Part shown: positions 1-64,000 of the stretch, piece by piece | Layout of the letters: each line of letters begins with the position of its first letter | Position numbering within the stretch: the stretch's first letter is position 1 | Assembly (NCBI GenBank): GCA_013298955.1 | Contig: JAAFJT010000013.1 | Location: forward strand, 1 to 64,000 | DNA length: 64,000 nt | DNA from: Chitinophagales bacterium | GTDB lineage: Bacteria > Bacteroidota > Bacteroidia > Chitinophagales > Saprospiraceae | Direction of reading: 5' to 3' | Program-made: the position numbers and the translations under genes | Notes under the pieces: generated by a model | What the model was told of the DNA's origin: nothing | The model's input: only the letters and a program-made list of their open reading frames with translations | Databases searched by the model: none

Positions 1-18
1 CGACTCCCGTACGGGCTA
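1..18 (+). tRNA. 3' end of a tRNA cut by the window edge
   Basis: The first bases fit the end of a tRNA: part of a T-loop (CGACT), a T-stem 3' half CCCGT, an acceptor 3' strand ACGGGCT and discriminator A. No CCA is encoded. A strong hairpin terminator follows 13 bases later, as expected for a tRNA unit. The isotype cannot be read because the anticodon lies outside the window; a tmRNA 3' end is a less likely alternative. Confidence 0.55.
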
Positions 19-31
19 CTAAACAAATGCA

Positions 32-70
32 GCGTAATTAATTGATTATCAATTGGTTACGCTTTTTTTT
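32..70 (+). terminator. Intrinsic terminator after the tRNA
   Basis: A 12-bp stem (32-43 with 51-62, two G-T pairs) with a 7-base loop is followed by eight T residues (63-70). It is the expected end of the tRNA transcript entering from the left. Confidence 0.8.
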
Positions 71-134
71 ATTTTTAAGGGAACGAATAAAGAAACGTTT
101 TTACGGTCATCCGCACTTCAAGGGAGCCTAAATG

Positions 135-168
135 AAAAATGGTTGTCGCACCCGCGACAACCATTTTT
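135..168. terminator. Bidirectional hairpin terminator
   Basis: Perfect 15-bp arms (135-149 and 154-168) with a 4-base loop, A-rich on the left and T-rich on the right, so it can stop transcription from either side. It lies 22 bases past the stop codon of the minus-strand TPR gene. Confidence 0.75.
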
Positions 169-189
169 AACACCTGTTCCAAAATCAAT

Positions 190-1116
190 CTAAGATTTGA
201 GCGCAGGGCGACGAGTTGAGTTCGGTATCGGTTTAACGACCTCGCCTTTCGATAGTTTTTGAGCTTCCGCAAAAGCCTTTTCTGCAAGGGCGCGTTGTCC
301 ACCTGCTAACAATGCTTGTCCATACAACTCCCAAGAACGCTGACGGTGTTTGAAATTCGGGTCTTCAACTTGAAAAGGTCTTTTTGAAACAAATTGCAAT
401 TCAAAAATGGCTTTATCATATTGTTTCAATTTCAAATGACACTCGCCCTTGACACGGCGTGCTTGCCAGAAAATGGGCTGCAAAGGTACTGAATTTTCAA
501 TAGCCGACTTGAAATCGCCAATCGCGCCTTCCAAATTGCCTAAAGCCATTTGCACTTTGCCGCGTCCAAAAAACGCTTCTGCGGTTGGAAACAATTCGAT
601 ACTTTGGGTAAAATCCAAAGCCGCATCTTCCAACTGACCGAGTTTGAATCGAGCGTAACCGCGCAAATCAAACGCATAAGCATTGCGGTCATACTTTTCC
701 AAGGTATCGTCAAAAGCCGTAACCGCAAGTTCATAATCTTTTGCTTTTACCGCATTCGCGCCTACAAGGTAAGCCTTGACCACGAGTTTCTCGTTTGTCG
801 GTTCAATGATGTGTCGTTGCAACACCTCGTTTTTGTCGTTGCACACCCACAAAGACATCTTACCTGCTACAGCAAATTGTGCGGCATCGCGCAAAAAACC
901 AACTGTATTGCGCCACGTTTTTTCTGCACACATGGGTACAATTAATCTTGGTACAACGATATTTGAGGTCTCTGCTTGAAAATAAGCTTCCGATTTCAAC
1001 AAATAATCATGTTTGTAATACACTTCCAATTTTTGTAGAAGTGTTTTCAACATCGTTTCATAGGTTTTGGAGGTACCAAATTCCAAATTGCCTTTTAAAG
1101 TAATTTTAACAGTCAT
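190..1116 (-). CDS. TPR-repeat protein of unknown function
   Basis: A 308-residue protein without a signal peptide or membrane segment. The first ~120 residues form a mixed alpha/beta domain that I do not recognise. From about residue 120 to 290 there are tandem TPR-like helix pairs, seen as alternating small and large residues in segments such as YAFDLRGYARFKLGQLEDAA and AEAFFGRGKVQMALGNLEGA. TPR arrays act as protein-binding scaffolds, so a cytoplasmic adaptor role is likely but the partner is unknown. The start is an ATG at 1116. The gene stands alone; a possible promoter lies 390 bases upstream, leaving a long untranslated leader. The C-terminal tail is basic and proline-containing. Confidence 0.85.
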   Translation of the reverse strand: MTVKITLKGNLEFGTSKTYETMLKTLLQKLEVYYKHDYLLKSEAYFQAETSNIVVPRLIVPMCAEKTWRNTVGFLRDAAQFAVAGKMSLWVCNDKNEVLQRHIIEPTNEKLVVKAYLVGANAVKAKDYELAVTAFDDTLEKYDRNAYAFDLRGYARFKLGQLEDAALDFTQSIELFPTAEAFFGRGKVQMALGNLEGAIGDFKSAIENSVPLQPIFWQARRVKGECHLKLKQYDKAIFELQFVSKRPFQVEDPNFKHRQRSWELYGQALLAGGQRALAEKAFAEAQKLSKGEVVKPIPNSTRRPALKS

Positions 1117-1165
1117 GGCGTTGCCGTATTTTTGATGCTTCAGGTAATTGACACAACAAACATCA

Positions 1166-1195
1166 TGCTTGAATCAACAAAAGTTGATTCAAGCA
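1166..1195. repeat. 13-bp inverted repeat
   Basis: Arms TGCTTGAATCAAC (1166-1178) and its exact complement (1183-1195) around an AAAA loop. There is no T-run on either side, so it is not a typical terminator. It lies 50 bases upstream of the TPR gene start and could be a leader hairpin. Confidence 0.5.
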
Positions 1196-1514
1196 GACAA
1201 AAAAATCTATTAATCCGTAATCCATTGAAAATTACGGCATTATTAATACGTTAAATCTCTCTAAGTTTGACAATTAAATTTTTTGACGCTACAACAACAC
1301 TTTCGATGTTACACAATTCATTAATGACTTATTAAATTAGATTAATATTTCATAAAATGATAAAACCACATATTTTTCAATTGTTGAGTGCATATTGCAA
1401 TGCTTTCTCATATTTTTGTTAGATTGGCACTTCGCTGTTGCGAAAGCGAAGCGAATAGGATTCCGCTCAAATGGTGTATTTTTGGAGTTAGTTATAGCAT
1501 AGCAGAAGTCGATG

Positions 1515-1545
1515 CAAAGGTATAACTTCCTTTTGGATTTGTCAA
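1515..1545 (-). promoter_or_regulatory. Bacteroidota-type promoter, minus strand
   Basis: Read on the minus strand: TTG (1543-1545), 20 bases, then TACCTTTG (1515-1522), matching the Bacteroidota -33/-7 consensus. The only downstream gene is the TPR gene starting at 1116, about 390 bases away. Confidence 0.45.
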
Positions 1546-1821
1546 CAACTATTTGAAAATAAATAACTTACACAAAGATATTTATATTTTGTAAATTCAT
1601 TGTTACTTGATATTGTTTATTTTCAATGTGTAAAACATTATAAAAATCAGCTTTTTACACATATAACTACTTTTTTGTGTTTTTTATAATTGGTTGTAAT
1701 TTTTTTTCAAAAAGGCTATCTAATGCCCAATATCCTGTAAAAACGCCGAAATGAAACGCATGTCCAAATCATTCAAAAACATTCAGAGCAAGACGGGCGA
1801 AAATGGGATGCCCCAAAAATA

Positions 1822-1848
1822 AAGCCGCCCCACTACAGGGCGGCTTTC
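1822..1848 (-). terminator. Terminator of clpC
   Basis: A GC-rich 10-bp stem (AAAGCCGCCC at 1822-1831 with 1839-1848) and 7-base loop, 28 bases past the clpC stop codon, with a T-rich tail on the minus strand. Confidence 0.8.
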
Positions 1849-1875
1849 AACTTTTTGCCTTCAAAATGAATTTAC

Positions 1876-4422
1876 TTATTTCTCTCTGACTTCTTCAACC
1901 AAGTATGCAATAACCAATCCATCTTTTGCTTCATTCATAACTGCCTCAAACACACTGCCTTCGGATGGATTTGAATTTAAAATAAATTCTGCTAAAGGGT
2001 CTTCAATGTATTTTTGAATCGCTCTATGCAACGGACGCGCTCCAAATTGTGGGTCAAAACCTTTATCTGCCACAAAATCTTTTGCTTCCGCACTCAAACG
2101 CAATTCGTAATTCATCGTTTTCAACCGTTTGTACAAATCACGTAATGCAACATCAATGATTTTATGAATTTCTTCAGTCCCCAAACTGTTGAATACAATC
2201 ACATCATCAATCCGATTCAAAAACTCTGGCGAGAACGTCCGACGTAAAGCATTCTGAATCACCGCTTTACTGGAATCGCCTTCTTGCTCTTGACGCGCTT
2301 GAGTGGAAAAACCAACGCCTTGACCGAAATCTTTCAATTGGCGTGCGCCAATATTAGAAGTCATAATAATCAAGGTATTTTTGAAATCCACTTTCCGCCC
2401 CATACCGTCCGTCAATTGTCCATCATCCAAAACTTGCAACAAAATGTTATAAACATCAGGATGCGCTTTTTCAATTTCGTCCAATAACACAACGCTATAC
2501 GGCTTCCGACGCACTTTTTCCGTCAATTGACCCCCTTCTTCATAGCCAACATAGCCCGGAGGCGCGCCAATCAAACGACTTACACTGAATTTCTCCATGT
2601 ATTCTGACATGTCAATCCGAATCAACGAATCATCACTATCAAACATATATCGCGCCAACGCTTTCGCTAATTCCGTCTTTCCAACCCCTGTTGGACCCAA
2701 AAAGATGAACGAACCAATCGGTTTTTTCGGGTCTTTCAAGCCAACGCGGTTTCGTTGAATCGCTTTCGTGATTTTAGAAATCGCATCATCTTGACCAATG
2801 ACCATTTTGCGCATATCATCGGTCATGTTGACCAACTTATTGCTTTCCGTCTGTCCCACTTTGCGGACAGGAATGCCCGTCATCATGGAAACCACTTCTG
2901 CAATATCGTCTTCCGTAACAGGGTATCTACGCGTTTTGGATTCTTCTTCCCACTCCAATTTTTGCTGCTCCAACTGCCGCGTCAATTTCCCTTCATCATC
3001 GCGGAGGTCTGCGGCGCGTTCATATTGTTGATTTTTGACCGCTTGATTTTTCATTTCTTTGAGGTCTTCAATCTTTTTCTCCATTTCTTCGATGTGTTTC
3101 GGCACTTGAATATTTTTCAAATGCACCCGCGCACCGACTTCATCCAACACGTCAATCGCTTTATCGGGCAAAAAACGGTCTGTAATATAACGACTGCTCA
3201 ACGTGACACACGCTTTAATCGCTTCTTTGGAATAATTCACATTGTGAAATTCTTCATATTTTGGACGAATATTGTCCAAAATATGGATACAATCCTCAAT
3301 GCTTGGTGGTTCGACCAATACTTTTTGAAAACGACGGTCTAACGCGCCATCTTTTTCAATATATTGCCGATATTCATCCAATGTCGAAGCTCCAATGCAC
3401 TGTAACTCGCCCCTTGCCAAAGCAGGTTTGAAAATATTCGACGCATCCAACGAACCTGTCGCGCCACCCGCGCCTACAATCGTATGAATCTCATCGATGA
3501 ACAATATAACGTCTCTACTTTTTTCCAATTCGTTCATAATCGCCTTCATGCGCTCCTCAAACTGACCGCGATATTTCGTCCCAGCAACCAAAGCCGCCAA
3601 ATCCAACATCACCAATCGTTTGCCAAACAACGTGCGGCTCACTTTTTTCTGCATGATGCGCAAGGCTAACCCTTCCACAATCGCCGTTTTACCCACTCCC
3701 GGTTCTCCAATCAAAATGGGATTATTCTTTTTACGGCGACTCAAAATCTGAGAAACCCTTTCAATCTCCGTTTCGCGCCCGATAATAGGGTCGAGTTTGC
3801 CTTCTTCTGCGAGTTTCGTGACATCGCGTCCGAAATTATCTAACACAGGCGTTCTGGATTTAGCCCCCGGTTGCCCTTTGCGCTGGAAACGCCCTTCTTC
3901 ATCATCGTCGTAACGGTCATCTTCATTGCCCGATGCTTGATTGAAAATAGTTGGCGCAGGCCCATCTTGAAAATCACGTTCTTGGCGTACAAATTCCAAT
4001 TCAGCTTTGAAAATATCGTAATCTACATCATAATGATGCATCAAACGTCCGACCGTTGTATCTTTAGATTTGAGCAAAGAAAGCATCAAATGCTCCGCAT
4101 TGACCTCATCACTCCGCAAGGCACGCGCCTCTAACATCGTGATTTTCAATACTTTCTCGGCTTGCGAGTTGAGATTGATGTTGCCCACATTGAGGTTGGA
4201 ACTCGGTCCGCTATACCGTTGAATATTTTGCTCCACGTTGCGGCGCAAATCGTCCAGATTGACTTCCAAAGAACCCAATACCTTAATGGCAAGGTTCTCT
4301 TTATCCAGCATCAACCCCAATAGCAGATGCTCTGTCCCGATATAATCGTGTCCCAAGCGAACCGCTTCATTTCTGCTTAAATTCAGAATTTGTTTAACGC
4401 GGCTTGAAAATTTTCTATTCAT
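1876..4422 (-). CDS. clpC: ATP-dependent Clp protease ATP-binding subunit ClpC
   Basis: An 848-residue HSP100 unfoldase that feeds substrates to the ClpP peptidase in the cytoplasm. Domains in order: two N-terminal Clp-N repeats (to ~145), an acidic linker ([10 protein letters not shown]), a first AAA module with Walker A GEPGVGKT, a coiled-coil middle domain rich in Glu/Lys ([14 protein letters not shown]), and a second AAA module with Walker [13 protein letters not shown] tripeptide in the second module (in GQGVGFSTQ) is the known ClpP-contacting loop signature, so this is a protease partner rather than a ClpB disaggregase. I chose the ATG at 4422 (protein begins [10 protein letters not shown], the usual ClpC start); an upstream in-frame TTG at 4449 would add nine atypical residues. 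Monocistronic, with its own terminator. Confidence 0.97.
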
Positions 4423-4534
4423 TTTTGGTGTACGGTTTAAACTTGGCAAAAATCCGGGCGAACCGATTTATAAGTATTGATAAATATATGCAAAAAATTC
4501 GGATGCGCAAAATCAACGTTTGGCTATGAACGCC

Positions 4535-4542
4535 CAAATGTA
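4535..4542 (-). promoter_or_regulatory. -7 box upstream of clpC
   Basis: On the minus strand this reads TACATTTG, an exact TAnnTTTG match, about 113 bases before the clpC ATG. A TTG lies 17 bases further upstream, slightly closer than the usual 19-21. Confidence 0.45.
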
Positions 4543-5018
4543 ATAATAATTTGGAATTTCAATGCTTTTACCGAAAAATTATACCAGTTACAAATTTCGG
4601 TAACATTGTCACTTTCCGCGCCCTTTTTGGATTTTAAACAGACAAGTTTGCAGGTGATACCCTATAAACAACGTAGTTTAAATTTTGTTTTTATAAAATA
4701 TGTTATCGTCGTTTTTGGTTGCCGTCACATATCGGGGTTAATGTATGCCCTTTTTCGATATTCACAAAAAAAATTTTAATTTTTTTTTCGACGAAACCCC
4801 ATTTACCTACACTCATACGCAATCTATTTTTATTTGGTTTCAAAATACAATTTATATTAAAACGTAAAAAACGAGTCAACAATACTTTATACATTCATTT
4901 TTTTATGTTAAATTTTTCGCTTTGCAACCCTTTTGCTTCTTTTTAAATAGATGCAAAGTTGATTCATTTTCCTCAAAAAAACTTGCTACCAAAATGATAT
5001 ATTTCTGACAAACCTTTT

Positions 5019-5026
5019 TACATTTG
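5019..5026 (+). promoter_or_regulatory. -7 box upstream of the STAS gene
   Basis: TACATTTG, an exact TAnnTTTG match, 62 bases before the ATG at 5089. No clear -33 TTTG at the right distance. Confidence 0.4.
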
Positions 5027-5088
5027 TCACACATTTTTATTTAGTTGATAAGATTAACGAACAGTCGATTTAAAAAAAACATATTGAG

Positions 5089-5463
5089 ATGAAATATTCA
5101 GTTGACAAACAGGAAAAATACGCGGTTTTCACGCTTCATGAGGAAAATCTAAATTCTCGGCTTGCGCCAGAATTGCGTAGTGAGTTCTACAAATTGCATA
5201 GTGAGGAAATTCAGAATGTTATTTTGGATTTATCCGATGTAAAATATGTAGATTCTTCGGGATTGAGTGCCATTTTGTCAGGCAGACGGGCTTGGGAAGA
5301 TTTCGGTTCGTTCATTGTGACAGGTGTGAAAAGCCCACATGTGAAGAAATTGATTGAAATTTCTAAATTGGATGCTATTTTAACTATCATTCCGACGGTG
5401 GAAGAAGGCATTGAATTTGTATTCATGGAGGAAATCGAACGCCAATTGAATGAGGAAGAATAA
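5089..5463 (+). CDS. STAS-domain protein, anti-sigma factor antagonist type
   Basis: A 124-residue single-domain STAS protein. Residues 50-62 (DVKYVDSSGLSAI) carry the conserved DSSG loop; Ser56 corresponds to the residue phosphorylated by anti-sigma kinases in SpoIIAA/RsbV. Such proteins bind and release anti-sigma factors when dephosphorylated. No kinase or sigma factor gene is adjacent, so the partner is unknown; in Bacteroidota these orphan STAS proteins may serve other partner-switching roles. The C-terminus is acidic (EEIERQLNEEE). The gene ends five bases before a long inverted repeat. Confidence 0.9.
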   Translation: MKYSVDKQEKYAVFTLHEENLNSRLAPELRSEFYKLHSEEIQNVILDLSDVKYVDSSGLSAILSGRRAWEDFGSFIVTGVKSPHVKKLIEISKLDAILTIIPTVEEGIEFVFMEEIERQLNEEE

Positions 5464-5467
5464 TCAT

Positions 5468-5582
5468 ATACAATTGGAACGCGGATGACGCAGATTGGGC
5501 GGATTTTCACAGATTTTTATTTAATCATTTAAAAAATCTGTGAAAATCCGCCCAATCTGCGTCATTCGCGTTCCAATTGTAT
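5468..5582. repeat. Long inverted repeat, family A copy 1
   Basis: Two 51-base arms (5468-5518 and 5532-5582) with one mismatch and a 13-base loop. The arm begins ATACAATTGGAACGCGGATG and contains GAT cores at 5484, 5493, 5502 and 5512, one every 9-10 bases. It starts five bases after the STAS stop and ends before the converging pdhB gene, so it may end transcription both ways. Related copies lie at 55886-55984 and 57385-57522. Confidence 0.85.
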
Positions 5583-5609
5583 AAAAATACGTATTTAAAA
5601 AATGGATTA

Positions 5610-6662
5610 TCAACCTTTTACGTACATCACTTCTTTCACAGCTTTGATAATTTTGGTTGGATTCGGCATATAGGCTTCCACCAAAGACGCTGCATAGGGC
5701 ATGGAGACATCCGCGCCATTCACCCGCAACACAGGCGCGTCCAAATAATCAAACGCATATCGTTGCACTTCATAAGCAATCTCCGCCGAAACGCCAAACA
5801 TGGGCCAAGATTCATCCACTACGACCAATCGATTCGTTTTTTTAACCGACTCGACCACTGTTTTCATATCCAAAGGGCGAATCGAACACAAATCAATCAC
5901 TTCCGCAGAAATGCCTTGTTTTTCCAATTCCATCGCCGCGTAACAACATTCAATCACCATTTTATTGAAAGAAACCAACGTTACATCCGTTCCCGCCCGC
6001 CGAATCGACGCTTTTCCAATCGGCACGATATAATCTTCCTTTTCGGGGACTAATCCGAACGATTCATACGGCAAAGGACGCACGACTCCATTTTTATCCT
6101 TGCCCATCGTTCCTTTTGCGTCTGGGAAATTGTACAAAATTTCGGATTCAAACACACAAACAGGGTCATTATCCCGAATTGCCGCTTTCAACAACCCTTT
6201 TGCATCATACGGGTCAATCGTCGAAATCACCTTGATACCGGGAACATTGCCCATCCAACTTTCAAATGTTTGCGAATGTTGCTGCGCCAATTGCCCTGCC
6301 GCGCCTGACGGACCCCGAAAAACGATGGGACAGCCAAATTGTCCCGCCGATTGCGAAAGCGTTTTAGCAGCATTATTCACAATCTGGTCAAACGCCAAAA
6401 TCGCAAAATTCCAAGTCATAAACTCCACTATCGGACGCAAACCATTCATCGCCGCGCCGACACCAATACCCGCAAAGCCCAATTCCGCAATCGGCGTATC
6501 AATGACCCGTCTCGCGCCGAACTCGTCCAAGAGCCCTTCACTCAATTTATACGCCCCATTGTATTCGGCAACTTCCTCGCCCATCAAAAATACAGAGTCA
6601 TCGCGGCGCATCTCTTCCTGCATTGCTTCGCGCAATGCCTGACGTAAGGTTATCCTTCTCAT
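5610..6662 (-). CDS. pdhB: Pyruvate dehydrogenase E1 component, beta subunit
   Basis: A 350-residue transketolase-like beta subunit of the 2-oxo-acid dehydrogenase E1 enzyme. With the alpha subunit and thiamine diphosphate it decarboxylates pyruvate and passes the acetyl group to E2 lipoate. The N-terminal pyrimidine-binding part (GEEVAEYNGAYKLSEGL; IDTPIAELGFAGIGVGAAMN) and the C-terminal transketolase domain (DLCSIRPLDMKTVVESVKKT; VVVDESWPMFG) are complete, and the length is normal. The alpha subunit is not adjacent, which is common in Bacteroidota. The gene lies downstream of the TerB-like gene on the same strand, separated by a 23-bp-arm hairpin. A branched-chain substrate is possible but the sequence looks most like PdhB. 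Confidence 0.93.
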   Translation of the reverse strand: MRRITLRQALREAMQEEMRRDDSVFLMGEEVAEYNGAYKLSEGLLDEFGARRVIDTPIAELGFAGIGVGAAMNGLRPIVEFMTWNFAILAFDQIVNNAAKTLSQSAGQFGCPIVFRGPSGAAGQLAQQHSQTFESWMGNVPGIKVISTIDPYDAKGLLKAAIRDNDPVCVFESEILYNFPDAKGTMGKDKNGVVRPLPYESFGLVPEKEDYIVPIGKASIRRAGTDVTLVSFNKMVIECCYAAMELEKQGISAEVIDLCSIRPLDMKTVVESVKKTNRLVVVDESWPMFGVSAEIAYEVQRYAFDYLDAPVLRVNGADVSMPYAASLVEAYMPNPTKIIKAVKEVMYVKG

Positions 6663-6678
6663 TTTGATTTAAATTATT

Positions 6679-6732
6679 GAAAAACAAATGTTTACAAAAA
6701 AGGATTATCTTTTTTGTAAACACTTGTTTTTC
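6679..6732. repeat. Inverted repeat between the TerB-like gene and pdhB
   Basis: Arms of 23 bases (6679-6701 and 6710-6732) with one G-T-type mismatch and an 8-base loop. The 3' arm on the minus strand ends in a T-rich run, so it may attenuate or end transcription from the upstream gene before pdhB. Confidence 0.6.
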
Positions 6733-6740
6733 CAATTTTA

Positions 6741-7223
6741 CTAAATAGGTTGTTCGTGTGGTGGCTGCTCCACAGGCGTTATCATCGGCAAATCCACCCA
6801 TTTCTTTTCAGCTCGACTAATCGTCGCAAAACCTAACATCCCGCCAGAAGCCTTTGCAATTTGTTTTGCAAAACTTACAAAAGATTGATACAACAAATAC
6901 CCAAATTTCGGTTCCAATTTTGGAAACACATCATTTAATTTAGCCAATTCTGTATTCAAAATCGCTTGCCGTTTTTCCGTATCTTTGGGAAGTTCATGCA
7001 AGAAACTACCAAACTTTGTATTGAAATTTGGGTCAATGGCATCATAAAATGCTTGCAATGATTTTGGGTTTGCGTATCCCCTGATATGCGTTAATTTGGC
7101 AGCCCAATCTTTTTCATCTTGGTCAATATTGCCATCCGCGCCCGCTATTAAAATCGCAATTTGCGGAATCGCATTTTCTAATAATTCGATTTCGCCTTTC
7201 GTAAGGTTTTCAAACTGGGTCAT
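6741..7223 (-). CDS. TerB-like helical protein of unknown function
   Basis: A 160-residue, all-helical soluble protein. The segment IAGADGNIDQDEKDWAAKL (about residues 26-44) resembles the acidic first helix pair of TerB-like domains, in which Asp/Glu residues can bind metal. The rest is not recognised. The tail is Pro/Glu-rich. I start it at the ATG at 7223; a TTG two codons earlier is possible. A -7 box (7274-7281) would give a leader of about 45 bases. Function is not inferable beyond a cytoplasmic role. Confidence 0.7.
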   Translation of the reverse strand: MTQFENLTKGEIELLENAIPQIAILIAGADGNIDQDEKDWAAKLTHIRGYANPKSLQAFYDAIDPNFNTKFGSFLHELPKDTEKRQAILNTELAKLNDVFPKLEPKFGYLLYQSFVSFAKQIAKASGGMLGFATISRAEKKWVDLPMITPVEQPPHEQPI

Positions 7224-7273
7224 TATCAAATTTTTTTTCTGGATTTGTAAAGGTGATTACTTATAATAGACTG

Positions 7274-7281
7274 CAAAAGTA
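7274..7281 (-). promoter_or_regulatory. -7 box upstream of the TerB-like gene
   Basis: Minus strand reads TACTTTTG followed by CAG, an exact TAnnTTTG match about 50 bases before the start codon. The same TACTTTTG sequence occurs before several other genes in the window. Confidence 0.5.
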
Positions 7282-7402
7282 GCAATATTTTTAAAATTGC
7301 ATGCTAAAAAAGGGATTGTTGCAAGTGATTTTCTGCATGATAGCTTTTTTTTGTTGCGATAAAATGATTTAAATTGTTTTAAAAAACAACTTTTACGCTA
7401 CT

Positions 7403-8476
7403 TTACTGAAATTGCACCCCTGCATCCATATCAATAATGTAGGCTTTCCCACCTGCTGATTCAATGGCTGCGGCAACTTGTTCCGTATTTTCGGGCGCGT
7501 ACGCAAACATACAACCACCACCGCCTGACCCATTAATTTTCCCGCCCAAGGCACCTGCATTCATTGCCATTTCCAACATTTTGTCAATTTTAGGTGTAGA
7601 AATTTTTTGAGCATCTCTTAATATTACATGGTGTTTTGAAAGCAATTTTCCCAATAATTGATGATTTAAATCATTGGTTTCCAATACTTTTTTAGCTGCT
7701 CGCAATAAATCTCGATTCGTTAAAGTGCCTTCTAATAAAAGGGTTTCGGCTGCATTTAAAAAATGTTTGGGCAAATGAATATCTGTTAAAACAGCATTTT
7801 GCAAATTAAAAGAAGGTTCAATAGATTGTATTTTTTGAACTATTTGTTGTACGCCGCCGCGCAATCTGCCCAAAATCGTCAGCGTATCTTTGGGTTCTTG
7901 CGAATCACCTAAAACAAATTTGCCTAATTTGGGATGCAAGGTTTCGATAAAAATCTCGGGTTGCGATGCCAAATAAATGACATTGCCCACTGCTGTCGAA
8001 TATTGGTCCATCATGCCGCCCGGTTCGCCAAAACACAACACTTCGGCTTGATATGCAATTTCACCAATCGTCTTTTGATTATAAACAACTTGTTGGTCGC
8101 TCATCGCCGCCGCAAACCCAACATACGCCACCACCAGCGCGGACGAACTCGAAGTCCCAGAATTAATGGGAATATTGCCTTGTACTGTCACTTCAAACCC
8201 TTGTGAAAAGGTCAAACCGCGCTCCATCAAGACATTTAAAACACTTTTGAAATAATCTCTTGGTTGCGTGTAGGCAAGTGGTTGATTATGATTTAAAACA
8301 AAATGTTCTTTTTTGCCTACATCAGGCAAGTGGAGTACCACTTTTTGGTCTTTTCGCAGTGCGCCTTTTAGATGCACTCGTTTTGAAATAGCTGCTGCAA
8401 TTACAGGCAAACCTAAATAATCTTGATGTTCTCCAAAAAGGCAAATGCGCCCTGGTGCGGAAATGTGAATAGACAT
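7403..8476 (-). CDS. GHMP-family kinase, galactokinase-like
   Basis: A 357-residue GHMP-superfamily small-molecule kinase. Motif 1 is APGRICLFGEHQDYLG (near residue 7), matching galactokinase-type GEHxDY; motif 2, the ATP phosphate loop, is NSGTSSSSALV; motif 3 is INGSGGGGCMFAY near the C-terminus. All three are intact. The substrate is a sugar or related alcohol; galactose, arabinose, glucuronate or a heptose are possible, and the surrounding genes give no hint. The start is the ATG at 8476 because the -7 box at 8506-8513 places transcription initiation after a possible upstream GTG at 8536, and because APGR lies close to the N-terminus in this family. Confidence 0.85.
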   Translation of the reverse strand: MSIHISAPGRICLFGEHQDYLGLPVIAAAISKRVHLKGALRKDQKVVLHLPDVGKKEHFVLNHNQPLAYTQPRDYFKSVLNVLMERGLTFSQGFEVTVQGNIPINSGTSSSSALVVAYVGFAAAMSDQQVVYNQKTIGEIAYQAEVLCFGEPGGMMDQYSTAVGNVIYLASQPEIFIETLHPKLGKFVLGDSQEPKDTLTILGRLRGGVQQIVQKIQSIEPSFNLQNAVLTDIHLPKHFLNAAETLLLEGTLTNRDLLRAAKKVLETNDLNHQLLGKLLSKHHVILRDAQKISTPKIDKMLEMAMNAGALGGKINGSGGGGCMFAYAPENTEQVAAAIESAGGKAYIIDMDAGVQFQ

Positions 8477-8505
8477 GATGGATACAATTGGATGAAATGA
8501 AGCGA

Positions 8506-8513
8506 CAAATTTA
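8506..8513 (-). promoter_or_regulatory. -7 box upstream of the GHMP kinase
   Basis: Minus strand reads TAAATTTG, matching TAnnTTTG, 30 bases before the ATG at 8476. It supports that start. Confidence 0.45.
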
Positions 8514-8600
8514 GAAAAATTAGGAACAACAACCACTTATTTTTCTACTGGTTGAGATTTTAAAACGTTGCGCTCTGCCTATGATTTTTCTATTTTTTAA

Positions 8601-8639
8601 AATATTATTTTGATTTTAATTTAAAATCAAAATAATATT
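8601..8639. repeat. AT-only inverted repeat
   Basis: Perfect 18-base arms (8601-8618 and 8622-8639) around a 3-base loop, made almost entirely of A and T. It lies between two divergent genes, where a terminator is not expected, so an operator or a simple cruciform are alternatives. Confidence 0.6.
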
Positions 8640-8780
8640 GCTTCATTTGAGAGTGAAAAAAAAAAAACCATTCAAATTGCCCAAAATCCATGCTATCCAT
8701 TCCACAATGCTACAAAATTTAACGACATTTGCCCCGCCATTTTTCGGCAATCCAGTTCACAAAAAATCGGAACAGAAACC

Positions 8781-9797
8781 GTGCAAGAGCAGATTAAAGA
8801 GTTAAAAAAATTGTTGAGCATGCCCAAAGACATTGTAATCACTTCGCACCGCAACCCAGACGGTGACGCAATTGGTTCTTCTTTGGGATTGTATCATTAT
8901 TTGATACAATTCGGACACAATGTCCGAGTGGCGTTTCCGTCCGAGTATCCATTGGTTTTTGCTTGGATGCAGGACAGTGATAAAATATTGATACATGATA
9001 TCGAACCCGAAACCGTTAATCGGCATTTGGAGCAGGCAGATATTATTTTTACATTGGATTTCAATGCTTTAGACCGCGTTGATAAAATGGGGGAAGTCAT
9101 TAATTCGTTGCCGAGAACCTACAAAGCGATGATTGACCACCACCTCAATCCAGAGGGTTATGCCGATTTTATCCTTTCGGACACGACGGCGAGTAGTACG
9201 AGTGAGTTGGTTTGGGATTTTATCAAAATGATGGGCGATGCAGCGTACTTGGATAAAAGGATTGGCGAATGCCTTTATACGGGTATCGTGACGGATACGG
9301 GTTCCTTTAAATTTGGGACATCCCCAAAATTATTCCGCACCGTTGCCGATATGTTGGAGCATGGCGTGAACGATTATGTGTTGCAAGACTTGATTTTCAA
9401 TCGATTGCCCGAAAAACAATTGCGCCTTTTGGGGTATTGCCTCAATCGCCGTATGGAGATTCTGGATGAATTTAAAACAGGCATTATCACGTTGACGAAA
9501 GCAGATTATGATTTATTTGATATACAACGTGGTGATACCGAAGGCATTGTCAATTATTTAATGACTTTGAAAAATGTCAAAATGGCAGCTTTCATTGCAG
9601 AACAACCGACGATTGTTAAAATTTCGTTGCGCTCCAAAGGCGATTTCAATGTGCAAGAAATTTGTAAAGAGCATTTCAAAGGCGGTGGACATAAAAACGC
9701 TTCTGGTGGCTTTTCCTTTGCTGGTTTGAAGGCAACGGTGGCGCGGTTGAAAGAAGTTTTGCCCCGTTACAAGGATAAATTGAATGAACCTTGGTAG
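8781..9797 (+). CDS. nrnA: DHH-family phosphoesterase, NrnA-like
   Basis: A 338-residue DHH/DHHA1 protein. NrnA enzymes degrade short RNA oligonucleotides and also hydrolyse 3'-phosphoadenosine 5'-phosphate. Manganese-binding motifs are present: HRNPDGDAIGSS near residue 23, LDFNALD, IDHHLNPEG and the C-terminal DHHA1 signature GGGHKNASGG. The start is a GTG at 8781; the 13 residues before the next ATG (8820) form the helix normally found at the front of NrnA, which supports the GTG. It may be cotranscribed with the FKBP gene 62 bases downstream. Confidence 0.93.
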   Translation: MQEQIKELKKLLSMPKDIVITSHRNPDGDAIGSSLGLYHYLIQFGHNVRVAFPSEYPLVFAWMQDSDKILIHDIEPETVNRHLEQADIIFTLDFNALDRVDKMGEVINSLPRTYKAMIDHHLNPEGYADFILSDTTASSTSELVWDFIKMMGDAAYLDKRIGECLYTGIVTDTGSFKFGTSPKLFRTVADMLEHGVNDYVLQDLIFNRLPEKQLRLLGYCLNRRMEILDEFKTGIITLTKADYDLFDIQRGDTEGIVNYLMTLKNVKMAAFIAEQPTIVKISLRSKGDFNVQEICKEHFKGGGHKNASGGFSFAGLKATVARLKEVLPRYKDKLNEPW

Positions 9798-9859
9798 GTT
9801 TAAATTAAACTATCATTAAAACAAATCCATATCAATCATTTAAATTTTAAAAAATTATA

Positions 9860-10768
9860 ATGAAAAAAATGCTCCTGCTGTTTGGTACAGCAAGTCTTTT
9901 GACAACTTTTGCTTGTAAAAAATCACCTAAACCCGGTCAATATGCTTATTGTCATCTTACGGTTCGATACGATGATTCGGTTGTGTTTTCGAGCCGCGAA
10001 CAAGGTGATACGGTAAGAATGCCGATGAAAGACCCGCAAAAGATGGATAATGCTGCGGATGGCACTATTAAACCATTGAATGAGGCGATTTTGAAAATGC
10101 GGGTGGGCGATACGTCGAATGTCGTGCAATTGACAGACACGATGAAAGTAAAGCCACCTCAATTGGCGAATGTGAAGAAAATTACGTATGGCATTAAATT
10201 GTTAGATGTCAAATCGGAAGCACAATTTAAAGCAGAATCCGAAGCCCAACAAAATGCACAAAAGGCTAAACAAGAAAAAATTTCAGCCGTTTTGCAAACC
10301 ATGACGGCAGATTCAACGATAATGCGCAATCGTCAAAAGGCAGTTGCCGATTCTACAACGGCTTTGGCAAAAGATTATTTGGCAGGCGCGTTGAATGGCA
10401 AAATCCAAACAACAGCTTCTGGTTTGAAATACATTATTTTGAAAGAAGGTACGGGTAAAAATGTTAAAAAAGGCGATGTTGCGGCAATGCAATATTATGG
10501 TGCCTTGACAACGGGCAATCGTTTTGATGATTCGTATTCACGCGGGCAATTTTTTCCTGTTCAAGTTGGAGTCGGTCAAGTGATTCCGGGTTGGGACCAA
10601 GGTTTGCAATTGTTGAAAGAGGGCAGTATCGCCGTGTTATTTGTGCCGTCTAAATTGGGTTATGGCGACCGAGCGATGCCGGGACAGAAAAAAGGGGAAG
10701 TAGGCATTCCTGCTAATTCAGAATTGGTTTTCTATATGGAAGTATTGAAACGTTTTGATTATCAATAG
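9860..10768 (+). CDS. FKBP-type peptidyl-prolyl isomerase lipoprotein
   Basis: A 302-residue envelope protein. The N-terminus is a lipoprotein signal with lipobox LTTFAC (Cys19), so it is anchored to a membrane facing the periplasm. The first half (20-160) resembles a degenerate FKBP-like N-terminal domain followed by a Gln/Lys/Ala-rich helix. The C-terminal domain (about 185-300) is a full FKBP fold, with YYGALTTGNRFDDSY, QVIPGWDQGL and LGYGDRAMPG lining the active pocket. It catalyses proline cis-trans isomerisation and probably acts as a chaperone for exported proteins. A long inverted repeat follows ten bases after the stop. Confidence 0.92.
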   Translation: MKKMLLLFGTASLLTTFACKKSPKPGQYAYCHLTVRYDDSVVFSSREQGDTVRMPMKDPQKMDNAADGTIKPLNEAILKMRVGDTSNVVQLTDTMKVKPPQLANVKKITYGIKLLDVKSEAQFKAESEAQQNAQKAKQEKISAVLQTMTADSTIMRNRQKAVADSTTALAKDYLAGALNGKIQTTASGLKYIILKEGTGKNVKKGDVAAMQYYGALTTGNRFDDSYSRGQFFPVQVGVGQVIPGWDQGLQLLKEGSIAVLFVPSKLGYGDRAMPGQKKGEVGIPANSELVFYMEVLKRFDYQ

Positions 10769-10777
10769 ATTAGCATT

Positions 10778-10868
10778 TTTGAATTGGGATTCTTAGGATA
10801 TTTAAAGGATTATTAGGATTCATTACATCCTAATAATCCTTTAAATACCCTAAGAATCCTAATTCAAA
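10778..10868. repeat. Long inverted repeat, TAGGATT family (family D)
   Basis: Arms of 42 bases (10778-10819 and 10827-10868) with two mismatches and a 7-base loop. The arm contains repeated GGAT cores about every 10 bases (TTCTTAGGATATTTAAAGGA and on). It lies between the FKBP gene and prfB and ends just upstream of a prfB -7 box. Confidence 0.85.
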
Positions 10869-10880
10869 CTTATTTTTGAT

Positions 10881-10888
10881 TAACTTTG
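10881..10888 (+). promoter_or_regulatory. -7 box upstream of prfB
   Basis: TAACTTTG, an exact TAnnTTTG match, 40 bases before the prfB ATG. The position for a -33 box falls inside the preceding inverted repeat and does not match. Confidence 0.45.
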
Positions 10889-10927
10889 TGTAAAAATAAT
10901 ATCAACTCATTTTTAAAAAAAATCATA

Positions 10928-12029
10928 ATGACAATTGAACAATTGCATCATTTAAAAGACCGTTTAGGGTTATTAAGGAGGTATCTTTGACGTTGATAAA
11001 GCCCATTTCGACATTGAAGATAAACGACAATTAGCAGGAGACCCCCATTTTTGGACAGACCCTGAACGCGCTGAAACCCTAATGCGCGAATTACGCACCC
11101 TTGAAAAACGCGTTGCGCATTTCAACGAGTTGCAAACGGCTGTCGATGATGCCGAATTGGAAGCGGAATTGTTCCGCGAAGGCGATTCGGATGAACTATC
11201 GGTTGCAAATGCTTATAAAAATGCCTTAGCTGCCCTCGAAGAAGTGGAATTTCGTTCCACTTTGAACAAACCCGAAGATGCTTTGTATTGTATTTTGGAA
11301 ATCAATGCAGGGGCGGGCGGCACGGAAGCCTGCGATTGGACGCAGATGTTGGGACGCATGTATAAGATGTGGGCTGATAAAAATGATTATAAAATTTCAG
11401 AACTTTATCGGCAGGAAGGAGACGCAGCAGGTTATAAATCAATTGGTTATGAAATCATTGGTGAAAATGCTTATGGGATGTTGCGCGGTGAAAATGGGAT
11501 TCATCGGTTGGTTCGGGTGAGTCCGTTCAATTCGCAAGGCAAACGGATGACTTCGTTTAGCTCTGTTTTTGTGCATCCGATGGTAGATGATACGATTGAA
11601 ATCAACATCAATCCTGCGGATTTGGATTGGGATACCTTTCGTTCTTCGGGCGCGGGTGGTCAGCACGTCAACAAAACGGAATCGGCAGTTCGATGCCGAC
11701 ATTTGCCGTCTGGGATTGTTGTCGAGTGTCAACAGGAGCGTTCACAACATTTAAATCGGGAAAAAGCGATAAAAATGTTGAAATCCAAGTTGTATGAACA
11801 AGAATTAGAGCGTCAATTGGAGGCAAAAGACAAGGTGGAAGCCACCAAAAAGAAAAATGAATGGGGTTCCCAAATTCGGTCTTACGTTTTGGACGACCGC
11901 CGCGTGAAAGATCATCGAACGGGTTATCAAACGAGTCAAACCGATATGGTTTTGAATGGCGATTTGACTCCTTTTTTGAAAGCCTATTTGATGAATGAAA
12001 CGGTGGGCGCGGAAAATGAATCCGAGTAA
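10928..12029 (+). CDS. prfB: Peptide chain release factor 2, with programmed +1 frameshift
   Basis: Release factor 2 recognises UGA and UAA stops. The reading frame starts at the ATG at 10928, runs 20 codons to an in-frame TGA at 10988-10990, and continues in the +1 frame from GAC at 10989 to 12029, giving 366 residues, the usual RF2 length. The catalytic GGQ is present (SSGAGGQHVNKTESAVR). The autoregulatory signal is complete, so RF2 level controls its own synthesis. Gene callers that ignore the shift would start at a later ATG (11082) and lose about 50 residues. It converges with mscS over a shared hairpin. Confidence 0.96.
10976..10990 (+). promoter_or_regulatory. RF2 programmed frameshift site
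   Basis: AGGAGG (10976-10981) works as an internal Shine-Dalgarno-like sequence three bases before the slippery CTT TGA C (10985-10991). This is the classic RF2 signal. It is notable because the organism otherwise shows no Shine-Dalgarno sites at gene starts, yet keeps this anti-Shine-Dalgarno interaction. Confidence 0.95.
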
Positions 12030-12060
12030 GCGTATATTTAGTCATTGAATCTTGATTGTC

Positions 12061-12089
12061 ACAGCAATTTCCAAAACGGAAATTGCTGT
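12061..12089. terminator. Shared hairpin between convergent prfB and mscS
   Basis: Perfect 12-base arms (12061-12072 and 12078-12089) with a 5-base loop. It overlaps the last base of the mscS stop codon and lies 31 bases after prfB, serving both directions. Confidence 0.65.
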
Positions 12090-12940
12090 TATTGCATAAT
12101 TGCTTTCGACATAACGGGCGGCATTGGAATCATAATTTGCTCCATTTCAAATCTTTTTTTAATATTTTCCAATAAATCAGCATAAATGGCTTGCCCGTCA
12201 TTGAAATCCTTCACCCAAGCATATCCGCGCAACATAACAGCATAATCGCCCAATGCTTGAACCCGTATCAGCACTAATGGCTCATTCGCTTCTTTTTGCG
12301 CATTGGTTCTTGTATCTAAATATTTCGGATGTTTGGCAATTTCATCTGCCATCACCGCTTTCGCTTTGGCAAGATCTGTCTCATAAGCAACACCAATTTC
12401 TATATAGCGGCAAATTTTACTATCATGGTAATCCAAATTCAAGATAATTTCATTGCTCATCAAGGAATTGGGTATCACTATCCGCCGATTTTCCAAATCG
12501 CGCAACACCGTATGACGCAAGGTAATATCTTCAACCGTCCCAAAATATTGATTTCGGATGTTCAAACGGTCTCCAAGTCGATAGGGTTTAAACAAAATAA
12601 TGAAAAAACCACTGATAATATTGCTCAAAGCGTGTTGTGATGCAAAACCAATCGCCACTGCTGCAATTCCCGCACCAGCTAATAGTGAACTTGCAACACT
12701 GCGCAGCACTTGCAATTCTCGTCCCGCAATGATGAAACCAACAATGTAAATGAGCCCTGTTAAAACATGTCCTAAAAACTTGTAAGTTGTCGGGTCTCCC
12801 GTAATTTCAATCGCTGATAAGCGCAAAAATCGGTTAAAAGTGCGGCGTGTCAGCCGTTCCAAGACAAATGTGAAGGCAATAATACCCACAAAAGCACCAG
12901 AATCTGGAATTTGGTCAATGACCGCTTGGATTTTATCCAT
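12089..12940 (-). CDS. Small-conductance mechanosensitive channel, MscS family
   Basis: A 283-residue MscS-type channel that releases solutes on membrane tension. Three hydrophobic segments occur near residues 15-35, 55-75 and 80-110; the last is the pore helix with the Gly/Ala pattern (LLAGAGIAAVAIGFASQHAL) typical of MscS TM3. The beta domain follows (YRLGDRLNIRNQYFGTVEDI; NRRIVIPNSLM) and then the mixed C-terminal domain. Length matches the short MscS class. The ATG at 12940 is 33 bases after a -7 box, so this gene is probably monocistronic. Confidence 0.93.
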   Translation of the reverse strand: MDKIQAVIDQIPDSGAFVGIIAFTFVLERLTRRTFNRFLRLSAIEITGDPTTYKFLGHVLTGLIYIVGFIIAGRELQVLRSVASSLLAGAGIAAVAIGFASQHALSNIISGFFIILFKPYRLGDRLNIRNQYFGTVEDITLRHTVLRDLENRRIVIPNSLMSNEIILNLDYHDSKICRYIEIGVAYETDLAKAKAVMADEIAKHPKYLDTRTNAQKEANEPLVLIRVQALGDYAVMLRGYAWVKDFNDGQAIYADLLENIKKRFEMEQIMIPMPPVMSKAIMQ

Positions 12941-12972
12941 GACAAAGCAATTGATTGGGGATTAAAATGATG

Positions 12973-12980
12973 CAAAAATA
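12973..12980 (-). promoter_or_regulatory. -7 box upstream of mscS
   Basis: Minus strand reads TATTTTTG followed by CA, matching TAnnTTTG, 33 bases before the mscS ATG. Confidence 0.45.
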
Positions 12981-13305
12981 ATATTTTTCAAGATACTTTG
13001 TCTAAAATATTTTGTTATCTTATATACAACTTCCGTAGGATACCTTCACCACACAAAGTTACAATACTTTTTTTAAACGTTAATCAAGTGTTAACAAAAA
13101 TATTTTAACACGATGTTTACCTGTTGAATACATAGAGATTCCTATATTTGTTGCGTTTTTGCGAAAAACCTATTTTTAAGCATGAATTGGTTTTTTCAAT
13201 CCATTTCAAGAAATAAAATTTGGAAATTGTTTTCTAAAAATAACAAAAAAATGTTTTTAAAATTATTTAGAATCTATCTAAATAGCTTTAACGTTTTCTG
13301 AACTA

Positions 13306-13336
13306 TTTGTGGAAACAAGACCATATTGTACTTTTG
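13306..13336 (+). promoter_or_regulatory. Promoter of the act-cox respiratory operon
   Basis: TTTG (13306-13309), 19 bases, then TACTTTTG (13329-13336): an exact match to the Bacteroidota -33/-7 consensus with ideal spacing. Transcription would begin near 13341-13345, about 30 bases before the first possible actA start. It is the only clear promoter seen ahead of the 16-kb operon. Confidence 0.8.
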
Positions 13337-13372
13337 TGTCATTAAAATTTGACAAAGAAAATTTTTTAAAAT

Positions 13373-14812
13373 ATGACCGACCATTTTTCAATACAATTTT
13401 TCTATTCAATGAGGTCTAACTTTCTGAAATTGAGACTGTTATACATTTTGCCATTTTTGTTTTTGTCGGGTGCTTTGTCGGCTGCCGATATCGCTGCGGG
13501 TAAAACATTGTTTTCTAACAATTGCGGTACTTGTCATGCCAAAGACATGAAATCCAAGCTCACGGGTCCCCCTTTATCGGGTGTGCAGGCAAAATGGGGC
13601 GATGATAAAGCCTTATACAGCTGGATTCGCAATTCACAAGCATCCATTGCCGCAGGTCAACCTAACGCGGTTGCCATCTGGAACGAGTACAAACCAACCG
13701 TCATGACGGCGTTTCCCAACTTGAAAGATGATGAAATCGCGTCTATCTTGTTGTATGTGGCAGATGCTGCAAATGGTGGTGGTAACAAAGGAACGGCTGT
13801 TGTTGCAAAACCAGGTGCCAAAAAATCGGGCAATGGCTTGATGTATGGACTTGTTTTCGCGCTTTTGGCGGGTCTTGCATTGGCGTTAGCACGTATCATT
13901 AGCAATTTGAACCGAACCGTTGCAGCAGCAGAAGGGGCAAATGTTGCGCCAACCACTTTGGTCGATACGTTGACCAGTAAAGGAGTGATTGGTTTTGTGG
14001 TGTTTGCTTTAATCGTTCTTGGCGGTTACACGACGGTCAATAATGCGATTTCGCTCGGACGCTCTCAGGAGTACGCGCCCTCTCAACCAATTAAGTTTTC
14101 CCATGCAACACACGCAGGTATTCAAAAAATTGATTGTCAGTACTGTCATGATGGTGCGAGACGGTCGAAACATTCGATTATTCCTGCTACCAATACGTGT
14201 ATGAATTGCCACAAGGCGATTACCAAAGGTTCGCAATACGGTACGGCGGAGATTACTAAAATCTTTGCATCTATCGGTTTCGACCCGAATACAGGTAAAT
14301 ACATTCCAAATTATGACAATTTGAAAGAGGAGCAAGTGGCTGAAGTCTATAAAACATGGATTGCAACCAACTACGCGGCGGATAAGAAATTAGACCCTGC
14401 GACGGCGGCTGCCAGCAAAGATGTCAAATTGGTGGCGGATGCGCAATGGAATGATATTGCTAAATCGTTGAAAACGGAAATCAAGGATAAAGTACAAGGT
14501 CCGATTCAATGGAAACGCGTCCATAATTTACCAGACCATGTGTATTTCAATCACGCTCAACACGTTACGGTTGGAAAAGTGACTTGTCAAAAATGTCATG
14601 GTGAAGTGGAAAAAATGGGTACTTTGAAACAAGCATCTCCTTTATCTATGGGCTGGTGTGTGAATTGTCACCGCGAAACGGAAGTCAAATTCAAGGATAA
14701 TGATTATTACAAATCTTATGCGCGTTACCACGAGGAAATTAAAAAAGGCACTCGTGAAAAAGTAACGGTCGAAGATATTGGTGGGTTGGAATGTCAAAAA
14801 TGTCATTACTAA
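13373..14812 (+). CDS. actA: Alternative complex III subunit ActA, multiheme cytochrome c
   Basis: A 479-residue multiheme cytochrome of the quinol:cytochrome c oxidoreductase (alternative complex III). A signal peptide ends near LSGALSA. A monoheme cytochrome c domain follows (CGTCH at residue 51), then two membrane helices (about 150-175 and 200-222), then five more heme motifs: CQYCH, CMNCH, CQKCH, CVNCH and a final CQKCH at the extreme C-terminus. The last five form the pentaheme domain known in ActA; the N-terminal monoheme is an addition, giving six in all. Start is uncertain: ATG at 13373 or ATG at 13409, the latter giving a cleaner signal peptide. First gene of the operon. Confidence 0.93.
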   Translation: MTDHFSIQFFYSMRSNFLKLRLLYILPFLFLSGALSAADIAAGKTLFSNNCGTCHAKDMKSKLTGPPLSGVQAKWGDDKALYSWIRNSQASIAAGQPNAVAIWNEYKPTVMTAFPNLKDDEIASILLYVADAANGGGNKGTAVVAKPGAKKSGNGLMYGLVFALLAGLALALARIISNLNRTVAAAEGANVAPTTLVDTLTSKGVIGFVVFALIVLGGYTTVNNAISLGRSQEYAPSQPIKFSHATHAGIQKIDCQYCHDGARRSKHSIIPATNTCMNCHKAITKGSQYGTAEITKIFASIGFDPNTGKYIPNYDNLKEEQVAEVYKTWIATNYAADKKLDPATAAASKDVKLVADAQWNDIAKSLKTEIKDKVQGPIQWKRVHNLPDHVYFNHAQHVTVGKVTCQKCHGEVEKMGTLKQASPLSMGWCVNCHRETEVKFKDNDYYKSYARYHEEIKKGTREKVTVEDIGGLECQKCHY

Positions 14813-14815
14813 TAG

Positions 14816-14897
14816 GTTTGAATTAGGAGTGAAGGATTTTTAAAGAATTAAAGACACATTTGTTAATTCCTTAAAATCTTTGATTCCCCATTCAAAT
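14816..14897. repeat. Imperfect inverted repeat after actA (family D)
   Basis: Arms about 14816-14851 and 14863-14897, imperfect, beginning GTTTGAATTAGGAG, with GGAT cores. It starts four bases after the actA stop, as the other family D copies do. Confidence 0.6.
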
Positions 14898-14936
14898 AAC
14901 ACAATGGTTTGCAAACTTTAAACAATAATTGAAATG

Positions 14937-15005
14937 TCGGTTTCCTACGGAATGACAAATTTTTTTGTCATGACAAATTTTTTTTGTCATTCCGTAGGAA
15001 ACCGA
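14937..15005. repeat. Inverted repeat before actB
   Basis: Perfect 23-base arms (14937-14959 and 14983-15005) beginning TCGGTTTCCTACGGAATG. The loop holds a second small palindrome TTGTCATGACAA. Its right end is 26 bases before the actB start, so it would fold in the actB leader. Confidence 0.8.
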
Positions 15006-15031
15006 AATCAAAATAAATGCTAATTTCAGTC

Positions 15032-18000
15032 ATGGAATTAAAGAATCAATCGGTTTGGACAGGCGTAGAGGATTTGACGAAAAGCGAATCCTTTATCGAA
15101 CTGGCAAGCCAAGAGTTTACGGATTTGCCTCAGTTGCCTTCGCAAGAAAATAATGGGTTCACTGCTACGCGCCGCGATTTTCTAAAATATTTAGGATTTA
15201 GCGTCGGTGCAGCGACAGTGGCGGCGAGTTGCGAAATCCCTGTGAAGCGGGCGATTCCGTATGTCACCAAACCGGATAGTATTGTGCCGGGTATTGCCAA
15301 TTATTATGCGTCTTCGTTTGTGAATGGCGGTGATTATGCAGCGATTTTGGTCAAAACGCGGGAAGGTCGTCCGATTAAAATTGAAGGCAATGATTTATCA
15401 AAAATCAATGGCAGTGGTACGAGTGCGCGCGCTCAAGCGGCTGTGTTGAGCCTTTACGATACGAATCGGATTGCAGAACCGTCTGCTATTGCGAATGGCA
15501 AGCCGACGAAAACGACTTGGGCGGAATTGGATAAGGTGGTAGCAGGTAAATTGTCTGCTGCGTCTCAAATTAGAATTTTGACGCATACCATTTTAAGCCC
15601 AATGACGAATAAGGCAATTGCGGAGTTTACTAAAAAATATCCTAATACGAAAGTTGTTACGTATGACCCTGTGTCAAGCGCGGCGATTTTGGCGGCAAAT
15701 GAGCAATCTTTTGGCGATAGAGTGATTCCAAATTACAAATTTGATGCGGCGGATGTGATTGTGAGTGTTGGGGCAGATTTTTTGGGAACTTGGATTTCGC
15801 CAACAGAATATGCGACGCAATATGCGAAAAATAGAAAAATTGCCAGTGCAGCCGAAGCTAAGATGTCTCGTCATATCCAAGTAGAAAGCTATATGTCATT
15901 GACTGGCTCGAATGCGGATAATCGGGTTTTAATCAAACCAAGCGAGCAAGGTGCGGCAATTGCGGCGTTATATAATGAAGTGGCGGCTTTATCAGGTGGG
16001 ATTGCGGTAGCAGCTCCTGCGTTGAATGCAAAAGCGGCAAAAGCGTTGAAAAAAGTAGCGGCTGAATTGGTTGCTGCAAAAGGTAAGTCGTTGATTATCA
16101 GTGGTTCTAACAATGTGGGCGAGCAAGTTTTAGTCAATGCGGCTAATAATTTGTTGGGCAATTACGGCGCGACGATTGATTTTACAGAGGCTTCTTTGCA
16201 ACGTCAAGGCGACGAAGCGAATGCACAAGCCTTGTTAGCGGAAATGTCGGGTGTGAATGCGGTATTCATTTTGGGTGCAAATCCTGTTTTTGAATTGCCG
16301 AATGGAGATAAATTTGCGGAAGCGTTGAAAAAAGCGGATTTGACGATTTCGTTCAATCCAATGATGGATGAAACGACGGCGGTTTGTAAATTTGCGGCTC
16401 CTGCAAATCATGGTTTGGAATCATGGGGCGATGCACAACCAAAACGGGGTCATTATAGTTTGGTTCAACCAACGATTAAACCGTTGTTTAATACGCGTCA
16501 AAGTGAGCAATCTTTGTTGACTTGGGCGGGTGCGTCTCCTGCAACGGAACAACCGATGTATGATTATTTGCGGGCGACTTGGCAAGCAGATATGTTTTCT
16601 AAACAACGAAATTATGCAACATTCAATGCGTTTTGGGATGCTACGTTACACAATGGCGTTTTCCAAGTTGCGGCAAATGCTGTAAAACCAACTTTCAAAG
16701 GCGATACAAACGGGGCAGCAGCAACGGTTACGCAACCTGTGAAAGCGGATGTGGAGATTACATTTTACGAAACAGTGAATATTGGCGGTGGTCAATATGC
16801 TAACAATCCTTGGTTGCAAGAAATGCCTGACCCAGTGACGCGCACGGTTTGGGGCAATGTATTGAGCGTTCCTGTCAAATGGGATGGCATCAATGATTTC
16901 AATGGTTTCAAGGATTTGAAAGATGGCGATAAAGTAGAAATTGAAGTTGCTGGTAAAAAATTGAAATGTACGGTGGTTCGCCAGTTTGGTCAACCTGAAG
17001 GAACGGTTGCGATTGCAGTCGGTTACGGACGGACTCAAGCGGGCTATTGTGGAACAGGTGTTGGAACGAATGTTCAAGCCGTGTTGCCAATGAAAGACGG
17101 ACGCGTTCAATATTTCGCTACGGCGAAGGTTTCGGGCAAAACAGGTGAAGATAAATCGTTTGCATCGGTGCAATATCACCACACTTTGGGGATAACAGGC
17201 ATGGGCAAAGAGGAGAAAGCCATTATCAATGTGGATGAAAAAGCATTGGGTTACAAAGGTTTTCAAGGTTCTTTGACGGCGCGGACGGTGATTCGCCGTA
17301 CGAATTTGAAAGAAGTCAAAAAATTTGCGGCTGAGTTGCAAACTGAACGCGCTCATCACCAAAAATTGAATAGTTATACTTTGTATCGCGGTCACATGGA
17401 TAAATATACTTCGGGTCATCACTGGGGTATGAACATTGATTTGAATGCGTGTACTGGTTGTGGAGCCTGTACGGTTGCGTGTATGGCGGAAAATAATGTA
17501 CCTGTTGTTGGAAAAGACGAAGTAGCAAGACATCATGAGATGGCTTGGTTGCGGATTGACCGTTATTATTATGGTGATGTTGAAAATCCAAATGTGGTTT
17601 ATCAACCGATGATGTGTCAACATTGCGATAATGCACCATGTGAAAACGTTTGTCCTGTCAATGCGACAAGTCATAGCAGCGAAGGTTTGAATCAAATGAC
17701 GTATAATCGTTGTATTGGTACGCGGTATTGTGCGAACAACTGCCCGTATAAAGTGCGTCGTTTCAACTGGCAAGATTACACCACCGCAGACATTTTCCCT
17801 TGGAATGAACGCGATTTGCGCGGCAAAACCTTGGGTTTCAGAACAGAAATGCCTTATGGTGCGGACAATTTGACGCGGATGGTTTTAAATCCAGACGTAA
17901 CAGTGCGTACACGCGGTGTGATTGAAAAGTGTAGTTTATGCGTTCAACGGATACAAGAAGGTAAGTTGACGGCGAAAAAAGAATCACGTCAATTGCGCGA

Positions 18001-18199
18001 TAGCGATGTGAAAGTGGCGTGTCAAACGGCGTGTCCGACTGGCGCGATTGTGTTTGGGGATAAAAACAATCCAGCATCGCAAGTGTCTAAGTTGAATCAA
18101 TCGGATATGAATTTTATCGTATTGGAAGAAATCAACGTCAAATCGAATATGACCTATTCGGTGAAAGTGACCAACCGCGACGAAAAATTGGAGGCTTAA
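15032..18199 (+). CDS. actB: Alternative complex III subunit ActB, molybdopterin/iron-sulfur fusion
   Basis: A 1055-residue peripheral subunit of alternative complex III. An N-terminal Tat-like sequence (TRRDFLKYLGFSVGAATVAA, near residue 50) directs export. Residues ~70-730 are a molybdopterin-oxidoreductase-like domain, which in characterised complexes lacks the cofactor. The C-terminal ferredoxin domain has four cysteine groups (CTGCGACTVAC; CQHCDNAPCENVC; CIGTRYCANNC; CSLC with CQTACP), binding four iron-sulfur clusters. I start at the ATG at 15032 (MELKNQSVW) because relatives begin this way; an ATG five codons earlier (15017) is possible. Confidence 0.94.
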   Translation: MELKNQSVWTGVEDLTKSESFIELASQEFTDLPQLPSQENNGFTATRRDFLKYLGFSVGAATVAASCEIPVKRAIPYVTKPDSIVPGIANYYASSFVNGGDYAAILVKTREGRPIKIEGNDLSKINGSGTSARAQAAVLSLYDTNRIAEPSAIANGKPTKTTWAELDKVVAGKLSAASQIRILTHTILSPMTNKAIAEFTKKYPNTKVVTYDPVSSAAILAANEQSFGDRVIPNYKFDAADVIVSVGADFLGTWISPTEYATQYAKNRKIASAAEAKMSRHIQVESYMSLTGSNADNRVLIKPSEQGAAIAALYNEVAALSGGIAVAAPALNAKAAKALKKVAAELVAAKGKSLIISGSNNVGEQVLVNAANNLLGNYGATIDFTEASLQRQGDEANAQALLAEMSGVNAVFILGANPVFELPNGDKFAEALKKADLTISFNPMMDETTAVCKFAAPANHGLESWGDAQPKRGHYSLVQPTIKPLFNTRQSEQSLLTWAGASPATEQPMYDYLRATWQADMFSKQRNYATFNAFWDATLHNGVFQVAANAVKPTFKGDTNGAAATVTQPVKADVEITFYETVNIGGGQYANNPWLQEMPDPVTRTVWGNVLSVPVKWDGINDFNGFKDLKDGDKVEIEVAGKKLKCTVVRQFGQPEGTVAIAVGYGRTQAGYCGTGVGTNVQAVLPMKDGRVQYFATAKVSGKTGEDKSFASVQYHHTLGITGMGKEEKAIINVDEKALGYKGFQGSLTARTVIRRTNLKEVKKFAAELQTERAHHQKLNSYTLYRGHMDKYTSGHHWGMNIDLNACTGCGACTVACMAENNVPVVGKDEVARHHEMAWLRIDRYYYGDVENPNVVYQPMMCQHCDNAPCENVCPVNATSHSSEGLNQMTYNRCIGTRYCANNCPYKVRRFNWQDYTTADIFPWNERDLRGKTLGFRTEMPYGADNLTRMVLNPDVTVRTRGVIEKCSLCVQRIQEGKLTAKKESRQLRDSDVKVACQTACPTGAIVFGDKNNPASQVSKLNQSDMNFIVLEEINVKSNMTYSVKVTNRDEKLEA

Positions 18200-18204
18200 A
18201 TTCA

Positions 18205-18236
18205 TGTTTCGGAAATTTGAAAAAGTTTCCGAAACA
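18205..18236. repeat. Hairpin between actB and actC
   Basis: 11-base perfect arms (18205-18215 and 18226-18236), TGTTTCGGAAA and complement, starting five bases after the actB stop. An open frame extending actC upstream through it would be spurious. Confidence 0.7.
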
Positions 18237-18263
18237 TCCAAATACTTAAAAAATAATTTTAAT

Positions 18264-19694
18264 ATGAGTGCAAGAGTTTCTCCACTAAGAGAGCCGTTGA
18301 TTCTCGGTAATAAAAATTATCACCAAATCACGGAAGATATTTGCGCCCCGACGGAACGCGCTCCGAGCAGACAATGGATTATCGGATTTATGATTGCGGT
18401 TGCGGGTTTAGGTTTATATTTATTCAGTGTGATATGGACGGTTTGGAATGGTATCGGTTCATGGAACTTGAATAGAACGATTGGTTGGGGATGGGACATC
18501 ACAAACTTTGTTTGGTGGGTCGGTATTGGTCACGCAGGTACGTTGATTTCGGCGATTTTGTTGTTGTTACGTCAGAAATGGCGGACGGGTGTAAACCGTG
18601 CAGCAGAAGCGATGACGATTTTTGCGGTTATTTGCGCGGGTCAATTCCCGATAATCCACATGGGACGGGTTTGGATGGCGATTTTCATCTTCCCGTATCC
18701 AAATACACGCGGTCCTTTGTGGCCCAACTTTAACTCGCCCTTATTTTGGGACGTATTTGCGATTTCGACGTATTTCACCGTATCTTTATTATTCTGGTAC
18801 ACAGGTTTAGTACCCGATTTTGCAACAGTGCGCGATAGAGCAACCGGTTGGAGAAGAAAATTATATGATAATTTAGCTTTTGGCTGGACAGGTTCTGCGA
18901 AACACTGGCAACGGTGGGAAGCGTTATCCTTGGTTTTGGCAGGTATTTCAACGCCTTTGGTACTTTCTGTACACACAATTGTAAGTTTTGACTTCGCAAC
19001 TTCGGTGATTCCGGGTTGGCATACGACGATTTTCCCACCATACTTCGTTGCGGGAGCGATTTTTTCAGGGTTTGCAATGGTTCAAACGTTGATGTTAGTC
19101 GTGCGTAAGTTGTTCAAGTTGGAAGATTATATTACCTTGCAACACGTTGAATCGATGAATAAAGTCATCGTTTTGACGGGAACGATTGTAGGGGTTGCCT
19201 ATTTGACCGAGTTGTTTATCGCATGGTACTCAGGTTACATTTACGAACAATTTGCTTTTTACAATCGCGCAATGGGTATCTATTGGTGGTCGTATTTCGG
19301 AATGATGTTATGTAATGTATTGTCACCGCAAATTTTCTGGGTTAAAAAATATCGCCGCGATTTGTGGGTGACGTTCTTTATGTCCATTTTTATCAATATT
19401 GGGATGTGGTTTGAGCGTTTTGTCATCATCGCAACGACGTTAGCACGCGATTATTTACCATCATCTTGGTCTTATTATTCGCCAAGTTGGGTCGAAATCG
19501 GTTTATTTGTTGGTTCATTGGGCTTATTTTTCACTTGTTTCTTGATATTTGCTCGGATTGCACCAGTAGTTGCGATAGCAGAAATCAAAAGTATTTTGAA
19601 AACCATGGGCGACCAATACACAGGGGTCAATGCTTTAAACAAAAAGCATGATGACCACGATTTACATACAGAAGATGCTCACGGACATCATTAA
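18264..19694 (+). CDS. actC: Alternative complex III subunit ActC, NrfD-like quinol-binding membrane subunit
   Basis: A 476-residue polytopic NrfD/PsrC-family protein with about ten membrane helices. In alternative complex III this subunit carries the quinol site and contacts ActB. Family segments include TERAPSRQWIIGF near the N-terminus and IHMGRVWMAIFIFPYPNTRG. The start is the ATG at 18264 (MSARVSPLREPL); the frame is open upstream, but that part crosses an intercistronic hairpin. The C-terminal tail is histidine-rich (HDDHDLHTEDAHGHH), which is unusual and may bind metal or be an accident of composition. Confidence 0.95.
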   Translation: MSARVSPLREPLILGNKNYHQITEDICAPTERAPSRQWIIGFMIAVAGLGLYLFSVIWTVWNGIGSWNLNRTIGWGWDITNFVWWVGIGHAGTLISAILLLLRQKWRTGVNRAAEAMTIFAVICAGQFPIIHMGRVWMAIFIFPYPNTRGPLWPNFNSPLFWDVFAISTYFTVSLLFWYTGLVPDFATVRDRATGWRRKLYDNLAFGWTGSAKHWQRWEALSLVLAGISTPLVLSVHTIVSFDFATSVIPGWHTTIFPPYFVAGAIFSGFAMVQTLMLVVRKLFKLEDYITLQHVESMNKVIVLTGTIVGVAYLTELFIAWYSGYIYEQFAFYNRAMGIYWWSYFGMMLCNVLSPQIFWVKKYRRDLWVTFFMSIFINIGMWFERFVIIATTLARDYLPSSWSYYSPSWVEIGLFVGSLGLFFTCFLIFARIAPVVAIAEIKSILKTMGDQYTGVNALNKKHDDHDLHTEDAHGHH

Positions 19695-19742
19695 ATCGTA
19701 GAGATTATCATTTAAAACGTTCATTATCAACGATTAAAAAAT

Positions 19743-20273
19743 ATGAAAGTTTATAATAAAGAAATTTTATACGGCTTATATGATGACGAAGTACCTTTGT
19801 TAAGAGCCGTAAGCGCAGCGCAAAAATCGCATTTAGATATATGGGACGTGTTTTCACCTTTTCCCGTACACGGGCTTGACCCGATTTTGGGATTGGAAGA
19901 ATCACGTTTGCACCAAGCAGGTTTTATTTTCGGTATGACGGGAACCGCAACTGCTTTGGGTTTTATGAGTTGGGCATTTTTGAAAGATTGGCCCATCATT
20001 TTTGGGAATAAACCATATTGGCCTTTGCCATCGTTTATTCCAGTGACGTTTGAGTTGACGGTTTTATTTGCGTCAGTGGGGATGGTTATCACGTTTTACA
20101 CCATTTGCGGCATGGGACCTGGGGTTAAAAACCCAACGCTGCATGACCGTATTACAGACGATAAATTTTGTATAGCTTTCGATGTAAGTGGCGCGAGTGC
20201 TGCGGAAGTGGAAAAATATCAATCTTTTTTCGCCAAAACGGGTGCATCCGAAGTGACTACAAAGCGAATTTAA
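19743..20273 (+). CDS. actD: Alternative complex III subunit ActD
   Basis: A 176-residue membrane subunit matching the ActD (DUF3341) family. Two helices occur near residues 60-85 and 100-125 (FIFGMTGTATALGFMSWAF; PVTFELTVLFASVGMVITFY). Short soluble segments lie on both sides. It has no cofactor and stabilises the membrane part of the complex. It lies 48 bases after actC and is followed five bases after its stop by a long family D inverted repeat. Confidence 0.93.
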   Translation: MKVYNKEILYGLYDDEVPLLRAVSAAQKSHLDIWDVFSPFPVHGLDPILGLEESRLHQAGFIFGMTGTATALGFMSWAFLKDWPIIFGNKPYWPLPSFIPVTFELTVLFASVGMVITFYTICGMGPGVKNPTLHDRITDDKFCIAFDVSGASAAEVEKYQSFFAKTGASEVTTKRI

Positions 20274-20277
20274 TGAA

Positions 20278-20386
20278 GAATTTTTGAAGTAGGATTCTTA
20301 GGATTTCAATGATTTTAAAGGATTATCTTTAAAATCAATCCTTTAAAAAATCCTTGAAATCCTAAGAATCCTACTTCAAAAAATTC
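20278..20386. repeat. Long inverted repeat after actD (family D)
   Basis: Outer arms begin GAATTTTTGAAGTAGGATTC at 20278 and close at 20386; an inner hairpin of TTTTAAAGGATT type occupies the centre. Repeated GGAT cores occur about every 10 bases. It fills almost the whole actD-actE gap. Confidence 0.8.
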
Positions 20387-20416
20387 ATAATTACTTCAAA
20401 AAAATATTTCAAGAAA

Positions 20417-21292
20417 ATGAAAAAGATATTTTTATACGGCATTTTAGCGACGACGGTAGTATTCTCATTCGAGGCGTGTTCGCCTGCGCATGGCAATCAT
20501 CCTGGTCACGAATACATGCCAGATATGGGTCACTCGGTTGCACAAGAAGCGAATATTTACAATGGCTATTCGCTCAATACTTGGGATAAGCAAAGCGTCA
20601 AGTCCTTGAAAGAGCTTTCTCAACCGCGCAATACGGTTGCTGGTACGATTCCGAGAGGTTCCGTTGGGATGTCTGCGACAGGGAATGCTGCGGATATGAT
20701 GGCGATGTTGACAGGTGCGGGCAATAGTGTTTCTACGCCTATCAATGGCAATGTGCCTTACTATTACGGCGATGATGAGGCAGAACGCACCCGTGCAACC
20801 AAAGAAATTGTGGTCAATCCATTCCCAATCACTAAAAAAGGGTTAGAAGAAGGGAAAGAATTGTTTAGAATTTACTGCGGGATTTGTCATGGTGAAAAGG
20901 GTGGTGGAGACGGCTACCTTGCGAATGGGCCCGATGCAAAATATTTGGCACAACCTGCAAATCTCTTGTTAGACACGTTTGTAAATGGCAATAATGGTCG
21001 TTTATATCATGCAATCATGTATGGTAAAAATGTCATGGGTTCTTATGCAGACAAGTTGAGTTATGAGGAGCGTTGGAAAGTGATTCATTACATCCGTGCG
21101 TGTCAAGCGGATTCTAAGAAGTTGATTTACAACGATAAACAGAATACATTTAAACCGAATTTTGGGATTCCAGATTCGATTTATAAGGCAACTTTGGCGG
21201 GTAAAACAGGGGTTCAAAAACCTGCTGCTGCTCCTGCTGTCGCAACGGCGAAACCTGTAACAACGAGTAAGCCCGCACCAAAAGGTAAATAA
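20417..21292 (+). CDS. actE: Alternative complex III subunit ActE, monoheme cytochrome c lipoprotein
   Basis: A 291-residue membrane-anchored cytochrome c. The N-terminus is a lipoprotein signal with Cys20-21 region (FSFEACS). A linker rich in Gly/Met precedes a single cytochrome c domain with heme motif CGICH near residue 154 and a downstream Met-containing loop (YGKNVMGSYADKL). The tail is Ala/Pro/Lys-rich. In characterised complexes ActE passes electrons from the pentaheme ActA to the terminal acceptor. Confidence 0.93.
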   Translation: MKKIFLYGILATTVVFSFEACSPAHGNHPGHEYMPDMGHSVAQEANIYNGYSLNTWDKQSVKSLKELSQPRNTVAGTIPRGSVGMSATGNAADMMAMLTGAGNSVSTPINGNVPYYYGDDEAERTRATKEIVVNPFPITKKGLEEGKELFRIYCGICHGEKGGGDGYLANGPDAKYLAQPANLLLDTFVNGNNGRLYHAIMYGKNVMGSYADKLSYEERWKVIHYIRACQADSKKLIYNDKQNTFKPNFGIPDSIYKATLAGKTGVQKPAAAPAVATAKPVTTSKPAPKGK

Positions 21293-21361
21293 TCGGATTA
21301 AAACACCTTGTATAAAAAAACAATGTGTTCATAAATTATAACTCTAAAATCGTAAGATATT

Positions 21362-22846
21362 ATGCGTCATAATCACTTCACCTTTGAAGCGAAGCAGAAA
21401 AATGTGTTTATTGGGATGATGGTGATAGGCTTAATCAGCTTAATATGGTCTTATTTTGACAATACAGTACCAAACCATACTCGTTTCTGGACTAATTTTT
21501 TGCATAACGCTGCCTTTTTTACAGGTATTGGCTTTGCTGCTACCTTTTTGATTGCTGCTAAGATTACGGCTTATTCGGGCTGGCACACCGTTTTCAAAAG
21601 ACTTTGGGAAGCGTATTCCTTATTTCTTTTGGTCGGTTTGGGCTTGATGGGTGTTGTTTTAGTGGGCGTTTGGGGCAATTTGCACCATTTATACCACTGG
21701 GCTGACGTAAAAGCAGTTGCAGGAGACCCTATTTTGAAAGGAAAAGCGTCGTTTTTGAACAAATATTGGTACACGTTGGCAACCTTTGGTTTCGTCGGTG
21801 TATGGTATTTCTTTGCTCAAAAATTTAGAAAGCTTTCGATTGAACAAGATAATGCTTCTCTTGATACCCGTTACCCAATTTATTTGACCGCTAAAAAATG
21901 GGGTGCTGGTTTCATGCCGATTGCAGGTTTTACGAGTGTAGCCGTGATTTGGCAATGGTTGATGTCTTTGGATGCACATTGGTACAGTACCATGTATGGC
22001 TGGTACACGATTGCAAGTTGGGTAGTTAGTATGATTGCTATCACTATTTTGATGTTAATCTATTTAAAATCATTGGGTTATTACCCACAAGTGTCGAAAG
22101 AACACTTACATGATTTGGGTAAATACTTATTTGCATTCAGTATTTTCTGGACGTACTTGTGGTTTTCACAATATATGTTAATTTGGTATGCCAATGTTGG
22201 GGAAGAAACGGTTTATTTCCGCATTCGGATGGGTGAATTTCCGATTTTGTTTTACGGCAATTTGGTTTTAAACTTCGTTTTACCGTTTTTAATCTTGATT
22301 CGGAACGATACGAAACGCAAAACGGGTTCATTGGGATTCATTGCGGCGATAGTATTATTCGGGCATTGGATTGATTTTTTCCAAATGGCTAAAATCGGAC
22401 CTTACAAATCCGCTTTGGAACATCATGCAGCAGCAGGTCATGGCGCGAGTCATGGCGAAGCAACGCATGGGGCGGTTGTAGCAGACCCACATGCTGCCAC
22501 TACTGCACCAAAAGCGGCGGTTCACACCGAAGAGACAGCAAAAACAGGTCATGCAACGCCTGCACCCGCAGATGCTCATGTCGCACATGAGGCGCATGAA
22601 GGATTGACGGTTGCTTCGGACGCACACGCGACTCCTGCAAAAGTGGATGTGATGGAACCCGATAATTATTTCCATTACAATCCAGATTTGACCCCAGGTT
22701 TTGCCTTTCCGGGATTTTTAGAAATCGGAACGATGTTAGGCTTTGCAGGTTTGTTTTTATTCTTTGTCTTTGGACAATTGACGAAAGCGAGTTTAGTGCC
22801 TACAAATGACCCATACTTGGAAGAAACGTTACATCATCACGTATAG
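21362..22846 (+). CDS. actF: Alternative complex III subunit ActF, with histidine/alanine-rich insertion
   Basis: A 494-residue polytopic membrane subunit related to ActC; relatives form the second membrane core of the complex. About nine or ten helices precede residue ~345. A low-complexity His/Ala-rich stretch of about 80 residues (around 355-435, e.g. HHAAAGHGASHGEATHG) then interrupts the protein before the last helix (GTMLGFAGLFLFFVFGQL). The tail ends ETLHHHV. The insertion is not part of the fold and could be a flexible surface loop or metal-binding segment. Last subunit of the act set, 88 bases before coxB. Confidence 0.93.
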   Translation: MRHNHFTFEAKQKNVFIGMMVIGLISLIWSYFDNTVPNHTRFWTNFLHNAAFFTGIGFAATFLIAAKITAYSGWHTVFKRLWEAYSLFLLVGLGLMGVVLVGVWGNLHHLYHWADVKAVAGDPILKGKASFLNKYWYTLATFGFVGVWYFFAQKFRKLSIEQDNASLDTRYPIYLTAKKWGAGFMPIAGFTSVAVIWQWLMSLDAHWYSTMYGWYTIASWVVSMIAITILMLIYLKSLGYYPQVSKEHLHDLGKYLFAFSIFWTYLWFSQYMLIWYANVGEETVYFRIRMGEFPILFYGNLVLNFVLPFLILIRNDTKRKTGSLGFIAAIVLFGHWIDFFQMAKIGPYKSALEHHAAAGHGASHGEATHGAVVADPHAATTAPKAAVHTEETAKTGHATPAPADAHVAHEAHEGLTVASDAHATPAKVDVMEPDNYFHYNPDLTPGFAFPGFLEIGTMLGFAGLFLFFVFGQLTKASLVPTNDPYLEETLHHHV

Positions 22847-22847
22847 C

Positions 22848-22891
22848 TTTTTTTGAATTAGGATTTTTTTTAAAATCCTAATTCAAAAAAA
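22848..22891. repeat. Inverted repeat after actF (short family D)
   Basis: Perfect 20-base arms (22848-22867 and 22872-22891) with a 4-base T loop, arm TTTTTTTGAATTAGGATTTT. It begins two bases after the actF stop, at the junction between complex III and oxidase genes. Confidence 0.8.
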
Positions 22892-22934
22892 CAGATTCAT
22901 ACAAATTATTGTAAATCAATAAAATAAAAATAAA

Positions 22935-24458
22935 ATGACCGGCTTAATTGCGATAGCAAGTGTAGTGCTGTTGGGCGTAGTGGCAGTACAAATCGGTAAA
23001 ATTAGTGATATATTTGCCAAAATTCGCGGGGAAGAGGCTTCTCAACATGAGAGTAACCTGTTTAACGGGCGTTTAGGATTATTTTTCGTGGTTTCATTTT
23101 TAATATTCTGTGTAGGTTCTGCATGGTATTACAAAAATGACATGTTAGGTTATGGTCCGCACGTTTCAGCGTCTGCGCATGGCGAATGGTTAGATTGGTT
23201 ATTCAATGTAACTTTATTTTTCACAGGTATCGTATTCGTGTTGACGCACCTTGCCTTATTCTGGTTTGCGTACAAATATCGCGGTGAAACAGGTCGTAAA
23301 TCCTTGTTCATCGTGCATGATAACAAACTTGAAGTGATTTGGACAGCAATTCCAGCTGTGGTCATGTTCGGATTGGTTATCAGTGGTTTGTGGGTTTGGA
23401 ATAATGCGATGGATGACATTAAAGAAGGCGAAGATTATTTGGAAATTGAGGCAACTGGCTCACAGTTTCTTTGGGATATTCGCTATCCGGGCAAAGATGG
23501 TGCTTTGGGAACGAAAAATTATAAATTGATTTTACCCGGTAAAAACGATTTAGGTCAAGATTGGAGAGACGCTAAAAACTTAGACGACTTCAAAGCAGAC
23601 GAAATTGTATTGCCTGTTGGTAAGAAAATTCGGGTTCGGATTACAGCGAAAGACGTATTACACAATTTCGATTTGCCCCATTTCCGCGTGAAAATGGATG
23701 CAATTCCTGGTTTGCCGACTTATTTCGTGTTTACGCCGAAGTTGACGACGGAACAATATCGTTTGCAATTGAAAAAATATGCAGACCAAAATGTTCCTTA
23801 CGATGCGGCAGAACCGAATGGTCCAAAACGTTGGGAAAAATTTGAATACGAATTAGCTTGTGCGGAATTATGTGGAAAAGGTCACTTTTCCATGCGCAAA
23901 TTGGTCAAAATCGTTACACCGCAGGAGTACGAAAAGTGGGCAGCAGCGCAAGTGCCTTATTACGAGCAAAATGTAAAAGGAAAAGAATGGGATACTTCTG
24001 TAACTGTTGAACCAACGCCTGCGCCTGTTGTTGAACCAACAGCAACAACGGCAGTTCCTGCGGCAGCAGCACCTGCGGAATTTTCAGCAGCAGCTGTAGA
24101 AAAAGCGGCAGCAGGTTCTGTTTTACAATTGAATCATGTTACCTTTGCATCAGCTTCTTCGGCATTGACTCCAGAATCGTCTAAGGAATTGGACGTGATT
24201 GTGGAACTATTGAAAAAAAGTACTAAAATGACAGTTGAAATTGATGGTCATACCGATAATGTCGGTGATAAAGCCAAAAATAAAAAATTGTCAGAGGATA
24301 GAGCCAAAGCTGTAGAAGCGTATGTGGAAAGCAAAGGGATTGCAAAAGAGCGCATGAATGCAATGGGTTACGGCGATGCAAAGCCGCTTGTCCCGAACAC
24401 AACGCCTGAAAACAAGCAGAAGAATCGAAGAACCGAATTCAAAATTTTGACAAAATAA
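22935..24458 (+). CDS. coxB: Cytochrome c oxidase subunit II fused to an OmpA-like domain
   Basis: A 507-residue subunit II. Membrane helices lie near residues 1-20, 47-67, 82-112 and 132-155. The periplasmic cupredoxin domain carries an intact CuA site: HNFDLPHFRVKMD and C309-x3-C313-x3-H317-x2-M320. After an Ala/Pro-rich linker (about 355-400) there is a complete OmpA-like domain (405-507), with VTFASASSALT, the peptidoglycan-binding IDGHTDNVGD and the helix LSEDRAKAVEAYV. Other long subunit II proteins carry cytochrome c at this place; here the heme domain is absent. The fusion would tether the oxidase to peptidoglycan. No frame disruption is seen, so it is one gene. Confidence 0.93.
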   Translation: MTGLIAIASVVLLGVVAVQIGKISDIFAKIRGEEASQHESNLFNGRLGLFFVVSFLIFCVGSAWYYKNDMLGYGPHVSASAHGEWLDWLFNVTLFFTGIVFVLTHLALFWFAYKYRGETGRKSLFIVHDNKLEVIWTAIPAVVMFGLVISGLWVWNNAMDDIKEGEDYLEIEATGSQFLWDIRYPGKDGALGTKNYKLILPGKNDLGQDWRDAKNLDDFKADEIVLPVGKKIRVRITAKDVLHNFDLPHFRVKMDAIPGLPTYFVFTPKLTTEQYRLQLKKYADQNVPYDAAEPNGPKRWEKFEYELACAELCGKGHFSMRKLVKIVTPQEYEKWAAAQVPYYEQNVKGKEWDTSVTVEPTPAPVVEPTATTAVPAAAAPAEFSAAAVEKAAAGSVLQLNHVTFASASSALTPESSKELDVIVELLKKSTKMTVEIDGHTDNVGDKAKNKKLSEDRAKAVEAYVESKGIAKERMNAMGYGDAKPLVPNTTPENKQKNRRTEFKILTK

Positions 24459-24488
24459 TATTTAAATTTTTAAAAATATCTATCCATC

Positions 24489-26330
24489 ATGGCTAACGTG
24501 CAGTATAAAGATCCAGAAGAAATGATTGCGGAAACCGGTTGGAATGACCATTTCCATGAGCATCATCACGGGGATAAGTATCAGTCTAATTTTTTTGCAA
24601 CGTATATTTTTAGCACTGACCACAAAATGATTTCAAAACAATTCTTGATTACAGGGATGTTTTGGGCATTGATTGGTGCTGCGATGTCTATCATTTTCCG
24701 CCTTCAATTGGGTTTTCCAGAGGCAGATTTGAGTTGGTTACAACCAATTCTCGGCAAATGGATTGTCGTGAATGAGGGGATTGGTAAACTCGACCCAGAA
24801 TTTTATTATGCGTTGGTGACAATGCACGGAACAATCATTGTATTTTTCGTGTTAACGGCAGGTTTGAGTGGTACCTTTTCAAATTTATTGATTCCATTGC
24901 AACTCGGCGCACGAGATATGGCATCAGGTTTTTTGAATATGTTATCGTACTGGTTTTTCTTCTTGTCGAGTGTGGCAATGTTTTATTCGTTATTTTTAAA
25001 TACGGGTCCATTCGCAGGTGGCTGGACGGCTTACCCGCCATTGAGTGCCTTGCCGCAAGCCTCTTCAGGCTCGGGCGCAGGGATGACTTTGTGGACGGTT
25101 AGTTTAGCTTTATTCGTCGTATCGGTTTTGTTAGGCGGGATGAATTATATCACCACCGTGCTAAACTTGCGGACGAAAGGGATGACGATGTGGCGGATGC
25201 CTTTGACGATTTGGGCATTTTTGGTAACAGCTATTCTTGGTTTGTTATCCTTTCCTGTATTGTTATCAGGTTTATTTTTAATGTTATTTGATAGAGGTTT
25301 GGGAACAAGTTTCTATTTGAGTGAAATTTTCATTGGTGGTAAAGCCTTAGACCATGTAGGTGGTAGCCCGATTTTATATCAACATTTATTCTGGTTCTTA
25401 GGACACCCCGAAGTATATATCATCATCCTTCCCGCAATGGGTTTGGTGTCAGAAGTCTTAGCTACACATGCGCGTAAACCGATTTTTGGTTACAGAGCGA
25501 TGGTTTATTCCATGTTGGCGATTGGCTTTTTGTCGTTCATTGTTTGGGCGCATCATATGTTTATGTCAGGTGTAAATCCTTGGATTTCAAACTTTTTCGT
25601 GGTATTTACCTTGATTATTGCGGTTCCGTCTGCGGTAAAAGTGTTTAACTGGATTGGTACTTTATATGGTGGTAATATTCGATTCAATTCTGCGATGTTA
25701 TTTTCGATAGGATTCGTTTCGATGTTTATCTCAGGTGGTTTGACAGGTATCTTTTTGGGTAACTCGGCGATAGATATTCAAATGCACGATACGTATTTCG
25801 TGGTGGCGCATTTCCATATCGTAATGGGTATTGCAGCGTTCTTTGGCATGTTTGCAGGGATTTACCATTGGTATCCAAAAATGTTTGGTACGTTTATGAA
25901 CGAAACATTGGGTAAAATCCACTTTTGGGGGACTATTTTCGGAGCGTATGCGATTTTCTGGCCCATGCACTACTTAGGGATGGCAGGTGTGCCGCGTCGT
26001 TATTACAGTTTTGACGCATTTGATGCGTTCAAACACTTCGCAGATACCAACAAATTTATTACAACAGCTGCGATTGTCGTATTTGCATTACAAGTTATGT
26101 TTGTTATCAATTTCTTCTATTCGATTTGGAAAGGTAAGAAAATGACAACGCCAAATCCTTGGTTGTCCACTACTTTGGAATGGACAACCCCGATTGAAGC
26201 GGGACATGGTAACTGGGTAGGCAATTTGCCAGTGGTACATCGCTGGGCATACGATTACGGGAAAGACGGGAAAGATTACATCCCACAAATCGAGCCAATG
26301 GGCAAAGATGAATCGGATTCTGACCACTAA
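24489..26330 (+). CDS. coxA: Cytochrome c oxidase subunit I
   Basis: The 613-residue catalytic subunit of the aa3-type oxidase, reducing oxygen to water and pumping protons. Twelve or more helices. Key residues: the cross-linked His-Tyr of CuB in GHPEVYIIILPAMG, the His pair in WAHHMF, and heme ligands in HDTYFVVAHFHIVMG. The N-terminus has a His-rich leader (DHFHEHHHGDKY) before the first helix. Its ATG is 30 bases after coxB, so both are cotranscribed. A perfect 24-bp-arm hairpin follows the stop. Confidence 0.97.
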   Translation: MANVQYKDPEEMIAETGWNDHFHEHHHGDKYQSNFFATYIFSTDHKMISKQFLITGMFWALIGAAMSIIFRLQLGFPEADLSWLQPILGKWIVVNEGIGKLDPEFYYALVTMHGTIIVFFVLTAGLSGTFSNLLIPLQLGARDMASGFLNMLSYWFFFLSSVAMFYSLFLNTGPFAGGWTAYPPLSALPQASSGSGAGMTLWTVSLALFVVSVLLGGMNYITTVLNLRTKGMTMWRMPLTIWAFLVTAILGLLSFPVLLSGLFLMLFDRGLGTSFYLSEIFIGGKALDHVGGSPILYQHLFWFLGHPEVYIIILPAMGLVSEVLATHARKPIFGYRAMVYSMLAIGFLSFIVWAHHMFMSGVNPWISNFFVVFTLIIAVPSAVKVFNWIGTLYGGNIRFNSAMLFSIGFVSMFISGGLTGIFLGNSAIDIQMHDTYFVVAHFHIVMGIAAFFGMFAGIYHWYPKMFGTFMNETLGKIHFWGTIFGAYAIFWPMHYLGMAGVPRRYYSFDAFDAFKHFADTNKFITTAAIVVFALQVMFVINFFYSIWKGKKMTTPNPWLSTTLEWTTPIEAGHGNWVGNLPVVHRWAYDYGKDGKDYIPQIEPMGKDESDSDH

Positions 26331-26340
26331 TTGTTGAAGG

Positions 26341-26390
26341 TGGATTTTGAGGATTTATTGGATTTCAATCCAATAAATCCTCAAAATCCA
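26341..26390. repeat. Inverted repeat after coxA (family D)
   Basis: Perfect 24-base arms (26341-26364 and 26367-26390) around a 2-base loop, arm TGGATTTTGAGGATTTATTG and on. It lies between coxA and ctaB, 28 bases before the ctaB start. Confidence 0.85.
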
Positions 26391-26417
26391 TATTCAAAAC
26401 TAATCCTAATTGATGTA

Positions 26418-27314
26418 ATGATAAAAGTTGAAAAGGCGAGTTTCGGCAACGCGATTCGGCAAAAAATAACAGATATAGGCATTTTAATGAAATTCAAATT
26501 GTCCTTAACCGTCGTTTTTTCGGCAGTGATGGCATTTTTGATAGCATTAAAGACCCCTGTGAATGGTTGGGAATTGGCTATCCTATTTTTAGGAGGTTTT
26601 TTTGTGACAGGCGCGGCAAATGCACTGAATCAGGTTTTAGAAAAAGACTACGACCGTTTGATGAAGCGCACGGAAAACCGCCCATTGAGCGCAGGACGGA
26701 TGAATTCGTCAGAAGCTGTATTAATCGCAGGACTTTCTGCCTTGATTGGTATTTCTTTTTTGGCATTATTCAACCCGATTTCTGCCTTTTTGGGTATGAT
26801 TTCGTTGATAAGTTACTCGTTTGTTTATACGCCGATGAAACGCGTATCGAATGTAGCAGTGCCTATCGGCGCGATTCCGGGCGCATTGCCTATGGTCATT
26901 GGATGCACCGCCGCAGAAAACGGTACTCTAAGCATTTTAGCATTGACGCTTTTCGGCTTACAATTTTTTTGGCAATTTCCACATTTTTGGGCAATCGCAT
27001 GGTTAGGAGATGAAGATTATAAAAATGCAGGTTTCAAATTATTGCCTTCTAAGGACGGCGAAAAAGATGAAAATGTTGGTTTTCAATCTTTTATATATGC
27101 TTTGTTTTTAATACCTATGAGTTGGGTATCGTTTGCATTCGGGATTACAGGGATTATTTCTGCTGTTATATTGACCACGATTGCGATGATTTATGCTTAT
27201 TACGGATGGCGATTATTCAAAGAATGTACGCGAGAGGCAGCACGCAAACTCATGTTTTTTTCTTTTTTCTATTTACCAGTCATGTTATTTGCCCTCTATT
27301 TTGACAAAATGTAA
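26418..27314 (+). CDS. ctaB: Protoheme IX farnesyltransferase (heme O synthase)
   Basis: A 298-residue UbiA-family prenyltransferase that adds a farnesyl group to heme B, the step toward the heme A used by CoxA. The first Asp-rich motif is NQVLEKDYDRLMKRTENRPL; the second is in LGDEDYKNAGFKLLP. About eight or nine membrane helices. Start is the ATG at 26418 (MIKVEKASFGN); the frame is open upstream to coxA but that part reads through the intercistronic hairpin. Location inside the oxidase operon supports the call. Confidence 0.95.
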   Translation: MIKVEKASFGNAIRQKITDIGILMKFKLSLTVVFSAVMAFLIALKTPVNGWELAILFLGGFFVTGAANALNQVLEKDYDRLMKRTENRPLSAGRMNSSEAVLIAGLSALIGISFLALFNPISAFLGMISLISYSFVYTPMKRVSNVAVPIGAIPGALPMVIGCTAAENGTLSILALTLFGLQFFWQFPHFWAIAWLGDEDYKNAGFKLLPSKDGEKDENVGFQSFIYALFLIPMSWVSFAFGITGIISAVILTTIAMIYAYYGWRLFKECTREAARKLMFFSFFYLPVMLFALYFDKM

Positions 27315-27335
27315 GGAATGATAAATGATACATTG

Positions 27336-27407
27336 TTTGAATTAGGATTTTTAGAATTAGGATAGGATTCAAAAATCCTATCCTAATCTTAAAAATCCTA
27401 ATTCAAA
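27336..27407. repeat. Inverted repeat after ctaB (family D)
   Basis: Arms of about 31 bases beginning TTTGAATTAGGATTTTTAGA at 27336 and closing at 27407, with a short loop near 27367-27376 and one or two mismatches. GGAT cores are repeated. It ends 19 bases before the next gene. Confidence 0.8.
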
Positions 27408-27425
27408 AATTAAAATTAAAATACA

Positions 27426-27998
27426 ATGAAAGCGGTGATTCAAAACAATCAAAACAAAATCCATCCCCATAAATTAGCTTTATGGATAGGATGTGGCAGT
27501 GTTACCATGATGTTTGCCGCATGGTCAAGCGCGTATGTAGTGCGTCACGCGGCGGGCAATTGGTTGGAATTTCAAATTCCGACCCAATTTTTCATCAACA
27601 CCGTTTTACTGTTGTTGAGCAGCGTAACCTTACATTTATCCTACAAAGCGTTTGTAAAAGGAGAAGAATTTAAATATAAATCGTTGTTAGTAACGACTTT
27701 TTTGATAGGGATTACTTTTTTAATCTTGCAATATCAAGGCTGGGTGGCTTTGAAAAACATTGGTGTTCCATTGACTAAAAACCCATCAGGCGATTTTGTC
27801 TATGTGATGTCAGGATTTCACGCAGCCCATTTAATTGGCGGATTAGGCGTTTTGACGGTAGCCATGGTTCACGCCTTTGTGTTGAAATTCAACCCGACTC
27901 CGCGCCGACAATTGCGATTAGAATTGACCCTTCATTTTTGGCATTACTTAGATTTTTTGTGGTTATATTTGTTTATATTTTTATTGTCGCAAAGTTAA
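27426..27998 (+). CDS. Cytochrome c oxidase subunit III-like protein (first copy)
   Basis: A 190-residue, five-helix protein of the heme-copper oxidase subunit III family. The C-terminal signature (LTLHFWHYLDFLWLYLFIFL) and the SGFHAAHLIGGLG segment match subunit III. It is shorter than the neighbouring subunit III (307 residues), and two tandem subunit III-type genes at this place are usual in Bacteroidota oxidase operons. It stabilises subunit I and may guide oxygen entry. It is part of the operon, with a small hairpin right at its stop codon. Confidence 0.88.
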   Translation: MKAVIQNNQNKIHPHKLALWIGCGSVTMMFAAWSSAYVVRHAAGNWLEFQIPTQFFINTVLLLLSSVTLHLSYKAFVKGEEFKYKSLLVTTFLIGITFLILQYQGWVALKNIGVPLTKNPSGDFVYVMSGFHAAHLIGGLGVLTVAMVHAFVLKFNPTPRRQLRLELTLHFWHYLDFLWLYLFIFLLSQS

Positions 27999-28016
27999 GG
28001 TTTACAAAAACCTTAA
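27995..28016. repeat. Small hairpin at the stop codon of the first subunit III gene
   Basis: 9-base arms TTAAGGTTT (27995-28003) and AAACCTTAA (28008-28016). It overlaps the stop codon and has no T-run. Confidence 0.5.
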
Positions 28017-28064
28017 AGTATTGAAAATCAAAATTTTAAAAATAGAAAAATACATAATTGAATA

Positions 28065-28988
28065 ATGGCTCACGCAACAGTTGACCACGATGTACATCAC
28101 GACCATGAAGAAAAAGCTGCTTACTGGGAAGGTGGCAGAGAAGCCTTCAAAGCCAGTTATGGCAAGTTGATGATGTGGTATTTTCTCTTGTCGGATGCGT
28201 TCACATTTGCTGGATTTTTGATAGCCTATGGGACGTTGCGTTTTAGCATGCCGACTTGGCCCGTTCCAGATTTCGTATTTCAAGCGTTTCCGACGTTTGG
28301 GGTGATTCCTGAAGCTTGGGCGCACCACATGCCTTTGGTTTTCGTCTCCATGATGACCTTGATATTGATTATCAGTTCGGTGACGATGGTTCGTGCCGTA
28401 CAAGAAGGGCAGCAAAACAATAAAAGAGGGGTTGTTTTCTGGATGTTGTTGACCGTTTTGGGCGGTGCAGCCTTTTTAGGTTGTCAGGCTTGGGAATGGA
28501 CGACGTTGATTAAAGGGGAAAATGTGTCGATAACACGCAATCCTTTTGGTCGCCATGAAGTCAATGGCACTTATACGGTCGATACACACGGAGAGGCATA
28601 TAAAGAAGGTGTAAAAGCGGAGAAATTTGAAAAAGGACATGGCTATTTGTTACATGCGCAAACAGACCATGTAACGCATCAACCTGTTTTGGATGAAAAC
28701 GGAGAACCGAAATTCATTCACCGCAGTTTTGTAACGGATAAAGGCGAAAAAGGCGAATTAAGTTTTGGACCCAAAGCATTTGGCGCATTATTCTTTTTCA
28801 TTACAGGATTTCATGGTTTCCACGTATTTTCGGGCGTTGCTTTTTTATTAATCATCATGTTGAATGTAGCGAGTGGTTTGTATGAACGCCGCAACAATCA
28901 TTATGAAATGGTTGAAAAAATTGGTTTATACTGGCACTTTGTCGATTTGGTGTGGGTGTTCGTGTTTTTAGTATTTTATTTGTTGTAA
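28065..28988 (+). CDS. coxC: Cytochrome c oxidase subunit III (second copy)
   Basis: A 307-residue subunit III. Five to seven helices with the conserved ITGFHGFHVFSGVAFLL and C-terminal YWHFVDLVWVFVFLVFYLL. A hydrophilic loop of about 75 residues (roughly 160-240) separates two helices, more than in the canonical subunit. The N-terminus is histidine-rich (MAHATVDHDVHHDHEEK). Reads in the same direction 66 bases after the first copy. Confidence 0.93.
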   Translation: MAHATVDHDVHHDHEEKAAYWEGGREAFKASYGKLMMWYFLLSDAFTFAGFLIAYGTLRFSMPTWPVPDFVFQAFPTFGVIPEAWAHHMPLVFVSMMTLILIISSVTMVRAVQEGQQNNKRGVVFWMLLTVLGGAAFLGCQAWEWTTLIKGENVSITRNPFGRHEVNGTYTVDTHGEAYKEGVKAEKFEKGHGYLLHAQTDHVTHQPVLDENGEPKFIHRSFVTDKGEKGELSFGPKAFGALFFFITGFHGFHVFSGVAFLLIIMLNVASGLYERRNNHYEMVEKIGLYWHFVDLVWVFVFLVFYLL

Positions 28989-29038
28989 AACAAGATTATT
29001 GAAATATAATTTTATCAAGATAAAATTTTAATTAAAAA

Positions 29039-29455
29039 ATGGTCAGTTACGAGGAAGGTTTAAAAACGGTGAAACAAGGTTTTATCCTTTTGTGCATTGT
29101 CACCGCAGTGGAAGTACTTATTGCTTTGTTAGGTAACGGTCATATTATTCCCGGTTTTACATTGCCAAAATTGATAATGTATCCTGTGATGATAGGGTTC
29201 AGTTTATACAAAGCGTATTATATTGTCTATAATTTTATGCACATGGCGCATGAAATGAAAGGCATGGCGATGAGTGTTTTGATGCCCATGTTGTTATTGG
29301 TCTGGGGCGTAATAGCCTTTTTCCAAGAAGGTGGTGCTTGGGGTGCGCGCCGAGCGCAAATTGAAAAGTTTAACGCTAAAACCGTTAAACCTGCGGCACC
29401 AAAACCAGCAAGCACATCCGATAATACCAAGCAATTGCCCGTAAAAAATAGCTAA
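29039..29455 (+). CDS. Cytochrome c oxidase subunit IV-type protein
   Basis: A 138-residue membrane protein with three helices (about 12-32, 40-58, 76-100). The pattern, including YIVYNFMHMAHEMKGM, fits the bacterial oxidase subunit IV (CtaF/CyoD-like) family. It has a short Ala/Pro/Lys-rich tail. It is the last gene before a clear terminator, so it probably ends the act-cox transcript. Confidence 0.85.
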   Translation: MVSYEEGLKTVKQGFILLCIVTAVEVLIALLGNGHIIPGFTLPKLIMYPVMIGFSLYKAYYIVYNFMHMAHEMKGMAMSVLMPMLLLVWGVIAFFQEGGAWGARRAQIEKFNAKTVKPAAPKPASTSDNTKQLPVKNS

Positions 29456-29512
29456 CAAGGTGCGTAGCACCGCAACATTTGTAGCGCGATATGGGTGAAT
29501 AATCCAAAAATT

Positions 29513-29545
29513 AAAAGGGAGAAACAACAAAGTTTCTCCTTTTTT
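29513..29545 (+). terminator. Terminator at the end of the act-cox operon
   Basis: Stem AAAAGGGAGAAAC (29513-29525) with GTTTCTCCTTTTT (29532-29544, one G-T pair), 6-base loop and T-rich end. It lies 58 bases after the subunit IV gene and before the SCO-like gene. Confidence 0.75.
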
Positions 29546-29612
29546 GTTGATTGTATGAAAATCACTATCCAGAAAAGGCGAACGCACTTTCTGATAGTCC
29601 AAATTTTTTAAA

Positions 29613-30251
29613 ATGACTACTCAACAAAAAGTAACAGCAGGTATTCTGACCATTATTTTGTTAGTTTTCCCCATCCTTTCATGGCTAAATTTGCAAAATG
29701 GGGTGAACAAACGCAGAGAAATTAAGGCTGAATTGAATGATTTAGGCAAATTACCTGATTTCAATCTCCTTAATCAGCATGGTGAACCCGTCACAAAAGC
29801 CCAATTTCAAGGCAATATCTCAATTGTCAATTTTTTTTCGACGCAAGGAAAAGGCATTCAATCGTCTTTAGAAAGTTTCAAAAAATTGGAACAATTCAAC
29901 AAAATTGATAGCCTTTGTTTTTGGCTTGTAACGACGAATCCAGCATTGGATTCACCTACAAATTTATTACAATTTGCTCAAAATCATGGGATTAAAGATT
30001 TTCGCAAATATAATTTGTTGACAGGTACGCCTGATGAACTTAAAAAATTTACAGATGCTTATGGTTTTGCTGCTGGGATGAATTTATCCGATGTTTCGCA
30101 ATTTGCCTTGTTAGATACGACGTGTACGTTGCGCAATCGGTATGATGGTTCCAAATTGGCAGATATGCAGCGATTGGTACGACACGCAGCGTTTATCTAT
30201 CCTTTGAAAAAAGTGGAAAAACCAGAAGTCAAGCATCAACCACAGAAATAA
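29613..30251 (+). CDS. SCO1/SenC-like protein lacking the copper-binding cysteines
   Basis: A 212-residue thioredoxin-fold protein with an N-terminal membrane anchor (IILLVFPILSWL) and a SCO-like body (LPDFNLLNQHGEPVTKAQFQ). SCO proteins insert copper into the CuA site of subunit II through a CxxxC pair and a distal His. Here the CxxxC position reads NFFSTQGKGI, without either cysteine, and the region that normally carries the His (NLSDVSQFALLD) has none. It therefore probably cannot handle copper in the usual way; a structural or regulatory role is more likely. It lies 70 bases after the operon terminator, just before DUF420. Confidence 0.8.
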   Translation: MTTQQKVTAGILTIILLVFPILSWLNLQNGVNKRREIKAELNDLGKLPDFNLLNQHGEPVTKAQFQGNISIVNFFSTQGKGIQSSLESFKKLEQFNKIDSLCFWLVTTNPALDSPTNLLQFAQNHGIKDFRKYNLLTGTPDELKKFTDAYGFAAGMNLSDVSQFALLDTTCTLRNRYDGSKLADMQRLVRHAAFIYPLKKVEKPEVKHQPQK

Positions 30252-30275
30252 TCACCTTTCAATAATCAAAATAAA

Positions 30276-30800
30276 ATGGATTCAAACGCACCATTAATTA
30301 AAAAAATGAATACGGCAGCATGGATTGTTTCGATTGCCGTGTTAACATTAGTCGCGCTGATGCGCAAAATTCATATTCAAACGAATATCGATTTCAGTTT
30401 TTTGCCACCTGTCTATTCGGCGATGAATGCAATCGCGGCTGTTTTTCTAATACGCGCTTTAATGTTCATTCGCAAAAAAGAGGTTGCATCGCATAAACAA
30501 ATGATTTTCATTGCATTAAGCATGTCGTTATTGTTTTTATTGTTATATGTTTTGTATCACATCACAACGCCCGAAACCAAATATTGTGGCAATGCAGGTT
30601 GGTTTTACTACCCGTTATTGATTACACACATCGTATTAGCGGCGGTTAGTTTTCCGTTCATCCTTTTTACCTTTGTGCGCGGATACACGATGCAAGTTGA
30701 AAAACATAAACAAATGGCAAAATGGGTCTTTTGGGTATGGCTCTATGTTGCGCTGACGGGACCAATATGTTATTTAATGTTAATGCCTTGTTATAAATAA
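30276..30800 (+). CDS. DUF420 membrane protein (CtaM/YozB-like)
   Basis: A 174-residue protein with about five helices and conserved His residues near helix ends (EVASHKQMIFIALSM, LYVLYHITTPETKYCG, LITHIVLAAVSFPFIL, EKHKQMAKWVFWVW). DUF420 proteins such as CtaM/YozB are needed for heme-copper oxidase activity in Firmicutes. It lies 25 bases after the SCO-like gene, in the oxidase neighbourhood, so a role in oxidase maturation is likely. Confidence 0.87.
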   Translation: MDSNAPLIKKMNTAAWIVSIAVLTLVALMRKIHIQTNIDFSFLPPVYSAMNAIAAVFLIRALMFIRKKEVASHKQMIFIALSMSLLFLLLYVLYHITTPETKYCGNAGWFYYPLLITHIVLAAVSFPFILFTFVRGYTMQVEKHKQMAKWVFWVWLYVALTGPICYLMLMPCYK

Positions 30801-30826
30801 TTTTTTAATTATTAAAAATAATAAAT

Positions 30827-31093
30827 ATGCGTAAAATAATAATTATCAATATTTTAATTATTACATTTTTATTGCTTGCGCAAAACACTTTTGCACAATG
30901 CCCCATGTGTAAAACAGCCGTAGAAAGCAATTTAAAGAATGGCGGCACCACAGGCGCGGGTTTAAATGTTGGTATTTTAATCTTACTGATAATGCCTTAT
31001 GCGTTAGTGGGCGGCATCGGTTACGTTTGGTGGAAAAATCGAAAACGGACTGCTGACATGGAGTTAGAAACAGCGATGAGCGATTTGAAGTGA
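30827..31093 (+). CDS. Small exported membrane protein with CPMC motif
   Basis: An 88-residue protein. A signal peptide ends at NTFAQ, immediately followed by CPMC, then a hydrophilic stretch, a membrane helix (VGILILLIMPYALVGGIGYVWW) and a basic tail. The CxxC faces the periplasm and could take part in thiol chemistry or metal binding. I do not know a named family, but similar small proteins follow DUF420 in Bacteroidota oxidase loci. It lies 27 bases after the DUF420 gene. Confidence 0.75.
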   Translation: MRKIIIINILIITFLLLAQNTFAQCPMCKTAVESNLKNGGTTGAGLNVGILILLIMPYALVGGIGYVWWKNRKRTADMELETAMSDLK

Positions 31094-31108
31094 TTTTTGA
31101 CAAGTACT

Positions 31109-31185
31109 TGGTAGCGGGGCAATCTATTTCTTGCTAAATATTTGATTATCAAATATTTAGCAGGAAATAAATTGCCCCGCTACCA
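31109..31185. repeat. Long inverted repeat after the oxidase-assembly genes
   Basis: 38-base arms (31109-31146 and 31148-31185), 1-base centre, a few mismatches, outer part TGGTAGCGGGGCAAT perfectly paired. It follows the CPMC gene by 15 bases and precedes the convergent AAA-M41 gene, so it may end transcription both ways. Sequence differs from families A and D. Confidence 0.8.
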
Positions 31186-31321
31186 TTTCCGCTTTGGAAT
31201 TTCTTCGAGTGCTTTTTTGAAAAAGTATTGCCTTACGCCAATGCTTGTAAAGTTGAAAAATCGACAATAGCGAGTGAGGATTACACACACACTACTCACT
31301 ATTGTCTTGATAATCCATTTT

Positions 31322-33226
31322 TTATCCTTTTTTTTGATGTAATTTTTTATCATAATCGGCTATTAATAAATGCCCTTCTTCCTTGATAAGAACATTTAAA
31401 CGGTATCGTTTCGCCACAGAAGCGACTTCAGTAGCTTCCATACTGCCTTTTAATGCCAATTCAATGGATAATCCGCGTAATAATTCCAAATGTCGATTCA
31501 ATAATTCTTTGGTTTCGCCAACCAAACGCGTAATCATTTTTTCCACATCTACATCCGTTGTGCGCCATTCCATGCCATAACCGCGTTCATCAATCGAATA
31601 ATTGGCTTGAAATTCATCGTCAAAACCATATCGCCGAACATAATCTAAGGTCATTTTAGTGGCTTCGGCGCGGTCTTGAATCCGTCCGATAGAGGCTTCC
31701 AAAGCACCAAAAATGACTTCTTCCGCAATTCCACCCGCTAAATAGATTTTTATCATATTTAACAAACTATGTTTAGTGGAATGGATTTGATGCGGAAAAG
31801 TGAATCCTGCCGCGTAACTACTCGCCACTTTGCTTTTCAATTGCAACGGTGCAACGCCCATCAACGCCATATATGCTACGGCATGTCCGGCTTCATGCAC
31901 GCTGATATTCGCTACTGCTGCCGCTTGATTGCTTTGTCGAATGCGGTCAATCCGCCCGACATACGGTATAATTACTTGATGTTGAATGGTTTGTGTACCA
32001 ACATCTGCAATAATTTTAGCATCTTTCCCAATACCTTCATATTTGATACTGATGTGCGTATTATCACTCATCAACGCATCGCAAAACAATTGGGATAATT
32101 GCGCTTCCAAAATATCCGTTACGCTCGAAAAAACAGGGCGAACCCCTTGTACGGGAAACACACCATTCCGATAAATTAATTTATGAATAGAATTATCAAC
32201 ATTTAATTCAATCCCTAATTGCTCTTTAGCATCGTGAATAACGCGTTGCACTTCGCGTTCAATCAATTGTTCAAAATCTCTTTTGCGTAAACTATTGTAA
32301 ATCAAATGAATATTGCCAAAACGCGCTACTTGCTCAGGTCTAAATTTTTGAGTCAACGCATTTTTAACATCGACCATTGTAATTTTTTGCGTAAAAGAAT
32401 GGAAAATATCAGCATCTACATCCGCTTCGGAAGTACGGTCTGCCATCTGAAAGGCTTCATCCAAATTGCCACTGACAATAATCAGCATTTTGGAATAATT
32501 CACTGGTTCATAAACGATTTTGCTTTTTTTAAGGCTTCGAATCAACTCAATAATGCTATCATCGGGCATATCTACCAATTCTTCCAAAGTGGTATAAATC
32601 CCCAATTTTTTTTGCAACTCTTGCGCTTCCCAATAGCTCAAAATTTCGACTTCATCTTCAGATTCATCTTTATCTTTGATTTTTTTCGCTTTTTTTCGTT
32701 CTTTTTCTTTACGGCGATAGAGGAATTTGATTAAAAGTTCATCAATCTCATTTTTTTCTTTTTTAGAAAGTCGTCCATCGCTTAACAATTCCCAAAAATC
32801 GGTAAATTTGGTTTGTTCTACTGGTTTGCCCTCCTCGTCTAATGTGTTAAACCGTTGAATTTCATCGAATAACACAATGGAAGGTTTGCCATCTGCAATG
32901 CCTTCATTTTCAAAAATATCTGCAATAGACGAAACCCATTTCGTTGTATCGCTGTTGCTCAACTCGATTTCGGCAAAACGGTCTTGAAATTCGAGTGATT
33001 TGACCATCTGGCGAATCAAATCCGTTTTCCCTGTACCCGTCATGCCCCAAAGATTGATAGTCACTGGACGTTTTAGGATTTCAGGGACGAGATACCAGAC
33101 TTGAATGTATGATAAAAGGTCATCAATGATGCGGTCGATGCCGATAAAACGATCTTTGAGTACTTTTCGAGTCTTTTCGAGCGTTTGTTTGCGTTCGGCA
33201 ATGATTGTTTTGTTAATATGAAGCAT
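31322..33226 (-). CDS. AAA ATPase fused to an M41 (FtsH-type) peptidase domain, without membrane segments
   Basis: A 634-residue protein. Residues 25-110 hold an HSP100-like AAA core with Walker A GMTGTGKT (61-68) and Walker B IVLFDEIQRF; FRPEQVARFGNIHLI and a small C-terminal lid-like domain follow, as in Clp D2 modules. A Lys/Glu-rich insertion (RRKEKERKKAKKIKD) lies in between. The C-terminal domain resembles the FtsH peptidase: zinc motif H444-E445-x2-H448 (SVHEAGHAVAYM), GGIAEEVIFG, and Asp518 as likely third ligand. No transmembrane helix, unlike FtsH. It is probably a soluble ATP-dependent protease. Start ATG at 33226 with a -7 box 47 bases upstream. Confidence 0.88.
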   Translation of the reverse strand: MLHINKTIIAERKQTLEKTRKVLKDRFIGIDRIIDDLLSYIQVWYLVPEILKRPVTINLWGMTGTGKTDLIRQMVKSLEFQDRFAEIELSNSDTTKWVSSIADIFENEGIADGKPSIVLFDEIQRFNTLDEEGKPVEQTKFTDFWELLSDGRLSKKEKNEIDELLIKFLYRRKEKERKKAKKIKDKDESEDEVEILSYWEAQELQKKLGIYTTLEELVDMPDDSIIELIRSLKKSKIVYEPVNYSKMLIIVSGNLDEAFQMADRTSEADVDADIFHSFTQKITMVDVKNALTQKFRPEQVARFGNIHLIYNSLRKRDFEQLIEREVQRVIHDAKEQLGIELNVDNSIHKLIYRNGVFPVQGVRPVFSSVTDILEAQLSQLFCDALMSDNTHISIKYEGIGKDAKIIADVGTQTIQHQVIIPYVGRIDRIRQSNQAAAVANISVHEAGHAVAYMALMGVAPLQLKSKVASSYAAGFTFPHQIHSTKHSLLNMIKIYLAGGIAEEVIFGALEASIGRIQDRAEATKMTLDYVRRYGFDDEFQANYSIDERGYGMEWRTTDVDVEKMITRLVGETKELLNRHLELLRGLSIELALKGSMEATEVASVAKRYRLNVLIKEEGHLLIADYDKKLHQKKG

Positions 33227-33272
33227 GTGACGCGTATATTGTGTATTTCCTGCGACTTTTTTAAAATGGACT

Positions 33273-33280
33273 GCAAAAGT
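33273..33280 (-). promoter_or_regulatory. -7 box upstream of the AAA-M41 gene
   Basis: Minus strand TACTTTTG followed by CAG, matching TAnnTTTG, 47 bases before the ATG. No -33 TTTG at the right distance. Confidence 0.5.
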
Positions 33281-33340
33281 AAATAATTTGAATTTAAATA
33301 CACTATTATTTTAAAAATATTTGTGTAAATGGCTATTCCG

Positions 33341-33399
33341 TAAATATTGCAGAACAGGAGTCATCCTAAATTTGGAATGCCCCCTGTTCTGTAATATTT
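33341..33399. terminator. Hairpin downstream of glgB
   Basis: Arms TAAATATTGCAGAACAGG (33341-33358) and CCTGTTCTGTAATATTT (33383-33399), nearly complementary, with a partly paired 24-base centre. It starts six bases after the glgB stop on the minus strand. Confidence 0.6.
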
Positions 33400-33404
33400 G
33401 TACA

Positions 33405-35369
33405 CTATTTACCCACTTTGCGCGTATTGCGTTGTTTGGTAGGCGCGGGTGATGTTGTCGCAATTTCACTTTTCCATTCAAAAATCATAGTTGCCAAAGG
33501 TGCTAAGGTCAAGCCAATACATTGATTTTGACCATGTTGTGCATGGTCTATCGTGCGAACATGCCCATTTAAAACACCACTTCCACCATATTTATCTGCA
33601 TCACTATTCAAAATTTCCTCCCATAAACCCGCTTTCGGAACACCGATATTATAATTATAACGAATCACAGCAGTCATATTCATCACCACCAAAACAGGAG
33701 CCGTATTTTTATCGCCGTAACGCATATAACTGATTACACAATTCTCCGAATCATCATATGCAACCCATTGAAAACCATCCCATTGGAATGCTTTTTCATA
33801 CAAAGCAGGTTTGTGTTTATAAATATCATTTAAATCATGTATCAAGGTTTGAATCCCGCGATGCTGTTTGCTATCCATCAACCACCAATCCAATTGTTCT
33901 TGAAAATTCCACTCACCGCCTTGTCCAAATTCGCCGCCCATAAACAATAATTTCGTACCGGGATGCGTCCACATATAAGAATACAGTAAGCGCAAATTAG
34001 CAAATTTTTGCCAAGCGTCTCCCGGCATCCGTTCCAAAAGGGAACCTTTGCCATAAACGACTTCATCGTGGCTTAATGGCAACATAAAATTTTCCGTAAA
34101 CGCATACGTCAAACTAAATGTAATTTCATTTTGATGCCATTTGCGATGTAACGGCTCTCTTTTCAAATATTTCAACGTATCGTGCATCCAACCCATCATC
34201 CATTTTTGGTCAAAACCCAATCCACCCATCCAAGTCGGGCTTGAAACCCCTGAAAAAGCAGTTGATTCTTCCGCAATGATGGCAATTTGTGGAAATTCTT
34301 GTCTCAAAGCCTCATTTAACTCGCGGAAAAGCGAAATCGCTTCCAAATTATGATTGCCGCCAAAAACATTTGGAATCCATTCACCTGCTTTTCGGCTGTA
34401 ATCCAAATACAACATCGAAGCCACTGCATCGACCCGCAAACCATCCGCATGATAACGGTCAATCCAAAACAAAGCACTCGAAATCAAAAAAGCCCGAACT
34501 TCATTGCGTCCATAATTGAAAATCGCACTTTTCCAATCGGGATGATAACCCAATCTATCGTCTGCATGTTCGTATAAATGCGTCCCATCAAAATCGTATA
34601 AACCATGCGCATCCATCGGAAAATGCGACGGAACCCAATCCAAAAGCACCCCAAAACCAGCTTGATGCAGTTTATCCATGAGGTACATAAAATCCTGTGG
34701 AGTCCCAAAACGGCTCGTCGGCGCGAAATAGCCCAACACCTGATAGCCCCAACTCGGTTCATATGGGTGTTCCATCACGGGCATCAACTCGACATGCGTA
34801 AACCCAGTCGCTTGCAAATGTGGAATCAATTCATCCGCCATTTCCCGATAGGTCAACGAGCGATTGCCTTCAAAACCTTTGCGCCGCCAAGAAGCCAAGT
34901 GCATTTCATAAACGCTCATCGGTTTCGGCTGCCCTGCGGAGTCTCGTTGTTGCTTCATCCATTGCGCATCATGCCATTCATATTGCAACTGCCAAACGAC
35001 CGAAGCCGTTTTGGGCGGCGTTTCCCAATGAAAGGCAAAAGGGTCTGTTTTTTCCAATAATCGTCCGTCTGCCGCCGTCAAAGCATACTTATAGATGGTA
35101 CCCTGACCAATATGCGGAATAAAAAGCTCCCAAATTCCCGAACTGTCCCAGCGCGGATTCATCGGATGGCTTTCGACATTCCAAGCATTAAAATCGCCAA
35201 TAAGGGCGATTTTCTGTGCCGTCGGAGCCCAGACCGCGAATAAAACGCCTATCGTCCCGTTATAACAGACGACATGACTACCCAATTTTTCATATAATTT
35301 GAAATGTTTGCCTGCTTTAAACAAGCTAATATCGAAATCCGTCAACAAAGAAGGTTGTTGAATCTCCAT
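33405..35369 (-). CDS. glgB: 1,4-alpha-glucan branching enzyme
   Basis: A 654-residue branching enzyme that makes alpha-1,6 links in glycogen. An N-terminal CBM48 domain (KLGSHVVCYNGTIGVLFAVWAPTAQ region) is followed by a GH13 barrel with GLRVDAVASMLY (nucleophile Asp), AEESTAFSGVS (acid/base Glu) and LSHDEVVYGKGS. A C-terminal beta domain ends the protein. I start at the ATG at 35369 (MEIQQPSLLTDFD); an upstream GTG at 35450 would add 27 residues without a family match. No other glycogen genes are adjacent. A -7 box lies at 35485-35492. Confidence 0.95.
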   Translation of the reverse strand: MEIQQPSLLTDFDISLFKAGKHFKLYEKLGSHVVCYNGTIGVLFAVWAPTAQKIALIGDFNAWNVESHPMNPRWDSSGIWELFIPHIGQGTIYKYALTAADGRLLEKTDPFAFHWETPPKTASVVWQLQYEWHDAQWMKQQRDSAGQPKPMSVYEMHLASWRRKGFEGNRSLTYREMADELIPHLQATGFTHVELMPVMEHPYEPSWGYQVLGYFAPTSRFGTPQDFMYLMDKLHQAGFGVLLDWVPSHFPMDAHGLYDFDGTHLYEHADDRLGYHPDWKSAIFNYGRNEVRAFLISSALFWIDRYHADGLRVDAVASMLYLDYSRKAGEWIPNVFGGNHNLEAISLFRELNEALRQEFPQIAIIAEESTAFSGVSSPTWMGGLGFDQKWMMGWMHDTLKYLKREPLHRKWHQNEITFSLTYAFTENFMLPLSHDEVVYGKGSLLERMPGDAWQKFANLRLLYSYMWTHPGTKLLFMGGEFGQGGEWNFQEQLDWWLMDSKQHRGIQTLIHDLNDIYKHKPALYEKAFQWDGFQWVAYDDSENCVISYMRYGDKNTAPVLVVMNMTAVIRYNYNIGVPKAGLWEEILNSDADKYGGSGVLNGHVRTIDHAQHGQNQCIGLTLAPLATMIFEWKSEIATTSPAPTKQRNTRKVGK

Positions 35370-35484
35370 AATAACATCATTTGTGGTTGCACTTATTGCA
35401 ATTTTGTCGCTCGCGCCATGTAGGGCGAAGGTTTTGTCGTTGTGATGCACGGGTTGGAATGGTTTTTAGTTGAGAAAAATCGTA

Positions 35485-35492
35485 CAAAAGTA
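35485..35492 (-). promoter_or_regulatory. -7 box upstream of glgB
   Basis: Minus strand TACTTTTG, matching TAnnTTTG, about 115 bases before the chosen glgB ATG and 35 before the alternative GTG. Confidence 0.4.
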
Positions 35493-35636
35493 GTCTATTT
35501 CTGCACGATTCTTAGTATAAAAAAGAAAATGTGGTCAATTTTTATCTGTTATTGAAACAATTGAATGGGATGATGCACGGGATGTACACCCCTACAAGAA
35601 GTACTTGATGAACAACATTTGGCAACATCTTACGTA

Positions 35637-35659
35637 AGGGGACTTTACGTAAGTCCCCT
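35637..35659 (-). terminator. Hairpin at the 3' end of the PIN-like gene
   Basis: AGGGGACT (35637-35644) pairs with AGTCCCCT (35652-35659) around TTTACGTA. It overlaps the stop codon of the minus-strand gene. Its GGACTTTACGT core is shared with the hairpin at 40339-40368. Confidence 0.5.
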
Positions 35660-36377
35660 AAAAATTATAAACGACTTCCGTTGCGCTCAAAACAATATCG
35701 CCTGACGATTCTAAACGCCGAATAATCTTTTCCAAATTGCCATTCATGCCAATTTCTTGATTGTTCAATAAGATGTATTTTTTTAAATCATCTATTTCGG
35801 TCGGACGCGTACCAGAGCGAATCAACCGCCGAATGGTCTCTCTTGCCGTGTCGTCTATTAAACTACCTCCTACTAAACCATTGGTTTCCAATTCTTTAGA
35901 ATGATTTCCTAATGGCTCAACAGGTTCTGTTTCAGGGTCATCATCGTCTGCTATTTGGTTTTTTTTAACGCGTTGTGGAATTTCGGTTTGCGCCTGTTCC
36001 AGTCCAACATTGGGTTTGACGCGAAGACAATTCCGACCCGAGCCATTGATGAAACGAACTAAAGGGTCTAAACTCTCGTCATTCGACAAAACCGCAAATT
36101 CGATGTCTCCTGCTACTTTTTCATGGAGTTTACCCATAAAAAAACAGATATGATAATTTAAATCATCTGGATGCACCAAATCGGCTGTTGCAAGTGGAAC
36201 CCATTTGACCGCGCTCCCCATTTTTTGCATGTCTTTGACTAATGCAAAGGGTATCATCGTGACTTCTTCTTGAATGAACACAAAAACTTTATCACAAATT
36301 TTTTCTATTTTTTTAAATTTAATGCGCGTAAGCGTATCAAAATCTACAAAGATGTAGCGTCTAACAGGCGTATTCAT
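35658..36377 (-). CDS. PIN-like domain protein with a C-terminal helical domain
   Basis: A 239-residue protein. Residues 5-125 have the order of a PIN/NYN-like nuclease fold: RRYIFVDFDTLT at the front, HICFFMGKLHE, and AVLSNDESLDPLVRFINGSGRNCLRV with an acidic Ser-Asn-Asp-Glu triad. PIN domains cut RNA with acidic residues and a metal. An acidic linker (ADDDDPETEPVEP) leads to a C-terminal domain of about 65 residues (RPTEIDDLKKYILLNNQEIG ...) that looks like a small winged-helix or LOTUS-like module. Likely RNA-binding or RNA-cutting, but untested. It has a complete promoter and seems to be monocistronic. Confidence 0.75.
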   Translation of the reverse strand: MNTPVRRYIFVDFDTLTRIKFKKIEKICDKVFVFIQEEVTMIPFALVKDMQKMGSAVKWVPLATADLVHPDDLNYHICFFMGKLHEKVAGDIEFAVLSNDESLDPLVRFINGSGRNCLRVKPNVGLEQAQTEIPQRVKKNQIADDDDPETEPVEPLGNHSKELETNGLVGGSLIDDTARETIRRLIRSGTRPTEIDDLKKYILLNNQEIGMNGNLEKIIRRLESSGDIVLSATEVVYNF

Positions 36378-36421
36378 AATATGCTGCTATTTTATTGTAA
36401 AAAGGGTGTGAAATCGGCGTA

Positions 36422-36454
36422 CAAAAGTAGTGTTTTTTAGAACAAAATTACAAA
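36422..36454 (-). promoter_or_regulatory. Promoter of the PIN-like gene
   Basis: On the minus strand: TTTG (36451-36454), 21 bases, TACTTTTG (36422-36429). Both boxes match the Bacteroidota consensus, about 45 bases before the ATG at 36377. Confidence 0.65.
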
Positions 36455-36534
36455 AGATAAGGTGTTTAACGAGTTATGAAATAAAATTGTGCAATTTATT
36501 TAAAAATCAATTATTTATAAATAAGCCAAGTTGC

Positions 36535-36665
36535 GCGGTACGGTCTGAATTAGGATTTGTAGGATTATTAAGATTTAATTAGGATTGATTTTTAGGATTT
36601 TATCCTAAAAATCAATCCTAATTAAATCTCAATAATCCTACAAATCCTAATTCAGACCGTATCGC
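36535..36665. repeat. 64-bp-arm inverted repeat (family D, longest copy)
   Basis: Arms 36535-36598 and 36602-36665 with only two mismatches and a 3-base loop. The arm contains GAT cores at 36554, 36563, 36572, 36583 and 36596, one every 9-13 bases. It lies downstream of the barrel-protein gene (stop at 36699) and upstream of the PIN-like promoter. Confidence 0.9.
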
Positions 36666-36698
36666 ATAATTTGAGTCAAGTTAACTAAAGTAGATATT

Positions 36699-39095
36699 TT
36701 AATTCGTCATATTGGCGCGTTTGGTTTCTTCTTCCGCGCCTGACTTGCCTTTTTTTCTTTCTTTAAGAAAGCGATTCCCAAATTTATATTTGGCAGAAAG
36801 TTCAAAAATGCGCACTTCCCACTTCATATCCACTGTATAATCTTGGTCTTTAAAATTGACGCGCCCATCGAATGTATTGGAAATCAAATTGTTAGCACTC
36901 AAATTAAGTTCTAAATGGTCATCCCAAAACTTGCCGCGCAAACCCATATCCAAACCATACATTTTGCCAATCGCTATCAAACCTTGAAAACCGCCTTGTT
37001 GATACCAACCATTCATTTCAAATTTAAATGTATTATTGATTTTATACCCAAATTGCATAAATCCAGTGTAAGAAATCGCTTTTTGAATCAACGGCGCATT
37101 CAAATACACGCCATCATAGCGTTGTTGATAAACCATCACGCCTGCAAAACCTTCCGCGCCTTTCGCAACCGTCAAGGGAAAAAAGAGATGTCCACCCAAA
37201 TTCGTTACTTTGGCAACATTCCCATCAAAACGAAAACTGGATGCACCCACTCGTTCGGTCAACACTTGAATCGAATTATCGGTTTGACGATATTCGAGGT
37301 TGAAAAACGGCTGCCCGCCCCAAGTCAATGAAACTTGTCCTGTGTGCGTAAACTCAGGTTTCAAATTTGGATTCCCGCGTTCATACGTATAAGGATCCAT
37401 AAACGTCACAAACGGATTCAAAGAACGATAATTCGGTCGATTGATGCGATAACTATATGCCGTCATCGCCGCTAATTGTTTCACAATTGGAATGGAAACG
37501 CTTGCACTTGGGAAAAATTTGCCATAATTAGGGCGTATTTGCACCGAATCTAAGGTTACAGAGTAGCCTTTTGACCAAGTATGTTCATACCGCAAGCCTG
37601 TTTGAAACTCCACTTTGCCCCATTTTAACGTCGCATTGGCGTAAGCCGCCCCAATCGTTTCGTCATAAATGAAGTGATTGCTCAACCGCGCATCGGGAAT
37701 CCAATCCGTATTTTGACTTTGCGCCGCTTTCAATTCATTATCCAAATGGGCAGTACTGACTTTGCCGCCCGTACTCAATTTAATATTTTTGTTAATGGGA
37801 TATGTAAAATCCAAGCGCGTCGCGCCCACATGAATCAAGCCCGGTTCAATGTTTTTGCGATTGGGATAATCCAAAATAGTTCCATCCCCATTCAGAATCG
37901 TTGTTTGCAAAACATTATTCGCATCGCGATAAAAACGAGAACCATTCGCCGCCCATTCTAATTTCGTTCCTGATGTATCAATTTCCCAATTATAAAAGGT
38001 TTCTGCATTCATATTGTACCAATGCCGATAAAACGTATTAACATTTTTCAAAGTCCGTATTGGCAAAGCATCCATTTTAGAAATTTGGGTCGTTCCTTCA
38101 CTCGTGCGGTCATTGAACGCGCCGTTGAAACCCAATGCAAAACCAATATTATGTTTTTCAGCTATGGTATAATCCACTCCGCCGCGCACATTCACCGATT
38201 TTGGATTGAAAGGCATATAATTATTTTGCAAATATGCCAACGTATCAATGCGGCGCAACACCGTCATTTCCTCAAAACCTTGCCGATTGCTCAAACTCGC
38301 ATTCAAATACACGCTCAAACCTTTCTCCCGCCGCGAAATATTGGCACTCAACCGCGTTTTAGGCAATTTTCCATAACCAAAACTCGCGGTCACACTACCA
38401 TTCGTCCCCAAAGAGAAACTTTTTTTCATAATCACATTCAAAACGCCGCCCGTTCCTGCGGCATCATAACGCGCATCAGGCTGAGAAACGACTTCGATAC
38501 GGTCGATTTGGTCAGCAGGCATTTCTTTGAGGAGCGCGTCGATGTCCATATATTCGGTTGGTTTGCCGTCCAAAAGGATGGTGACACCACTTTTGCCCGC
38601 CATACTCACTTGATTGTTGACAATCACAAGACCGGGTACTTTTTTTAATACGTCAGACAAATTACCTTGCGAACCAGCAATACTTTCCGCAACATTCACC
38701 ACCATTTTACCTGCTCTTTGTTCTAAAAAAGGCTTTTTATGGATAATTTCGACCGTTTCTAACTCCGCAGACTGGGTTTTAAGGAGCGTAACAGGCAACA
38801 TTAATTCTTTTTCCCCATTGACCACAATCGGTTCCGAAACGGTTGTTTTGAAACTCGTCATCATCGTTTTGACTAAAAAAGTACCTTTTTCGACGGATTC
38901 AATCGCCCATTTACCTGCGTCATCTGTGATGCTTGCCTTGATGAAAGTACTATCTGTTGCTTTCAACAACAATACATTTGCATACGGAATTGGTTTTTCT
39001 TGGTCATCTTTGACAGTGCTTTTAAGGGTTGTTTGAGCTGTCAACGTGCTTGTCATAGCGAGACAGAAGGTCATTAGTTGAAATTTTGTCATCAT
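36699..39095 (-). CDS. TonB-dependent-receptor-like outer membrane beta-barrel protein
   Basis: A 798-residue outer membrane protein. A signal peptide (to about TLTAQ, residue 21) is followed by a carboxypeptidase-regulatory-like domain (22-105), a plug domain with the Bacteroidota signature (GKMVVNVAESIAGSQGNLSD; VTILLDGKPTEYMDIDAL; QIDRIEVVSQPDARYDAAGT) and a 22-strand-type barrel ending in a Phe-containing strand. Such proteins import or sense unknown substrates using TonB energy. No SusD partner is adjacent, so it is not a glycan PUL. The tail after the last strand is Lys/Glu-rich, as in the outer membrane beta-barrel family 3. ATG at 39095, with a second ATG directly after it. Confidence 0.92.
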   Translation of the reverse strand: MMTKFQLMTFCLAMTSTLTAQTTLKSTVKDDQEKPIPYANVLLLKATDSTFIKASITDDAGKWAIESVEKGTFLVKTMMTSFKTTVSEPIVVNGEKELMLPVTLLKTQSAELETVEIIHKKPFLEQRAGKMVVNVAESIAGSQGNLSDVLKKVPGLVIVNNQVSMAGKSGVTILLDGKPTEYMDIDALLKEMPADQIDRIEVVSQPDARYDAAGTGGVLNVIMKKSFSLGTNGSVTASFGYGKLPKTRLSANISRREKGLSVYLNASLSNRQGFEEMTVLRRIDTLAYLQNNYMPFNPKSVNVRGGVDYTIAEKHNIGFALGFNGAFNDRTSEGTTQISKMDALPIRTLKNVNTFYRHWYNMNAETFYNWEIDTSGTKLEWAANGSRFYRDANNVLQTTILNGDGTILDYPNRKNIEPGLIHVGATRLDFTYPINKNIKLSTGGKVSTAHLDNELKAAQSQNTDWIPDARLSNHFIYDETIGAAYANATLKWGKVEFQTGLRYEHTWSKGYSVTLDSVQIRPNYGKFFPSASVSIPIVKQLAAMTAYSYRINRPNYRSLNPFVTFMDPYTYERGNPNLKPEFTHTGQVSLTWGGQPFFNLEYRQTDNSIQVLTERVGASSFRFDGNVAKVTNLGGHLFFPLTVAKGAEGFAGVMVYQQRYDGVYLNAPLIQKAISYTGFMQFGYKINNTFKFEMNGWYQQGGFQGLIAIGKMYGLDMGLRGKFWDDHLELNLSANNLISNTFDGRVNFKDQDYTVDMKWEVRIFELSAKYKFGNRFLKERKKGKSGAEEETKRANMTN

Positions 39096-39404
39096 TTTTT
39101 AATATTTAAAACAAAGATGTGTTTAATGGCAAACAAGTTGCCAAAAAATTGGATGAATGGTTTAAAAAAAAAGATAAAACAAAATAATAGAGCCTTTGTC
39201 AGTATTTATGCGTTTAGATTTGAAAGATGGAAAATCGCCCATGCCTTTATCGGCACAACGTTTTGTTAAAAGAAATTTGTCAAAATACACGTTAATAGGT
39301 TGGGTTTAGGCGCAAATAATTTAAACAAAAATTAAAAAAAACGTTTAAATGATTTTATCAATATAATATTAATATTACTAATTTACTAATTTACTAATTC
39401 TTAC
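39096..39404. other. AT-rich divergent intergenic region
   Basis: Between the barrel-protein gene (-) and the epimerase gene (+). A TAGATTTG box at 39215-39222 resembles a plus-strand -7 element but the preceding TTTG (39195-39198) is too close (16 bases). A short plus-strand open frame here has no features of a real protein. No hairpin stands out. Confidence 0.5.
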
Positions 39405-40334
39405 ATGATACAAGAAACCATCCTTATCGCAGGCGGCACAGGCTTAATTGGTCAACGCCTTTCCGAAATGCTCACCAAGCGGGGCTATAAAATCCTTCAT
39501 TTAAGCCGAAAAGCGGATAAGAATGCCCTCTATCCTGCTTACTTCTGGAATCCTGCGACAGGCAAAATAGATGAAACGGTTCTTGATAAAGCCGATTACA
39601 TCATTCAATTAGCGGGCGCAGGCATTGCCGATAGGCTTTGGAGCAAAGCCCGAAAACAATTGATTATAGAGAGTCGTGTTCAATCCAACGAATTGATTGC
39701 CAATACATTACGCCAATATCCGCATCATGTCAAAGCCTATATTGCGGCTTCTGCGATTGGTTTTTACGGAGACCGTCCTGCGGCAGAAATCTTGGAAGAA
39801 ACTTCAGGTGCAGGTAGTGGTTTTCTAACCGAAAGTACGGTTGCATGGGAACGGGCGATTGAATCGGTCACTCAGAACTATCAAAATGAACGGATTCGCG
39901 GGGTTACGATACGGGTAGGCATTGTTTTATCCACCGAAGGCGGTGCTTTACCCAAAATGATGTTGCCTTTTTGGTTTCGGATGGGCAATTCGTTGGGCAA
40001 TGGGCAACAAATGATGTCATGGATTCACATGGATGATATATGCGAAATGTTTATAAAATCCATTCAAGATACCCAAATGAAAGGCATTTACAATGGAGTC
40101 GCGCCTGCACCTGTAAGTCATAAAACCTTTATCAAGGCAATTGGGGAAGCGAAAGGCGGTTGGTATGCTTATTTGCCTGTGCCTGCTTTTTTATTGCGAT
40201 TGGGCTTGGGCGAAATGGCAGATGTCGTCTTGAATGGGAATGGTGTATCCTCTCAAAAGATTGAAAATCAAGGATTCGTGTTTCAATACAAAACGATAGC
40301 GAGTGCGTTAAGTCAATTATTAAAAAAAATATAA
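39405..40334 (+). CDS. NAD(P)-dependent epimerase-like protein, TIGR01777 family
   Basis: A 309-residue extended short-chain dehydrogenase. The cofactor-binding AGGTGLIGQRLSE lies at residues 9-21. SAIGFYGDRP and ETSGAGSGFLTE, and the C-terminal DUF1731-like region (PVPAFLLRLGLGEMADVVLNG), mark the TIGR01777 family, whose members include YfcH and cell-division-associated SulA-like proteins in cyanobacteria. The substrate is unknown. It is followed by a hairpin terminator that also faces accC from the other side. Confidence 0.92.
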   Translation: MIQETILIAGGTGLIGQRLSEMLTKRGYKILHLSRKADKNALYPAYFWNPATGKIDETVLDKADYIIQLAGAGIADRLWSKARKQLIIESRVQSNELIANTLRQYPHHVKAYIAASAIGFYGDRPAAEILEETSGAGSGFLTESTVAWERAIESVTQNYQNERIRGVTIRVGIVLSTEGGALPKMMLPFWFRMGNSLGNGQQMMSWIHMDDICEMFIKSIQDTQMKGIYNGVAPAPVSHKTFIKAIGEAKGGWYAYLPVPAFLLRLGLGEMADVVLNGNGVSSQKIENQGFVFQYKTIASALSQLLKKI

Positions 40335-40338
40335 AAGG

Positions 40339-40368
40339 AGGACTTTACGTACACTTACGTAAAGTCCT
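40339..40368. terminator. Bidirectional hairpin between the epimerase gene and accC
   Basis: Perfect 12-base arms AGGACTTTACGT (40339-40350) and its complement (40357-40368) with a 6-base loop, flanked by A and T runs. It serves convergent genes. Confidence 0.75.
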
Positions 40369-40381
40369 TTATATTTCGATT

Positions 40382-41728
40382 TTAAAGTTCTTTTTTAAAA
40401 TCCCATGTATTTAAAAAACCTGTATGGAAATTACCTTTACGGAAATTTTCATTGCGCATCAATCGTTGATGAAATGGAACGGTCGTTTTAATGCCTTCAA
40501 TGATAAATTCATCTAAGGAACGCTCCATTTTCGTAATACATTCTTCCCGCGTCCGCGCCCGGCAAATCAATTTCGCAATCATCGAATCGTAATACGGCGG
40601 AACCGTGTAACCCGAATAAACATGCGTATCCACTCGAACACCATGCCCTTTCGGAGTATGCAGTGACGTAATTTTACCGGGATGCGGTCGAAAATCATTG
40701 AACGGGTCTTCTGCATTGATACGACATTCCATCGCCCACATTTCTGGATAATAATTTTTACCCGAAATCGGAATCCCTGCGGCAATTTTAATTTGCTCTT
40801 TAATTAAATCGTAATCTATAACTTCTTCTGTAACAGGATGTTCCACCTGAATTCGTGTATTCATTTCCATAAAATAGAAATTCCGATGTTTATCCACCAG
40901 AAACTCTATCGTTCCGACTCCTTCGTAATTAATATATTGAGCCGCTTTAACTGCCGCATTACCCATTTCCTCTCGCAATTCGGGAGTCATAAACGGAGAA
41001 GGCGATTCTTCTACCAATTTTTGATGGCGGCGTTGGATGGAACAATCCCTTTCGGAAAGGTGGCAAACCGTACCAAATCGGTCGCCTGCTACTTGAAATT
41101 CAATATGTCGCGGTTCTTCTACATACTTTTCAATGTAAATACCATCATTACCAAAAGATGCTTTGGCTTCTGCCCGCGCCGTATTCCATTGATTTTCAAA
41201 CTGTTGTTCTTCCAAAACAATCCGCATCCCTTTTCCTCCACCGCCCGCAGTGGCTTTCAAAATGACGGGATAACCAATATCTGCCGCAATTCTTTTACCC
41301 GAAACCACATCCTTCAACAAACCACCCGAACCCGGTACGACAGGAACACCTGCTGCAATCATCGTTTCTTTGGCAGTAATTTTATCCCCCATTTTACGGA
41401 TTTGCGCAGGCGTAGGACCGATAAATTTCACGCCATATTGCGTACAAATCTCTGCAAATTGAGCATTTTCCGATAAAAAACCGTATCCCGGATGAATGGC
41501 ATCCGCATTTGTAATCTCCACCGCCGCCAATAATCGTTGAATATTCAAATAAGATTGGGCAGACGCAGGGGGGCCAATACAAACCGCTTCATCTGCGAAA
41601 CGAACATGCAGACTATCCCGATCCGCCGTGCTATACACGGCAACCGTTTTAATGCCCATTTCCCGACAGGTGCGAATGATACGTAATGCGATTTCTCCTC
41701 GATTGGCTATGAGTATCTTTTTAAACAT
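40382..41728 (-). CDS. accC: Acetyl-CoA carboxylase, biotin carboxylase subunit
   Basis: A 448-residue ATP-grasp enzyme that carboxylates the biotin of AccB with bicarbonate and ATP, the first step of fatty acid synthesis. N-terminal [20 protein letters not shown], the glycine-rich ATP loop ([14 protein letters not shown]) and [15 protein letters not shown] are all intact. I start at the ATG at 41728; the frame is open upstream for 37 codons into the accB gap but the family starts at MFKKI. It lies 34 bases after accB in a fabH-efp-accB-accC operon. Confidence 0.97.
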
Positions 41729-41762
41729 AAATTTAATTTGATTTTGGAGGATGGTTGAAACA

Positions 41763-42275
41763 CTATCCGATGGGGTCAACCAAAAATAAAACTTGGTCGT
41801 ACTCCACAGGACTCGCATCATTGACGCAGACTTTAACAATTTTACCTTTGATTTCGGATTCTATCTCGTTGAAAAGTTTCATCGCCTCAACGATACAAAC
41901 CACGGAACCTTTCTGAACCGTATCCCCAAGTTTGACATAGGGCGGTTTATCCACCGATGAAGCGCGGTAAAACGTGCCTACAATCGGTGATTTGATTTCT
42001 AAGAAATTTTTAGCAGGAGCCACAGGTTCTGGAACTGCCTCCGATTTCGCTTTTGCAGGTGCGGCAGCAGGCGCAGGAGACAACGCTTCTGCGGGTGGCA
42101 AAGCAGGCGCGGCAGCAGACATCATCGGTTGAGCCTGTACAAATTGCGTTTTGCCGCCTTTGACATATTTAGAAGTCCGAATGACCATCTTTAAATCACC
42201 TTGTTCCAATTTAAATTCGGCTAAATTGGATTTGTTGATAATGGCAATCAGTTCTTGGATTTCTTTAAAAGTCAT
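41763..42275 (-). CDS. accB: Acetyl-CoA carboxylase, biotin carboxyl carrier protein
   Basis: A 170-residue carrier. A short N-terminal helix ([15 protein letters not shown]), an Ala/Pro-rich flexible linker (about 55-95) and the lipoyl/biotinyl domain with [11 protein letters not shown], whose Lys is biotinylated by BirA. It shuttles carboxyl groups from AccC to the carboxyltransferase, which is encoded elsewhere. The gene sits between efp and accC in the same operon. Confidence 0.97.
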
Positions 42276-42321
42276 GATGGAACGATTTGGAGATTGAGAT
42301 ATATTGTTTTGGTTGAGTCAA

Positions 42322-42364
42322 AAACGATGGAATTTAAACAAAATTACCTTAAATTCCATCGTTT
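42322..42364. repeat. Inverted repeat between efp and accB
   Basis: Perfect 15-base arms (42322-42336 and 42350-42364), AAACGATGGAATTTA and complement, 13-base loop. It lies inside the operon, 12 bases past the efp stop, so it is an intercistronic hairpin. Confidence 0.65.
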
Positions 42365-42376
42365 GGGGTTCAAAAT

Positions 42377-42940
42377 CTATTTCGTACGCTCTAAATACGC
42401 ACGCGTTTCGGTATTGACCTTGATTTTATCGCCTTTGTTGATGAACAAAGGAACGCGCACTTCCGCACCTGTTTCAACTGTTGCAGGTTTCAACGTGTTG
42501 GTTGCCGTGTCTCCTTTGATGCCCGGTTCCGTGTAAGTCACTTCTAAGGTGACCGATGCAGGTAAATTAACCGTCAAAGGCTCATTATTTTTTGCATTAA
42601 ACAAAATGTCTATTTGACAATCCGTTGGCATCAAATCAGCATTTTCAATGGCGGATTCAGGCAACGAAATTTGCTCATACGTCTCATTGTCCATAAAATT
42701 GTAACCCGATTCATCTTTATAAAGAAATTGAAAATTACGGCGTTCGACCCGCACCACATCAATTTGATGCCCGCTTGGAAACGTATTATCAACAACCCGA
42801 CCATTTGTAACACTTTTCAACTTCGTGCGCACAAAAGCGGGTCCTTTACCCGGTTTGACATGAAGGAAATCGACCACCATATAAATGTCATGGTTGAAGG
42901 TGATACAAACCCCTTTTCTAATTTCTGTTGTAGTTGCCAT
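42377..42940 (-). CDS. efp: Translation elongation factor P
   Basis: A 187-residue EF-P, which rescues ribosomes stalled at consecutive prolines. Three beta-barrel domains in the usual order. The tip of domain I reads VKPGKGPAF, with Lys32 at the position that is modified in many bacteria. No lysine-modifying enzyme gene (epmA/B) is adjacent. The C-terminal domain ends with the conserved VNTETRAYLERTK-type sequence. It is the second gene of the fabH operon, 45 bases after fabH. Confidence 0.97.
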   Translation of the reverse strand: MATTTEIRKGVCITFNHDIYMVVDFLHVKPGKGPAFVRTKLKSVTNGRVVDNTFPSGHQIDVVRVERRNFQFLYKDESGYNFMDNETYEQISLPESAIENADLMPTDCQIDILFNAKNNEPLTVNLPASVTLEVTYTEPGIKGDTATNTLKPATVETGAEVRVPLFINKGDKIKVNTETRAYLERTK

Positions 42941-42985
42941 TTAATAAAACTTAAAATATAAAAGATTGATTATGAATAACTTGTT

Positions 42986-43972
42986 TTAATACGCCCATTT
43001 CAGCAGCAATGACCCCCAAGTGAAGCCGCCGCCAAAAGCAGTCAATATCACATTATCGCCTTTTTTCAATTGCGGTTCGTATTCCCACAAACAAATGGGA
43101 ATCGTTCCCGCAGTCGTATTGCCATATTTGTGTATATTGACCATGATTTTTTCCATCGGCGCACCCGAAAAATCGGCTACGGCACTGATGATTCTCTTAT
43201 TCGCTTGATGCGGTGTAATCCAACTTATATCATTGATAGTCAATTGATTGCGTTCCATCAATGCTTTCATAGTACTACTCATGCCATTCACTGCGGCTTT
43301 GAAAACAGGTCTGCCTTCTTGAAAAAGATAGTGCATTTTTTTATCAACGGTCTCATGTGAAGGTGGATGCAAAGAGCCGCCTGCTTTCATATGTAGCCAA
43401 TTTGCCCCGCCGCCATCACTGCGCAAAATGGCATCTTGTACACCCAAACCCTCTGTATTGGGTTCAAGCATCACCGCGCCGCAACCGTCTCCAAATAAAA
43501 TACAAGTCGTCCTATCCGTGTAATCGGTGATTGTGGACATCACATCTACACCCACGACAACTACTTTTTTATAAGTTCCCGCCATGATAAATTGCGCACC
43601 TGTTTGCAATGCAAATAAAAATCCAGAGCAAGCCGCCGCTAAATCATATCCAAAAGCATTGTTAGCTCCAATTTTATGGCACGTCAAAGTTGCTGTATCT
43701 GGAAATTTCATATCACCTGTGACCGTTGCACAAATCATTAAATCGATTTCGCAGGCATCGGTCTTGGTTTTAACCAATAAATCGCGTACTGCCGCCGCCG
43801 CCATATCTGAAGCCGCCCAACCTTTTTGAATGCGCCTGCGTTCTTTAATCCCAGTGCGGGACATAATCCATTCATCGGAAGTATTGACTAATTTTTCCAA
43901 TTCGGCATTCGTAACGATGTGTTCAGGCACATAGCCTGCAACTCCTGTAATAGCCGCCGTTATTTTTGACAT
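42986..43972 (-). CDS. fabH: 3-oxoacyl-ACP synthase III
   Basis: A 328-residue thiolase-fold enzyme that condenses acetyl-CoA (or a branched starter) with malonyl-ACP to start fatty acid chains. The catalytic triad is visible: Cys in AAACSGFLFAL, His in TPHQANKRI and Asn in KYGNTTAGTIP. The length is standard. It heads an operon with efp, accB and accC, which links starter-unit synthesis and malonyl-CoA supply. Start ATG at 43972, with a -7 box at 44016-44023. Confidence 0.96.
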   Translation of the reverse strand: MSKITAAITGVAGYVPEHIVTNAELEKLVNTSDEWIMSRTGIKERRRIQKGWAASDMAAAAVRDLLVKTKTDACEIDLMICATVTGDMKFPDTATLTCHKIGANNAFGYDLAAACSGFLFALQTGAQFIMAGTYKKVVVVGVDVMSTITDYTDRTTCILFGDGCGAVMLEPNTEGLGVQDAILRSDGGGANWLHMKAGGSLHPPSHETVDKKMHYLFQEGRPVFKAAVNGMSSTMKALMERNQLTINDISWITPHQANKRIISAVADFSGAPMEKIMVNIHKYGNTTAGTIPICLWEYEPQLKKGDNVILTAFGGGFTWGSLLLKWAY

Positions 43973-44015
43973 GATTGTTTTTTTTAAAATCTATTGGCTT
44001 TGCGTGAAAACGACG

Positions 44016-44023
44016 CAAAATTA
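44016..44023 (-). promoter_or_regulatory. -7 box upstream of the fabH operon
   Basis: Minus strand TAATTTTG followed by CG, matching TAnnTTTG, 44 bases before the fabH ATG. Confidence 0.45.
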
Positions 44024-44080
44024 ATCAATCATTCGACTTTTTGAGAAAATAACATCATTTGAAAACGGTTTTTTTTTGTT

Positions 44081-44395
44081 ATTAAGGCATTGAGGGATTT
44101 TGCGAATGCGTTTTGGTATTTTAATAATGGTATCACTGCGATTACCAAAATTATTCCCGAAGTGGGTGTTCATGCGAAGAAAATTAAATTGGAAGGCTTG
44201 CAAATTATCAATGGTGCGCAAACGGTTTATTCAATTTACCAAGCCTATCAACGGGCGGCAATGGATAGTGATACCCGTTTGACTTTTCGGTGGATTCGTT
44301 CAAGTGATGAGGCGTTTAAGATGCAAATGATGGATCACTTGAATCAGGAGAGGGAATTTAAGGAGAAAAAGGCGAATGTGCTTGTTTTTAGCTAA
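44081..44395 (+). pseudogene. Remnant of an AIPR-type (abortive phage infection) protein
   Basis: An open stretch of about 104 codons whose translation matches the core of AIPR proteins: FWYFNNGITAITK and IKLEGLQIINGAQTVYSIYQ are the characteristic segments. AIPR proteins are normally 500-700 residues, so the N-terminal and C-terminal parts are missing. No ATG start or promoter is seen; the nearest possible start is a TTG at 44090. The last 15 codons run into a perfect palindrome. This looks like a decayed fragment of a phage-resistance gene. Confidence 0.75.
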
Positions 44396-44433
44396 AAACA
44401 AGCACATTCGCCTTTTTCTCCTTAAATTCCCTC
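44350..44433. repeat. Perfect 84-bp palindrome without loop
   Basis: Arms 44350-44391 and 44392-44433 are exact complements over 42 bases with no spacer, centred on TTTTTAGCTAAAAA. The left arm is also the 3' end of the AIPR remnant, so the right arm may be a fold-back copy of coding sequence. It sits 22 bases from the end of the converging TPR gene. Confidence 0.9.
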
Positions 44434-44455
44434 ATTCTTGATTCCAATAAATAAA

Positions 44456-47400
44456 CTATTTCAATAATTTAATAATCGCTTCAATTTTCCCGCCCGGTAA
44501 AGTTGTAAATGCACCTTCATATTCTAAACTTTCCAAACTTTCCAACATCACATACCGATACGGCTGCCCTTTGCTGTCCGTCATATCTTTCAATTCGGTA
44601 TATATTTTTTCGGCTGCTTCATATTTTCCTTGCAATAATAACGCATGTGCCAAATGTGTGCGCAAAGGCGCGGACTTCGGTGAGAATGCGTAAGCTCGAT
44701 TTGCAACTAATTCAGCATCTGCAAATTGCTTACTTTTCAAGAGCATCGTAGTCAATAATAAAGCCGTTTTAGGATACTGTTCAGAACAATATTTTAAATT
44801 AACTGTATTTTTACAAATAGAGTATTGTAAACGTTCTGCTTTTTGCAAATAACCTATTTTGATTGCTGGTTCTAATTCGGCTAATGCGGCTTGTAAGCAC
44901 ACATCTGAAAGGGCGTACATCAAGGTATCAGGCGCGTCTGTCTGCAAAGACAAGGCTTCTGAATAGGCGTTTTCAGCTATATTCCATTGTTTTCTATCGG
45001 TTGCCAATTTGCCCAAACCAACTTGTATCAACGCTATTTCTGAACCAAATTCTTTTGAATTTTTCAAAGTACGCAAGATTTTTAAGCCCGTTTGAAAAGA
45101 TAATTCAGCCTGTTCTATTGCATTTTGCGCCATTGCAATATTACCCAAACGCCGATGCACACTTGCAATCGCACCTTGTGACGGAAGCGTTGCGCTGCGG
45201 TGCAATGCCAAACTTTGCTCACAAGCCGTCATTGCTTTTTGCCAATCTCCTAATGTAAAATATAAATCTGCAATATATAATTGTGTATTAGCTAATGCGT
45301 TTTGATAATTAGGTTGCGTTAAAGTCAAGGTTTTAAAAATGTCAAAGGCTTGGTGTAAATAATTTTCGGCAGTTGAAAAATCCTTTTTATCACTGAATAC
45401 ACCACTTAATTCAATTTTTACTTGTGCTAAGGCAGCCATTGAAGTAGATAATTGATTCGTAGCCATTTGTTCGCGTAAAGTCAACGCTTCCAACAATACT
45501 TTTTCGGCAAAAATCGTTTCTTTTTTCCATCGATACAAGCGTCCCAAAGCCTGATAAGCATTTGCCAAAGGCTCTGAATACAATTGTGGTTGCTTGATAA
45601 TCAAGGTTTTATACATGCGTAAAGATTCCCAATAATAAGATTCCGATTTACTCAAATCTTTTTTAAGCGGGTGTTGCAAATGAATTTCACCTAAGGCGTA
45701 TTGTAACATTGCTTTTTCAGATAAATAAAGCAAGCTATCTTGATGCGATAATTTATTAAAAATATCTAAAGCTTTGGAATAAGATTTTTGTGCATTTTCA
45801 AAATCTTTTTTGGTTTGATATATAAAACCCAAATTTTGTTCCGTTTGAGCCACTCTCAATTGATAATTGCTCCGAATATCACCACCTGTTTTGCGCAAGA
45901 AATCCAACGATTCGGTAAAGGCAGATTCTGCTTTAAGATAATCATTCAAAGCCTTATACACATTTCCAAGTTTATAATGGGTGATTGAAATCGTTTCAAA
46001 CCATGTAGAGGACGCTTGTGCTGCAGCTGCCGTCTTACTCGCTTCGAGCGCACTTAAAAAGGCTACTTGCGCTTTTTCATACTTCCCATTTTCATAATAA
46101 AAATTGCCTAATTGAAGTTGTGTCGTAGCAATATCTTGTACATACGTTCTTGTATCAACAACAGATAATTGTTTATAAAGTTTAATTGCTTGATTAAAAG
46201 CATTTTCCGACTTAGAAGAATCACCTGACGTAACATAAACCGAACCCAAATGCTGATAAATCGCTGCCATTTCAGGCTGATATGTTTTAGGCATTCGTTC
46301 TGCCAAGCGTTGCTTAATTTTCAACGCTGCCAAAAACGACTTTTCCGACTTAACATATTCATTTAATTGTTCAAATAGAATACCTTGATAATAAGCATTT
46401 TGTGCTAATGAATCTTCATATTGTTTCGGATTTTGAACCACCAATAATTGATACAAAGACGCTGCATCACCAAACCGTTTTTCAGCCGCCTGAAATTCAT
46501 TTTGTTGCTGATGTAAGGAACCAAATAAGGTTTCCACCATTGCTTTTGTCGCAGGATCATCTGTTTTTTCAATACTCAAGGCTGTTTTCTTCAAATACAA
46601 ACTGGCATTTACGAAATCGGATTTTGCCAAATATCGTTTGGAAAGTTTAGTATAAATTTTGCTTAAATTTTTAGTATCATCATTTTTAAGCCACCTGAAA
46701 GTGATTTCATGCCAATTTAACGCTTTTAAATAAGCCGTTTCATCTTGATAGGTTTCATTTTGCAGGGCATATAAATCTCCTTTTTGTTCGTAAACATGGG
46801 CTAAAATGGGTGCATACGTATTTGAATCAATTTGAATGCGTTCCATCGCCAAATCAGCCATTTCGGTATAAACCGAATCTGCTTTGGTATGCATATTTTG
46901 TCTTATATAAAAACTACCTAAAGCCGATTGAACATTCATAAATGCAGGCGTAAAAACATCTGCATTGCTTTCTGCCAATCGCCGATAACTGCGCAAAGCG
47001 GTTTGAAAATATTTTTGCGCCTCTTCATATTCTTTTTTATCGGTATGCAATAAGGCTAATTGTAATTGCACTTCTGCCCTCATCACTGGATTTTTAGCCG
47101 TTTGGTCAATGTGGCGATAATAAATACTGGCTTTATCCAATCGATTTTGTGATTTCAATAAATGAGCTAATTCTTTATAAATCAAAGGATTGCGCATGCC
47201 TGCAAAAATCATTTGTTCATAAATCGTTTCTGCCCGATGAAAATCTAATTGCAAAACGGCTTGTCGCGCTAATAATAATTCCCGCCACAATTTTTCCAAA
47301 GCATCATCACCATGCGCTCGTTCCGTCAATCCCGTTTTTTCCTGTATCTGCAACACGGCTAAGGCAGAATCACATTTTCCATTCCCCAATAATTGAGTTG

Positions 47401-47977
47401 CCCGCCGAAACGGTTCGGAAAAAAGATTCGGGTCTAATTGCGCAAGAGTCATTGCAAAACCATTGACCTGCGCCCGCGCCGTCTGCCGATATTGCGCCAA
47501 TTGAAACAAGGCATTCTGATAAGCCTGCCCTTGACGGTCTAACGAATCAAATTTACCTTGCAAAAAAGCGATTCGTTGTTGATAAGTATCATCAATTTGA
47601 TGATAAAGTGTAGATTCATACCGTGTTTTTAGTCGAAAAACGAAGTTTTCGGGCGTATAATAAAAGTGATGTAATCGACCTATAGCTTCATTCGTCGGGA
47701 TACAAATCGATGCGTAATCCGCAGGTGCGTATCCTTTTGCGGCGATTTGCAGCACAAAAACATCTTCTGCTGTTTTTAAAATAGGTAATTTTAACTCAAA
47801 AGCACCATCTAATGGATCTACTTTTACCGTATCGGCACCGCCGAAACAATTGATAGTCAATTGATTATAGATAGCATTTTCGGCATTGGGCAAGTGAATA
47901 ATGCCTCTCAACACGGGTTGTGTGAAAGCAATTTGCATTATCAAGCAGCAAGTATTAACAAGCAATAATCGTAGCAT
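44456..47977 (-). CDS. Giant exported TPR protein (paralogue 1)
   Basis: A 1173-residue protein. A signal peptide (MLRLLLVNTCCLIMQIAFTQ) is followed by a small beta domain (to about 115) similar to carboxypeptidase-regulatory domains (VDPLDGAFELKLP), then about 25 TPR units with a longer-than-usual period of 42-50 residues, e.g. YQHLGSVYVTSGDSSKSENA. The C-terminus has TPR plus a short conserved end (GQPYRYVMLESLESLEYEG). It shares layout and C-terminal sequence with the gene at 49019-52555. It is probably periplasmic or outer-membrane-associated, serving as a large scaffold. No catalytic domain is seen. Confidence 0.87.
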   Translation of the reverse strand: MLRLLLVNTCCLIMQIAFTQPVLRGIIHLPNAENAIYNQLTINCFGGADTVKVDPLDGAFELKLPILKTAEDVFVLQIAAKGYAPADYASICIPTNEAIGRLHHFYYTPENFVFRLKTRYESTLYHQIDDTYQQRIAFLQGKFDSLDRQGQAYQNALFQLAQYRQTARAQVNGFAMTLAQLDPNLFSEPFRRATQLLGNGKCDSALAVLQIQEKTGLTERAHGDDALEKLWRELLLARQAVLQLDFHRAETIYEQMIFAGMRNPLIYKELAHLLKSQNRLDKASIYYRHIDQTAKNPVMRAEVQLQLALLHTDKKEYEEAQKYFQTALRSYRRLAESNADVFTPAFMNVQSALGSFYIRQNMHTKADSVYTEMADLAMERIQIDSNTYAPILAHVYEQKGDLYALQNETYQDETAYLKALNWHEITFRWLKNDDTKNLSKIYTKLSKRYLAKSDFVNASLYLKKTALSIEKTDDPATKAMVETLFGSLHQQQNEFQAAEKRFGDAASLYQLLVVQNPKQYEDSLAQNAYYQGILFEQLNEYVKSEKSFLAALKIKQRLAERMPKTYQPEMAAIYQHLGSVYVTSGDSSKSENAFNQAIKLYKQLSVVDTRTYVQDIATTQLQLGNFYYENGKYEKAQVAFLSALEASKTAAAAQASSTWFETISITHYKLGNVYKALNDYLKAESAFTESLDFLRKTGGDIRSNYQLRVAQTEQNLGFIYQTKKDFENAQKSYSKALDIFNKLSHQDSLLYLSEKAMLQYALGEIHLQHPLKKDLSKSESYYWESLRMYKTLIIKQPQLYSEPLANAYQALGRLYRWKKETIFAEKVLLEALTLREQMATNQLSTSMAALAQVKIELSGVFSDKKDFSTAENYLHQAFDIFKTLTLTQPNYQNALANTQLYIADLYFTLGDWQKAMTACEQSLALHRSATLPSQGAIASVHRRLGNIAMAQNAIEQAELSFQTGLKILRTLKNSKEFGSEIALIQVGLGKLATDRKQWNIAENAYSEALSLQTDAPDTLMYALSDVCLQAALAELEPAIKIGYLQKAERLQYSICKNTVNLKYCSEQYPKTALLLTTMLLKSKQFADAELVANRAYAFSPKSAPLRTHLAHALLLQGKYEAAEKIYTELKDMTDSKGQPYRYVMLESLESLEYEGAFTTLPGGKIEAIIKLLK

Positions 47978-48344
47978 GGTCAGTCTGCGAGCGGTTTTGT
48001 TAAAAAGGTAGATGGTTAAAAAAATGGCTACAATGTGCTGTCCCTATGTATGATTGTTTTTTACGTGCTTGCCAAAAGAACCCTTTTTTCATGAAAAATT
48101 TGAGTCGCATTTATGGATTCTTGTGTTAAGCGACTGCTTATCACATATCAATAAATTTAAATTTGATAAAACATAAAGTATATGACTACCAAATTGATAT
48201 AATCTTATTTTTAAAGTATAAAAACCATGACGTAAAGTTATTAACTATTTAAACAAAAACAAAATAACATATTAATTACATGTTAATATTTTTTTTTATT
48301 CATTTGAAACCTTTTTTTTTGTTTTTTTTGTAATTTCCAAGACC
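47978..48344. other. AT-rich intergenic region
   Basis: Between a TPR gene and the PD-(D/E)XK gene, both on the minus strand. I see no gene, no strong hairpin and no consensus promoter; long A and T runs near 48290-48330 could assist termination of the upstream gene. Confidence 0.5.
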
Positions 48345-48956
48345 TCAATTTCGCAAGCAACTATCTAAAATCCATTGCAAAACAGCTAAGACGCGTTGCG
48401 GTTCTGTAAAGGTTAAGGGTACATAATTCGGGTCAATAGATAGGTTTTTACCTTCTAATTTTAAAAAAGCCCATGAAAAAGCATTGGTCACACACCCATA
48501 AATCACTTTTTGAGGCGTACCTTCTTGTTCGTTCAAGAGTTGCGCGGCATACATTTCTGCGGCACATTGTCCAAACCAAGCATCTATGTCATCTTTTTTC
48601 GCTTCCACAAAACAAAAAATAGGCGTTTCTATCTCAATTTTGTGTGGTTTAGCAGAAAAAATGAAATCGCAAAACCCTTTTAAACCTTTTTTCACATCCA
48701 CATCAAATTGATAACCTGAAAAATAACTAAATACATTAGGATTTTGACGACGCAATTCTTTTATAATTGGCAAAACAATATGTTCCGATTTTGCTTTTTC
48801 AGTAGCTAATGCAGCTTCCATCGCATCTGATAAATCATTCATCAATTGCAAAGTTGGCGTAATAGTGGGCAATGTTGTCGGCAGAAATCGAATGGATTGA
48901 TGTTCGATACCGAATTGCTCTTTGAGCGTTTTTAATTTAAATTTATTATAAGCCAT
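48345..48956 (-). CDS. PD-(D/E)XK nuclease-like protein
   Basis: A 203-residue protein without signal peptide. The centre has a PD-(D/E)XK nuclease pattern: Asp97 in GFCDFIFS, then a strand with Glu118-Ala-Lys120 (PIFCFVEAKKDD), which would bind a metal and cut nucleic acid. The following helix (WFGQCAAEMYAAQLLNEQEG) and VIYGCVTNAFSWAFLKL fit the usual order of this fold. Relatives are common hypothetical proteins in cyanobacteria and Bacteroidota, with no proven role. It sits between two giant TPR genes. A -7 box lies 38 bases upstream. Confidence 0.8.
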   Translation of the reverse strand: MAYNKFKLKTLKEQFGIEHQSIRFLPTTLPTITPTLQLMNDLSDAMEAALATEKAKSEHIVLPIIKELRRQNPNVFSYFSGYQFDVDVKKGLKGFCDFIFSAKPHKIEIETPIFCFVEAKKDDIDAWFGQCAAEMYAAQLLNEQEGTPQKVIYGCVTNAFSWAFLKLEGKNLSIDPNYVPLTFTEPQRVLAVLQWILDSCLRN

Positions 48957-48993
48957 TTTTATAATTTTGAATCTATGAAAAGTTATCTTAGCG

Positions 48994-49001
48994 CAAATGT
49001 A
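48994..49001 (-). promoter_or_regulatory. -7 box upstream of the PD-(D/E)XK gene
   Basis: Minus strand TACATTTG followed by CG, matching TAnnTTTG, 38 bases before the ATG. It suggests the gene is not only transcribed from the upstream TPR gene. Confidence 0.45.
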
Positions 49002-49018
49002 AGCGTTTCGACGTACAA

Positions 49019-52000
49019 TTATTTCAATATTTTGCGTATTTTTTCAATAGATTCATCATTTTTAGCCAAAATGCCATCCATTTGTAACTGCACCAAACCA
49101 TCTAACATTGAATATTTATACGGTTTTCCAGTTGGATCTACTGCGTCTTTAAGCATTCTATAAAAGCCTTCCGCGTCCTTATACCGTTTTTCGACCATTA
49201 AGGTATGTGCCAAAGTAATAATGCAACTTGGTTCATTCGCGCTTGCTGTCAATCCTTTACGGGCAACCGTTTCAGCCTCTGCAAATGCTTTATCATACAA
49301 CAAAGCATAACCTAATTGCCCACAAATCTCTGCATAGGCTTTTGTAAAACCATTGTTATTAGGATTCTTGCGAAAAAGAGGCTCCCGTAAAGCCTCCGAC
49401 TTGCGTAAAAAAGCAATTTTGTCTGCTTGCAAATTTTCCAATTGAGCCATTTGCAAATACGCTTCTGATAAATTCAAATTAAATACATCTTTGAAAGCAA
49501 TCAAAGATTCATTTTTAATCCAAAGGGGCGAAGCCAATATTTCTGTACAAAGCGTTTCTACTTTGTTATAATCTTTTTTTAACAAACATACTTTTGTCCA
49601 ATCGCAAAGATTTTCAATTAAATAAGGTTGATAAGTGGCGTACAGGTTTCCCAATTTTTGATAGATTTGAACCGCTTTATTTTGATGAAACTCCGCTTTT
49701 GTATAATCTTTTTGAGCTATATTTAATTGGCTGATTTGATGATGAATGCGCCCAAGTAATTCCGTATGCGTTGTACTATCCATTTTTTGATAACTCGCTA
49801 ATGCTGCATTACAAGCCGAATCCGCTTGCGCAAACCGACTTTCGCGTTCCCAAAACGTAGAAAGTTGTAATTGCGTCTCAATTACTTCTGGAATATACAT
49901 TTTCGGATTCACTAAGGATAATTTTTTGCGAATTTGAAACGCTTCCGCAAAGAAAATATCTGCTTTCATCGCCTCTTTTTTGCCTGCTGCCACTTTGCCG
50001 AGCGACATTAAAGTTGCTGCCAAATCCGATAGATAAATCGGCACTTGGGTCTGCGCTAATTTTCGACGTTCCTCCAAACACGATAATAAAAGCGTCTCAG
50101 CCTGCACTGTATCGCCTTGTACCCATTTCAACCAACCATAATTATTCCGAATCGTACCAATTTCAGAGTCGTAAGTGTAAGGATATTCGATTCCTAATTG
50201 TTCAAAAACCGTTAATGCCTGTGCATATAACGCACTTGCTTTGAGATAGGCTTGCTGTTCTGTATAAACATCTGCCAAATATCGTTTGGAACGGGCAATT
50301 TCAGCTTGATGAATATTTTTATTAGTTCCTGCTAATTTATGATAAATTTCGATAGCATGCTGATAAGCCTGAACTGCTTTTTCATATTCTTTTTTGTTTT
50401 TATATAAAAAACCTAAATTATTTTCGGTTGTTGCCTTATTCAAATCATAATGTAAGGACGTTGTTGTTTGTTTAATATTTTTATCATTTTCAAGCATATC
50501 CAAATAAATGGCTTCTGCCCTCATATAATCATTTGTTGTTTTATATAAATTACCCAAACGACATTGAGTCATTGCCAAATCTGCTCGAACTGCGTCTGCA
50601 TCTGTATCTGTTTCCGTAACGGTTAGCGATTGTTGTATATACGAATTTTCACTAATAACGACATCAGGCGTTGCGTGTGCGCTTGCTTCTGCTTTTTTCA
50701 CCAGTGCCAATTGCTGATAGAGTTGCAACGCCTCTTTATAAGCCGTTTCCGCTTTGGCAAATTCACCATTGACAGAGTGCAAATCGCCCAATCGGTTGTA
50801 ACCCGAAGCCAAATCCGACCGAAAAATAGTCGGACGCGTTTCTGCTAATCGATTTTTGACGGTTATGTAGGACGCATACGCTGCTTCTCCTTTTACATAT
50901 TCATTTCGGCTTGAATATAAATCACCCAACAATCCATATGTTTCAGCCAACGGTTGTTCATATACTTTTGGATTCATTTTAGCCAAAGTCTGATAGGTTT
51001 TCAAGGCATTGGTATAAGATTTCTCGGATTCATGGAAGGCACTTTTGGCTTTTTGTACCGTTCCTAAATGATTATTAATCAATGCTTTAATATCATCATT
51101 TTCAGTTTGAACCATTTTAGTTTGCAATGCCAAAGCCGTTTTATAATGCTTTTCTGCTTTTATAAAAGTAGATTTAGACAAGTTTAGTGTACCCAATTTT
51201 TGTTCAACATTGGATATTTTTGCCTCATAAATGGAATCTTTTTGAATTAAAATAGTATAAATATTTTTCGCATCTGTAAACGCTATTTCCGCAGATTCCC
51301 AATCATTTTTAGTTGCCGCCCAATCGCCTATATCTACCTGCGCATCTGCTAAAAAAGCACCATAGGTCAAGGTATCCCTTTCTGCCCAGTTGCGTGCATC
51401 GCGTAGCACCTGTTGATAAGCAGAATCCGCACTCATTCTTACTTTTTTATCAATATAAAATTTGGCTAAACGCCGATAAGATGCTAAATAATTTTTAGCA
51501 TACAGAGATGGATACTGTCCTGCGAGTTGACGCAACGTATCGACAGCAATTTTAAAATGATTTACGGCTGCCAAGCTATCCCCCTTTTCAAGAGACATGT
51601 CCCCAAAACGGATATTTAAAATCGCTCTATCTAAGGGTTGGATTTTATCCGATTCAAGCGCGTATTTTAAAAAAATGTTTGCTTTCTCAGTGCGATGATG
51701 CGCCATCAAAAAACGGGTAAATTCCATTAAAAACTCAGGACGATTCTTACTCAAACGCAAGGATTGCTCATAATCTAATTCTGAAAAATCACTTTCAATT
51801 TTAAGCGTATGCAGTTGTGCTGATAAGATTTTAGTGCGAATTTTTTCTTCCTCTGGATTCGATAAACCTTTGGCAGTCAATCCATTCTGTTGATTTTGCC
51901 CTTGTTGAGAATCCATTAAAAAACGCAAAGCGAGTTCGCCTTCCCCTTCGGTCATCAAGCGCATGTACCGCCGATTGGGTTCATAAACATCATCCAAATC

Positions 52001-52555
52001 CGTACGCGCAAGATTTTCAGCAATCGCAAGAGCTTCTGCATCCGCCGATTGTCTATCTTGGGATAATTTAAACAATAAGTTTCTATATCGTAGATTCGCA
52101 ATGCCAATCGTATCATAAACAGACTGCAAACATTGCCACTTACCGTAATAAAGTTCTGCAATTCTTTTGCTAAAAAGGTTGTAATACCGCCGCGTATTTT
52201 GCGCAATTTGTCCTTCTGGACTAATGCTTAATCGCACAACTGGCTTGTTATCAAGCATTTGTGCTATGGGAAAGTGCCAATCTAACGGTTTGGTTGGTTC
52301 AAAATGAGGTTTAGTAAGCGTTAGTAGCACGTCTTTTGGAGCGTATCGAGGCGGCAGCGTGAGTTCAAAGCGACCTTCAAGACTATCTACTTGAGTCGAA
52401 AAATCGGTTCCTGCAACGTGTATTTTGGCGGGGAACGCAGATAAATGTCCTGTATTTTGAATGGTGACATATCCTTTCAATACAATTTGGCTCTGTGCGG
52501 GAGTTCCAAAGGTTAGACCCAACAAAGAAATGATGCTTATTATTCTAACACTCAT
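49019..52555 (-). CDS. Giant exported TPR protein (paralogue 2)
   Basis: A 1178-residue protein with the same plan as the gene at 44456-47977: signal peptide (to about GTPAQS), a small beta domain (VDSLEGRFELTLPPRYAPKD), a long array of TPR units (e.g. YGLLGDLYSSRNEYVKGEAA, NNLGFLYKNKKEYEKAVQAY) and a shared C-terminal end (GKPYKYSMLDGLVQLQMDG). Sequence similarity between the two is clear but moderate, so the duplication is old. Likely envelope-located scaffold of unknown partner. Promoter-like boxes are seen at 52736-52767. Confidence 0.87.
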   Translation of the reverse strand: MSVRIISIISLLGLTFGTPAQSQIVLKGYVTIQNTGHLSAFPAKIHVAGTDFSTQVDSLEGRFELTLPPRYAPKDVLLTLTKPHFEPTKPLDWHFPIAQMLDNKPVVRLSISPEGQIAQNTRRYYNLFSKRIAELYYGKWQCLQSVYDTIGIANLRYRNLLFKLSQDRQSADAEALAIAENLARTDLDDVYEPNRRYMRLMTEGEGELALRFLMDSQQGQNQQNGLTAKGLSNPEEEKIRTKILSAQLHTLKIESDFSELDYEQSLRLSKNRPEFLMEFTRFLMAHHRTEKANIFLKYALESDKIQPLDRAILNIRFGDMSLEKGDSLAAVNHFKIAVDTLRQLAGQYPSLYAKNYLASYRRLAKFYIDKKVRMSADSAYQQVLRDARNWAERDTLTYGAFLADAQVDIGDWAATKNDWESAEIAFTDAKNIYTILIQKDSIYEAKISNVEQKLGTLNLSKSTFIKAEKHYKTALALQTKMVQTENDDIKALINNHLGTVQKAKSAFHESEKSYTNALKTYQTLAKMNPKVYEQPLAETYGLLGDLYSSRNEYVKGEAAYASYITVKNRLAETRPTIFRSDLASGYNRLGDLHSVNGEFAKAETAYKEALQLYQQLALVKKAEASAHATPDVVISENSYIQQSLTVTETDTDADAVRADLAMTQCRLGNLYKTTNDYMRAEAIYLDMLENDKNIKQTTTSLHYDLNKATTENNLGFLYKNKKEYEKAVQAYQHAIEIYHKLAGTNKNIHQAEIARSKRYLADVYTEQQAYLKASALYAQALTVFEQLGIEYPYTYDSEIGTIRNNYGWLKWVQGDTVQAETLLLSCLEERRKLAQTQVPIYLSDLAATLMSLGKVAAGKKEAMKADIFFAEAFQIRKKLSLVNPKMYIPEVIETQLQLSTFWERESRFAQADSACNAALASYQKMDSTTHTELLGRIHHQISQLNIAQKDYTKAEFHQNKAVQIYQKLGNLYATYQPYLIENLCDWTKVCLLKKDYNKVETLCTEILASPLWIKNESLIAFKDVFNLNLSEAYLQMAQLENLQADKIAFLRKSEALREPLFRKNPNNNGFTKAYAEICGQLGYALLYDKAFAEAETVARKGLTASANEPSCIITLAHTLMVEKRYKDAEGFYRMLKDAVDPTGKPYKYSMLDGLVQLQMDGILAKNDESIEKIRKILK

Positions 52556-53076
52556 AGTGGTATTTTGTTTGTAAAATGTATGTAATATGTTATGTAAGAT
52601 TTACAGCTTTTTTGAATATTATTTTAATCTTTTAAGCTCAAAATAAATTGATTATAGATATTTTTTTTATTAAAATGTTTTTAAATAGTCTCTATTGATA
52701 TTGCAATAAAATTTTATTTAGAAACATATTTCGTACAAAACTATTGAATAGTTGGCTATTATCCCAATAAATTTGAATAATTTTAAATATATTTTTTATA
52801 AAAAAATAAGTTTTATTTATATGCCTATTATAACAAGTTTACACTACAAGCCACCGTTTTGGGCTAAAAATGCTCATATCAACATATTATATATTATTTT
52901 ATTTCGTTATATGAAAAAGCTTGATTATCAACGCGAAAGGCGTTGCATTTAGTGTGCCTTGCGATATAGCATCCTGTAGTATTGAATGGCAAAAACCTAA
53001 AAATGCGATTTTACAGGCTCGATTTTTTGTTGACATTGAAAAAGAAAGGTCGGTTAAAACATAAAACCGTTCTCAA
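52556..53076. other. AT-rich intergenic region upstream of paralogue 2
   Basis: Contains the minus-strand promoter-like pair at 52736-52767 and a 6-bp hairpin CAACGC/GCGTTG at 52929-52945. A 66-codon plus-strand open frame is AT-rich and shows no features of a real protein. The S4-domain gene ends at 53077 without a clear terminator. Confidence 0.5.
52736..52767 (-). promoter_or_regulatory. Promoter-like pair upstream of TPR paralogue 2
   Basis: Minus strand: TTG (52765-52767), 21 bases, TAGTTTTG (52736-52743). Matches the Bacteroidota pattern about 180 bases before the start codon. Confidence 0.45.
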
Positions 53077-53478
53077 TCATTCATCATTAGCTGTTGCGTC
53101 CCCTTCTTTTACGCGCTCAATATCACGGCGGTCGCGTTTTGTGGGTCTGCCTGTGCCTTTGTCACGCAATTCTTTACCCACTTGCGCAACATACCAAGTA
53201 TCAAATTTTTTCAACTCTGCTTCTGGTGTGAGATTTTCATAACAGGCTTGTGCAATCGGCGCACCGACACGCATTTCAATCAAATCCAACACTTTATAAG
53301 TTAGATTAAAACCATCTTTTTTGACGGCAATCGTATCGCCGTGTTGTATTTGGAACGATGATTTTACTAATTCATCATTCACTTTTACTTTATTGTTTTT
53401 TACGGCATCACTGGCTAACGTGCGCGACTTGAAAATGCGCACTGCCCAAAGCCACTTATCAACCCTTACTTTTTCCAT
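53077..53478 (-). CDS. S4-domain RNA-binding protein, Hsp15-like
   Basis: A 133-residue protein with an N-terminal S4 domain: RVDKWLWAVRIFKSRTLASD and VKVNDELVKSSFQIQHGD are the classic segments. In E. coli, Hsp15 binds 50S subunits with stalled nascent chains. The C-terminal part is charged and ends in a flexible Glu/Asp/Lys tail (RPTKRDRRDIERVKEG). It follows the NUDIX gene by nine bases on the same strand, so both are probably cotranscribed. Confidence 0.92.
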   Translation of the reverse strand: MEKVRVDKWLWAVRIFKSRTLASDAVKNNKVKVNDELVKSSFQIQHGDTIAVKKDGFNLTYKVLDLIEMRVGAPIAQACYENLTPEAELKKFDTWYVAQVGKELRDKGTGRPTKRDRRDIERVKEGDATANDE

Positions 53479-53487
53479 GATTGTATT

Positions 53488-54036
53488 TTAAATTTCTTTA
53501 ATTTCTAAATGAGGATGCGCGGCGCGATGCAATTGTCGAATGCCTTTGCGCCTATCCTCAAAAAAACTTTTTAAAACAAATAAATTAGATGCAAATGCAA
53601 TGTCTTCCCAAACAATTTCGGATTCTGTAAACAATTGAATATCAGAACTTTCGGGCGTTAATATCCACTTGGGTGCGTCCAATTGTACCAAATAATGCAG
53701 ATGCACTTGATGCAAGGGCGTATTGGTATAAACCGTATGCAAATCCATGATAGAGCCTGTTGCACCAGTTTCCTCCCACAATTCGCGCAAAACGGCAGCT
53801 TCTACCGTTTCTCCATTTTCCATAAAACCGCCCGGAACATTCCAAAAACCAAAACGCGGCGCAATGGAACGCTTACATAACATAATTTTATCTTCCCAAA
53901 GTGGCAGACAACCAACTATAATTCTGGGATTTTGATAATGAATCGTATCACATTGCTCACATATAAATCGAGGCAAATGATCGCCTGTCGGTACTCGAAA
54001 CACCACAGGGGCAGCACAATTGGAACAATATTTCAT
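53488..54036 (-). CDS. NUDIX hydrolase with N-terminal zinc ribbon
   Basis: A 182-residue protein. A zinc ribbon of two CxxC pairs (YCSNCAAP and FICEQCDT) precedes a NUDIX domain with a complete box, GGFMENGETVEAAVLRELWE and following EETG. The family cleaves nucleoside diphosphates linked to other groups; zinc-ribbon NUDIX proteins include NADH pyrophosphatase (NudC-like), but the diagnostic SQPWPFPxS motif is absent, so the substrate is open. It lies between kdsB and the S4 gene. Confidence 0.92.
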   Translation of the reverse strand: MKYCSNCAAPVVFRVPTGDHLPRFICEQCDTIHYQNPRIIVGCLPLWEDKIMLCKRSIAPRFGFWNVPGGFMENGETVEAAVLRELWEETGATGSIMDLHTVYTNTPLHQVHLHYLVQLDAPKWILTPESSDIQLFTESEIVWEDIAFASNLFVLKSFFEDRRKGIRQLHRAAHPHLEIKEI

Positions 54037-54103
54037 ATTTTATCGATTTTGAGGCATGTATTTCGATGAAAAATGCCCTTATTCACATTTTATTTGAACA
54101 TAT

Positions 54104-54847
54104 TTATAAAAAATGCTGTATCTTTGCTACATCTTCTGGGGTATCAATGCCGATTGTTTCCAAATCGGTTAAGGCAATACCAATTTCATAACCATTTTCA
54201 AGCCATCGCAATTGCTCCAAAGATTCCGCCATTTCCAACCGAGATGGCTTTAAAACCGCTAATTGTTGTAACACATCTGTTTTAAACGCATATAAACCAA
54301 TATGTTTGTAAAACGTTGTTTGTTGCAACCAATCTTTTACAGGCGTTCCCCGTACAAACGGAATTGGATGCCGACTGAAATAAACCGCTTTGAAATGTAA
54401 GTCAAAAGCCACTTTTACCATATTTTCATTGGTAAGCGTTTCGATAGTATCAATTTTTTTAGCAAGTGTAACAATTTTTAAATTTTTATGAAACCATAAC
54501 GCACTCACAAGCATATCAATTTGAAACGGTTGAATAAAAGGTTCATCGCCTTGAATATTCACCGCCGCGTCAAAACCGCGATACGCAGGCATCGAAATCA
54601 CTTCCGCGCAACGGTCTGTGCCGCTTGGATGCCGTTCCGAAGTCATCACTGCTGTACCACCGAAGTTACGTACATGGGTCAAAATCCGTTCATCATCTGT
54701 TGCGACGACCACTTTTGAAAGCGTTTTTGCTTCCGAAACTTGTTCATAAACCCGTTGAATCATACTTCTCCCCCCGATATTCGCCAACGGTTTGCCCGGA
54801 AAGCGCGTTGAAGCATAGCGTGCAGGAATAACACCAATGACTTGCAT
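54104..54847 (-). CDS. kdsB: 3-deoxy-manno-octulosonate cytidylyltransferase
   Basis: A 247-residue enzyme that activates KDO as CMP-KDO for lipid A-core synthesis. GVIPARYASTRFPGKPLANI at the N-terminus is the nucleotide-binding signature; VATDDERI, SGTDRCAEV and NIQGDEPF are also diagnostic. The start is the ATG at 54847; an upstream TTG at 54874 would add nine residues before the conserved MQVIGVIP. It shows that the cell makes KDO-containing lipopolysaccharide. First gene of a three-gene minus-strand group. Confidence 0.96.
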   Translation of the reverse strand: MQVIGVIPARYASTRFPGKPLANIGGRSMIQRVYEQVSEAKTLSKVVVATDDERILTHVRNFGGTAVMTSERHPSGTDRCAEVISMPAYRGFDAAVNIQGDEPFIQPFQIDMLVSALWFHKNLKIVTLAKKIDTIETLTNENMVKVAFDLHFKAVYFSRHPIPFVRGTPVKDWLQQTTFYKHIGLYAFKTDVLQQLAVLKPSRLEMAESLEQLRWLENGYEIGIALTDLETIGIDTPEDVAKIQHFL

Positions 54848-54992
54848 AGCCGTTTTATTCGTTTTAATTTTCAAATTTTTTGACTAAAACGCGAAAATAC
54901 GCGTTTTGGTAACAATTTTTGTAGTATTTTTCGCGCAAATTTTAAAAAAATAATTTCTCACTATAAACGTACCGATTTTCGGTTTCCATACT

Positions 54993-55883
54993 ATGTACGC
55001 GAGCCTTTATAGACCACTCAACCTATGTATTTGCTTCTTGTTCGGTATCCGAATGATGACGGCTGCCCCGAATACAGGGGATAGTACGCGCTACTTGACA
55101 TTGCGCGACTCTGTAACGATTTACATCGTCGAAAATGATGTAAAAGTATTTGACCATGTGTTAGCGCGGAAGCAAACGCTGTATTCTCTGGCGCGATTTT
55201 ACGGGATTGCCTTAGAGGAATTGTACAAATACAATCCTGGTTTGAAAATAAAACCAACGGAAGTGGGGCAACACATTCGCGTTCCGATTCCGAATCCTGC
55301 GATTCGACGGTATCGGAAAGGTGATTTTAAACCTTGGAAATTTGTACCAACTTTTTACAAAGTGCGACAAGGCGATGATTTAAAAAAGATTGCGGATAAT
55401 CATTTTAGGATTAATTTAGATACGTTAATGCAACGCAATCATTTGAGTGCCAAACAAGTATCAATTGGTCAACTGCTTTTAATTGGTTATGTGAGTGTGG
55501 AAGGGATTCCTGATTCGCTCCGAAAATCGGATGGCAATGCGGCGGGCAGTGTGCGGCATGTGATGGCGATGAATAAGTTTAAAGATGAAGTGCAAGGCAA
55601 AAAATTGAAAGAACAACGCGGACCCGCTTTTTGGCCCAAAAAAGGTTTGCAGCCGAAAGGGGAGGAGTTGATTCACGAATTTTTTGTATTACACCGCCTA
55701 GCAACGATTGGCTCGACGGTAGAAGTGACGAATCCTGTGACAGGCTCTATGGCGTATGCAAAAGTGATTGGAAAAATTCCCAACATTTATGGCAATGACA
55801 TTGTTATTATATTGTCTGTGCCGCTTGCGAAACAGTTAGGGGCAGTGGATGAACGTTTTTTTGTAAAAATAAGGTATCAATAG
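54993..55883 (+). CDS. LysM protein with RlpA-like C-terminal domain
   Basis: A 296-residue exported protein. An N-terminal hydrophobic segment (LCICFLFGIRMMTAA) acts as signal or anchor. Two LysM peptidoglycan-binding modules follow: residues ~55-100 (TLYSLARFYGIALEELYKYN) and ~120-165 (YKVRQGDDLKKIADNHFRIN). The C-terminal part (about 220-296; FFVLHRLATIGSTVEVTNPV and VIILSVPLAKQLGAVDERFF) resembles the double-psi barrel of RlpA, though catalytic residues are not obvious. A cell-wall-binding role in envelope or septum is likely. Confidence 0.85.
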   Translation: MYASLYRPLNLCICFLFGIRMMTAAPNTGDSTRYLTLRDSVTIYIVENDVKVFDHVLARKQTLYSLARFYGIALEELYKYNPGLKIKPTEVGQHIRVPIPNPAIRRYRKGDFKPWKFVPTFYKVRQGDDLKKIADNHFRINLDTLMQRNHLSAKQVSIGQLLLIGYVSVEGIPDSLRKSDGNAAGSVRHVMAMNKFKDEVQGKKLKEQRGPAFWPKKGLQPKGEELIHEFFVLHRLATIGSTVEVTNPVTGSMAYAKVIGKIPNIYGNDIVIILSVPLAKQLGAVDERFFVKIRYQ

Positions 55884-55885
55884 CG

Positions 55886-55984
55886 AATTGGAACGCGGAT
55901 AACGCGAATTGGACGGATTTTCACGGATTTTTCAGGAAAAAATTCGTGAAAATCCGTCCAATCCGCGTCATCCGTGTTCCAATT
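55886..55984. repeat. Long inverted repeat, family A copy 2
   Basis: Arms about 55886-55932 and 55938-55984, 47 bases each with several mismatches. Arm AATTGGAACGCGGATAACGC and on, with GGAT/GAAT cores every 9-10 bases. It starts three bases after the LysM stop and precedes the CBS gene by 30 bases. Confidence 0.85.
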
Positions 55985-56014
55985 GCCCATTTATGAGCCA
56001 TTAATTATCAACAA

Positions 56015-57376
56015 ATGCGATATTTTAAAAATGTTTTGGAAACCATTGGCAATACGCCAATGATTCAACTCCATCGAGTTGCCGCAGGGATTCCTGCTTT
56101 AGTGTTGGGAAAAGTAGAAACTTTCAATCCCGGTCATTCGATTAAAGACCGAATGGCGTTGAAAATGCTCGAAGATGCCGAAAAACGCGGCGATATTCAA
56201 CCGGGCGGGACGATTATTGAGTGTACGTCTGGTAATACAGGCATGGGTTTGGCAATTGCGGCGGTGGTCAAAGGTTATCGCAGCATCTTCACGACGAGCG
56301 ATAAACAATCCAAAGAAAAAATTGATATGTTGAAGGCTTTGGGTTCGGAAGTGATTGTTTGTCCGACGAATGTAGAACCGACTGACCCGCGCTCTTACTA
56401 TTCCGTTGCGGCGCGATTGAATAAGGAAATTCCAAATTCGTATTGGTGCAATCAATATGACAATTTGAGCAATCGTGTTGCGCATTATGAATCGACTGGA
56501 CCTGAAATTTGGGAACAAACGGGTGGTAAAATCACTCATTTAGTCGTTGGTGTTGGCACGGGTGGAACGATTTCTGGGGTTGCCAAATACTTAAAAGAAA
56601 AAAATCCGAATGTAAAGATTTGGGGCATTGATACTTATGGTTCTGTTTTTAAAAAATATAAAGAAACGGGTATTTTTGACAACAATGAAATTTATCCATA
56701 CATTACGGAAGGAATTGGCGAAGACATTTTGCCTAAAAATGTTGATTTTAGCTTGATTGACCATTTTGAGAAAGTGAGTGATAAAGATGGCGCAGTCATG
56801 GCGCGGCGTTTGGCACGCGAAGAAGGATTGCTGTTAGGTTATTCGGCGGGTTCTGCGATGGCGGGAGTCGTGCAAATGAAGGCAGAATTGACCGAAAAAG
56901 ATGTGGTGGTCATTATTTTTCATGATCATGGCAGTCGATATATTGGAAAAATTTATAATGACGATTGGATGCGGGAACGCGGTTTTTTGGAAGACGAGTT
57001 GAAAGTACGGGATTTGATTTCTAAGAAAAGTTCAAAACAATTTTTCTCGGTCAAGCCAGAGGATACGGTTCGGCGGGCTTTCAAAATGATGAAAGATAGG
57101 GATATTTCGCAGATGCCTGTGGTGAATGAAGCGGGTGAAATGGTCGGTTCGATTACTGAAAATGCGGTTTTGACGTATTTATTGGAAAATCCGATGCAGC
57201 ATACCGAACATAAAGTATCTGAAATCATGAACGCGCCTTTCCCAACCGTTCAAGATGATTTGCCCTGTCGCCAATTGAATCGGTATATTAGCAAAAAAAT
57301 ACCTGCGGTGGTGGCAAAAGACCGAAGTGGAACGCTTCATATTTTGACAAAATACGATATTATTCAAGCGGTTTAG
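56015..57376 (+). CDS. Cystathionine beta-synthase with C-terminal CBS pair
   Basis: A 453-residue PLP enzyme. The catalytic domain has the PLP Lys in NPGHSIKDRMALKML, SGNTGMGLAIAAVVKG and GVGTGGTISG. Residues 340-453 form two CBS motifs (KPEDTVRRAFKMMKDRDISQ; VQDDLPCRQLNRYISKKIPA), as in eukaryotic and some bacterial cystathionine beta-synthases, where they regulate activity. It joins serine and homocysteine to cystathionine; a cysteine synthase activity is also possible. Flanked by family A repeats on both sides. Confidence 0.93.
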   Translation: MRYFKNVLETIGNTPMIQLHRVAAGIPALVLGKVETFNPGHSIKDRMALKMLEDAEKRGDIQPGGTIIECTSGNTGMGLAIAAVVKGYRSIFTTSDKQSKEKIDMLKALGSEVIVCPTNVEPTDPRSYYSVAARLNKEIPNSYWCNQYDNLSNRVAHYESTGPEIWEQTGGKITHLVVGVGTGGTISGVAKYLKEKNPNVKIWGIDTYGSVFKKYKETGIFDNNEIYPYITEGIGEDILPKNVDFSLIDHFEKVSDKDGAVMARRLAREEGLLLGYSAGSAMAGVVQMKAELTEKDVVVIIFHDHGSRYIGKIYNDDWMRERGFLEDELKVRDLISKKSSKQFFSVKPEDTVRRAFKMMKDRDISQMPVVNEAGEMVGSITENAVLTYLLENPMQHTEHKVSEIMNAPFPTVQDDLPCRQLNRYISKKIPAVVAKDRSGTLHILTKYDIIQAV

Positions 57377-57384
57377 ATTGAAAT

Positions 57385-57522
57385 TTGATACAATTGGAAC
57401 GCGGATGACACGGATTGGGCGGAATCACAGATTTTTTAAATTTATACTCACAAATTTAAAAAAATTTAAAAAATCCGCGCTCATCCGCCCAATCCGTGTC
57501 ATCCGCGTTCCAATTGTATCAA
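57385..57522. repeat. Long inverted repeat, family A copy 3
   Basis: Outer arms 57385-57423 and 57484-57522 are a perfect 39-base match (TTGATACAATTGGAACGCGG and on). The centre is diverged and AT-rich. It starts nine bases after the CBS gene stop. Open frames through it yield an artificial IRVIRVPIV-type peptide. Confidence 0.9.
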
Positions 57523-57633
57523 ACTTGTATTTTTTAAATCAAAATGTTTTAAAAATAGATATTTATGCTTATCTTGCACGCGTTTTCATCGCATCATCAT
57601 TCTTAAACCATATTAAACCATTCTGTAACAACT

Positions 57634-58311
57634 ATGGCAGATGTCAAAATAGAAGCCACTTGGAAAGCAGCACTTCATGGGCAGTTTGACCAACCTTATT
57701 TTGAAAAATTAATCCATTTTTTGAAAGCTGAAAAAGCAGCCGAAAAAGTCATTTTTCCTGCGGGACCCTTGATTTTCAATGCTTTCGAGCAAACCCCGAT
57801 TGCCCAAGTCAAAGTGGTGATTCTTGGACAAGACCCCTATCATAACCCTGGTGAAGCGATGGGTTTATCGTTTTCAGTGCCAAGAGGCAAGCGGACTCCG
57901 CCTTCATTGGTCAATATTTACAAAGAAATCCATGCGGATTTGGGTTTGCCGATTGGAAAACACGGCGATTTGACGAATTGGGCAGCGCAAGGTGTCTTTT
58001 TGCTCAACGCTATGTTAACCGTAGAACAGAAAAAACCGGGTTCACATCAAAAAAAAGGGTGGGAAACATTTACGGATAGCGTTATCAAAACCATTTCGGA
58101 TACCAAAGAAAAGGTGGTTTTTATGCTGTGGGGCAATTTTGCCAAAGGGAAAAAAACATTGATTGATACTTCTAAACATTTAGTTTTAGAAGGTGTTCAT
58201 CCTTCGCCGTTGGCAGGGAACGGTTTTTCGGGTTGCAAACATTTTTCGAAGGCGAATGATTATTTGCAAAAACATGGAAAAACGCCGATTGATTGGCAAA
58301 TTGCGGATTAA
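57634..58311 (+). CDS. ung: Uracil-DNA glycosylase
   Basis: A 225-residue family 1 UDG, removing uracil from DNA. Catalytic GQDPYHNPGEAMGLSFS (Asp activates water) and HPSPLAGNGFSGCKHFSKAN (His loop) are intact, as is LLNAMLTVEQ. The length is standard. ATG at 57634 follows the third family A repeat by about 110 bases. A bidirectional terminator ends the gene. Confidence 0.97.
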   Translation: MADVKIEATWKAALHGQFDQPYFEKLIHFLKAEKAAEKVIFPAGPLIFNAFEQTPIAQVKVVILGQDPYHNPGEAMGLSFSVPRGKRTPPSLVNIYKEIHADLGLPIGKHGDLTNWAAQGVFLLNAMLTVEQKKPGSHQKKGWETFTDSVIKTISDTKEKVVFMLWGNFAKGKKTLIDTSKHLVLEGVHPSPLAGNGFSGCKHFSKANDYLQKHGKTPIDWQIAD

Positions 58312-58320
58312 ATCCAATAA

Positions 58321-58353
58321 AAAAGGTGCAAAATCTTACGTTTTGCACCTTTT
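58321..58353. terminator. Bidirectional terminator between ung and the TOPRIM-like gene
   Basis: Perfect 13-base arms AAAAGGTGCAAAA (58321-58333) and TTTTGCACCTTTT (58341-58353) with a 7-base loop, A-tract left and T-tract right. Confidence 0.85.
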
Positions 58354-58358
58354 GGGAT

Positions 58359-59027
58359 TTAATGTAGCAAATTTAATTTCCTAAATGCTTCTCGTACGTT
58401 TTCTATAAAGTCTTGATAAGAATCCAAGTGTACCAATTTATCCAAATCCATGTTTTGACCAATTGGTGCATAAAGGTCTGCAATTGTCAAACCACTTCGT
58501 CGTTTTTTGGTAAAATCCGCTCGTGCAATATGGATAGCTCTTTCAATCACTTCTTTTGGACTTGCAATCGTTTCTGGCATTCTGCTAAAACCTAATTCGC
58601 TGTCCGTCTTTTTGGTTCCAATTTCTTTTTTGAGCAACTCTTTATCTGCTAACATCCAGGCTTCCATTTCTTGAATAGGGACAAGAGCCGCTAATATTTT
58701 ACAATATTCACTGCTTTTTTGTTTTTCCAACACTTTTTTTGCAGGATTTATATGGTTTTGGTAAACATTTAGTGCTGTTGTGTCATCTGCATCCTTATGG
58801 ACACAAATAATTTGAATACAAAATTCACTAAATCCTGTTTTGGAGGCAGCCAACACTTGTTCTACAAATTTTAAACCTGTTTTATCAATCACTATAGGCA
58901 GCACCTCTATTTCCATGAGCTTTGAACATTCAAGTGCAATTGCTTTCAACGTTTTTTCTAATATATGTTCTAAAAAACGCATATCAGTACTACCTTCCGT
59001 AAATAAACCGACGAATACTTGGGTCAT
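58359..59027 (-). CDS. TOPRIM-like protein (DUF4276/RloB-type) paired with an AAA ATPase
   Basis: A 222-residue protein. The N-terminal FVGLFTEGSTDMRFLEHIL has Glu11 at the place of the TOPRIM catalytic Glu; CVHKDADD gives the metal-binding Asp79/Asp81 pair; PIQEMEAWMLAD follows with two more acids. This fits the DUF4276/RloB group, nuclease-like partners of AAA ATPases in OLD, PARIS and RloAB systems. The gene starts six bases after the stop of the upstream ATPase gene, in the same direction, so the two are translated from one message. The exact family is an inference from motifs. Confidence 0.78.
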   Translation of the reverse strand: MTQVFVGLFTEGSTDMRFLEHILEKTLKAIALECSKLMEIEVLPIVIDKTGLKFVEQVLAASKTGFSEFCIQIICVHKDADDTTALNVYQNHINPAKKVLEKQKSSEYCKILAALVPIQEMEAWMLADKELLKKEIGTKKTDSELGFSRMPETIASPKEVIERAIHIARADFTKKRRSGLTIADLYAPIGQNMDLDKLVHLDSYQDFIENVREAFRKLNLLH

Positions 59028-59033
59028 AATGAG

Positions 59034-60428
59034 TTAAGATTGGTTAGATGCTGTTTTTAAATAATTTTCCACTTTAGATAGGGTTAACAATTTATCTTGT
59101 TCTGAAAAAGGCATCGAAAATTGAATATTATTTTTTTTAATAACGGGTAAAATACTGCTAATGCTCATAATAACGCGTTTATCTTGAATGGTATCCACCC
59201 TACTTCTCATTTCGGCATACCAAATGCTTACTTGATTATTAGTTTCCCAATGACTAATGTGACCCACTAAAATAGGGGAATGCGTATTAACGATGATTTG
59301 GCGTAAAGGCATTTCGGGATCCATAAAATCAGCACTTAAATCTTTAAGTAATGCAGCCATTGCTTTAATCCGAAACGGATGAATTCCATTTTCTGGTTCC
59401 TCAAAGCACAACAAACCCGTATGCTGAGGATCATACTCCAAAATACACAAAGCTAAAATGCGCAAAGTACCCTCTGAAAGCACTTTTGAGGAATACTCTT
59501 TCTTATCTTTATCTTTTATTTTGATAACATATTGCCTATTTTCAGCATCATCAACCACCTCTACACCTATAAAATTAGGTAAAAAAGTTTGAAGTTTTCT
59601 TGAAATCTCTATTAAGGTATAATCATCATCCTGCTTAATGCGATATAAAACTGCGGCTAAATTTTTACCCGTTTTACTCAATGTATCCTCTAAGGTATTT
59701 TTCGGAGTTGGTTGCCGCAAGTCTTCTGGATTAAATTCCAAAAAACGCCAATGCCGCATTTCCTCTTTAGCTGCCAAAATGTGCGGAAAATCTTTTGAAT
59801 CAAAACTGCTTAAAACGGTTCGAGTAGCGTTCTTTAACGGGAAACGCCTCTTATTGCCTGTTGTGCCATCTTGTGGTACAGACACCGTGAGAATATCTAT
59901 TTCCGTTTCTTTTTGCTCTGTCTCTATATAAGGTATGGTTCTTCTCCCCTTATCCATTTTGGGTAACCAATTTTCCATTTGCGCTTGTGGAATAATTTTA
60001 ATCCATTGGTCGTCTTTATATTTTATATTAATTAAACTTTCATGTGTTATGGATAAATCCTGAATGCCCGAACCATTTGTAAAACGCTTTAATTTAAGTT
60101 CATAACGCAATCGAGTATATTTCAAATTCGCTTCATTGCCCCAAGCATCTTTGACTTCTTTATTCACCAACATTTCTACACAAAATTCCATTTCGGTCGC
60201 ATATTCATTTTCAGCATATTGCGTGAAAAGTTCCATAAAATCGCCTCTTTGTTCTTTGAAGGCTTTTTTCAAATTGTCTGTTTCTGCCAAACGCGCCAAT
60301 AATTTCAATGCATCAAACAAATTGCTTTTGCCCGAAGCGTTTGCACCCGCAATGACGGTAAACGGGGTAAATTTCATTTCAAACTGATGAAATGATTTAA
60401 ATCCATTAATTTTGATGTAAGTCAACAT
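59034..60428 (-). CDS. AAA ATPase, OLD/AAA_21 type
   Basis: A 464-residue SMC/RecF-like ATPase. Walker A is GANASGKSN (28-36) after the N-terminal strand INGFKSF; the signature-like LSEGTLRILALCILEYD, Walker B LLCFEEPENGIHP and H-loop NTHSPILVGHI are intact, so it is an active ATPase. No nuclease domain is attached. With the downstream TOPRIM-like gene it makes a two-gene module like split OLD or PARIS, in which the ATPase senses phage activity and the TOPRIM protein acts as effector. No promoter consensus is found directly upstream. Confidence 0.85.
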   Translation of the reverse strand: MLTYIKINGFKSFHQFEMKFTPFTVIAGANASGKSNLFDALKLLARLAETDNLKKAFKEQRGDFMELFTQYAENEYATEMEFCVEMLVNKEVKDAWGNEANLKYTRLRYELKLKRFTNGSGIQDLSITHESLINIKYKDDQWIKIIPQAQMENWLPKMDKGRRTIPYIETEQKETEIDILTVSVPQDGTTGNKRRFPLKNATRTVLSSFDSKDFPHILAAKEEMRHWRFLEFNPEDLRQPTPKNTLEDTLSKTGKNLAAVLYRIKQDDDYTLIEISRKLQTFLPNFIGVEVVDDAENRQYVIKIKDKDKKEYSSKVLSEGTLRILALCILEYDPQHTGLLCFEEPENGIHPFRIKAMAALLKDLSADFMDPEMPLRQIIVNTHSPILVGHISHWETNNQVSIWYAEMRSRVDTIQDKRVIMSISSILPVIKKNNIQFSMPFSEQDKLLTLSKVENYLKTASNQS

Positions 60429-60478
60429 ATCGTATTAATTTTGCTAAGAATGTCCATTTAAAATGCAAATAAATGCAA

Positions 60479-60508
60479 ATTGCGCCATTTTTTGCAAAAT
60501 GACGCAAT
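60479..60508 (-). terminator. Hairpin between the ABC permease gene and the ATPase gene
   Basis: Arms ATTGCGCCATTTT (60479-60491) and AAAATGACGCAAT (60496-60508), one G-T pair, 4-base loop. It lies 24 bases after the permease stop on the minus strand. Just upstream on the plus strand is a tandem AAATGCAAAT (60461-60480). Confidence 0.55.
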
Positions 60509-60531
60509 TAATTTCTCTTTTTTCAATGAAT

Positions 60532-61779
60532 TTAGGAACGAATCGCCTCCACAGGATCCATCCGCGATGCTTGCACCGCAGGAATCATCCCTGCCAAAAC
60601 ACCTGTCACCACCGAAATAATCACCGTTACAATCATATTATTGACAGAAACAAACATATTAAAATCGGTCGCAAGTGCCACTAATTTAATCACGCCTAAG
60701 ACGATTAATAATCCAATAACCCCACCTACCACACATAAAATAATGGATTCAATCAAAAATTCAAGCAAAATAACCCAATTTTTAGCACCTAAAGCCTTTT
60801 TTATGCCAATAATATTGGTTCGTTCCTTTACAGAAACAAACATTATATTGGCAACACTAAACATGCCGACTAACAATGCAAATCCGCCAATAATGTATCC
60901 CACAAGGTTTAAAACGCCAAAAACTTGCTCCATCGGACCCGCAAACATGGTCATCGAATTGAGTGAAAAATCAACTTTTTCGCTTGGGCGCAATCGATGA
61001 TGATTGCGCAATGTAACAATTACATCGTCTTTCAACTGCGCTTCGGTAACGCCGTCTGCCGCTTTTGCTTGCAAATTGCCCGCCCAAAAACTATTCGGAC
61101 GCACATTAAACATGGAACGCGCCAATTCAAAGGACACTAAAACCGCATTATCAAGGTTATAAAATTGAATAATGCTTTTCCCCGATTTTTTAATCACCCC
61201 CGAAACAATCATCGTCCGCCCAAAAATTTTGACTTCTCGTCCAATCGCATCCACCGTTCCAAATAATTCATTTGCCACCTTATCGCCAATTACAATTCGA
61301 TTCGCGCCAGTATGGTATTCGGTGGGCGAAAAAAAACGACCTTGTTGAAATTCGATATTATTAAACGGCGCATATTCTTCCGTGACCGCTAAGGCAAATG
61401 ATTTTTCAACGCTATTGCTGCCAAATTTAATAGGATATTGACCCACAAACAGCGAAAAAGCAATGGCTTTTGCCGTTTTTAATTTCTCCGTCAAGGCTTT
61501 GTAATCGGCAAAACCGGGATTCGGACGACGCTGATATTTCCAATAATTCATATTCGGGTCTTCATTCCAAGGCATTTTAGTAATGTAAATCACGTCATTG
61601 CCTAATTTTTTAAAACTATTCCGAATATCATCTTCCAAAGAATTGACCGCAGATTTGACCGTAATGATGCAAAAAATGCCAATGCTTACGCCCACTAAGG
61701 ACAAAAAACTGCGCATTTTATTGGAAGTCAACTGTTGTACGGCTTGTATAAAACTTTCTCGAATAATTTTCCAGTACAT
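60532..61779 (-). CDS. MacB-like ABC transporter permease
   Basis: A 415-residue permease with MacB architecture: an N-terminal helix (MRSFLSLVGVSIGIFCIITV), a periplasmic MacB core domain (about 55-275) and an FtsX-type C-terminal domain with three helices (VGYIIGGFALLVGMFSVANI; WVILLEFLIESIILCVVGGV; NMIVTVIISVVTGVLAGMI). It ends with PAVQASRMDPVEAIR, the usual FtsX tail. It couples ATP hydrolysis in the cytoplasm to work on periplasmic lipoproteins or efflux. The ATPase partner is not adjacent. Confidence 0.92.
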   Translation of the reverse strand: MYWKIIRESFIQAVQQLTSNKMRSFLSLVGVSIGIFCIITVKSAVNSLEDDIRNSFKKLGNDVIYITKMPWNEDPNMNYWKYQRRPNPGFADYKALTEKLKTAKAIAFSLFVGQYPIKFGSNSVEKSFALAVTEEYAPFNNIEFQQGRFFSPTEYHTGANRIVIGDKVANELFGTVDAIGREVKIFGRTMIVSGVIKKSGKSIIQFYNLDNAVLVSFELARSMFNVRPNSFWAGNLQAKAADGVTEAQLKDDVIVTLRNHHRLRPSEKVDFSLNSMTMFAGPMEQVFGVLNLVGYIIGGFALLVGMFSVANIMFVSVKERTNIIGIKKALGAKNWVILLEFLIESIILCVVGGVIGLLIVLGVIKLVALATDFNMFVSVNNMIVTVIISVVTGVLAGMIPAVQASRMDPVEAIRS

Positions 61780-62036
61780 AATCGAATCAATATTTTAAGA
61801 TTTAAATAGAGCAAAAAAGAATATTCGACGAAAATACTCATTTTCTCACTCAACTTAAAAACTATTTGGACAGAAATAGCGTTTTTATCTGCAAATATCA
61901 AAATTCTAAAAAAAAAGGTTTGTTTTAACCACTTTTTTTTTAATTTTGCACGCAATTTGCCCTTATTCGTTTTAAATTGGCATAATGCAATGATTGTCAA
62001 TTTTTTACAAATTTAAAAAATCACTTCTAATAATAC

Positions 62037-63107
62037 ATGCGTACAAAACTTTCTAATTTTAATTTTGAATTAGACACCAAGTATATCGCGCAAACGCCGA
62101 GCTTGAATCGGGATGATTCCCGTCTAATGGTTGTAAATCGTCAAACTGGTAAAATTGAGCATCGAATTTTTCGAGATTTATTGAACTATTTCAACGACGG
62201 CGATGTTATGGTACTTAATAATACCAAAGTATTTCCAGCGCGGATGTACGGTCAGAAAGAAAAAACAGGCGCGAAAATTGAAGTATTTTTGCTCCGAGAA
62301 CTCAATCATGATGCACGGCTTTGGGATGTTTTGGTAGATCCAGCTCGTAAAATTCGAGTCGGTAATAAATTGTATTTTGAAGACGATAAAGGAAACGACC
62401 TTTTAATTGCGGAAGTAGTAGATAATACGACTTCTCGGGGGCGTACGATTCGTTTTTTGTTTGATGGAACGGAAGAACAATTTCAGAAAAATTTAAATTT
62501 TTTGGGTATGACTCCCCTTCCAAAGTACATTAAACGCGAAAATGCAGTGCTTTTCGATGATAAAGACCGTTATCAAACGGTTTTTGCCAAAGAATTGGGT
62601 GCAGTGGCGGCTCCGACGGCGGGGCTTCATTTCAGTAAAGAATTGATGAAGCGGTTGGAGTTGAAAGGAGTCAATTTTGCGGAGTTGACGCTTCATGTAG
62701 GTTTGGGGACGTTTCGGGCGATTGATGTAGAGGATTTGTCCAAACATAAAATGGATGCTGAATATTTCAAAATTACCGAAAAAGCAGCAGCCGTTGTCAA
62801 TAAAGGCAAGGAAAAAGGAGGCAAAATTTGTGTTGTTGGTACAACCTCGATGCGTTCCGTTGAGTCTTCGGTCTCGTCTTTGGGCATGTTGAAAGCCGCA
62901 GAAGGTTGGACGAATAAATTTATCTATCCGCCTTACGAATTTAGTGTGGCAAATGCGATGGTGACGAATTTTCACTTGCCGAAATCCAGTTTGATTATCA
63001 TGGTATCTGCGTTTGCGGGGCATGAGTTGACAATGGAGGCTTACGAGCAAGCGAAAAAAGAAAATTATCGTTTTTACAGTTATGGTGATGCCATGCTGAT
63101 TATTTAA
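62037..63107 (+). CDS. queA: S-adenosylmethionine:tRNA ribosyltransferase-isomerase
   Basis: A 356-residue enzyme of queuosine biosynthesis, which transfers the ribosyl part of S-adenosylmethionine to preQ1 in tRNA to form epoxyqueuosine. [34 protein letters not shown] and [14 protein letters not shown] are family signatures. The length is normal. ATG at 62037. An intrinsic terminator follows 35 bases after the stop. It may be the only queuosine gene in the window. Confidence 0.97.
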
Positions 63108-63141
63108 GCAAAAGTTTTTAATGTTGAATAAATTTGTTAGT

Positions 63142-63169
63142 AAAAGCACATCACAACTGATGTGCTTTT
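63142..63169 (+). terminator. Intrinsic terminator of queA
   Basis: Perfect 12-base arms AAAAGCACATCA (63142-63153) and complement (63158-63169), 4-base loop, continuing into a T-run and TGTTTTT. Confidence 0.88.
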
Positions 63170-63291
63170 TTGTTTTTAGGCAAATAATGCCCAATTGTTG
63201 CCACTTTTTTAAACCCAAATCATAAAAATCCGTTTTCCTTGCACTGTAAATTTGCGTAATTTGCACCAAATCATTAATTTTTTTATTTTTC

Positions 63292-63322
63292 TTGCGCAAT
63301 TGTCAAAAATATGCTACATTTG
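63292..63322 (+). promoter_or_regulatory. Promoter of rpsU
   Basis: TTG (63292-63294), 20 bases, then TACATTTG (63315-63322), matching the Bacteroidota consensus, about 97 bases before the rpsU ATG. Confidence 0.65.
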
Positions 63323-63418
63323 CGCGTCAAAATCTGATGTTAACCATAATTGGTTGAAAATCATCACATTTTGTTTTATAAAATCATTTTTCATTAAAAA
63401 ATTAAAACAGTTTTTCAG

Positions 63419-63613
63419 ATGCTCATTATTGATGTCAAAGAAAACGATACCATTGACCGCGCGCTCAAGAAGTACAAAAGAAAATTTGAAAAATCAGGTA
63501 CTTTGAAAGAATTGCGTCGCCGTAAAGCCTTCACGAAACCGAGTATTGAACGTCGTGCAGTTGTATTGAAAGCGGTTTACAAAGAAGACAAATACGGTAA
63601 TCACCACGATTAA
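63419..63613 (+). CDS. rpsU: 30S ribosomal protein S21
   Basis: A 64-residue basic protein, MLIIDVKENDTIDRALKKYK at the start and RRRKAFTKPSIERR in the middle, matching S21, which lies near the anti-Shine-Dalgarno end of 16S rRNA. In Bacteroidota, S21 helps hide the anti-Shine-Dalgarno, which fits the missing Shine-Dalgarno sites here. The gene is followed 26 bases later by a tyrosine recombinase gene, an order found in other Bacteroidota. Confidence 0.97.
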   Translation: MLIIDVKENDTIDRALKKYKRKFEKSGTLKELRRRKAFTKPSIERRAVVLKAVYKEDKYGNHHD

Positions 63614-63639
63614 TGAATCGGTAATCGTTTTTAAAGTCA

Positions 63640-64000
63640 TTGGAGACGTACAGCGAAAGTTTTTCAAACTTTTTACAATATGAAAAACGCTTCTCTCCGC
63701 ATACCGTTACCGCTTATCGGACGGATTTGGAGCAATGGAATCGTTTTCTTTCCGAAAATTTGGAACGCCTCACTACTGTTGCAGCAGTGAGGCATTCGCA
63801 TTTGCGGTCATATGTCGTTTTTATGATGAAAGCGGAGATGACTCCCCGTTCAATTCATCGAAAATTATCTTGTTTGAAAACGTATTTTAAATGGTTGGAA
63901 AAACAAGGTTGGGTTACTGAAAATCCAACGACCAAATTAGTCGCTCCCAAAGTCGGAAAACGATTACCTGTTGTATTAACCGAGCCACAAACCGAACAAT
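63640..64000 (+). CDS. Tyrosine recombinase XerC/XerD type, N-terminal part
   Basis: An open frame of 120 codons running off the right edge, starting at a TTG at 63640 (the frame has a stop at 63622-63624 and no ATG before 63820). The translation (ETYSESFSNFLQYEKRFSPH, TVTAYRTDLEQWNRFL, TPRSIHRKLSCLKTYFKWLE) is the SAM-like N-terminal domain of Xer recombinases, which resolve chromosome dimers. The catalytic C-terminal domain is outside the window. XerC or XerD cannot be separated from this part. It follows rpsU closely, so it is probably cotranscribed. Confidence 0.9.
   Translation, partial: METYSESFSNFLQYEKRFSPHTVTAYRTDLEQWNRFLSENLERLTTVAAVRHSHLRSYVVFMMKAEMTPRSIHRKLSCLKTYFKWLEKQGWVTENPTTKLVAPKVGKRLPVVLTEPQTEQ

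Follow-up and report, generated by a model that had tools for sequence, protein, structure and literature searches.

The product of coxB in the window, which is the whole stretch of 64,000 nucleotides of Chitinophagales bacterium DNA analysed here, joins a cytochrome oxidase subunit II to a carboxyl-terminal OmpA-like domain. What does the oxygen-consuming respiratory enzyme of these aquatic bacteria hold with such a domain, and how widely is the arrangement kept? These questions are approached from the architecture of the protein, the genes that surround it, the distribution and ancestry of the added domain, and the residues expected to contact the cell wall.

Architecture of the window CoxB

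The gene is a single open frame of 507 codons that starts with ATG and has no internal stops. Its features, with the evidence in brackets, are the following.

22935-24458, + strand: coxB, cytochrome oxidase subunit II with C-terminal OmpA-like domain, 507 aa (open reading frame, Pfam)
22938-23144, + strand: two predicted N-terminal helices, CoxB residues 2-70, preceding the COX2 transmembrane hairpin (AlphaFold2 secondary structure)
23160-23378, + strand: COX2_TM transmembrane hairpin, residues 76-148 (PF02790, 1.8e-9)
23436-23975, + strand: CuA cupredoxin domain, residues 168-347 (PF00116 at 170-260; AlphaFold2 model; foldseek to COX2 chains)
23859-23894, + strand: CuA motif C309-x-E-x-C313-x3-H317-x2-M320 (alignment, invariant in 29 sequences)
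23976-24116, + strand: linker, residues 348-394, of which 358-383 are predicted disordered, pLDDT <50 (AlphaFold2)
24141-24428, + strand: OmpA-like domain, residues 403-498 (PF00691, 3.5e-24, 98/98 profile positions; foldseek)
24255-24302, + strand: predicted diaminopimelate-binding pair D441 ... R456 (sequence; kept in 79/79 fusion domains, 61 on CoxB and 18 on ActE)

The Pfam matches exceed their gathering cut-offs for COX2_TM (38.1 versus 22.8 bits), COX2 (residues 170-260, 47.7 versus 22 bits) and OmpA (85.4 versus 27.2 bits, profile positions 1-98 of 98). A sequence-only reading of this DNA had described the CuA domain as complete on the strength of C309, C313, H317 and M320. The four ligands are confirmed and H243 and E311 are added to them, all six being invariant in 29 aligned CoxB sequences. 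The protein scores 126.6 bits against TIGR02866, the NCBIfam equivalog model of CoxB, whose cut-off is 147.7 bits. By this score it is a divergent member of subunit II, an assignment that fits its CuA ligands and gene neighbourhood. A scan of the whole protein found no CxxCH haem motif such as marks the caa3 type, which rules out a cytochrome c in the tail.

The AlphaFold2 model, built on the 29-sequence alignment (mean pLDDT 77.7), has two folded parts with the disordered residues 358-383 between them. In foldseek searches the first resembles COX2 chains and the second Capnocytophaga OmpA (5wtl; 1.2 A over 105 columns), so that the C-terminal OmpA-like domain of the earlier reading is upheld by profile and by fold. 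The MotB, Pal and YiaD models of NCBIfam also match this domain, every one below its cut-off. The Ala/Pro linker noted in the same reading holds for the window protein but is not a family trait: across the CoxB-OmpA family the 45 residues preceding the OmpA start are mixed in composition, with A, D, E and K the commonest. Between the Met ligand and the beginning of OmpA lie 54 to 92 residues (n=62).

Gene cluster coding ACIII and the aa3-type oxidase

The coxB gene stands in the order actA-actB-actC-actD-actE-actF-coxB-coxA-ctaB-coxC, all on the + strand. The genes for alternative complex III (ACIII) are thus directly upstream of those for the oxidase and on one strand with them, the layout that characterizes an ACIII-linked aa3 oxidase. 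The start of coxA lies 30 bases past the coxB stop. The neighbouring genes are:

13373-14812, + strand: actA, cytochrome c with six CxxCH motifs and an N-terminal cytochrome c domain (Pfam, motif scan)
15017-18199, + strand: actB, iron-sulfur / molybdopterin-type subunit (Pfam)
18204-19694, + strand: actC, NrfD-like (PF03916)
19743-20273, + strand: actD (PF11821)
20417-21292, + strand: actE, 291 aa, one CxxCH, lipobox-like FEAC, no OmpA domain here although orthologues elsewhere have one (Pfam, motif scan, locus comparison)
21362-22846, + strand: actF (gene order and homology between loci; no Pfam match)
24489-26330, + strand: coxA, subunit I (PF00115, 4.7e-143)
26331-27314, + strand: UbiA prenyltransferase, ctaB by position (PF01040)
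27426-27998, + strand: coxC, short subunit III, 190 aa, covering only profile positions 128-253 of 258 (PF00510)
28065-28988, + strand: second subunit-III-like protein, 307 aa (NCBIfam matches below cut-off)

The layout of the cluster, the features of ActA and ActE, and the short subunit III resembling that of Flavobacterium johnsoniae make it likely, by analogy, that an ACIII-aa3 supercomplex forms in the window organism. The link to ACIII by gene order is not universal, since in one surveyed locus that codes both CoxB-OmpA and CoxA (L085, genome G027) the upstream stretch of about 11 kb shows no recognised act gene. In L060 and L065 the ActC frames reach 610-615 aa and have some 140 additional aa at the C terminus; those of the remaining listed loci span roughly 440-525 aa.

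Distribution of the fusion

The family coded f1 is taken as Saprospiraceae because its members are intermixed with named relatives (13 of 22 Saprospiraceae) in one clade of 67 rows with support 100. Within this clade of the CoxB/CoxA tree CoxB-OmpA is found in 54 of the 66 rows of known state, while nine of the 66 loci have neither this fusion nor one on ActE. The fusion is present in 39 of 47 f1 loci with a full-length CoxB. Its recurrence in tens of separately assembled genomes disposes of the objection that a frameshift or a chimera had joined two genes in the window, and no assembly error has to be invoked. The 51 f1 genomes divide into 39 with CoxB-OmpA, three with ActE-OmpA, five with neither, one with a truncated CoxB (G028) and three without a CoxB match (G001, G011 and G023). 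In G023, where coxA is present, and G011, where actB is present, the missing match is likely due to contig breaks. G001, a 98% complete genome from the window's own genus, has no match to actB and matches coxA only weakly; the entire ACIII-aa3 cluster is probably absent from it.

All 19 f1 genomes within the sample of the order carry the fusion. Outside f1, CoxB-OmpA occurs in six of the 122 genomes of the order with a CoxB match (G054, G059, G072, G088, G107 and G150, belonging to families f4, f8, f18 and f19), a count based on 62 fetched loci, the remaining frames being of at most 400 aa and some of them fragments. No OmpA domain was found on CoxB or ActE in the 46 loci of the class outside the order (L130-L165, L206-L215); of the 36 long-frame loci from these other orders, 17 code a CoxB with a CxxCH haem motif. 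In a second sample of the class (295 genomes), the best ~155 of 198 matching genomes include only the three of f1 as matches to the whole fusion profile.

Several loci depart from the common pattern. L014 comes from a contig titled Thermoanaerobaculia (Acidobacteriota), codes CoxB-OmpA and is nested in the Saprospiraceae clade; it is probably a misbinned contig of 5.6 kb. The CoxB of G022 (L092:11074-12585, 504 aa) is extended at its C terminus by about 150 aa in which no OmpA domain or haem motif is recognised. In L112, L119, L120 and L121 (f14) and in L152 and L153 (f35) subunit II has 477-488 aa and its match splits at query residue ~208-221, so that these proteins probably have a long insertion inside the CuA domain.

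Alternation between CoxB and ActE

The OmpA domain is also found on ActE, the monohaem subunit of ACIII, in 18 of 137 loci. Two of these, L174 and L175, were placed by hand, their frames being interrupted by runs of N. Family f12 has ActE-OmpA in 13 of the 15 rows with ActE in view (the two hand-assigned rows among the 13) and f2 in both of its rows; in both families the domain is at the ActE carboxyl terminus and CoxB is short. Three of the 47 f1 rows (G004, G006 and G034) have the same arrangement. The 137-row table and the tree exclude loci with a broken or truncated CoxB (L023, L030, L113, L114, L128) or with none (L115), as well as L130-L165, the 36 loci outside the order that were inspected separately. 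Four rows without ActE in view are scored "?".

Both genes are in view at 130 loci, of which 56 have CoxB-OmpA, 18 ActE-OmpA, 56 neither and none both; the CoxB-OmpA rows L013, L018 and L085, where ActE is not in view, are dropped from this count. Fisher tests of exclusivity, which ignore kinship, give p 1.6e-5 overall and p 0.0055 within the Saprospiraceae clade (51 CoxB, three ActE, nine neither). Independent pairs drawn on the CoxB/CoxA tree (five or nine) never change in the same direction for both labels, with a sign-test median p of 1 from zero to two differing pairs, too few for significance, which would take at least six. The alternation is thus seen in the sampled loci, whose clade-bound composition falls short of statistical proof. 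A search for linker remnants on the subunit that lacks the OmpA domain gave no support. An OmpA gene near L136 was set aside because it codes for an unrelated protein. The structure model of an ActE-OmpA protein has a mean pLDDT of 55.7 and, among its domains, only the OmpA part is confident. In the f2 loci L105:8386-9855 and L106:5363-6682 a long histidine-rich linker lies between the haem and OmpA domains of ActE.

Parsimony on the FastTree CoxB/CoxA tree requires 13 changes for the CoxB-OmpA label and six for ActE-OmpA, gains and losses being indistinguishable. Several separate appearances or losses are what would be seen if OmpA domains, of which 12-45 were found among the matches listed in each of 12 genomes, fused readily to other proteins and the fusion were tolerated with no selected function. 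Such neutral accretion is nevertheless very improbable, as the CoxB fusion is kept through a deep family clade, in 54 of its 66 rows, and the D/R pair is unbroken in every one of the fusion domains.

Origins of the OmpA domains

The tree of OmpA domains has 117 columns and little resolution, and uses 28 of the 55 Saprospiraceae CoxB-OmpA domains (24 taken at random, the window's own and three chosen). An AU test on it fails to reject a single clade of all CoxB-OmpA domains (p 0.79). Nor is one clade of all f1 fusion domains rejected (p 0.735). A quick tree had hinted at a separate origin of the window's domain; this was withdrawn, as the one-clade arrangement scores above the free tree (AU p 0.762). 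The window's domain has a median identity of 44% to the other Saprospiraceae domains, versus 50% among those, its nearest single rows being at 51% (on ActE) and 50% (on CoxB), and these identities leave its origin unsettled. A hop of the domain from CoxB to ActE within Saprospiraceae is likewise unsupported: the quick tree keeps the OmpA domains of the three f1 ActE proteins apart from those of CoxB.

Identities between families are more telling. Between f8, f18 and f19 the OmpA domains on CoxB share 74-76% identity, against 44-55% for the CoxB cores, and along these proteins identity climbs from roughly 30% over the linker to 68-80% over the OmpA domain. The same domains have 31-38% identity to the CoxB OmpA domain of f4. 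Among the matches listed, the f8 domain shares 73% identity with the OmpA domain of a membrane pyrophosphatase coded in its own genome, G088, and 65% with the OmpA part of a DUF937-OmpA protein from G054. The gap between these domains and that of f4, together with the close copies that other proteins of these genomes carry, indicates from sequence that domains of more than one OmpA subfamily are attached to CoxB. A lateral transfer of the module among f8, f18 and f19 is possible; in view of the close copies in G088 and G054, repeated recruitment fits as well.

Predicted peptidoglycan binding

The Asp/Arg pair expected of a diaminopimelate-binding domain is present as D441 and R456. Its equivalents are kept in 61/61 CoxB-OmpA and 18/18 ActE-OmpA domains. 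The NxxLSxxR residues are intact in all 79 and the NRR motif in 78 of the 79. D441 and R456 are 15 residues apart, the spacing of D271 and R286 in Acinetobacter baumannii OmpA, which calorimetry reported in the consulted part of PMC6572160 found critical for diaminopimelate binding. Note that 28 of 30 rows of background OmpA domains (two being one domain) have the pair as well, so that its conservation tells only of an intact domain. From these residues the CoxB OmpA domain may be expected to bind peptidoglycan, and its linker would in principle be long enough to reach the wall.

The domain might instead bind a periplasmic or outer-membrane protein, or dock one partner complex on the other (ACIII on the oxidase). 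A docking domain, too, would be expected to alternate between the two partners in a supercomplex. A purely docking domain, however, need not retain the D/R pair and the NxxLSxxR and NRR residues with the constancy described above, and the use of more than one OmpA subfamily runs contrary to one specific protein partner. Docking in place of peptidoglycan binding is accordingly judged improbable.

A proposed single tether for the supercomplex

The reading that we prefer, with a probability of about 0.6, is that the OmpA domain is the single wall tether of an ACIII-aa3 supercomplex, hung on either CoxB or ActE. CoxB would be the CuA subunit of an aa3-type oxygen reductase partnered with ACIII. 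Its carboxyl-terminal domain would lie in the periplasm on a flexible leash and grip the diaminopimelate of peptidoglycan non-covalently, one tether tying the whole supercomplex to the wall. Catalysis would be unaltered, electrons moving from the haems of ACIII through CuA to haem a. The key to the arrangement would be one OmpA domain per supercomplex, carried mostly by CoxB in f1 and by ActE in other lineages and in the three f1 members. The likely effect is less lateral mobility and a fixed spacing between inner membrane and wall, a physiological role that we propose by inference.

The sequence-only reading had suggested that the oxidase, or a supercomplex of it with ACIII, is anchored to the cell wall and so placed in the envelope. 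Anchoring remains the best reading, in keeping with the complete domain, the intact predicted D/R pair, the periplasmic side, the flexible linker and the ACIII-aa3 cluster; peptidoglycan binding, formation of the supercomplex and an effect on envelope position are its inferred parts. The ActE-borne domains of related lineages point to the supercomplex, rather than the oxidase alone, as the tethered unit. The tether would be dispensable, given the nine Saprospiraceae-clade loci with neither fusion.

A different use of the same grip would be a staple of the envelope, in which the respiratory complex is an abundant inner-membrane scaffold and the OmpA domain holds the wall to the inner membrane by a MotB- or Pal-like cross-link that does nothing for respiration. 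The position of the domain on either of two periplasmic subunits agrees with this, as do the membrane pyrophosphatase-OmpA fusions of the same order, for which a respiratory role is unneeded. An additional staple looks redundant, however, where OmpA-domain proteins are so many (the 12-45 listed matches per genome cited above, and 26 such proteins besides CoxB in G000), and the domain is missing in nine of 66 relatives. We consider the staple unlikely, though less so than docking.

A broader form of the tether reading is held more tentatively, with somewhat less than even odds: a wall-fixed respirasome in Saprospiraceae and several sister families, in which one peptidoglycan tether can sit on CoxB or on ActE and has been drawn from different OmpA subfamilies on more than one occasion. 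Microscopy is the usual means of asking whether respiratory complexes move about freely in the bacterial envelope or are fixed. A candidate tether encoded in the enzyme itself, on two alternative subunits and in many species, makes wall attachment directly testable, with the tether-free relatives in the Saprospiraceae clade as natural controls. The CoxB/ActE alternation is also indirect evidence that ACIII and the aa3 oxidase act as one unit in these bacteria.

Comparison with known systems

Among the closest known systems is the ACIII-aa3 of F. johnsoniae, in which, according to the parts of PMC8552683 and PMC8361435 used here, ActA-F are combined with an aa3-type oxidase, ActA has six haems and an N-terminal monohaem domain, and ActE is a lipid-anchored monohaem protein. 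The two complexes were isolated together (PMC8552683), and a subunit III without the first two helices, resembling the short subunit III of the window, contacts ACIII (PMC8361435). Deletion of actE left ACIII-aa3 activity comparable to wild type and slowed growth (PMC8552683). The difference lies in the OmpA domain: the consulted text of PMC8552683 mentions none on a subunit and names OmpA only as a promoter, and a term search of the PMC8361435 text found neither "ompa" nor "peptidoglycan".

The caa3-type subunit II likewise has an added carboxyl-terminal domain, with the difference that it carries the CxxCH that the window CoxB lacks. The MotB, Pal and YiaD anchors share the OmpA-like domain family with the window CoxB. 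MotB sits in the inner membrane and has a domain in the periplasm that binds peptidoglycan; these anchors are not known to be fused to redox enzymes. A core subunit of another bioenergetic membrane complex, the photosynthetic one, offers a further parallel: residues 725-866 of PsaB in photosystem I (PDB 7f4v) match residues 369-506 of the window CoxB (phmmer 8.5e-19), which include the OmpA region, so that by sequence this PsaB has an OmpA-like domain. We take 7f4v to be the structure from the Gloeobacter photosystem I paper, and the C-terminal extension of PsaB has reportedly been described earlier. In that paper PsaB is modelled to residue 727 only, and a term search of its main text found neither peptidoglycan nor OmpA (PMC9000952).

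An inner-membrane pump with an OmpA-like domain is already known. Membrane pyrophosphatases of Paucibacter and others have such a domain at the carboxyl terminus, with a role described as still to be elucidated in the consulted part of PMC11210485. They are alike in being inner-membrane ion pumps; as far as that part of the paper goes, they differ in being another enzyme of other bacteria (some of them Burkholderiales), with no respiratory supercomplex and no alternation between subunits. Among the titles and abstract beginnings listed in searches of open-licence PMC, no paper dealt with an OmpA domain on CoxB or ActE, and the alternation between these two is the part that looks new. Membrane-bound pyrophosphatase-OmpA proteins are also found in at least three of 149 genomes of the order sampled here (L253 and L256 in G088, where PF03030 and PF00691 are both confirmed, L257 in G059 and L259 in G087), with a fragment of one in G097. 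G088 and G059 have both CoxB-OmpA and pyrophosphatase-OmpA. If the wall-fixed respirasome is real, it would join these OmpA-tailed pyrophosphatases in a general habit of pinning proton or sodium pumps to the wall.
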